Part shown: piece after piece, positions 1 to 33,686 of the stretch | Layout of the letters: every line of letters begins with the position of its first letter | Numbering within the stretch: the first letter of the stretch is position 1 | Assembly: GCA_945888065.1 (NCBI GenBank) | Contig: CAMCZU010000003.1 | Coordinates: 65,560-99,245 of the forward strand | From: Rickettsia typhi | Lineage (GTDB): Bacteria; Pseudomonadota; Alphaproteobacteria; WRAU01; Hepatincolaceae | Direction: 5' to 3' | DNA: 33,686 nt | The notes under the pieces: model-generated | What the model was told of the DNA's origin: nothing | Databases searched by the model: none | What the model saw: only the letters and a program-made list of their open reading frames with translations | Translations under genes and position numbers: made by a program

Positions 1-2
1 AA

Positions 3-1325
3 GCTCCACAAATATTATCGTCTAATAACACTATTTATGAATATGAAATTCAATATGCAGGATTATCAAGAGAACATAAAATCAACATAGTTAAAGATCA
101 ATTAAAGAAATTAAAAATTAATTATTACTTAGTTACTCAGTTAGATAATATAGCTTGGTTGTTAAATCTAAGGGGTTGTGATGTTAAGTGCAATCCGTTG
201 TTTTTATCTAAATTATTAGTAATTGACAACAAAAAGCCTTGTTTATTTGTGAATATAAAGAAAATTGATTTAGATTTAATAAGAGTTTTAGAAAAAGATA
301 TTGATATTTACGAAGAAGAAAAATTAGAAGAGTATTTATTATCATTACATAAAGATTTGTTAATAGGTATCACAAATATTACACCATATTATTATTTGCA
401 TATATTAACTAACCAATCTTATAAGGTGCATATTATAGATGATGTTATTTCTAATTTAAAAGCTAACAAAAATAGTATTGAATTACAAAATACTAAAAAA
501 GCACATTTAAGAGACGGGGTTTATTTTGTTAAGCTATTAAAATATGTAAAAGAAAATTATCAACAATTGTATGAGTTAGATGTAGTAGAAAAATTAAAAT
601 ATTATAGAATGCAAGATGCTCAATATAAAGATGATAGCTTCCCATCTATTGTAGGTTGTGGATCTAATGGTGCTATTATTCATTATAGACCATCTGAAAA
701 AACTAATAAAAAAATAGCAAGAGATGATATTTTATTAATAGATAGTGGTGCACAATATTTAGATGGGACTACAGATAGCACTAGAACTATTAGTTTTAAC
801 AATACTCCTGCTAATTTTAAGGAAAAATATACAGCAGTATTAAAAGGACATATTAATTTAGCAAGTATGATTTTTAAAGAAGGGACAAAATGTTGTGAAT
901 TGGATTTGTTAGCTCGTCAGTTTTTATGGAAAATGGGATTAGATTATCCACATGGCACAGGGCACGGAGTTGGAGTATTTTTGTGTGTGCATGAAATTGG
1001 TGCACGAATTTCATCTTATTCTAATGTTGTGCTTACAGAAGGAATGATTTTTTCTAATGAACCAGGTTTTTATTTAGAAAATCAGTATGGAATTAGATTA
1101 GAAAATTTGTATGTTGTTGTTAAATCTAAGTATGAAAATTTTTTGCAATTGCAATGTTTAACTTTTATTCCCTTTGAACTCTCTAATATTTTAATAGATG
1201 CTTTATCTAATGAAGAAAAAAAATGGTTAAATGATTATCATACACAAACATATAATAACCTATTATCAACTCAAATTTTATCACAAGATGAGTTATTTTG
1301 GTTAAAGCAATATATGAATTTATAA
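3..1325 (+). CDS. pepP: Xaa-Pro aminopeptidase (aminopeptidase P), 5'-truncated by the window edge
   Basis: Metallopeptidase of family M24 that removes an N-terminal residue preceding proline; cytosolic. The frame is open from base 3, so the start lies outside the window; the TTG at 159 is an internal codon in the conserved stretch IAWLLNLRG. About 440 codons are visible. Metal ligands are recognisable: two Asp in LLIDSG...GTTDSTRT, His in HGTGHGVG, Glu in SNEPGFY and Glu in GIRLENLY. After the catalytic domain comes a C-terminal extension (LTFIPFE...WLNDYH) typical of the long, roughly 600-residue form, so about 150 N-terminal residues are probably missing. queG follows 24 nt downstream on the same strand, probably in one transcript. 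Family assignment is firm; start and full length are unseen. Confidence 0.93.
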   Translation, partial: APQILSSNNTIYEYEIQYAGLSREHKINIVKDQLKKLKINYYLVTQLDNIAWLLNLRGCDVKCNPLFLSKLLVIDNKKPCLFVNIKKIDLDLIRVLEKDIDIYEEEKLEEYLLSLHKDLLIGITNITPYYYLHILTNQSYKVHIIDDVISNLKANKNSIELQNTKKAHLRDGVYFVKLLKYVKENYQQLYELDVVEKLKYYRMQDAQYKDDSFPSIVGCGSNGAIIHYRPSEKTNKKIARDDILLIDSGAQYLDGTTDSTRTISFNNTPANFKEKYTAVLKGHINLASMIFKEGTKCCELDLLARQFLWKMGLDYPHGTGHGVGVFLCVHEIGARISSYSNVVLTEGMIFSNEPGFYLENQYGIRLENLYVVVKSKYENFLQLQCLTFIPFELSNILIDALSNEEKKWLNDYHTQTYNNLLSTQILSQDELFWLKQYMNL

Positions 1326-1349
1326 GATAATTTTTTTGATATAGTAGGT

Positions 1350-2366
1350 ATGCTAAACATTAAAAATAAAATAGTAGATTATGCAATAAATACTATTAAA
1401 ATTGATGCAATTGGTTTTACAAAACCAGAAATCCCAGTCTTTGATTTAGAAAATTATAAACAATATTTAAAAGAAAAGAATTATGGTGATATGTTATGGA
1501 TGGAATCTAGGTTTGAATTAAGATCTAATCCAAAAACTTTGCTACCATCAGCACAAAGTGCAATCATATTAGGTTTTAATTATTTTGATGATAGTAAAAT
1601 AAAAAAAGATTATGAAATTAGCTTATATGCTAATCAAAAAATTGATTATCATCAATGGGTATATGATAAAATAAAATTATTATCTAAGTTTTTAAACAAA
1701 GAATTTAATGATGAAAATCGTTTTTTTGTAGATTCAGCACCAATTTTAGAAAAAGTTTTAGCAAAGCAAACACAGATTGGATGGCAAGGAAAGCATACTT
1801 GTATTGTATCAAGAAATTTTGGTAGTTGGTTGTTTTTAGGTGTTTTGTTAACTAGTTTGTCAATTAATCCAGATAGCCCTCATAATGATTTTTGTGGAAC
1901 TTGCACAAAATGCATAGATGCTTGTCCTACAGGAGCTATTACCCCTTATAAATTAAATGTATCAAAGTGTTTATCTTATTTAACCATTGAACATAAAGAT
2001 GTTATACCAGATATATTTCATTGTGCTTTAGGAGATAAATTATTTGGTTGTGATGATTGTTTGAAAGCTTGTCATTTTAACAGATGGCAAAAGCAAAGTA
2101 ATTTTGAAGAAATTTATGAAAATAAAAATTATCCAAAAAATCTCATTGCAGTTTTACAAATGAATGAAAAAGATTTTGAAACTATTTTTAAGCACACACC
2201 TATAAAAAGAACAGGATATATACACGTTTTAAGTAATGCAATTATTATAGCAAAAAACTCTTCTAATAAAGATTTTTTGCCATATATCAATAACCTTATT
2301 GATTATCCAGATTTAAAAATACAAAAATTATCTAAGGATGCCATCAAGCATTTATCTATATTATAG
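1350..2366 (+). CDS. queG: Epoxyqueuosine reductase
   Basis: Catalyses the last step of queuosine synthesis, reducing epoxyqueuosine to queuosine at the tRNA wobble base with cobalamin and two [4Fe-4S] clusters. The catalytic Asp lies in VDSAPILEK. Two ferredoxin-like cysteine sets are intact: [12 protein letters not shown], and GCDDCLKAC after a lone Cys in KCLSYL. The conserved IGWQGKHT stretch lies between. Length (338 aa) is normal for the short form without HEAT repeats. A weak AGTAGG-type site precedes the ATG. It follows pepP by 24 nt and overlaps the 3' end of the convergent deoD by 6 nt. Retention suggests tRNA queuosine modification still operates, with either salvage or synthesis of precursors encoded elsewhere. 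Confidence 0.95.
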
Positions 2367-3068
2367 ATCAACAGCCGTATTTAGTGCTATTTCTATCATT
2401 TCATTAAATGTTGTTTCTCTTTCTTTAGATGTTAAAGCTTGATGAGTGCGAATATGATCTGAAATTGTAAGAATTGCTAAAGCATTTGCTCCATATTCTG
2501 CACATACTCCATATAAACCTGCCGCTTCCATTTCTACACATAGGATTTGCATTTTTTCCATTATATCAAACATTTGTATATTAGGTGTATAGAATAAGTC
2601 TGCACTGAAGCAATTTCCAACTAATACATTAATATTAAGCTTATTAGCAACATTAACAGCTTTATTTAATAAATGATAGCTTGCTATAGCAGAAAAATCA
2701 TAATTGTTAAATCTTTGACGATTAACATTTGAATCACTAGAAGCACCCATTGCAATAACAATATCTTTCATTTTGGTATTGTTTAATCCCCCAGCTGAGC
2801 CAACTCTAATTAAATTTTTTACCTTATATTCTGTAATTAATTCTTTAGCATAAATTGAACAAGATGGTATTCCCATTCCAGAGCCCATTATAGATATTTT
2901 TTTGCCTTTAAACTCACCGCTAAAACCTAACATATTTCTTACATTAGTAATTTCTTTTGGGTTAGTTAAAAAAGTATTAGCAATAAATTTAGCACGTAGA
3001 GGATCTCCAGGTAGTAAACAAGTCTCTGCAAAATCTCCTAAGTTAGCATTAATGTGAGGTGTAGTCAT
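2361..3068 (-). CDS. deoD: Purine-nucleoside phosphorylase, hexameric DeoD type
   Basis: Phosphorolyses purine (deoxy)nucleosides to base plus (deoxy)ribose-1-phosphate. The protein aligns along its whole length with enterobacterial DeoD: N-terminal [15 protein letters not shown] with the active-site His, [11 protein letters not shown] with the phosphate-binding Arg, RVGSAGG, the [10 protein letters not shown] nucleoside site, and the catalytic Asp in ISDHIRTH. Length 235 aa is standard. A strong Shine-Dalgarno (AAGGAG) lies just upstream of the ATG on the minus strand. It is 36 nt downstream of deoB, whose product interconverts the pentose-phosphates it generates, so the two form a small nucleoside-salvage operon. 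Its last codons overlap the convergent queG end by 6 nt. Confidence 0.96.
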
Positions 3069-3104
3069 TTTATATCTCCTTGTAATATAATCATATAGTG
3101 TTGT

Positions 3105-4289
3105 TTATAAAAAAGATTTTCCATACTTAAGAGGGGGTAGGTTTAAAAAATTACAAATAGATTGTCCTACATCTGAAAATGTGGATCTTTTACCAATATT
3201 TTTTGGTTTTAAAGTATTACTATAAAACAAAATAGGTATAAATTCACGAGTATGGTCGCTTCCTTTAAATGTAGGATCACAGCCGTGATCTGCTGTTATT
3301 ATTAATAAATCATCATTGGTTAAAGATGATATAACTCTTGGTAGATTTTCATCAAAATATTCTAAAGCTTCTGCATATCCTTTTACATCTCTTCTGTGCC
3401 CATATTCAGAGTCAAAATCAACAAAATTAGTAAAAATTAAATCACAATCTTTATTATTATTGATTGAATCTATTGTATCATTAAATAAATTTTTTAAAGT
3501 AGATGATTTAATAGATTTAGATACTCCACTATGTGCGAAAATATTTGCAGTTTTACCAATAGCAACCACGCATCCATTTTGTTGAGTAATAACATTTAGC
3601 AATGTGGGTTCAGGGGGTAAAATAGAATAATCATACCTATTAGCTGTTCTTTTAAAATTAGATGGATTGTTTCCAGTAAAAGGTCTTGCTATTACTCTTC
3701 CTATATTGTATTCAGCAAGTTCTTCTCTAACAATTTTACATAAATTATATAAATTTTCTAATCCAAAATATTCTTCAGAACAAGCAATTTGAAATACACT
3801 ATCATTTGAGGTATAAAAAATAGGCATTTTAGTTTTAATATGTTCTATACCATATTGATTAATAATTTCTGTTCCAGAACCTATACAATTTCCTAAAGAT
3901 CCTTTTAGATTAGCTTTTGTAAAAATATTGTTTAGTAATTCTTGAGGAAAAGGATTTGTTTTATCAGTAAAATAGCCCCATTCAAATAATACAGGGCAAC
4001 CCATTAGCTCCCAATGACCAGATGGAGTATCTTTACCAGAAGAAATTTCTTGTGCAAACCCATATATTGCAGATGGATTTAAGGGCAACAATTGATTGAT
4101 ATTAATATTAGAGCTTTGTGATAAGATATTTAATAATCCTAATTTTTTTAAATTAGGAATTTTAAGATTAGGAAATTTTTCTAAAATATGACCAAGGGTA
4201 TTGCTACCTATATCTCCAAAATTATCAGCGTCATCTGATTCCCCAACACCCAGAGAATCTAATAATAATACTATAGCTCTTTTTTTCAT
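3105..4289 (-). CDS. deoB: Phosphopentomutase
   Basis: Converts (deoxy)ribose-1-phosphate to the 5-phosphate; a Mn-dependent alkaline-phosphatase-superfamily enzyme of the cytosol. Metal-site motifs are present: LLLDSLGVGESDDA near the N-terminus, the phosphorylatable Thr in SSGKDTPSGHWE, and the C-terminal pair ITADHGCDPTF and GSDHTREFIP. The 394-residue length matches the family. It is first of the deoB-deoD pair. A well-formed promoter (TAGACA, 17 nt, TATAAT) lies in the 73-nt gap upstream, so the pair is probably transcribed separately from the chorismate mutase-like gene before it. Confidence 0.96.
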   Translation of the reverse strand: MKKRAIVLLLDSLGVGESDDADNFGDIGSNTLGHILEKFPNLKIPNLKKLGLLNILSQSSNININQLLPLNPSAIYGFAQEISSGKDTPSGHWELMGCPVLFEWGYFTDKTNPFPQELLNNIFTKANLKGSLGNCIGSGTEIINQYGIEHIKTKMPIFYTSNDSVFQIACSEEYFGLENLYNLCKIVREELAEYNIGRVIARPFTGNNPSNFKRTANRYDYSILPPEPTLLNVITQQNGCVVAIGKTANIFAHSGVSKSIKSSTLKNLFNDTIDSINNNKDCDLIFTNFVDFDSEYGHRRDVKGYAEALEYFDENLPRVISSLTNDDLLIITADHGCDPTFKGSDHTREFIPILFYSNTLKPKNIGKRSTFSDVGQSICNFLNLPPLKYGKSFL

Positions 4290-4336
4290 ATTTTATATCT
4301 AATCTAATATGTTAATATAATTATTATATATGCTAT

Positions 4337-4365
4337 ATTATAATTAATTTATTATTAGTTGTCTA
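4337..4365 (-). promoter_or_regulatory. Predicted sigma70-type promoter for deoB-deoD
   Basis: On the minus strand, TAGACA (4365-4360) is separated by exactly 17 nt from TATAAT (4342-4337), about 48 nt before the deoB ATG. The -35 hexamer includes the TAG stop codon of the upstream gene. The AT background raises the chance of a spurious -10, but spacing and both hexamers fit. Confidence 0.5.
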
Positions 4366-5136
4366 ATTTATAAAGCAAGACCCAATATGGTATAATTTTG
4401 TATCATTAGAAAAATAGTCATTTGGCAGGATTTTATTGCTATAAATAAGAAGACAGTCTTTATATTTACTTATAATGTTAAACTTTAAGTTGTTAACATC
4501 TAAATTTTTTATTTTATAGTTAAACTTTAAGATGTATAGCTTTTGATATCTAAAAATATCATCATTATTTAAGCTAATACACACAGATTTGGTGTTATTT
4601 AAAGTTTTAAATTCTTTAAAATAAGGTAATATTAGGTTAATTTTAATTTCTTTATATTGTGGTTTACATAAATCAATCCACCAAAAAGATTTTGCATCAA
4701 AATAAGGCATTATAGCCATATCTGTGCTTTTGTTTAAAAGGTTTTCGTATATTTTGTGCCTATTGGTATTGAAAGAGAAATTTGTGTTTATACCAAAGTG
4801 ATCTTTAGTTGTTTCCCATAAATCTTTATATGTAAATTTAGTTTTATAAATAGTAATATTAAGATTGCATTCTATTTTTAGTGTTGCTGAGATTAATTCT
4901 CTCCAAATTTTTTGCATAAATGTATTATCATAAAGCCCAAAATCACTTTGTGTTATTTTATTTGCTATATCAATTTCTCTATTAAAAGCAATTTTGTAAT
5001 TAAGATTATTATTTTTTATAGTCCTTACTTTTGGAATTAAATAACTTCTTTTTCTTAATAGGTCAATAATTTGTTTATCTATTGAATTGATTTTTTTTCT
5101 AATTTTATTTAAAGTTTGTTTATCTGATTTTTTCAT
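4363..5136 (-). CDS. Chorismate mutase (AroQ type) with a C-terminal prephenate-dehydratase-like domain
   Basis: Predicted to isomerise chorismate to prephenate for Phe/Tyr synthesis. Residues 7-95 match the AroQ helical fold. Counterparts of E. coli chorismate mutase Arg11, Asp18, Arg28 and Lys39 are seen at R13, D20, R30 and K41. The position of E. coli Asp48 appears to be Ala50, which may reduce activity. Residues 100-257 resemble the C-terminal domain of many alphaproteobacterial chorismate mutases (YKDLWETTKDHFG, then AIMPYFDAKSFWWIDL). That domain is related to prephenate dehydratase or periplasmic-binding folds but shows no obvious dehydratase active site. It starts 13 nt from the divergent gloB and lies 73 nt before deoB. 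The domain-1 call is good; the role of the second domain is unknown. Confidence 0.75.
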   Translation of the reverse strand: MKKSDKQTLNKIRKKINSIDKQIIDLLRKRSYLIPKVRTIKNNNLNYKIAFNREIDIANKITQSDFGLYDNTFMQKIWRELISATLKIECNLNITIYKTKFTYKDLWETTKDHFGINTNFSFNTNRHKIYENLLNKSTDMAIMPYFDAKSFWWIDLCKPQYKEIKINLILPYFKEFKTLNNTKSVCISLNNDDIFRYQKLYILKFNYKIKNLDVNNLKFNIISKYKDCLLIYSNKILPNDYFSNDTKLYHIGSCFIN

Positions 5137-5149
5137 ATTTTATTAAATA

Positions 5150-5899
5150 ATGGTTTTTTGGTTAATGCAATATTTACTTTGTAATACTTTAGATGATAAT
5201 TATAACTGGATTTTGTATAATTCTCAAAGAAAAGCAATTCTTTTTGATTGTGGTGATGCAAAAGTTATAAAACATAGCTTATTAAAACACAATTTGCATT
5301 TAGAATATATAGTTATTACTCACTCACACCAAGATCATATTTGTGGAGTTTTAGAGTTAATAAAAGACACAAAAGTAAAAATTGTAGGTCCTGCAAAATT
5401 AAAACATAAAGTAGATTTTACATTAGATATTGAATTGAATAATGCTGATACTATTAATTTATTAAATGAAGTTTTTTATGTTTATGAAGCTAAGGGTCAT
5501 TGTGAAGATCATTTAATTTATTATTCACATAATTTAAATTTTTTATTCTCAGGAGATGTATTATTTAATTTCGGTTGTGGTAGAATTTTTGATGGTAGCT
5601 TTAAAGATATGTATAATGCTTTAAAATTCATTAACACTTTACCAAAAGAAACTATGATTTTTTGTGGTCATAATTATATTAAGCATAATTTTAATTTTGT
5701 AAAATCGTTAAATTTTTTTAATATTAATGAGATTAACCTAAAAGATCTTAAGAATCAGCCCATATCTTTAGAGTTTGAAAAAAAATATAATCCTTTTTTA
5801 AATTGTAATTCAAGTGATTTTAAAAAAGTGCTTAATTTGCATAATAAAACAGATGAAGAATTTTTTGAATACTTAAGAATTTTAAGAAATGCTTTTTAA
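5150..5899 (+). CDS. gloB: Hydroxyacylglutathione hydrolase (glyoxalase II)
   Basis: Metallo-beta-lactamase-fold thioesterase that hydrolyses S-lactoylglutathione, the second step of methylglyoxal detoxification. The binuclear metal site is complete: THSHQDH, His in GHCEDH, bridging Asp in FSGDVLF, and His in CGHNYIKHN. The C-terminal NPFLN...LRILRNAF matches the glyoxalase II tail. The family usually starts near the strand equivalent to MQYLLCNTLDDNYNWIL, so the second in-frame ATG (5165) is a plausible alternative start. Neither ATG has a strong Shine-Dalgarno. It is divergent from the chorismate mutase gene and its end lies 4 nt from the convergent end of sspB. Confidence 0.92.
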   Translation: MVFWLMQYLLCNTLDDNYNWILYNSQRKAILFDCGDAKVIKHSLLKHNLHLEYIVITHSHQDHICGVLELIKDTKVKIVGPAKLKHKVDFTLDIELNNADTINLLNEVFYVYEAKGHCEDHLIYYSHNLNFLFSGDVLFNFGCGRIFDGSFKDMYNALKFINTLPKETMIFCGHNYIKHNFNFVKSLNFFNINEINLKDLKNQPISLEFEKKYNPFLNCNSSDFKKVLNLHNKTDEEFFEYLRILRNAF

Positions 5900-5903
5900 G
5901 AAA

Positions 5904-6326
5904 TTATTTTGGAAAAATAATAATATTATCTTTTTTAGAAACAGGGGTTGTTTTGCTTTTTTTAATTTTTGATGGGGTATAGTCTAAGCTAACCTCAAAG
6001 TCGGAGTTTTTATCAAAAATATTGATAATGCTATTGTATGGAATAAAAAGATTTTTAGGATTCCCTGAAAAAAATAGGGTAATAAAAAAACCATCATTTG
6101 TTGTTTTTAGCTTTTCAAATTGATGTTCTAGAACAATTGTCATAGATTCTGGATATTTTTCTTTTAAATCATCTGGTATAATTACATTACAATCAGCTGT
6201 AATAAATGTAATATAAAAACTATGGTTTTCAACATTTTTATGAATATCAATGGTATTAATAATTTTTTTTACTAAGTCTTGCATAGATTGATTTAGCCAT
6301 AGAGATAAGTTAAAAATTTTTTTCAT
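5904..6326 (-). CDS. sspB: SspB-like ClpXP adaptor (alphaproteobacterial type)
   Basis: Adaptor that binds the ssrA tag of stalled-ribosome products and delivers them to ClpXP. The 140-residue protein matches SspB-alpha (formerly DUF1321): N-terminal helix (LVKKIINTI), SFYITFITADCNVIIPDDLKEKYPESMTIVLEHQF split over consecutive segments, then GFFITLFFSGNPKNLFIPYNSI. The C-terminal tail (Lys/Thr/Ser-rich, ending in DNIIIFPK) is the flexible ClpX-docking tail expected of these adaptors. It lies directly downstream of the tmRNA gene on the same strand, about 28 nt beyond the terminal tmRNA hairpin. No T-rich terminator lies between them, so readthrough or cotranscription is likely. Confidence 0.85.
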   Translation of the reverse strand: MKKIFNLSLWLNQSMQDLVKKIINTIDIHKNVENHSFYITFITADCNVIIPDDLKEKYPESMTIVLEHQFEKLKTTNDGFFITLFFSGNPKNLFIPYNSIINIFDKNSDFEVSLDYTPSKIKKSKTTPVSKKDNIIIFPK

Positions 6327-6353
6327 TTTTTTTAAATATTATTAGTAAGATAG

Positions 6354-6590
6354 TGGTTAGTTTCTGTTGCAAGGTACTAACCAAACCCCTTAAGCTAAAG
6401 AGCAATTAAGCAGCTAAAGCTAAACCTGCATTGTTATCGTTTGCATTTATTAAGTTTGACTTATATAAGGCGGTCATCCCTACAGAAGCTTTATTTTTCC
6501 TAATTTGTCGAACCTATTTCACCCCCATAAAATATGTTAATAATGGTGGAGGTGTCGGGTTTTGCACCCCGAGTCCAAAGTAGTAATTAT
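6354..6590 (-). ncRNA. ssrA: Transfer-messenger RNA, circularly permuted two-piece form
   Basis: On the minus strand the tRNA-like 3' part comes first: a T-arm-like hairpin TCGGG...CCCGA, then CACCTCC and an encoded ACCA ending at 6544. A 17-nt spacer (6543-6527) follows, then the coding piece starting at 6526 with GGGGGTG and GGTTCGAC, the standard tmRNA 5' signature. GGGGGTG pairs with CACCTCC over 7 bp, forming the acceptor stem across the spacer. The tag frame begins at GCA (6444-6442) and ends at TAA (6408-6406), encoding ANDNNAGLALAA. A terminal 8-bp hairpin lies at 6354-6383. The rest of the 6327-6729 gap holds the promoters and a palindrome. The outer ends of both pieces are approximate. 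Confidence 0.93.
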
Positions 6591-6606
6591 ATAAAGGTTT
6601 ATCTAT

Positions 6607-6632
6607 ATAGTATTAAATAAATTTAATACTAT
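6607..6632. repeat. 12-bp perfect palindrome near the ssrA transcription start
   Basis: ATAGTATTAAAT (6607-6618), two bases, then its exact reverse complement (6621-6632). It covers the predicted ssrA start point and could be an operator, a 5' end element of pre-tmRNA, or a chance product of AT-rich sequence. Confidence 0.5.
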
Positions 6633-6635
6633 TAT

Positions 6636-6664
6636 ACTATAGTAAGATTTTTTATTATGAGCAA
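6636..6664 (-). promoter_or_regulatory. Predicted ssrA promoter
   Basis: Minus strand TTGCTC (6664-6659), 17 nt, TATAGT (6641-6636). A TATAAT also lies at 6636-6631 with less suitable spacing. It sits back to back with the thyX promoter, the two -35 boxes being 7 bp apart. Confidence 0.4.
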
Positions 6665-6671
6665 TATTTTT

Positions 6672-6700
6672 TTATCAATTTTAAGAATTAAAGATATAAT
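6672..6700 (+). promoter_or_regulatory. Predicted thyX promoter
   Basis: TTATCA (6672-6677), 17 nt, TATAAT (6695-6700), placing transcription start about 20 nt before the thyX ATG at 6730. Confidence 0.45.
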
Positions 6701-6729
6701 ATTTATATAAAAATTGTTGGATTAAAAAA

Positions 6730-7599
6730 ATGAGTCAAAATAACCATTGTAAATATATAAATTTAGATCTAGACAACATTTTAGAACAAGAATTTAAAAT
6801 TTTAGATAAAGGATTTGTTAGGGTTATAGACTATATGGGCGGAGATGATTCTATTGTGCAATCTGCTCGTGTATCTTATGGTAAAGGAACAAAGTCTACA
6901 TTAGATGATGAATCTTTAATTAGATACTTAATGCGCAATAAACACACCACACCATTTGAAATGTGTGAAATTAAATTTCATATTAAAGCTCCAATTTTTG
7001 TAGCTAGACAATGGCTCAGACACAGGACTGCAAATGTAAATGAGCTTTCAGGTCGTTACTCTATTATGGATGATGATTATTATATACCAAAAATATCTGA
7101 AATTAAAAAACAATCAAAGTCTAATAAACAAGGTAGAGGTGAGTCTTTTGATGTAGCACAATCCAAAGAAATAATTGATATTTTAGAAAAAACATCTCGT
7201 AATTGTTTTAATGTATATGATGATTTAATTGAAAACAAAGATTTTGCTAAGGAGCTTTCTAGAACTATTCTTCCTATTAATTTATATACTCAGTTTTATT
7301 GGAAAATTGATTTGCATAATTTATTTCATTTTTTAAAATTAAGAGTCGATTCGCACGCTCAGTATGAAATTGCAGAATATGGGAGAAAAATTTTAGATAT
7401 TGTAAAAATTTGGACACCTATCTCTTATAAAGCATTTTTAGATTATTGTGTCAACTCTTATACTTTTTGTGAAGAAGAGTTGAATTTAATAAGAAAAGCA
7501 CTTGATGCAAATAAATTAAGCAATCTAAAAACATCTTTATCTAAAAGAGAGTTGGAAAATTTTAAGCAAATTTTGCATATTAATGAGAATATAAAATAA
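6730..7599 (+). CDS. thyX: Flavin-dependent thymidylate synthase
   Basis: Makes dTMP from dUMP with methylenetetrahydrofolate, FAD and NADPH. The ThyX signature RHRX7S is present at R97-H98-R99 to S107 (RHRTANVNELS), followed by GRYS. The upstream RVSYGKGT and TPFEMCE segments, and the later IDLHNLFHFLKLR stretch with R and the DSHAQYEI active-site helix, are all conserved. Length 289 aa is normal for the alphaproteobacterial form. The dUMP supplier dut lies 4 kb away on the other strand. It has its own predicted promoter divergent from ssrA, and is followed after 47 nt by tRNA-Gly. Confidence 0.96.
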   Translation: MSQNNHCKYINLDLDNILEQEFKILDKGFVRVIDYMGGDDSIVQSARVSYGKGTKSTLDDESLIRYLMRNKHTTPFEMCEIKFHIKAPIFVARQWLRHRTANVNELSGRYSIMDDDYYIPKISEIKKQSKSNKQGRGESFDVAQSKEIIDILEKTSRNCFNVYDDLIENKDFAKELSRTILPINLYTQFYWKIDLHNLFHFLKLRVDSHAQYEIAEYGRKILDIVKIWTPISYKAFLDYCVNSYTFCEEELNLIRKALDANKLSNLKTSLSKRELENFKQILHINENIK

Positions 7600-7646
7600 A
7601 ATTGCATTTTATAAAAAATTACATTATTATAGTTAATGATTATATT

Positions 7647-7721
7647 GCGGGTGTAGCTCAGGGGTAGAGCGCAACCTTGCCAAGGTTGATGTCGAGGGTT
7701 CAAATCCCTTCGCCCGCTCCA
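7647..7721 (+). tRNA. tRNA-Gly (anticodon GCC)
   Basis: 75-nt cloverleaf. The acceptor stem GCGGGTG pairs with CGCCCGC (one G-T wobble), the D-arm is GCTC...GAGC, and the anticodon stem CAACC/GGTTG encloses loop TTGCCAA with anticodon GCC at 7679-7681. The T-arm is GAGGG-TTCAAAT-CCCTT, followed by discriminator T and an encoded CCA (7719-7721). Confidence 0.97.
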
Positions 7722-7726
7722 TTATT

Positions 7727-7777
7727 AAATATATGTTTTATATAACAATAATTTTTTGTTATATAAAACATATATTT
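7727..7777 (+). terminator. Perfect 22-bp stem-loop after tRNA-Gly, probable terminator
   Basis: A 22-nt arm (7727-7748), a 7-nt loop and an exact reverse-complement arm (7756-7777), followed by ATTCTTTTT. It starts 5 nt after the tRNA CCA. It is pure A+T except for two G-C pairs; length and perfection make it stand out. It probably ends the thyX-tRNA transcript and may work in both directions. Confidence 0.65.
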
Positions 7778-7815
7778 ATTCTTTTTAATTTTAGTATATA
7801 AGGGGTATAAATAAT

Positions 7816-8562
7816 ATGTTATCAATATTAGAAAGCACTTTTAATCATAAAAGTATTCGTTCGTATCAGCCTAATCGTGTAATACCAATAGATCAATTAA
7901 ATGCAATTTTAAAAGCAATGAATTGTGCACCAACTTCTATTAATGGTCAGGGTTTGAGCATTTTAAATATTGTTGATATGGATTTGAGAAAAAAAATTGC
8001 TGAACTATCGTGGGGTCAAAAGCAAATTGTTGATTGCTCTACTTTTTTAGTGTTTGTTATGGATTTTAACAAAGCAAAAATTGCTTTAGATATACATAAT
8101 GAAGAATTAAAAATTACAGATAGTATTGAATCAATTATGGTTGCATCTGTAGATATTGGGATTGCAATGGGAACTGGAATTGCTGTAGCTGAAAATATGG
8201 GTTTTGGAACTTGCTGTATTGGTGCTGTTAGGAATTCTCCAAAAGAAATGTCAGAGATACTAAATTTACCACAACATTGTTTTGCATTAGTGGGTCTGTG
8301 CTTAGGTTATACACAAGAAAATGATAATACTGAAGTTAAACCAAAAATTTCTTTAAATGGATATGTTTTAAGCAACACATATAATCAAGAAGTTGTAAAA
8401 AATGAAGTTATAAAATACGATGAATTATCAAAAGAAGTTTTTTCTCAAAGAGGAGAAGCTGGTATGAGTTGGTCTAAAAGGGTTAGTAGCTTTTATAATA
8501 GAGTTTACTATCCTGGAGCTTATCCAGAGCTTAAGAATAAAGGATTTAAAATAAACTCTTAG
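7816..8562 (+). CDS. Nitroreductase family flavoprotein, NfsA-like
   Basis: FMN-dependent NAD(P)H oxidoreductase of the nitroreductase fold. The N-terminal phosphate/FMN-binding segment HKSIRSYQPNRVIP, the APTSINGQG loop, the AVENMGFGTCCIGAVRN segment and GLCLGYTQ are the expected landmarks in order. The C-terminal region with a QRGEAGMSWSKR stretch resembles NfsA/FRP-type enzymes. Length 248 aa fits that subfamily. The physiological substrate cannot be read from sequence. A good Shine-Dalgarno (AAGGGG) precedes the ATG. It sits between two hairpins (7727-7777 and 8574-8612), so it is probably a single-gene transcript. Confidence 0.82.
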   Translation: MLSILESTFNHKSIRSYQPNRVIPIDQLNAILKAMNCAPTSINGQGLSILNIVDMDLRKKIAELSWGQKQIVDCSTFLVFVMDFNKAKIALDIHNEELKITDSIESIMVASVDIGIAMGTGIAVAENMGFGTCCIGAVRNSPKEMSEILNLPQHCFALVGLCLGYTQENDNTEVKPKISLNGYVLSNTYNQEVVKNEVIKYDELSKEVFSQRGEAGMSWSKRVSSFYNRVYYPGAYPELKNKGFKINS

Positions 8563-8573
8563 ATTAATATAAT

Positions 8574-8612
8574 AAATAAAACATCTAAAAATTACTTTTA
8601 GATGTTTTATTT
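8574..8612 (+). terminator. Stem-loop terminator after the nitroreductase gene
   Basis: A 17-bp perfect stem (8574-8590 with 8596-8612) and a 5-nt loop; the core is AACATCTAAAA / TTTTAGATGTT. T-rich flanks on both strands suggest a bidirectional terminator; the pseudogene and operon transcript from the right would also end here. Confidence 0.7.
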
Positions 8613-8702
8613 TCCATCTACCAATCTATTAATTTTATTTGTTAAAGTATTTTTAGAATACAAAAAGCATATTACCCTAATGTTTTTTAGAACTACAAAA
8701 AA
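8607..8702 (-). pseudogene. Decayed duplicate of the 3' end of the adjacent PH-domain gene
   Basis: Read on the minus strand, this stretch encodes about 31 residues ending at a TAA. They align with the C-terminus of the neighbouring 8763-9275 protein: SKNTLTNKINRLVDGK here against SKNSLANKINKLVDSS there, plus a matching R-V-(I)-x-F-L before it. The DNA is also visibly similar. Upstream in frame a TAG closes the reading frame and no start is present. It is best read as a remnant of a tandem duplication or of an older paralogue. Confidence 0.65.
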
Positions 8703-8762
8703 AGGTTTTAAAAACAATTGCTAAATTAAGTTAAGAAATATTTTAAATAATAAAAATGTTAT

Positions 8763-9275
8763 TTAAAATATCCCCCTTGAAGAATCTACTAATTTATTTA
8801 TTTTGTTTGCTAAACTATTTTTAGAAGTTAAAAAACGAACTATTCTAAGACTTTGATTTTTTTGATATACATATAAGCTAGAAAAACCTAGAAATCTGTC
8901 TATAATATTTTTTTTAGTTTCTGCATAAACTACATTTTTAATATAAATATTATCATTATAACCGTCAAAAATTTCTATAATATCCTTTTTTAAAATTATT
9001 TTAAAAGATCTGTATCTAAGATAAGTATTAATTATGAAAACTAAATGAATAATTAAACACACAATTAAAGAAAAAATAAATAATTTTTGCTCTGATGTTT
9101 CAATTCCAAATTCTAAAACTTCACTATTAATTAAATTTAAAGAATAATTTATCATAAAAAACACTATTAAAAAAAACAATGTAGAAATAAAAGGTATTAA
9201 TGTAAACATTACTGATAGTTTATAGATTAGAAATGCTTTTTTTGGTTTTTTTATATCAAGTTTTATTTCAGCCAT
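8763..9275 (-). CDS. Membrane protein with a bacterial PH domain (YdbS/DUF304-like)
   Basis: 170-residue protein with two hydrophobic segments at about residues 18-46 and 66-87. A basic LRYRSFKIIL stretch leads into a short beta-rich domain (residues 90-150) of the type found in bPH_2 proteins: IIEIFDGYNDNIYIKNVVYAE split by turns, then RFLGFSSLYVYQ. Such proteins sit in the inner membrane with the PH domain in the cytosol; the function here is unknown. It is last in the ubiE-led minus-strand operon, 30 nt after the nicotinamidase-like gene. A truncated relic of its 3' end lies directly downstream (8607-8702). Confidence 0.65.
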   Translation of the reverse strand: MAEIKLDIKKPKKAFLIYKLSVMFTLIPFISTLFFLIVFFMINYSLNLINSEVLEFGIETSEQKLFIFSLIVCLIIHLVFIINTYLRYRSFKIILKKDIIEIFDGYNDNIYIKNVVYAETKKNIIDRFLGFSSLYVYQKNQSLRIVRFLTSKNSLANKINKLVDSSRGIF

Positions 9276-9305
9276 CTTTTTACAAACTTTGTTATTTTAT
9301 TTTTA

Positions 9306-9938
9306 TTATACTAAATTTAACATATCAATTTTAGTATAACAAATATATTCATTATTTGCAAGAATTTTTATAATATTTGTATTAATTTCTTTGGTTAAAT
9401 TTTTTATAATATCAATTTTATAATTTAATTTTAATAATCCATCAAATGCATATTTACAACAATAATCTGAGGCAACTCCAAAGAGGCTAATATGTGTATT
9501 GCAAGGTGGATTTTCTTTTAAAAAATCAATAATTGTAGCAAATTCAATTTTGTTTGTTCTGTAGTTTATAATTTTATATAAATCATTTTGCAAATGATTG
9601 ATATACGAAAAATTTTCCCATAAATTAAAGTTATCTTTTTTAAGATAGTAAATTTTTGATGTTAAATTGTTTAAAATTTTTTTATCAAGAGCTAAGTCCC
9701 AGTCTTTACTATTGTATTCGCAATGAAAAGGAAACAATTCAGATTCGCTTTGTTTGCTATATGTTTCTTTAAAATGGGTATCATATGTTAAAATAATTTT
9801 ATTAAAATTATTTCCATATTTGTATAAATAGTTATTGGCTTTTATGATTAATTTTTTAGAATTTTTAATATACAAATTTCCTTTTGGATTAATAAAGCTA
9901 TTTTGCATATCTATAATAAACAGAATTTTATTTGTCAT
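9306..9938 (-). CDS. pncA: Nicotinamidase-like cysteine hydrolase (isochorismatase superfamily)
   Basis: Predicted to deamidate nicotinamide to nicotinate, feeding the salvage route continued by pncB and nadE elsewhere in the window. Catalytic triad candidates are Asp10 (FIIDMQNSF), Lys100 or Lys101, and Cys160 (FGVASDYCCKYAFDGL). Metal ligands Asp53, His55 (TYDTHF) and His72 (FPFHC) match the PncA pattern DxH...H. At 210 aa it is typical in length, but residues 110-140 are divergent. It lies 8 nt after the heparinase-like gene and 30 nt before the PH-domain gene. Superfamily is certain; nicotinamide as substrate is inferred from the metal site and from the other NAD genes. Confidence 0.75.
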   Translation of the reverse strand: MTNKILFIIDMQNSFINPKGNLYIKNSKKLIIKANNYLYKYGNNFNKIILTYDTHFKETYSKQSESELFPFHCEYNSKDWDLALDKKILNNLTSKIYYLKKDNFNLWENFSYINHLQNDLYKIINYRTNKIEFATIIDFLKENPPCNTHISLFGVASDYCCKYAFDGLLKLNYKIDIIKNLTKEINTNIIKILANNEYICYTKIDMLNLV

Positions 9939-9946
9939 TTTAATTC

Positions 9947-11542
9947 TTATGTGTTTAAAAAATCTATTTCTGATTTAATAGAGCACAGATTCCATTCATT
10001 TTTAATAATTTTTGCTTGTAAATTAAAAGGTATATCAAATGTATAGCTATAGACACTATTTTTTTCTGAGTATAATGTTTTATGAAATTTTATAGCATTA
10101 TCTGGGGAGTTAAATGAGTATATATTATTTTTAGTTTGTAAGAGGGCAATATGATTATTTTTATAAGTTTCAACACTATTTATAGATGGTGTAAGATGAA
10201 ATCTAAGATATGCATTTTTAATTTTTTTTAGGTTGTTAGCTTTATAAAAGCTTAGTAAATCTTCACCTAAAATATAATTATTTTTTTTGTTTTTTGATAA
10301 ATAAATAATTTTTCTATAAATTAATCCATATTCGTTTGCTTCATAAGATAATTCAATGATTTGCCAATTATCTTCGTCTCTTTTTTGAATGCTAATATTA
10401 TTGTTTTTAGGAACAATGTAGCTATTATTATTTTCTAATTCAAGAATAAGGGTTGAACATTGTAAATTTTCTATAGAATTTTCAAACAATTCAGAAGGTA
10501 TATTAGTAATAATTTTTTCTTTATTTAAGGTTGCTTCAATAGGAAAAAATGTATTGTTTTTACAAAAGTATGAAACAATAATATTATTATCATTGTGTTT
10601 TAAGTTAATATATTTGCTATCTTTTAAATTGTTGTAATTGCTTGAATTTGCAGTGTTATTTAAAGATAGTAAAATGTTTATTTGATCTATATCTGTATCA
10701 TTAGATTTATTAAAAATTGCTAAAGAATTATCTTTATGTTTTAAAACTTTTATAAATAAAGAAATTTTGTCTATATATAAATTTATTATAGATAAATCAT
10801 TGTTTAAATCTTCTTTTAACATATCTTTAATAATTAAAAGATTTTGGAGATACATTAAAGAAGTTGATATATTGTGGCTTATATGCCCTCCATCGTCATA
10901 TATATGTATTTTTAAATGATTATTTAAATCTTTAATTATACTAGAGAGAGACGATCCATTTGTTGTAAATTCAAGTAGCAATATGGTTTTAAAAAAAATA
11001 ATTATATTATCTTGTAAATATAATTTGTAAAACTTTTTATGATAAGAATTCATTAAATATTCAATTTCTTTTTTTATATTAAGAAGTAATTTGTTAAGAA
11101 AAATATTGTTATTAAAATTTGTTAAAAATTTATAAGAAATTATTATATTAAAAACTCTTTCTGAAATAGTTGACAAATCATTTAAAGAATAAGATGAATT
11201 ATTATATTGTAGCCAAAAATTTAGTAATTGATAAGATTTTTCATAACTTTGATTAGTGTTAATATTTTTTAAATCTACAAGCCAAAAAAAATTATAAAAA
11301 TAATAATTAGCTACAGAATATTTTTGATTAAAATGATTAAAAGAATAAATTTTATTATGGTAATGAAATTGATTGTATAAAATATCGTATCCTTTATTGT
11401 GAATTTGATTTAGTAGTTTAAAATGATAGCTAATATTTAATATTTGATTAAGATTTTTTATATTAATTTTATAAGAAAAAAAATTTATTTTTAGTCTTAT
11501 ATTAATAAATAAAATCAATATTTTTGATATAAATAATTTCAT
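9947..11542 (-). CDS. Heparinase II/III family protein
   Basis: 531 aa. The helical N-terminal half has the NFFWLVDLK landmark and the family motif [13 protein letters not shown] near residue 220. The C-terminal half is the beta-sandwich domain ([24 protein letters not shown], then [15 protein letters not shown]). Alphaproteobacterial members of this family are widespread and poorly characterised. In them the strand usually reads FHLHP; here the second His appears to be Thr. No signal peptide is clear, although the N-terminus is hydrophobic and basic. Its ATG overlaps the TGA stop of dut by 4 nt (ATGA), so translation is probably coupled. Substrate is unknown; a polysaccharide lyase role should not be assumed. 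Confidence 0.7.
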
Positions 11543-11991
11543 TTCCCACTTGAACCAAAACCATTATTATTCCTATTTGTAGTGCTAATTTCATTAAAAC
11601 TTAAGATAAAATTAGATTTAACAATAGGGCTTATAATAAGCTGAGCGATTCTATCTTTGTTATTAATGATAAAATCTTCATCTCCTAAATTAATTAAGAT
11701 AATTTTAAGTTCTCCTCTATAATCACTATCAATAGTTCCTGGGCTATTTAATACTGTAATTCCATTTTTTAATGAAATACCAGATCTTGGTCGTATTTGA
11801 GCTTCAAAAAATTGAGGTAGTTCAATGCAAAGATTAGTAGGTATTAATGTTCTTTGAAGTGGTTTTAAAATTATTGGGTGTGGTAAAATTGCGTTTAAAT
11901 CTGCTCCCACACTTCCATCTGTAGCATATTGAGGTATAATATAATCAATATCTTGATTAAAAGGTTTAATAACTATATTAATAATACTCAT
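11539..11991 (-). CDS. dut: dUTP diphosphatase
   Basis: Hydrolyses dUTP to dUMP and pyrophosphate, limiting uracil incorporation and feeding ThyX. All five trimeric dUTPase motifs are visible: [15 protein letters not shown], the catalytic-Asp and uracil-pocket segment [19 protein letters not shown], and the C-terminal flexible arm NGFGSSG. Length 150 aa is standard. It is one of the few genes here ending in TGA, which shows TGA is a stop in this genome. It follows ubiB by 12 nt. In many Alphaproteobacteria coaBC lies between ubiB and dut; it is absent here. Confidence 0.96.
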
Positions 11992-12003
11992 TTTGTAATA
12001 TCT

Positions 12004-13452
12004 TTAAAAAATTATTATGGATAATAAAAATACTATTATAATACATAACAATAAATTAATAAATATTAATTTATTGTGGTATTTGTTTTTATTGTAAGTA
12101 GATACAACATTTAAAATATCATTTTTTACACTATCTAAGATGTTAGATGTTTTATATTGCAAATAAGAATTGATGTTTTGTGTAGATGGTGCGTTTTTAT
12201 TTAAAATGTTTTTACACAAAACCCAAATATTTTCTTTTGGAGATAAAATTTTACATATATTTTCAAAATAAAGTAAGTTTTTTTGTAAAATTAATAAATC
12301 TTCTTGAATTTCCATTTCAAACATAGACGATATAGAAAATAATTGTTGCAACAATTCCCCTAATTTTACTTCTTCTTGGGGTAAATTAAAAATTTTTTCT
12401 ACAATGCTTCTACAAGCTAGGGAGAAATCTTCAACTTTATATTTTTTAGAAATCCAACCTGCATCAAAATGAATTTGTGATGCGAGATCATAGTTTTTAT
12501 TTAAAAATGCTAAAAAAACCTCTTTAATGTAAAATTTAAGCTTATTATTAAGTTTTCCTATAATACCAAAATCAATAAAAGCAATTTTTCCGTTTGGTAA
12601 AACAAAAATATTGCCACTATGAATGTCTCCGTGAAAAAAACCATCTCTGAGTGTTTGATGAAAAAAAATTTCACTAAATCTTTTTGTTATATCTAAAAGA
12701 TTAAAATTATTATCTTTTAAAGTTTGTATATCATCAATTTTAATACCATTAATCCATTCTTGAGTCAAAATATGTTGGTTTGTATATTGCCAGTAAATTT
12801 TAGGAATATATATATGTGAATTATGTTTAAAATTTTCTGACATTTTTTCTGCAGCAGCACTTTCTAATCTAAGATCTAATTCAAAGCTAATTTGGTATTT
12901 TAAATGTTCTATTAATTTTGTTATTTTAGATGTTTTTGCTCTATAAGATATAAATTCTAAAATTTTAAAAATCACACTTAAAATTGCTAAATCATTTTTA
13001 ATAATTGATATAGATTTTGGTTTGATAATTTTAATAGCAACGGGTGAATTATTAAGATTAGCCTTGAATACCAAAGCAATAGATGCTGAACCTACAGATT
13101 TTGGAGATATATTAGTAAAAATATTATTAATATCTTCATTAAAATTTTTATAAAAAAGTTTTTTTAATATATTAAATGAAGAAGATTTGTTTGAATCTTT
13201 TAATAATTGAAGTTCTTGTATAAAAATTTTACTTAAAATATCAACTCTAGTGGATAGTAGTTGTCCTAATTTTATAAATAAAGGTCCTGCATTTTCAAAA
13301 AACTTTTTTAAACGTTTTGCTTGGGATTTAGATTGGGGATTATAAAGAATCTTGAAAATAAAAAATAAGGGATGATTTATCATTCCTAGTAAAAAAAAGC
13401 AGTTATATCTAAAAAAAAGATAAATTAATTTCAAAATACGAAATATAAACAT
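12004..13452 (-). CDS. ubiB: UbiB family atypical kinase/ATPase for ubiquinone biosynthesis
   Basis: Membrane-bound protein-kinase-like ATPase of the ABC1/ADCK family needed for ubiquinone synthesis. The family KxGQ motif is present (FIKLGQLLSTR), as are the Ala/Lys nucleotide-binding strand (VAIKIIKP), the QEWINGIKI hinge, the catalytic HGDIHSGNIF and the metal-binding DFG (AFIDFGIIG). A C-terminal hydrophobic segment (about residues 463-482) is the expected membrane anchor. The 482-residue length is normal for alphaproteobacterial forms. Its start directly abuts the ubiE stop, so the two are translationally linked. Confidence 0.95.
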   Translation of the reverse strand: MFIFRILKLIYLFFRYNCFFLLGMINHPLFFIFKILYNPQSKSQAKRLKKFFENAGPLFIKLGQLLSTRVDILSKIFIQELQLLKDSNKSSSFNILKKLFYKNFNEDINNIFTNISPKSVGSASIALVFKANLNNSPVAIKIIKPKSISIIKNDLAILSVIFKILEFISYRAKTSKITKLIEHLKYQISFELDLRLESAAAEKMSENFKHNSHIYIPKIYWQYTNQHILTQEWINGIKIDDIQTLKDNNFNLLDITKRFSEIFFHQTLRDGFFHGDIHSGNIFVLPNGKIAFIDFGIIGKLNNKLKFYIKEVFLAFLNKNYDLASQIHFDAGWISKKYKVEDFSLACRSIVEKIFNLPQEEVKLGELLQQLFSISSMFEMEIQEDLLILQKNLLYFENICKILSPKENIWVLCKNILNKNAPSTQNINSYLQYKTSNILDSVKNDILNVVSTYNKNKYHNKLIFINLLLCIIIVFLLSIIIF

Positions 13453-14196
13453 TTATTTATCGCCGTAATGAATAGTTGCAATTCCATTTAAAATGTTTTT
13501 GTATTTTACATTTTTAAATCCTGCATTTTCTATCATTGTTTTAAATTCTTCTTGAGAAGGGAATTTATTAATACTTTCTACTAAATATTGATATGCCTCT
13601 TGATTGTTTGCTATATATTTACCTATTTGTGGAATAATATGAAATGACCAAAATTCGTATAAAGAAGATAACAATTCGTTTTTAACATGAGAAAATTCAA
13701 GGCAAAAAAATTTACCATTTGGTTTTAATACACGATAAGCTTCCTTTAGAGCTTGGTTTATATCTGTAACATTTCTAATACAAAAAGATATAGCATATTT
13801 GGTTAAAAAAGAATCTGTTAGTGGTAATTGTTGAGCATCACCTTGTATAAAATTAATAGAGGAAGTATAGCCGTTATTAAGAGCTTTATTTTTTCCAATA
13901 GAAAGCATATTTTCATTGATATCTATACAATAAATATTAGAACATTTTTTAGCAAGCCCTATAGAAATATCACCAGTGCCACCACCTATGTCTCCAATTA
14001 TATCTTCTGCTTTAGGATCTATTAAATTAACAAATGATTTTTTCCATAAGCGATGGCTACCTAAACTCATTAAATCGTTCATTAAATCATAATGATTTGC
14101 TACGTTGTCAAAAACCTCTTTTACTAATTTTACCTTTTCATTTATTTTTATTTTTTTAAATCCAAAATCAGTAAAAAAATTATCATCATTATTCAT
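13453..14196 (-). CDS. ubiE: Demethylmenaquinone/2-polyprenyl-benzoquinol C-methyltransferase
   Basis: SAM-dependent C-methylation in ubiquinone (and menaquinone) synthesis. The motif VFDNVANHYDLMNDLMSLGSHRLWKK (seen here in pieces from residue 28) is diagnostic of UbiE/COQ5. The SAM-binding GDIGGGTGDIS loop, CIDINENML and FCIRNVTD segments follow. Length 247 aa is typical. It is the first gene of a six-gene minus-strand run (ubiE, ubiB, dut, heparinase-like, nicotinamidase-like, PH-domain), all with gaps of 30 nt or less, and has a good promoter upstream. It is divergent from mutM across 101 nt. Confidence 0.96.
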   Translation of the reverse strand: MNNDDNFFTDFGFKKIKINEKVKLVKEVFDNVANHYDLMNDLMSLGSHRLWKKSFVNLIDPKAEDIIGDIGGGTGDISIGLAKKCSNIYCIDINENMLSIGKNKALNNGYTSSINFIQGDAQQLPLTDSFLTKYAISFCIRNVTDINQALKEAYRVLKPNGKFFCLEFSHVKNELLSSLYEFWSFHIIPQIGKYIANNQEAYQYLVESINKFPSQEEFKTMIENAGFKNVKYKNILNGIATIHYGDK

Positions 14197-14240
14197 AGGT
14201 AGATTCTTTTGTTATATTAATAAAAATTAGGTAAGATTAT

Positions 14241-14268
14241 ATTATATATGTAAGTATATAAATATCAA
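14241..14268 (-). promoter_or_regulatory. Predicted promoter of the ubiE operon
   Basis: Minus strand TTGATA (14268-14263), 16 nt, TATAAT (14246-14241), about 45 nt before the ubiE ATG. No equally clear plus-strand promoter for mutM is visible in this gap. Confidence 0.5.
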
Positions 14269-14297
14269 AATTAATTATAAATAATAAGTTAAAGAAA

Positions 14298-15116
14298 ATG
14301 CCAGAGTTGCCAGAAGTTGAGAATGTTTGTATTTCTATAAAAAAATCTCAAAATTTACTAATTAAAGATGTATATTATTCAGGAAAAAAATTAAAAAATT
14401 TATTTGATATAAAAGATTTAGAATTATTAATTAATAATAAAATTCGTAAAATTTATCGTAAAGGTAAATATATTATTTTTCAATTAGATAATAATTTATA
14501 TATAGTATCACACTTGGGTATGAGCGGGGTGTTTTTGCTAAATAATGAAAGAAGTTTAAGCAAACACGATCATATTGTAATTTATTTTGAAAATAATTTA
14601 ATTCTAAAGTTTAATGATATTCGTAGATTTGGGATGTTTCAAATTGTAAATAATATTAAATTTAGTCAGTTAAAATTTTTAAATAACTTGGGTATTGATG
14701 CCTTAGATTCCAACTTTAATGAAGTTTATTTATATGAAAAATTAAAAAATATTAATGCTAATATTAAGCATACTTTATTAAATCAAACTTTAGTTGCTGG
14801 TATTGGTAATATTTATGCATCAGAATCTTTATTTAAAGCACAAATATCTCCACTCTGTAGTGCAAAAAAATTATCTAAAATACAAACAAAAGAATTGGTG
14901 TATTGGATTAAATTTATTTTAAATCAGTCTATTAATAATGGCGGATCTACATTAAGAGATTATAAAAAAAGTGATGGGAGCATTGGAAATTTTCAAAACT
15001 TATTTTCTGTATATCAAAAACAAGGTGTTCCTTGTGTAAATAATTGTGGATGTTTAATTGTAAAAATTATGCAAAATCAACGTTCAACTTTTTATTGTCC
15101 AGATTGCCAAAAATAA
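14298..15116 (+). CDS. mutM: Formamidopyrimidine-DNA glycosylase
   Basis: Base-excision repair of 8-oxoguanine and formamidopyrimidines with AP-lyase activity. The mature N-terminus PELPEVE carries the catalytic Pro and Glu; the conserved Lys lies in YRKGKYIIFQL; the helix-two-turn-helix has GIGNIYASE. The C-terminal zinc finger has four cysteines (C...C, then FYCPDCQ at the end), with one extra residue in the first pair (CVNNC) compared with the usual CxxC. Length 272 aa matches the family. It is divergent from ubiE and 102 nt before rpsT, an arrangement common near dnaA in Alphaproteobacteria. Confidence 0.95.
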   Translation: MPELPEVENVCISIKKSQNLLIKDVYYSGKKLKNLFDIKDLELLINNKIRKIYRKGKYIIFQLDNNLYIVSHLGMSGVFLLNNERSLSKHDHIVIYFENNLILKFNDIRRFGMFQIVNNIKFSQLKFLNNLGIDALDSNFNEVYLYEKLKNINANIKHTLLNQTLVAGIGNIYASESLFKAQISPLCSAKKLSKIQTKELVYWIKFILNQSINNGGSTLRDYKKSDGSIGNFQNLFSVYQKQGVPCVNNCGCLIVKIMQNQRSTFYCPDCQK

Positions 15117-15218
15117 AATTGAAATTTTAAAATAATTAAAATATAATATTTTGCTTGACTTAAATAGGTTATATGTTTTAATTACTATATGCAATATATG
15201 TTATATTAAAGGAGTATT

Positions 15219-15482
15219 ATGGCAAATATACAAAGTGCTAAAAAAAGAAATCGTCAAAGTATTAAAAAAACAATTGCAAATAAGTCTTCAATGAATGAAG
15301 TGAGAACCTTTGTTAGAAAGCTAGAAGACAATATTCAGCAAGGTAAAAAAGAAGATGCAGTTAAATCATTTTCTAAGGTGCAATCTTTAATAGCTAAAGT
15401 TGGACAAAAAGGTATTATACATAAAAATACAGCTAGTAGAAAAATTGCAAGATTATTTTCTAAGGTAAAAGCTTTATCTTAG
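15219..15482 (+). CDS. rpsT: 30S ribosomal protein S20
   Basis: Small-subunit protein binding 16S rRNA. The 87-residue, Lys/Arg-rich sequence starts MANIQSAKKRNRQS and continues with the helical bundle ending in KNTASRKIARLFSKVKAL, a full-length S20. A strong Shine-Dalgarno (AAAGGAG) is well spaced from the ATG. A -35-like TTGACT lies at 15155-15160, but its -10 partner is not clear. dnaA begins 7 nt after its stop, so dnaA is probably expressed from the rpsT transcript. Confidence 0.97.
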   Translation: MANIQSAKKRNRQSIKKTIANKSSMNEVRTFVRKLEDNIQQGKKEDAVKSFSKVQSLIAKVGQKGIIHKNTASRKIARLFSKVKALS

Positions 15483-15489
15483 TTGCAAA

Positions 15490-16869
15490 ATGTCAAACCA
15501 AAATGTAGTTTTTGAAGAAAATTTTGATTGGGATAGGTTATTATCTGTTATAAAAAATAACATTGATGATTTATCTTTTGATAGTTGGATAAGGCAATTA
15601 AGGTTTCATAAAGTAGAATCTAATATCTTATTTTTGTATGCCCCATCTGTTTTTATTAAAAATTGGGTTATGACAAATTTTAAAGAAGTGTTTATTCAGG
15701 CTTTTGTTGTATGTTATCCGAATATTAAATCTTTAGAAATTAGTGTAGATAGCTTTAATTCAGATCAATTGTTAAATCCTTTAGCAAATGCACAAGAAAT
15801 TTTTAGTGCAAATATAGATGAAGATATAAATATAGCAAATACTTTTGAATTTAAACTTAATCCTGAGTATACATTTGAAAACTTTGTAGTAGATAAGTCT
15901 AATGAATTTGCATATACAGCTGCACATAGAGTAGCTTGTGATAATATAGTTAATTTTAATCCTTTATTTATTTATGGAGGTGTTGGGTTAGGTAAAACTC
16001 ATTTAATGCACTCTATAGCTTGGGAAATTATTAATAAAAAACTCAATCGTAAATTCTTATATCTTACAGCTGAAAAGTTTGCAGTTTTGTATGTGATGGC
16101 ATTAAGAGAAAAAAATATAATGTCTTTTAAAGAAATGTTTAGAAGCACAGATATTTTAATGATTGATGATTTTCAGTTTATTGGTGGCAAAGAGCAAACT
16201 CAAGAAGAATTTTTTCACACATTTAATTCTTTGATTTCTCAAGGTAAACAAATTATTTTAACAGCAGATAAATCTCCTTTAGATTTAGATAAAATAGAAG
16301 CAAGAATAGTATCAAGATTACAAGCAGGACTTCCTGTGAGTATTAATTCAACAACTTATGAATTAAGGCTTGGTATTTTAGAATCTAAAGCAAAAAATCT
16401 TAACATAAAAATTCCAAAAGATGTTTTAGATTTTTTAGCTCATACTATTACATCTAATGTGCGTGAGCTTGAGGGTGCATTAAAGAGAGTTATTTCTTAT
16501 CATAGAATTATGAATGTTAAAATAGATCTTAATATGGCTATGAATGTTTTAGAAGATGTAGTTAAGTTTGTAAACAAAACTATTAGTATTGATTTAATTC
16601 AAAAAAAGGTTGCAGAGCATTATTCTATTAAATTGGCAGATATGTCTTCTATTAAAAAAGATAAAATGACATCTCAAGCAAGGCATATTGCAATGTATTT
16701 AGCCAAAAAACTTACAAAATCATCTCTTCCTGAAATAGGTAAAAAATTTGGTGGTCGTGATCATACAACTGTGATTTATTCTGTAAATAAAATAGAAGAC
16801 AAATTAAAAAATGATATATATTTACAAAGTGATATTAAATTATTAATAAATATTTTACAAAAAAATTAA
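15490..16869 (+). CDS. dnaA: Chromosomal replication initiator protein DnaA
   Basis: AAA+ ATPase that binds DnaA boxes and opens oriC. Domain I covers roughly residues 11-85 (WDRLLSVIKNNID, SWIRQL). A short linker follows, then the AAA+ domain with Walker A GGVGLGKTH (163-171), Walker B ILMIDDFQF and sensor region EARIVSRLQAGL. Domain IV has the DnaA signature GGRDHTTVIYSVNKI. Length 459 aa is standard. No Shine-Dalgarno precedes the ATG 7 nt after rpsT, so translation may be coupled. dnaN, recF and gyrB follow in the classical order. No cluster of DnaA boxes was found in the flanking gaps. Confidence 0.97.
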   Translation: MSNQNVVFEENFDWDRLLSVIKNNIDDLSFDSWIRQLRFHKVESNILFLYAPSVFIKNWVMTNFKEVFIQAFVVCYPNIKSLEISVDSFNSDQLLNPLANAQEIFSANIDEDINIANTFEFKLNPEYTFENFVVDKSNEFAYTAAHRVACDNIVNFNPLFIYGGVGLGKTHLMHSIAWEIINKKLNRKFLYLTAEKFAVLYVMALREKNIMSFKEMFRSTDILMIDDFQFIGGKEQTQEEFFHTFNSLISQGKQIILTADKSPLDLDKIEARIVSRLQAGLPVSINSTTYELRLGILESKAKNLNIKIPKDVLDFLAHTITSNVRELEGALKRVISYHRIMNVKIDLNMAMNVLEDVVKFVNKTISIDLIQKKVAEHYSIKLADMSSIKKDKMTSQARHIAMYLAKKLTKSSLPEIGKKFGGRDHTTVIYSVNKIEDKLKNDIYLQSDIKLLINILQKN

Positions 16870-16920
16870 ACTCTATTACAATTGCTAATAATATATATAA
16901 ATTAAGGACATATAAATAAA

Positions 16921-18036
16921 ATGAAATTCACAATTTTAGCTAATGTGCTATTAAAAGCTTTAGATAATGTTCAAGGTGTTGTTGATAAGCGTAATATTAC
17001 TCCAATTTTATCTAACATTAGGATTTCAGCTCAAAATGATAAAATTATTATTAATGCTACAGATATGGATTTAGATATTGTAGAGATTATACAAGTGAAT
17101 GTAAATGAAGTTGGGTCTACAACGGTTTCTGCTTATATGATGTTTGAGGCTATAAAAAGGCTTCCTGGAGATTCTAATGTAGAGTTAGCTATGGTTAATG
17201 ATCAGCTTCATTTAAAATGTGGCACATTTAAAGCAAAATTTAATTGCCTTCCTGTAGAAGATTTTCCTATTATTCAAACCAATGATTTACCTAATAATTT
17301 TGATATTTCTGTGGTAGATTTTAAAAGATTAATAGAAAAAACTAGATTTGCAATATCTTTAGATGAAACTCGTTATTATTTAAATGGTATTTATTTTCAT
17401 TCTACCACAAGCAATGGAAACAATGTGTTAAGAGCTGTTGCTACAGATGGTCATAGATTGGCATTAGCAGACATAAAAACTCAAAGTGATTTTAATATAG
17501 CAGATGGTTTAATTTTACCTAAAAAAGCTGTAGATGAATTATATAAATTACTAGATAAGTTAAATGAAAAGCAATTAAATATTGCTTGTAGTAATACTAA
17601 AATATCTTTTAAATTTGGAGATAAGCTTATTTTAACTTCAAAATTAATTGATGGGAATTTTCCTAATTATCAAAAAGTTATTCCAGAAAACAATGATAAA
17701 ATTTTAGAAGTATCTAAAAAATCTTTTATTGATGCTGTAAATTTAATTTCTGTATTTAGTGATGATAAATTAAAAGCCGTAAAAATAGATATTTTAGATA
17801 AAAAAATTACTCTTACAGCTCATAAAAGTGATAATGAAGGAGAGCAAGAGTTAGATATTTTACACCCAATAGATGCTATGACAATTTGCTTTAATGCAAA
17901 ATATTTAAATGATATTTGTTCATTAATTGTAGGAGATAATTTAGTAATTAAATTAGCTTCATCTTCTACTCCTGCTATTATTAAAAAAATTGATAGTGAT
18001 GAAGAAATATTTGTTATTATGCCTATGAGATTATAA
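16921..18036 (+). CDS. dnaN: DNA polymerase III beta subunit (sliding clamp)
   Basis: Ring-shaped processivity clamp for the replicase. The 371-residue protein starts MKFTILANVLLKALDNVQGVV and shows the three repeated clamp domains, including RNITPILSNI, LNGIYFH, RAVATDGHRLA and the C-terminal VIMPMRL that contributes to the protein-binding pocket. It lies 51 nt after dnaA and 12 nt before recF, in a co-directional run. Confidence 0.97.
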   Translation: MKFTILANVLLKALDNVQGVVDKRNITPILSNIRISAQNDKIIINATDMDLDIVEIIQVNVNEVGSTTVSAYMMFEAIKRLPGDSNVELAMVNDQLHLKCGTFKAKFNCLPVEDFPIIQTNDLPNNFDISVVDFKRLIEKTRFAISLDETRYYLNGIYFHSTTSNGNNVLRAVATDGHRLALADIKTQSDFNIADGLILPKKAVDELYKLLDKLNEKQLNIACSNTKISFKFGDKLILTSKLIDGNFPNYQKVIPENNDKILEVSKKSFIDAVNLISVFSDDKLKAVKIDILDKKITLTAHKSDNEGEQELDILHPIDAMTICFNAKYLNDICSLIVGDNLVIKLASSSTPAIIKKIDSDEEIFVIMPMRL

Positions 18037-18048
18037 AATAGAATACTA

Positions 18049-19158
18049 ATGGATTATAATCAGTATTATTTAAAAAACATTAGTTTGTATAATTTTAGAA
18101 ACCATAAAAAATTTTTTTCTGATTTTTCATCTTCTTGTAATATTATTATTGGAAGCAATGGTTCTGGTAAAACATCTATACTAGAAGCTATATCTTTATT
18201 ATCTGTAGGTAAGGGTTTAAAAAGTGCCGAAGTTAATAATATAATAGGATATGGTGGCATTGAATCTAAAATACATAGCGATTTAAACACATCTTTGGGT
18301 TTAATTAATTTAGGAGTATTTTTAGAATTTGATTCATCTTCAGAAAGTTTTAAAAAAAAATATTTTATAGATGAAAACAAAGTAAAAAATAAAGAATACT
18401 TACTACATAGCCTTGATTGTGTATGGATGATTCCTCAAATGGATAATTTTTTTTTACAAGATTCTAGTGTAAAAAGAAAATTTATTGATAAATTAATTTC
18501 TGTTCTTGATAAAGATCATTTAATTAGGCTAATTGAATATGAAAAACTTTTAAAAGAACGTTCAAAAGTTTTGTTTATGTATTCTCATCATCACAAATGG
18601 TTAGATATTATAGAAGAAAATATTTGTTCTATTGGTGTTGCTTTATCTGTTGCAAGAGCAAATTTTTTAGAGCAATTATCTGAGGAATTGTCTGATAATA
18701 GCATATATAAATATCCAATGAAATTAATGTTTGAAGGAATGTTAGAAGATTTATTTAAAGAGCATAAGTTTTCTTTAGTTGTAGAGGGTTATTATAAAGC
18801 ATCTTTAAAAAATTCTAGAGAGAATGATAAAAAAACAAATACAACTACTATTGGACCGCATAAAAGCAAACTTCAAGGTCATAGCATTAAGCATTCTAGG
18901 TTGGCTACAATGTGCTCTTCTGGAGAGCAAAAAATATTACTAATTGAAATGATTGTATCGTTTATTAATTTAGTATTTAAAATAAAAAAAAGTAAGCCTG
19001 TATTGTTGCTAGATGAAATTAATATTCATTTGGATCAAGAAAATAGCGATTATATTGTCAATTGTTTTTTAAATCTGGGAAATCAAATATTTATTACATC
19101 TGTTGATAATAAATATTTTGTTGATAATAAAAATCAATTTAATTTTATTAAATTATAA
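18049..19158 (+). CDS. recF: DNA replication and repair protein RecF
   Basis: SMC-like ATPase of the RecFOR gap-repair pathway. Walker A is GSNGSGKT (residues 35-42) after the typical NISLYNFRNHK start. The ABC-type signature is CSSGEQK, and Walker B is VLLLDEINIHLD. IGPHKS is also conserved. Length 369 aa is normal. It is co-directional, 12 nt after dnaN and 81 nt before gyrB. Confidence 0.95.
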   Translation: MDYNQYYLKNISLYNFRNHKKFFSDFSSSCNIIIGSNGSGKTSILEAISLLSVGKGLKSAEVNNIIGYGGIESKIHSDLNTSLGLINLGVFLEFDSSSESFKKKYFIDENKVKNKEYLLHSLDCVWMIPQMDNFFLQDSSVKRKFIDKLISVLDKDHLIRLIEYEKLLKERSKVLFMYSHHHKWLDIIEENICSIGVALSVARANFLEQLSEELSDNSIYKYPMKLMFEGMLEDLFKEHKFSLVVEGYYKASLKNSRENDKKTNTTTIGPHKSKLQGHSIKHSRLATMCSSGEQKILLIEMIVSFINLVFKIKKSKPVLLLDEINIHLDQENSDYIVNCFLNLGNQIFITSVDNKYFVDNKNQFNFIKL

Positions 19159-19185
19159 AAAATAATGCGATTATGTAATCTATAG

Positions 19186-21675
<2,490 letters not shown>

Positions 21676-21686
21676 TTTTTATAGTT

Positions 21687-22229
21687 ATGAATTGGTTATA
21701 TAAGATTACAATATTATGTTTTTCTTTTATGTTGCTTTCTTGCTCTTTTGGAGAGAAAAAGCCTATTAAAAATAAAATTAATTTTGTTCAAGATCTTCCA
21801 ATGAAAAATATTGAAAGAATAGGTGATTGGTATTTTTCTAATTCAGGGTTAGAATGTTTTATGTTTTCTTTTCCTGTTAGTTCTTCTGGTGATTACTTAT
21901 TGCGTAGTTATAATTATATGATGATTAATTATAATAAATCTAATAATTCTAAAGAGATATATGTTGTTGGTGGATTATTGTATAAAGAAAATTCTTTGGT
22001 TAGAGTGTATATTAATAAGGTAGATTTTTTCTTTAATACATTTGAAAATCAAGCTTGGGCAGAGAATGAAGAGATAATTTTAAAAAAACTTGCTTTTTCA
22101 AAAGAAAATTTTTTAGTATTTAATGATTTTAAAGACAATACTTTTGCAATTGATAAATATTCAATTTCAGGCTTTAGAAAATCTCTTGAAAAATTAAATA
22201 ATGCTTGTGTTAGTGTAGATTCTATATAA
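21687..22229 (+). CDS. IalB-like (invasion-associated locus B family) lipoprotein
   Basis: 180-residue secreted protein. The hydrophobic signal (ITILCFSFMLLSC) ends in a lipobox with Cys near residue 19, suggesting a lipid anchor. The mature part matches the IalB family pattern: GDWYFSN...CFMFSFPVS, then NQAWAENEEIILKKL, and a final YSISGFRKSLEKLNNAC. IalB proteins are common in Alphaproteobacteria; in Bartonella one member affects erythrocyte invasion, but most are uncharacterised, so no virulence role should be assumed. It is 11 nt after gyrB and convergent with lptB (6-nt gap, no clear terminator). Confidence 0.65.
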   Translation: MNWLYKITILCFSFMLLSCSFGEKKPIKNKINFVQDLPMKNIERIGDWYFSNSGLECFMFSFPVSSSGDYLLRSYNYMMINYNKSNNSKEIYVVGGLLYKENSLVRVYINKVDFFFNTFENQAWAENEEIILKKLAFSKENFLVFNDFKDNTFAIDKYSISGFRKSLEKLNNACVSVDSI

Positions 22230-22235
22230 TTAATA

Positions 22236-22970
22236 TTAATCAACAAAGGTATCTCCTAGGTATACTCTTTGCACATCTGGATTGTTAATAATTTCTTGTT
22301 GATTACCAGAAAAGATAATATTTCCATCGTATAATATATATGATTTATCCACAATATTAAGAGTTTCTTTTACATTATGATCTGTAATTAATACTCCAAT
22401 ATTTTTTTCTTTTAAAGAAATAATTAAATTTTTTAAATCTCCTACTGCAATTGGGTCAACCCCTGCAAATGGTTCGTCAAGTAAAACAATTTTAGGGTTG
22501 CTTGCTAGAGTTCTTGCTATCTCTACCCTTCTTCTCTCTCCACCTGATAAAGCTAACGCAGGAGATGTTCTTATGTGTTCAATAGAAAATTCTTTAATAA
22601 GATTATTCAGTCTATCTTTTCTTTCACCTTTATTTTTGTAATATAATTCTAAAATTGATTCTATGTTTTCTTCTACATTCATTGTTCTAAAAATTGATAC
22701 ATCTTGTGGCAAATATCCTATACCTTTTTGAGCTCTTATATACATTGGATAATTGGTTATATCTTCTTCATTAAACATAATTTGACCAGCATTTGGATAC
22801 AAAAGACCTGCAATAATATAAAATAAAGTTGTTTTGCCAGATCCATTTGGACCTAAAAGTCCAACAGTTTTACCTTGTTGAATTTCAATACTAGTATTTT
22901 TTAAAACTTTTCTTTTACCAAAAAATTTTTCTATATTTAGAGCTTGAATTTTATTTTCTATATTTTCCAT
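22236..22970 (-). CDS. lptB: LPS export ABC transporter ATP-binding protein
   Basis: ATPase of the LptB2FGC complex that extracts LPS from the inner membrane. Walker A GPNGSGKT is at about 40-47, followed by the LptB-specific IGYLPQDVSIFRTMNVEENI, signature LSGGERRR, Walker B IVLLDEPFAGVDP and switch His in ITDHNV. Length 244 aa is normal. It is the last gene of the rnd-kdsD-lptC-lptA-lptB run, 14 nt after lptA. Confidence 0.97.
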   Translation of the reverse strand: MENIENKIQALNIEKFFGKRKVLKNTSIEIQQGKTVGLLGPNGSGKTTLFYIIAGLLYPNAGQIMFNEEDITNYPMYIRAQKGIGYLPQDVSIFRTMNVEENIESILELYYKNKGERKDRLNNLIKEFSIEHIRTSPALALSGGERRRVEIARTLASNPKIVLLDEPFAGVDPIAVGDLKNLIISLKEKNIGVLITDHNVKETLNIVDKSYILYDGNIIFSGNQQEIINNPDVQRVYLGDTFVD

Positions 22971-22984
22971 TTTTTATAATCACT

Positions 22985-23815
22985 TTAATTAGAATTTTTT
23001 GATGTTAGATCAATCTTTGTATTTATAGTATCATCTTTGCAAGGGATAATATCTGTTGCACCTGTATCTATATTTATTGTTAATTCACAAGCTAAAATTG
23101 TTGAATCTTTATTTTGTAATTTTACATTATCTTTTAATAAAATAGTATTAGATTTTGCATCAAATAATGCATAGTTTCCTTTTGCTATAGTGTTTTGATG
23201 AATAAATTTTACTTTATCAAAAGCTTGTGCATATTCTATATTGTTTTTTTCAGAATTTAGTTGTGCAGTCATTAAATCAGCATATATTGTATAGTTTTGA
23301 TTGATATTATTTTTATTTTGGCTAATTAGTTTAGGCTTTCCTCTTGCTACTAATATATTATCTTCTTCTTGATATTCAATCTGTTTTTTTGCGGTTAATG
23401 TAATGTTTTCATTTTTATAAATAGTATTTTTATTAAAAGATCTAAGAAGCATAATTTTTTTAGGTATATCATAAATAAATTCATCAGCTATAGCATAAGA
23501 ATTTTTTAAAATAATTTTTACATTACCTTTAGCAGAAATTTTTGTAAAATTAATAAAAGATTTTTGCTTTAAATTATTTGCTATATTGTTAAAATTAATA
23601 TATTTGATGTTAGCATAATCAGCATAAAATATATTATCTTTGTTTTTTATAATAACATTTTTATGAAGCTCTATGTTTGTATTTTTACTATCAATAGATG
23701 CTAAATCATCTGCAGTGATAATATATTTAGCACATAAAGTGCTTAAATTGGAAATTAGTAAAGCTAAAGCTAGTAAAAATTTATTTCTCATTAATTTCCA
23801 TATAAATTGATCCAT
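22985..23815 (-). CDS. lptA: LPS transport periplasmic bridge protein LptA (OstA family)
   Basis: Periplasmic beta-jellyroll protein carrying LPS between LptC and LptD. Position between lptC and lptB, repeated beta-strand segments (NVIIKNKDNIFYADYANIKY, then NAKGNVKIIL-like turns, then TILLKDNVKLQNKD) and length support the call; sequence identity is low, as usual for OstA-domain proteins. The ATG at 23815 overlaps lptC by 35 nt. The internal ATG at 23791 gives a cleaner signal peptide (MRNKFLLALALLISNLSTLCA) and an 11-nt overlap, so it is the more likely start. Confidence 0.8.
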   Translation of the reverse strand: MDQFIWKLMRNKFLLALALLISNLSTLCAKYIITADDLASIDSKNTNIELHKNVIIKNKDNIFYADYANIKYINFNNIANNLKQKSFINFTKISAKGNVKIILKNSYAIADEFIYDIPKKIMLLRSFNKNTIYKNENITLTAKKQIEYQEEDNILVARGKPKLISQNKNNINQNYTIYADLMTAQLNSEKNNIEYAQAFDKVKFIHQNTIAKGNYALFDAKSNTILLKDNVKLQNKDSTILACELTINIDTGATDIIPCKDDTINTKIDLTSKNSN

Positions 23816-24380
23816 ATAAATTAATGGTAGTTAAGTTATTTATAATATCAAATCTATCAGCATTAAAGTTTATGGAGTTGTATTTACCACTGACTTTATT
23901 GCTTGAATAAATGGTATTACTTTTGAAGTCTATCGTTGCATTCTCTAGTTTTATATTGTAAACAGTTGATGTAATATTGATATTTTTAGATAGCACAAAT
24001 TGTTTTTTTTGATTGTCAAATACACCATAATCAGCAATTAAATTTATTATGGAATTATCTTTTAACTTAAACTTTCCAATGACATCTTCAAACTTTAAAT
24101 TTTCTTGGTTTAAAATATTTTGCACATAATCTTTAAGTTTTTTTGAAGTAAAATAATACTGATTTTGTGAGTTTGAAACACCAGAAATTGATAAAGGCTT
24201 AATATTAAGAAGAGATAAAGCCTGTGGGTTGAAAAATTTAAAAAATAAAAAAAATTTACTTTTTTCAATTACAATATTAAAAGTCATATAACCAAAAAAA
24301 GCAACATTAATTGTTAGCAAAGAATAAATTAAAAGCTTTTTAATTAATGAATATTGTTTTTTATAATCTGTAATTTTCAA
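23781..24380 (-). CDS. lptC: LPS export protein LptC
   Basis: Bitopic inner-membrane protein that passes LPS from LptBFG to LptA. One N-terminal TM helix (about residues 16-38) is followed by a beta-rich periplasmic domain with GKFKLKDNSIINLIADYGVFD and a late GSIYMEIN strand. 199 aa is typical. The start is TTG at 24380, whose TTGA overlaps the TGA stop of kdsD; no better start fits. Overlaps on both sides indicate tight coupling. The assignment depends partly on gene order. Confidence 0.8.
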   Translation of the reverse strand: MKITDYKKQYSLIKKLLIYSLLTINVAFFGYMTFNIVIEKSKFFLFFKFFNPQALSLLNIKPLSISGVSNSQNQYYFTSKKLKDYVQNILNQENLKFEDVIGKFKLKDNSIINLIADYGVFDNQKKQFVLSKNINITSTVYNIKLENATIDFKSNTIYSSNKVSGKYNSINFNADRFDIINNLTTINLYGSIYMEINEK

Positions 24381-25342
24381 ACTACACCTAAAGATAATAA
24401 ATCGTGAATGTGTATAATACCAATAGGTTGGTTGTTATTATTTAATACAAATACATTGCTAATTTTGTTTTTTTGCATTAAAGATAATACTTTAGATGTG
24501 TTTTCATTTGCATTAATATGGATAAAATTTTTATTCATTACTTCTATAACATTTTTATTTAAAAAATTATCATCCATATGTCGTCTAATATCTCCGTCTG
24601 TGATGATTCCTATCATTTTATTTTCTTGGTTGCATATTGCAATGCAACCAAATTTATGTTTTGTAACTTCAACTATAGCTTCACTCATTGTGTGTTCTTG
24701 ATTAATTATAGGTATATCTTTATGCATAACATTTTCAATACTAATTAATTTATTTCCTAAAGATCCACCAGGATGAAAAATTTTAAAGTCTTCTTCTTTA
24801 AATCCTTTCATATGTAATAAAGTAATTGCTAAGCAGTCTCCCAAAGCAAGAGAATTAGTTGTAGAAGTAGTAGGTGCAAGTCCTAAAGAACAGGCTTCAG
24901 GGGATTGAGGCAATAAAAGTAAGTGTGTTGAATTAACACCAAGCTTAGAATTTTTGTTTTGAGTAATTCCAATTAAAGGAATGTTAAATCTTACTGCATA
25001 ATTAATAATTCCACTTAATTCTATTGTATTACCTGAATTAGAAATAGCCAAAATAGCATCATTTGTAGATATCATACCTAAGTCTCCGTGTAGTGCTTCG
25101 GTTGGATGCACAAAAAATGCAGGTGTTCCTGTAGAAGCTAAAGTAGCAGATATTTTATTTGCAATATGACCAGATTTCCCTATTCCACAGCAAATAATTT
25201 TTCCTTTTATTTGATGCAATAAATGGCAAGTTTTTACAAAATTATCATCTAAATTATATTGCAGATCTTTTAGACCATTTATTTCTGTTTCAATAACATT
25301 TTTAGCAAAATTGATAATGTCATTATTTGACATATTTTTCAT
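24377..25342 (-). CDS. kdsD: Arabinose-5-phosphate isomerase
   Basis: Isomerises ribulose-5-phosphate to arabinose-5-phosphate, the first committed step toward Kdo for LPS. An N-terminal SIS domain (CCGIGKSGHIANKISATLASTG, seen in pieces; HGDLGMI; ISNSGNT; LPQSPEACSLGLAPTTST) is followed by two CBS domains (from about residue 207, with GIITDGDIRRH). Length 321 aa matches KdsD/KpsF. It ends in a TGA overlapping the lptC start. It sits 13 nt after rnd in the usual alphaproteobacterial order. Confidence 0.95.
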   Translation of the reverse strand: MKNMSNNDIINFAKNVIETEINGLKDLQYNLDDNFVKTCHLLHQIKGKIICCGIGKSGHIANKISATLASTGTPAFFVHPTEALHGDLGMISTNDAILAISNSGNTIELSGIINYAVRFNIPLIGITQNKNSKLGVNSTHLLLLPQSPEACSLGLAPTTSTTNSLALGDCLAITLLHMKGFKEEDFKIFHPGGSLGNKLISIENVMHKDIPIINQEHTMSEAIVEVTKHKFGCIAICNQENKMIGIITDGDIRRHMDDNFLNKNVIEVMNKNFIHINANENTSKVLSLMQKNKISNVFVLNNNNQPIGIIHIHDLLSLGVV

Positions 25343-25355
25343 TTTAAAAAATCCT

Positions 25356-25964
25356 TTAGTGATTAAAAATATCTATAAAATTTAGTTTATCTAATAATAC
25401 TTGTGTTTGTAAAAAATTAAAACATTGATTAGCTAAAATTAATCTATTTTCTTGAATTAGCATTTGTGTTAATTGATTTTTTATTTGTGGCAAATATATA
25501 ACATCAAAAGATGCATATTGAAGTTGCTCTGAAGATAGTTTTTCTACACCCCAATTAGAACTTTGTTGTTCTTTTTGTAAATCTATATTTAATAACTCTT
25601 TACACAATACCTTAAGAGAATGTTTATCAGTGTAAGTTCTACATAATTTTGATGCAATTTTAGTGCAAAAAATATTTTCACACATAATATTTAGATAGCT
25701 ATAAATAGCTAACATATCAAATCTTGCATAATGAAAAATTTTTAGTATTTTAGGGTTGCTTAAAAGTTTTTTTAAGTTTTTACATTGATAATTAGAATCT
25801 TTAAATTGAACAAGATGTATTGTATTATCTTGGTTTTTAATTTGAATTAAACAAAGCCTATCTCTTGTTAAATCTAATCCCATTGTTTCTGTATCTATAG
25901 AAATTTCATTCCCCCATACTATAGTATCAGGAATATCATTATAATATAAATTAATATTTTCCAT
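25356..25964 (-). CDS. rnd: Ribonuclease D-like 3'-5' exonuclease (exonuclease domain only)
   Basis: DEDDy-type exonuclease. Exo I SIDTETMGLD, Exo II in FHYARFDMLAI, Exo III YASFDVIYLPQI are all present. At 202 aa it lacks the HRDC domains of full-length RNase D (about 370 aa). This short form next to kdsD and the lpt genes is common in Alphaproteobacteria, so it is not a truncation artefact. It is first in the LPS operon and divergent from the DAHP synthase gene across a 205-nt AT-rich gap. Confidence 0.88.
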   Translation of the reverse strand: MENINLYYNDIPDTIVWGNEISIDTETMGLDLTRDRLCLIQIKNQDNTIHLVQFKDSNYQCKNLKKLLSNPKILKIFHYARFDMLAIYSYLNIMCENIFCTKIASKLCRTYTDKHSLKVLCKELLNIDLQKEQQSSNWGVEKLSSEQLQYASFDVIYLPQIKNQLTQMLIQENRLILANQCFNFLQTQVLLDKLNFIDIFNH

Positions 25965-26160
25965 AATTTTTTTGCCCTTATAGAATAAAGATAATACTTT
26001 ATTTTATTTAAATATGATTTAAGATATTATAAAAGATATTAAGTAGATATTCCACAGATTTAGTTTATATAAATAAATTTTTTATAAACAAACTTTTTTG
26101 TGTTAATGATAATATAAATATCTTTTATCAAATGTTAAAATACCTAATATTAAGGAAACA

Positions 26161-26169
26161 ATGTTTTAA
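26161..26169 (+). other. Two-codon mini-ORF (Met-Phe-stop) abutting the DAHP synthase start
   Basis: ATG TTT TAA lies directly before the ATG of the next gene. The only Shine-Dalgarno-like sequence (AAGGA) is better spaced for this ATG than for the gene's own start. It may couple translation, or may be chance. Confidence 0.3.
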
Positions 26170-27336
26170 ATGTGGAATGTGTATTCTTGGAAAAATTATG
26201 TGTTAAAACATAACCCTGTTTATTCAAACTCTGACTTAATTATAAAAACACTATGTGATTATAATCCACTCATACAATTTAATGAGATTGATTCATTATT
26301 AAGTTTGCTTAATACTTTGCAAACTAAAAATCAATTTATTTTACAAATAGGCGAGTGTGCAGAAATGTTTTTACAAGCAAATGAAAAAGATATAAATTTA
26401 CGCCTTGATTTTATGGAAAGTATGGCTTTTCAAATACAAAAAAATTTATCCAAAGAAGTAATTATTATAGGAAGAATAGCAGGTCAATATGCTAAACCCA
26501 GAAGTAATGATATAGAGATTGTTCATAATAAAGAATATCCAGTATATATGGGTGATATGATAAATAGTGTTGTGCTAGATGAAGATTTAAGAAAGCCAGA
26601 TGCAAAAAGGCTTTTACAAGCATATGATTGTTCTAATTTTACTTTAAACATTATAAGGCAAAGAAAAAAGAAAATTTTTAGCTCTCACGAAGCATTATTG
26701 TTAGAATATGAAAGTGCATTAACTAGATTATACAAGCATAAATATTACAATACTTCTGCTCATATGTTATGGTTAGGTGAAAGAACTCGCTTTGTTGGTA
26801 GTGCTCATATTCAATATCTATCTGTTATTGAAAACCCTGTTGGTATTAAAATTAGTGCTAATTTTAATATACCAGATATAATTAGTTTAATTAATACTTT
26901 AAATCCTAAGAATATTAGGGGCAAAGTAATTCTTATTGTTAGAATGGGATTTGACAATATTATAGATTGTTTGCCTAAATTAATAGATTGTATAATTGAT
27001 AACAACTTAGAAGTTCTTTGGATGATTGATCCTATGCACGGAAATACAATTTCTTATGAAAATTTTAAAACACGTAAAATTGATTCTATATGCAAAGAAA
27101 TACAATATTTTTGTGATATTTTAAATAAAAAAAATGTTTATATTGCAGGAATTCATCTAGAAGCAAGTTATAAAAACATTACAGAATGTGTAGGATGCAT
27201 TGAAAACAATATAATAGAAGAAAAAGATTTGTCTCAAAATTATGAAAGCTTTTGTGATCCTCGTTTAAATGCAATACAAACACAATTTATACTAAACTTA
27301 ATGTCAAATATAATTCAACATAAGGATAATAATTAA
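26170..27336 (+). CDS. aroF: Class II 3-deoxy-7-phosphoheptulonate (DAHP) synthase, compact form
   Basis: First enzyme of the shikimate pathway, condensing PEP and erythrose-4-phosphate. Class II landmarks in order: LQIGECAEMF with metal-binding Cys63, GRIAGQYAKPRS, YMGDMINS, SSHEALLLEYESALTR, SAHMLWLGERTR, NPVGIK, DPMHGNT (metal His), IHLEAS...TECVG (metal Glu), CDPRLNAIQ (metal Asp). It has 388 aa against about 450-460 usually. The N-terminus is only slightly short. The main loss is between the TLNIIRQ helix and the SSHEALLL strand, where only about 8 residues replace some 50 or more. That segment includes helices tied to allostery in the M. tuberculosis enzyme. pncB follows after 2 nt. Confidence 0.9.
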   Translation: MWNVYSWKNYVLKHNPVYSNSDLIIKTLCDYNPLIQFNEIDSLLSLLNTLQTKNQFILQIGECAEMFLQANEKDINLRLDFMESMAFQIQKNLSKEVIIIGRIAGQYAKPRSNDIEIVHNKEYPVYMGDMINSVVLDEDLRKPDAKRLLQAYDCSNFTLNIIRQRKKKIFSSHEALLLEYESALTRLYKHKYYNTSAHMLWLGERTRFVGSAHIQYLSVIENPVGIKISANFNIPDIISLINTLNPKNIRGKVILIVRMGFDNIIDCLPKLIDCIIDNNLEVLWMIDPMHGNTISYENFKTRKIDSICKEIQYFCDILNKKNVYIAGIHLEASYKNITECVGCIENNIIEEKDLSQNYESFCDPRLNAIQTQFILNLMSNIIQHKDNN

Positions 27337-27338
27337 TT

Positions 27339-28472
27339 ATGGTAGATGATATTGTTAATAATACAGATAAATATTTTTCTTATACTAAGGAAATTGTAAA
27401 AAAATATGGTGATAAAAAAGTAGTATATGCTGTTTTTGTTCGTAAACCAGCTATTTATGCTTGTGAGTTTGCTATTTCTTGGTTAAAATCATTAAATTTA
27501 AAAATTGAGATTGAAGAAAATTTTAAAGAAGGAGAAAGAGTTCAACCAGGAGATCCATTGTTTTTTTTACAAGGTGATTTTTCTTCTTTAGTAGAACTTG
27601 AAACATTGTTATTACAAAAAGTAGGCTTATCTTGTTTGTGTGCTTGGAATGCTTATATGATGGCATCCTCTTTAAAAAATGTATCTTTTATTTCTATGGT
27701 TGCAAGACATTGTGTAAACCCTCAAATGGTAGAATTAGCTGAATATGGTGTATCTGTTGGTTCTAATGTGGCTAAAAAAGAAGGTTCTAAAGCTTTTATA
27801 GGTTCCTCAACAAATAAATGTGCTTATTTGTTTGGCAACAAAGAGGGAATAGGAACAATGCCACATAATTTAATTGGCTATGCTAATTCTACCCTACAAG
27901 CTTCTAAAATGTATTGGGAAACATTTAAACCAAAAACTATGACTATTTTGGTTGATTATTTTGGTAAAGAAGTAAGTGATTCTATTGCAGTATGTGAATA
28001 TTTTAAAGATTTAGCACAGAGCGGTAATTTATATTTAAGAATAGATACTCATGGAGCAAGATATCTAGAAGGACTAGATTACAACAAAGCACACGATGTG
28101 TTAGAAAAATATACCCCACAGGCTTTATTAAAATACAGAGACAAAGAATCTATAGATTATATGTTAGGAATGGGTGTTTCGGTGGCTTCTATTTTTTATT
28201 TTAGAGAAAAAATTAATGAATATGGTTTTAACAATGTCAAAATTGTTGCATCTTCGGGTTTTAATTTAAAAAAATGTGAAATTATGGCTTCTCTTAAAGC
28301 TCCAATTGATGTAATTGGCACAGGTTCTGTTATTCCTCAATTGTGGACTGATACTTATGCAACCGCAGATGTAATTTCTTATGATAATACATTGTCTGTA
28401 AAAGTTGGGCGAGAATATTTGTTAAAAAAATATATATCTAAAAATGGATTGCAACAAAAGGATTATAATTAA
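27339..28472 (+). CDS. pncB: Nicotinate phosphoribosyltransferase family protein
   Basis: Predicted to convert nicotinate plus PRPP to nicotinate mononucleotide. The 377-residue protein fits the archaeal-like branch of the nicotinate/quinolinate phosphoribosyltransferase superfamily: NTDKYFSYTKEIVKKYG at the N-terminus, ELETLLLQKVGLSC, the substrate loop GTMPHNLIGYA, LRIDTHGARYLEG, and the phosphate-binding VASSGFN with DVIGTGS. Gaps of 2 nt to aroF and 0 nt to nadE show tight operon packing. NadE, which completes NAD synthesis after NadD, is the next gene; this supports nicotinate rather than quinolinate as substrate, together with the nicotinamidase-like gene at 9306. Confidence 0.85.
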   Translation: MVDDIVNNTDKYFSYTKEIVKKYGDKKVVYAVFVRKPAIYACEFAISWLKSLNLKIEIEENFKEGERVQPGDPLFFLQGDFSSLVELETLLLQKVGLSCLCAWNAYMMASSLKNVSFISMVARHCVNPQMVELAEYGVSVGSNVAKKEGSKAFIGSSTNKCAYLFGNKEGIGTMPHNLIGYANSTLQASKMYWETFKPKTMTILVDYFGKEVSDSIAVCEYFKDLAQSGNLYLRIDTHGARYLEGLDYNKAHDVLEKYTPQALLKYRDKESIDYMLGMGVSVASIFYFREKINEYGFNNVKIVASSGFNLKKCEIMASLKAPIDVIGTGSVIPQLWTDTYATADVISYDNTLSVKVGREYLLKKYISKNGLQQKDYN

Positions 28473-30119
28473 ATGCAATTATCTATTGTTATATGCCAAA
28501 TGCAATCTATTTTAGGTGATATAGATGCAAATTTTTTAAAAATTAAAAATTTTTATGAAAATAATTTAGATTCCCAACTTGTTGTATATCCAGAGTTTGC
28601 ACTTTGTGGCTATTCCCCTTGTGATGAATTATTTAATTTAGATTTTCAAAATTTAATTAATTTATATATACATAAGCTTGTTGAAATAACACAATCACAA
28701 AAAACTGCTATGCTAGTTGGTAGTCCATACTTTATAGATAATAAAATTTATAATGTAGCACTCTTTATCCAAAATGGAGAGATAAAACAAATTATTTATA
28801 AATCTTGCTTTCCTAATTATGGAGTGTTTAATGAACATCGTTATTTTTCTACCATAAATAATCAATCTAATATAATTGAATTTTTGGGAGTTAAAATAGG
28901 AGTTTTTATATGTGAAGATATGTGGAGAGAAGATTTTGTAGATAAAGTTGTATCTCAAAATCCGCAAATTTTAATTAGTATTAATGCTTCTGTTTTTGAA
29001 TCTAATAAATATAATATTCGTAAAAATTTAGCACAAAATGTGGTAAAAAAAGCTCAAGTTCCATTAATATATTTAAATTGTGTTGGTGCTTTAGATGAAG
29101 TTGTTTTTGATGGTTCTTCGTTTTATATGAATTTAGATTATAAAATTTTATATACTCTTACACACTGCATTGAGGATACATTAAATACAATGTTTCACGT
29201 GAAACATAGGGAAATAATATCTAAAAATCAAAATTCTTATAATTTTGATGAAAATTATCTTAATTATCAAGCAATAATATTATCTTTAAGAAACTTTATA
29301 AGTTTAAATAATTTTAAAGGAGTAATTATAGGGCTATCTGGAGGAATTGATAGTGTTTTAAGTGCAACTTTAGCTACAGATGCCTTGGGATCTCAAAATG
29401 TAATGCTTGTATCTATGCCATCTAAATATACATCAAGCTTAAGCAAACAAATTATTTCAGAATGTATTAATAATTTGCAGGTTAAATTTTTAGAAATCCC
29501 TATAGATGATATTTTAAATACTTATAAAACTAATTTAGCTAATTTAGATTTAACTAAAAATTTTGTTCTAGAAAATTTACAAGCAAGAATTAGGGGAAAT
29601 ATTTTAATGTCTTTATCAAATATTTACTCTAATTTTATGGTCCTTACCACAGGAAATAAATCTGAAATTGCAACAGGATATTCAACCCTTTATGGTGATA
29701 GTTGTGGTGGTTTTAATTTGCTAAAGGATTTATACAAAACACAAATTTTTTCTATATCTAATTATCGTAATGCTAATATTCCACAATCTAGCTTGTTGCA
29801 AAAATTAAATGTTATTCCTCTGCAGGCAATTACAAGGGCTCCCTCTGCTGAGCTAAGAGATAATCAAAAAGATGAAGATTCTCTACTTCCTTATGAAACA
29901 TTAGATAAAATTTTATATCAATTAATAGAAAATAATTCTTCAACAGATGAACTTTATAAAAATTTTAACCAACAAGATGTAAAAAAAGTGTTAAAATTAT
30001 TAAAAAATTCTCATTATAAAAGAATGCAAAGTGCACAAGGAGTAAAATTATCATCTCAATCACTAAATAGTAGAGAATATATCTACCCACTTGCAATAAA
30101 ATATAATGAATTACAATAA
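28473..30119 (+). CDS. nadE: Glutamine-dependent NAD+ synthetase
   Basis: Amidates nicotinate adenine dinucleotide to NAD+, using ammonia channelled from glutamine. The N-terminal nitrilase-type glutaminase domain has the triad Glu41 (VVYPEFALCGY), Lys110 (IYKSCFPNYG) and Cys147 (GVFICEDMW). The C-terminal synthetase domain has the PP-loop GLSGGIDSVLSA (288-299) and TTGNKSEIATGYSTLYGD. At 548 aa it is full length. The ATG directly abuts the pncB stop. The linker between the domains (residues 240-245, MFHVKH) is encoded by a perfect parS palindrome. Confidence 0.96.
   Translation: MQLSIVICQMQSILGDIDANFLKIKNFYENNLDSQLVVYPEFALCGYSPCDELFNLDFQNLINLYIHKLVEITQSQKTAMLVGSPYFIDNKIYNVALFIQNGEIKQIIYKSCFPNYGVFNEHRYFSTINNQSNIIEFLGVKIGVFICEDMWREDFVDKVVSQNPQILISINASVFESNKYNIRKNLAQNVVKKAQVPLIYLNCVGALDEVVFDGSSFYMNLDYKILYTLTHCIEDTLNTMFHVKHREIISKNQNSYNFDENYLNYQAIILSLRNFISLNNFKGVIIGLSGGIDSVLSATLATDALGSQNVMLVSMPSKYTSSLSKQIISECINNLQVKFLEIPIDDILNTYKTNLANLDLTKNFVLENLQARIRGNILMSLSNIYSNFMVLTTGNKSEIATGYSTLYGDSCGGFNLLKDLYKTQIFSISNYRNANIPQSSLLQKLNVIPLQAITRAPSAELRDNQKDEDSLLPYETLDKILYQLIENNSSTDELYKNFNQQDVKKVLKLLKNSHYKRMQSAQGVKLSSQSLNSREYIYPLAIKYNELQ
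29190..29207. promoter_or_regulatory. parS centromere site (ParB-binding palindrome)
   Basis: ATGTTTCACGTGAAACAT is an 18-bp perfect palindrome containing the canonical 16-bp parS TGTTTCACGTGAAACA (29191-29206). It lies in the nadE interdomain linker. A perfect 16-bp match by chance is very unlikely, more so in such AT-rich DNA. It implies a ParABS chromosome-segregation system encoded elsewhere. Confidence 0.9.
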
Positions 30120-30134
30120 AACAGGAATAACAAA

Positions 30135-31457
30135 ATGAATATAAAAGTTAGATTCGCACCAAGCCCAACAGGTTATTTGCACTTAGGTAATATTAGAATG
30201 GCTTCTCTTAATTATTTTTTATCTACAAAATTAGGTGGAGAATTTATTTTAAGAATTGATGATACAGATTTTGGTCGTGTTAAACCAGAATATATACAAG
30301 GAGTAAGAGAAGATTTAAAATGGTTGGGTATTAATTGGGTTCAAGAATTTTCTCAATCTCAAAGATTAGATATTTATACTACTTTTTTACAACAATTAAT
30401 TAATGAAAATAAAGTATATGAATGCTTTGAAAGTGCAGAAGAGCTAGAATACAAAAAAAAATTGCAATTAGCAAAAGGAAAGCCTCCAATTTATGACAGA
30501 GCAATGCTAAATTTAAGTGCAGAGCAAAAACAACAATATCTAAATGAAGGAAGAAAGCCCTATTACAGATTAAAAATGGAACACAGAGACATCAAATGGG
30601 TAGATATGATAAAAGGAGAAATCAGCTTTAGGGGACAAAATATATCAGACCCAGTCCTTGTTAGAGAAGATGGTAGCTTTTTATATATTCTAACCTCTGT
30701 AATAGATGATATAGAAAAAAATATTACTCATATAATAAGAGGAGAAGACCACATAGTAAATACAGCAGTGCAAATTCAAATGTTTGAATATTTAAAAGCA
30801 CCATTACCTAGCTTTGCACACTTGCCACTAATTACAAATAATCAAGGAGAGGGCTTTTCAAAACGAGATGGAGCATTATCTATAAAAAGTTTAAGAACAC
30901 AAGGAATCCAACCTATAGCTTTGCATAACTATTTATTTGGGCTTGGAATGGGAGAACAAAATAAAATTTATGAAAGCATAGATGAAATAGCAAAAGATTT
31001 TGATTTATCTAAATATAATGGATCGGCAGCAAAATTTGATGAAGCTAAATTATTAAAATTAAATTTACATTTTTTACAAAACCTATCTTTTGATGAAATT
31101 AAAAATTTAACAAAAAAGTATCTTAATTTAGATATAGAACAAAATTTTTGGGATTTAATAAAGCTAAATATAGAAAAATTTGAAGATATCCAAAAATGGC
31201 ACAATATTTGTTTTACAGATATTGCTATACAAAAAAATGAGCTAACACAAATAATGTTAAACACAATGCCAAATGAAGATTTTAATGAAAACAGCTGGAG
31301 CAAATGGTTAGAATCTATAAAAGCTAATACAAAATTAGTTGGTAAAGATTTATTTAAAGCAATTCGCCTAAATTTATCATCTATTGACTATGGTCCAGAG
31401 TTAAAACATTTAATTTGTATAATAGGTAAAGATAGGATAAAAAAGCGTTTATCATAA
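30135..31457 (+). CDS. gltX: Glutamate--tRNA ligase
   Basis: Class I aminoacyl-tRNA synthetase. The HIGH-type signature is APSPTGYLHLGNIRMA, and the KMSKS-type loop is GEGFSKRDGALSI. RIDDTDFGRV and IIRGEDHI are also conserved. At 440 aa it is a little shorter than the usual 465-490, mostly at the anticodon-binding C-terminus. The KRDGALSIKSLRTQGI and YLFGLG stretches resemble the GluRS2-type enzymes of Alphaproteobacteria, which often have two copies, one charging tRNA-Gln. Whether a second gltX exists cannot be seen. It follows nadE by 15 nt. The next gene, after 83 nt, is the Panacea-domain gene. Confidence 0.95.
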   Translation: MNIKVRFAPSPTGYLHLGNIRMASLNYFLSTKLGGEFILRIDDTDFGRVKPEYIQGVREDLKWLGINWVQEFSQSQRLDIYTTFLQQLINENKVYECFESAEELEYKKKLQLAKGKPPIYDRAMLNLSAEQKQQYLNEGRKPYYRLKMEHRDIKWVDMIKGEISFRGQNISDPVLVREDGSFLYILTSVIDDIEKNITHIIRGEDHIVNTAVQIQMFEYLKAPLPSFAHLPLITNNQGEGFSKRDGALSIKSLRTQGIQPIALHNYLFGLGMGEQNKIYESIDEIAKDFDLSKYNGSAAKFDEAKLLKLNLHFLQNLSFDEIKNLTKKYLNLDIEQNFWDLIKLNIEKFEDIQKWHNICFTDIAIQKNELTQIMLNTMPNEDFNENSWSKWLESIKANTKLVGKDLFKAIRLNLSSIDYGPELKHLICIIGKDRIKKRLS

Positions 31458-31540
31458 ATATAAATATCTTTTTTATTTTTTATATGTTATTATTCATAAT
31501 AAGTATATTTTGTTATTATATATGATTAATGGAATAAAAT

Positions 31541-31978
31541 ATGGAATATAGTGTAATTAATGTAGCAAATAAGATTATAGAGCTTTCTTTAAAAGAAAAT
31601 AAGCTTTTGACTCAAATTAGTATTATTAAGTTAGTGTATTTAATGCACGGATTTCATTTAGCTTTTTATAATAAAAATTTAATACAAGAATTTTTTGTAG
31701 CTTGGAAATATGGTCCCGTATGTAAAGAATTATATGATAAAATAAAAATTTTTGAAAATAACAAAGTTGATAAAATAATTAATGGATATAAAAAAATAGA
31801 CTTTAGTGAACAATCTAATAAATTAATTGAAGATATTTATAATTATTATAAAAACACTCCCCCATTTAAACTTGTTGAAATCACTCACAAACCAGGTGGT
31901 GCTTGGTTTAAAACTAATACTTATAGCTTTATAGATAATGAAGATATAAAAAAAGAATTTTTACAATATATTAATTAA
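31541..31978 (+). CDS. Panacea-domain protein (SocA/GepA-like, formerly DUF4065), candidate antitoxin
   Basis: 145 residues. Family landmarks: KLVYLMHGFHLAFYNKNL, the invariant-looking AWKYGPVCKELYDKI, and a C-terminal LVEITHKPGGAWF. Panacea proteins are antitoxins in many two-gene PanAT modules, and SocA of Caulobacter is a related ClpXP-dependent antitoxin/adaptor; others are phage-associated proteins of unknown role. Here the gene has an 83-nt upstream gap and is followed 15 nt later by a two-TM membrane protein. The pair is inserted between two aminoacyl-tRNA synthetase genes, with no change in base composition obvious by eye. Domain call good; antitoxin role inferred. Confidence 0.8.
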   Translation: MEYSVINVANKIIELSLKENKLLTQISIIKLVYLMHGFHLAFYNKNLIQEFFVAWKYGPVCKELYDKIKIFENNKVDKIINGYKKIDFSEQSNKLIEDIYNYYKNTPPFKLVEITHKPGGAWFKTNTYSFIDNEDIKKEFLQYIN

Positions 31979-31993
31979 ATCAAAGGTAATGTT

Positions 31994-32440
31994 GTGGTAA
32001 AAAATAATAATTTAGAAGATAGTTTAAAAAAAGCTGAAATGCCAATAATAGATGAAACAAATTATAATTATTCTCTTAAAGAAGATGATAAAGAGTATCA
32101 AAACAAGCTAAATGCAATCTCTTTACATCATTTAAAACTAGATAGAGTAGCTAAATATATTCTTTATATGGCTATAATAATTTTATTTCTAATGTTTATA
32201 ATATATTCAGTATGTTATGTTGAGAAATTATTAAAATTAGTAGAACAAAAAGATCATAATTATGCTTTAGTAAATTTAGGGGTTTTTACTTCAATTTCAG
32301 CTATTTTTATATATACATTTTTATTTAAAATCATAAATTATATTTTTAAAATAGAAAATCAAAGTGAAAAAATTAGTAATAACACTTTAAATAATTTATA
32401 CAATCATTTAAAAGATTTTTTTATAAACAATAATAAATAA
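31994..32440 (+). CDS. Small two-TM membrane protein, partner of the Panacea gene (candidate toxin)
   Basis: 148 residues, not recognised as a known family. Residues 1-50 are polar and charged. Strong TM helices lie at about 53-75 (ILYMAIIILFLMFIIYSVCY) and 91-117 (GVFTSISAIFIYTFLFKII), separated by a short charged loop. An Asn/Lys-rich tail follows. The start is GTG at 31994 with AAAGG 7 nt upstream; an out-of-frame ATG at 31989 stops after three codons. It ends 2 nt before the cysS ATG, so cysS translation may depend on it. Position suggests a membrane-acting toxin or effector controlled by the Panacea protein. It could equally be an unrelated conserved membrane protein. Confidence 0.6.
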   Translation: MVKNNNLEDSLKKAEMPIIDETNYNYSLKEDDKEYQNKLNAISLHHLKLDRVAKYILYMAIIILFLMFIIYSVCYVEKLLKLVEQKDHNYALVNLGVFTSISAIFIYTFLFKIINYIFKIENQSEKISNNTLNNLYNHLKDFFINNNK

Positions 32441-32442
32441 CA

Positions 32443-33686
32443 ATGTTAAAACTCTATAATTCTATAAATCATAAAAAAGAAGATTTTTACCCAGCAAAAG
32501 AGGGTGAAGTAAAAATGTATGTATGTGGACCAACCTTATATAATGATATCCACATAGGTAATGCAAGACCAATTATAGTATTTGATGTTTTATTTAGATT
32601 ATTACAAAAGCTTTATCCAAAAGTTATTTATGTTCGCAATATTACAGATGTAGATGATAAAATTATTGCAAGAGCAAAAGAGTTAAATATTTCTATAGAA
32701 GAGCTTATAGAAAATACTAGCAAAAGTTTTTATAGTGATATTTTTCATCTAAATGTGCTAAAACCAAGCTTTGAGCCAAAAGCAACAGATTTTATAGAGC
32801 AGATGCAACAAATGATAACTCAACTATTGCATAAAGGTTATGCCTACAGCGTAGATAATCACATTTTTTTTGATGTAAAAAAATTTAGTGAATATGGAAA
32901 ATTAAGTGGCATAGTGCAAGAAGAAAATCAAGATGGTGTAAGGATTGAAAACATAAAAGCAAAAAAGCATTCTGCAGATTTTGTTCTTTGGAAGCCCTCA
33001 AAAATAAATGAGGTAGGATGGGATTCTCTATGGGGGTTTGGTCGCCCAGGTTGGCATATTGAATGTTCTGCAATGGCAAAACATTATTTAGGAAACTCTT
33101 TAGATATCCACGGCGGAGGAAAAGATTTATTATTCCCTCATCACGAAAATGAAAGAGCACAAAGTATGTGTTGTAATGGAGGAGGAGAATTTGCAAAATA
33201 TTGGATTCACAATGGATTTATAAGCATAGAGGGAGAAAAAATGTCTAAAAGTTTAGGCAATTTTATTACTCTAAAAAGTTTGCTTAGTAAATATGATGGA
33301 ATTGTTATTCGTTTGTGTTTGCTTGGTACTCATTATCGACAAAACTTAAATTTTTCGCAAGAGCTTTTAGATAACTCTTACAAAACTTTAGATAAATTTT
33401 TTAATATTTTACAAGGATGTAAAAATATTCAAGCAGAAGAAATAGAAGATTTAGAATTTAACACTTTTTTGTTAGATGACCTAAACACCGCGGGGGGATT
33501 ATCTATTTTACATAAAAATTTCTCTTCACTTAAAGAGGCAACAAATGTGGCAGATAAAAAGCAATATAAAAGTAAAATTTTATATTGTGGTAATTTATTA
33601 GGGCTTGATTTTACAAATGTAGATGCTTGGTTTGCTAAAAAAAATGTTAATAATAAAAACACTATAAATATTGATGAAAATGAAAT
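32443..33686 (+). CDS. cysS: Cysteine--tRNA ligase, 3'-truncated by the window edge
   Basis: Class I aminoacyl-tRNA synthetase; 414 complete codons are visible, about 40-50 short of the usual 455-465. Signature sites: the first Zn Cys in YVCGPT, HIGH as DIHIGNARP, further Zn ligands Cys in WHIECSAM and His/Glu in FPHHENE, and KMSKS as EKMSKSLGNF. The ATG is only 2 nt after the membrane-protein stop and no strong Shine-Dalgarno is seen, which suggests translational coupling. No frame break is seen up to the window end. Confidence 0.96.
   Translation, partial: MLKLYNSINHKKEDFYPAKEGEVKMYVCGPTLYNDIHIGNARPIIVFDVLFRLLQKLYPKVIYVRNITDVDDKIIARAKELNISIEELIENTSKSFYSDIFHLNVLKPSFEPKATDFIEQMQQMITQLLHKGYAYSVDNHIFFDVKKFSEYGKLSGIVQEENQDGVRIENIKAKKHSADFVLWKPSKINEVGWDSLWGFGRPGWHIECSAMAKHYLGNSLDIHGGGKDLLFPHHENERAQSMCCNGGGEFAKYWIHNGFISIEGEKMSKSLGNFITLKSLLSKYDGIVIRLCLLGTHYRQNLNFSQELLDNSYKTLDKFFNILQGCKNIQAEEIEDLEFNTFLLDDLNTAGGLSILHKNFSSLKEATNVADKKQYKSKILYCGNLLGLDFTNVDAWFAKKNVNNKNTINIDENE

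Follow-up and report, generated by a model that had tools for sequence, protein, structure and literature searches.

A perfect parS palindrome in the nadE gene of a Hepatincolaceae genome is very probably an accessory chromosomal parS

The coding sequence of nadE in a genome of the Hepatincolaceae (here G000) contains an 18-bp perfect palindrome, ATGTTTCACGTGAAACAT, which encloses the canonical 16-bp parS. Very probably it is a genuine parS of the chromosome, accessory in role and of an already known kind. Taken as a whole, with a probability of about 0.8, the site would be a real chromosomal parS that nucleates ParB, accessory and lineage-specific, and one of a set of seven. The window, that is, the whole stretch of DNA analysed, comprises 33,686 nucleotides of contig C3, and the palindrome occupies its positions 29190-29207, with the 16-bp parS at 29191-29206.

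The palindrome and its host gene

The palindrome lies in frame within nadE, downstream of a dnaA-dnaN-recF-gyrB cluster. The relevant features of the window are as follows.

15490-16869, plus strand: dnaA, replication initiator (TIGR00362, 494.6 bits)
16921-18036, plus strand: dnaN (TIGR00663)
18049-19158, plus strand: recF (TIGR00611)
19240-21675, plus strand: gyrB (NF011501 and TIGR01059)
27339-28472, plus strand: nicotinate phosphoribosyltransferase-like gene directly upstream of nadE (NF005529, E 5.8e-32, below the curated cut-off)
28473-30119, plus strand: nadE, glutamine-dependent NAD+ synthase, host of the parS (NCBIfam NF010588, 553.6 bits; cut-off 479)
NadE residues 7-231: CN_hydrolase domain
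NadE residues 266-519: NAD_synthase domain
29190-29207, no strand: parS palindrome, nadE codons 240-245, M-F-H-V-K-H
30135-31457, plus strand: gltX, directly downstream of nadE (TIGR00464)

The window also holds, at 6352-6668 on the minus strand, a permuted (two-piece) alphaproteobacterial tmRNA gene, which is ordinary for the class.

The sequence-only reading, which had reported a perfect parS within nadE encoding MFHVKH, was confirmed on both counts: the site matched the canonical 16-bp parS, TGTTNCACGTGAAACA, at 16 of 16 positions without a mismatch, and the codons are in frame. It was the sole match in the window even when up to three mismatches were allowed (0.10 expected at that tolerance). 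A scan of the 867,558-base assembly (26 contigs, 85.9% complete) recovered the nadE copy alone and no scattered identical palindromes. Nearly all parS-type sites of the Hepatincolaceae, the nadE site included, carry the flanking A...T, and the 18-bp form is therefore meaningful.

Markov models (orders 0-4) with contigs C2 and C3 as training data predicted 3e-5 to 2e-4 exact copies of the 16-mer per genome. This expectation, of about 5e-5, argues against a chance match without function, as does the finding that the rest of the parS-type sites, too, occur only in the flanks of the origin. The site is not conserved in relatives, as a chance match would not be, and we nevertheless consider such a match extremely improbable. 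Conservation had been left by the sequence-only reading to an alignment of NadE linkers, and it did not emerge: the palindrome was present in 0 of the 42 aligned nadE genes of relatives, and the nadE site is therefore lineage-specific.

NadE is a protein of 548 aa with the PDB relatives 5kha and 4f4h. In the alignment with the 42 relatives, residues 241-264 formed the least conserved internal stretch (7-10% identity), in agreement with the proposal that the site falls where the protein is least constrained. The peptide had further been assigned to a flexible linker between the two domains. This is roughly right as to location, but an AlphaFold2 model (12 sequences, mean pLDDT 72.7) places the peptide just before the linker, which starts at about residue 251. 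The modelled strands span residues 235-242 and 247-250, the low-confidence inter-domain segment lies near 251-259, and residues 240-245 cover the last part of a beta strand and the next turn. In this model, MFHVKH forms a beta-hairpin of variable sequence on the margin of the glutaminase domain, just ahead of the linker, and is probably not a disordered segment. The probability of the codons TTT CAC GTG AAA CAT given the peptide FHVKH was 0.013, a low value because CAC (21%) and GTG (9%) are minority codons in this genome. The parS-matching codon choice is no more than suggestive, because the site was itself found through its sequence.

ParA, ParB and the set of parS-type sites

The genome encodes both partners of a ParABS system, in the usual rsmG-parA-parB arrangement.

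C2:90604-91569, minus strand: parB, 321 aa (TIGR00180, E 3e-56)
C2:91569-92345, minus strand: parA, 258 aa (AAA_31, E 5.9e-64)

ParB contains the ParB_N and HTH_ParB domains, shares 34-44% identity with the ParBs of other alphaproteobacterial families, and keeps the parS-contact residues G170, K171, S172, R173 and N178; its partner ParA ATPase is encoded beside it. A search for perfect arms with a free centre, TGTTTC-NNNN-GAAACA (TGTTTCNNNNGAAACA), returned seven sites in G000, the nadE copy and six more, vs 0.06-0.08 expected, and the reversed control pattern had 0 matches in this genome.

C2:853: parS-type site inside folD
C2:90180: parS-type site, intergenic, within 7 kb of parAB
C2:90286: parS-type site, intergenic, within 7 kb of parAB
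C2:92368: parS-type site, intergenic, within 7 kb of parAB
C2:97303: parS-type site, intergenic, within 7 kb of parAB
C3:38043: parS-type site inside pgi
C3:94750: parS-type site, the nadE copy

All seven lie on C2 and C3, the contigs on either side of the inferred origin; together these two account for 23% of the assembly. With parB and parA both present and six more sites around the origin, the statement that the organism has ParABS segregation holds in the sense that the system is encoded. Of the two findings that the sequence-only reading had named as refuting it, a genome lacking parB and many scattered identical palindromes, neither was made. Within C2:90160-90311, the sites at 90180 and 90286 sit 106 bp apart in two copies of one short repeat, each with an extra half-site after it, AAGAAACA; since both belong to copies of one repeat, these two sites are not independent.

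The canonical centre ACGT was found at the nadE site only, and the other six sites have TTGT (three times), TTAT, ATAT or GTAT. TTGT recurs in unrelated flanks, with a chance probability of about 1e-4 for at least three occurrences, and all 14 half-sites have a pyrimidine at position 7, both tests having been picked after the data were seen. The recurrence suggests that the TTGT centre is selected. With the assembly 86% complete and lacking the origin gap, further canonical sites may exist outside it.

ParB of G000 carries the changes Q162H, G201S and R204K. In a comparison of 51 ParBs (those of 50 alphaproteobacterial genomes including G000, and the Caulobacter structure), all others have G201, and ParB of G000 alone has Ser201. 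Position 201 faces the central parS bases that vary in G000; G201 has been called absolutely conserved in natural ParBs, and position 201 governs recognition of base 6 (PMC7383237). R204K was considered as the cause of the changed centres and rejected, given that G001, G003 and G013 also have K204 yet keep canonical sites. In the relatives G001 and G003 the centre is ACGT throughout, and the canonical form is therefore taken as ancestral; of the nine sites in the relative G002, seven have the asymmetric centre ACAT/ATGT and two have GCAT/ATGC (L099, L100, L102).

Considering these changes, we tentatively propose, at somewhat less than even odds, that the centromere code is drifting in this lineage: a Ser has replaced an otherwise invariant Gly201, the working sites have diverged at those central bases that position 201 faces, with recurrent TGTTTC-TTGT-GAAACA and a pyrimidine always at position 7, and the nadE site keeps the ancestral form. 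Co-evolution of ParB and parS in G000 is a hypothesis that one genome cannot prove. ParB of G000 might prefer non-canonical centres over ACGT. Binding to the canonical nadE site would still be expected despite S201, because S201 is allowed in parS-specific variants (PMC7383237).

The same observations could describe a relic, an ancestral canonical parS left unused or weakly used after ParB and the working sites moved to the TTGT type. Such a history would fit the canonical centre at only one of seven sites, the unusual G201S and the ancestral form kept in G001 and G003. However, if the 18-bp palindrome, with its CAC and GTG codons, were out of use, it should decay fast in an unconstrained protein segment of a 25% GC genome. 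In the mutational scan of Jalal 2020, parS-specific variants that have R173 tolerate S at 201 (PMC7383237), and the lack of any relative with a parS in nadE gives no sign that the site is old. On balance, we consider a relic unlikely.

Position relative to the replication origin

The region had been read as likely origin-proximal, with dnaA, dnaN and gyrB nearby as support, and this was not upheld. GC skew, computed for the two G000 contigs and sampled stretches of G001, had a positive sign throughout C3 when taken in 10-kb bins, and almost all of C2 was negative. Synteny with the closed genome G001 joins the right end of C2 to the left end of C3, and the sign of the G001 skew changes at about 1,015-1,017 kb, beside this junction. 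Skew and synteny therefore separate the nadE site from the origin by about 95 kb and the width of the gap; for dnaA the distance is about 81 kb. The distance of the parS thus amounts to about 95-105 kb, or some 10% of a chromosome of about 1 Mb, which makes the site a borderline member of the origin domain, the gap at the origin being unsequenced; it lies about 100 kb from parAB.

The gene mnmG is expected beside the origin. It is absent from the G000 assembly and lies at 1,023.5-1,025.4 kb in G001; the origin, and mnmG with it, therefore probably falls in the unsequenced gap. The dnaA-dnaN-recF-gyrB cluster was rejected as an origin marker by skew and synteny. Joining the right end of C3 to the right end of C2, which would place nadE near parAB, was contradicted by skew and gene order. 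Seen from the origin, the dnaA-nadE block points the other way in G001 and has therefore been inverted in one of the two lineages.

This placement bears on whether the nadE site might be the main high-affinity centromere, with the imperfect sites near parAB secondary. The strongest binding in P. aeruginosa is to perfect palindromes, and affinity suffers most when the CACGTG core is damaged (PMC4368675), which would favour the nadE copy. Nevertheless, some 95-105 kb separate the nadE copy from the inferred origin, whereas parAB has a cluster of four sites close by; the three TTGT centres in unrelated flanks point to a selected centre of their own, and the missing origin gap could contain further sites. 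We regard a main centromere in nadE as quite improbable, less likely than a relic.

Proposed role and comparison with known systems

With the nadE palindrome taken as an accessory parS, the CTPase ParB would load there and then slide onto neighbouring DNA. The seven parS-type sites, which reach out to about 100 kb on either side of the origin, would form one set, in which the four within 7 kb of parAB would bear most of the centromere function, and the nadE copy would be a lineage-specific site that arose where NadE tolerates MFHVKH. Binding, sliding and the contribution to segregation are what we infer from the genes and sites described above. The distance of about 100 kb from parAB, the lack of conservation and the exceptional status of the canonical centre in this genome weigh against this reading.

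A role as an SMC loading site is not suggested by the gene content. In a profile search for SMC_prok_B (TIGR02168), no protein scored above the cut-off in G000-G003, including the closed G001, and the same profile scored clearly in the class relatives G011 and G052. All four genomes, which belong to one order, have ParAB and parS, and none has a detected SMC_prok_B. The proteins of G000 above the cut-off of PF02463 were RecF (window 18049-19158) and the products of two other short frames, none of SMC length. Because no SMC was detected in the family, the nadE site would probably extend the ParB-bound DNA on which ParA pulls, instead of loading SMC, and ParB in G000 may work with ParA alone.

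A parS inside a gene is ordinary, given that nine of the ten parS sites of P. aeruginosa are intragenic (parS1-3 and parS5-10; PMC4368675) and that Caulobacter has parS within essential or high-fitness-cost genes (PMC5815017); the nadE site is a routine and neat case of a centromere site in a protein-coding gene. In P. aeruginosa, where parS is TGTTCCACGTGGAACA, the strongest sites are near oriC, whereas in G000 the sole known canonical site is the one in nadE, separated from the inferred origin by about 100 kb. G000 resembles Caulobacter crescentus (PMC5815017) in its alphaproteobacterial ParB-parS pair, a near-origin cluster, in-gene sites and one conserved half (GTGAAA). The two differ in that Caulobacter keeps the CACGTG core in its consensus (PMC7022226) and has its five strongest sites within 5 kb, whereas in G000 the core varies and the sites extend over about 200 kb.

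Ser201 has a parallel in the switching of ParB/Noc specificity, in which S201 was permitted in parS-binding laboratory variants (PMC7383237). Unlike the natural ParBs of that study, which reported no natural example of the S201 tolerance seen in its laboratory mutants, ParB of G000 has S201 naturally, and its sites vary at bases 6 and 7. The value of the nadE site lies in being the single canonical reference among centromere sites that have otherwise changed; with it and the S201 ParB, the co-evolution of ParB and parS becomes open to a direct binding test. If the code is indeed drifting, G000 would show ParB/parS specificity at an intermediate stage of its natural evolution, in a family with ParABS and no detected SMC.

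Two further arrangements were observed in G001. Beside parA, eight canonical parS copies spaced about 200-400 bp apart occupy C1:1029839-1031663 (L095:14839-16663), a stretch without ORFs of at least 80 aa. A lone canonical parS at C1:419546-419561 (L097:10001-10016) lies almost opposite the origin, at the skew sign change that marks the inferred terminus; P. aeruginosa likewise has parS opposite oriC, in its case two sites.
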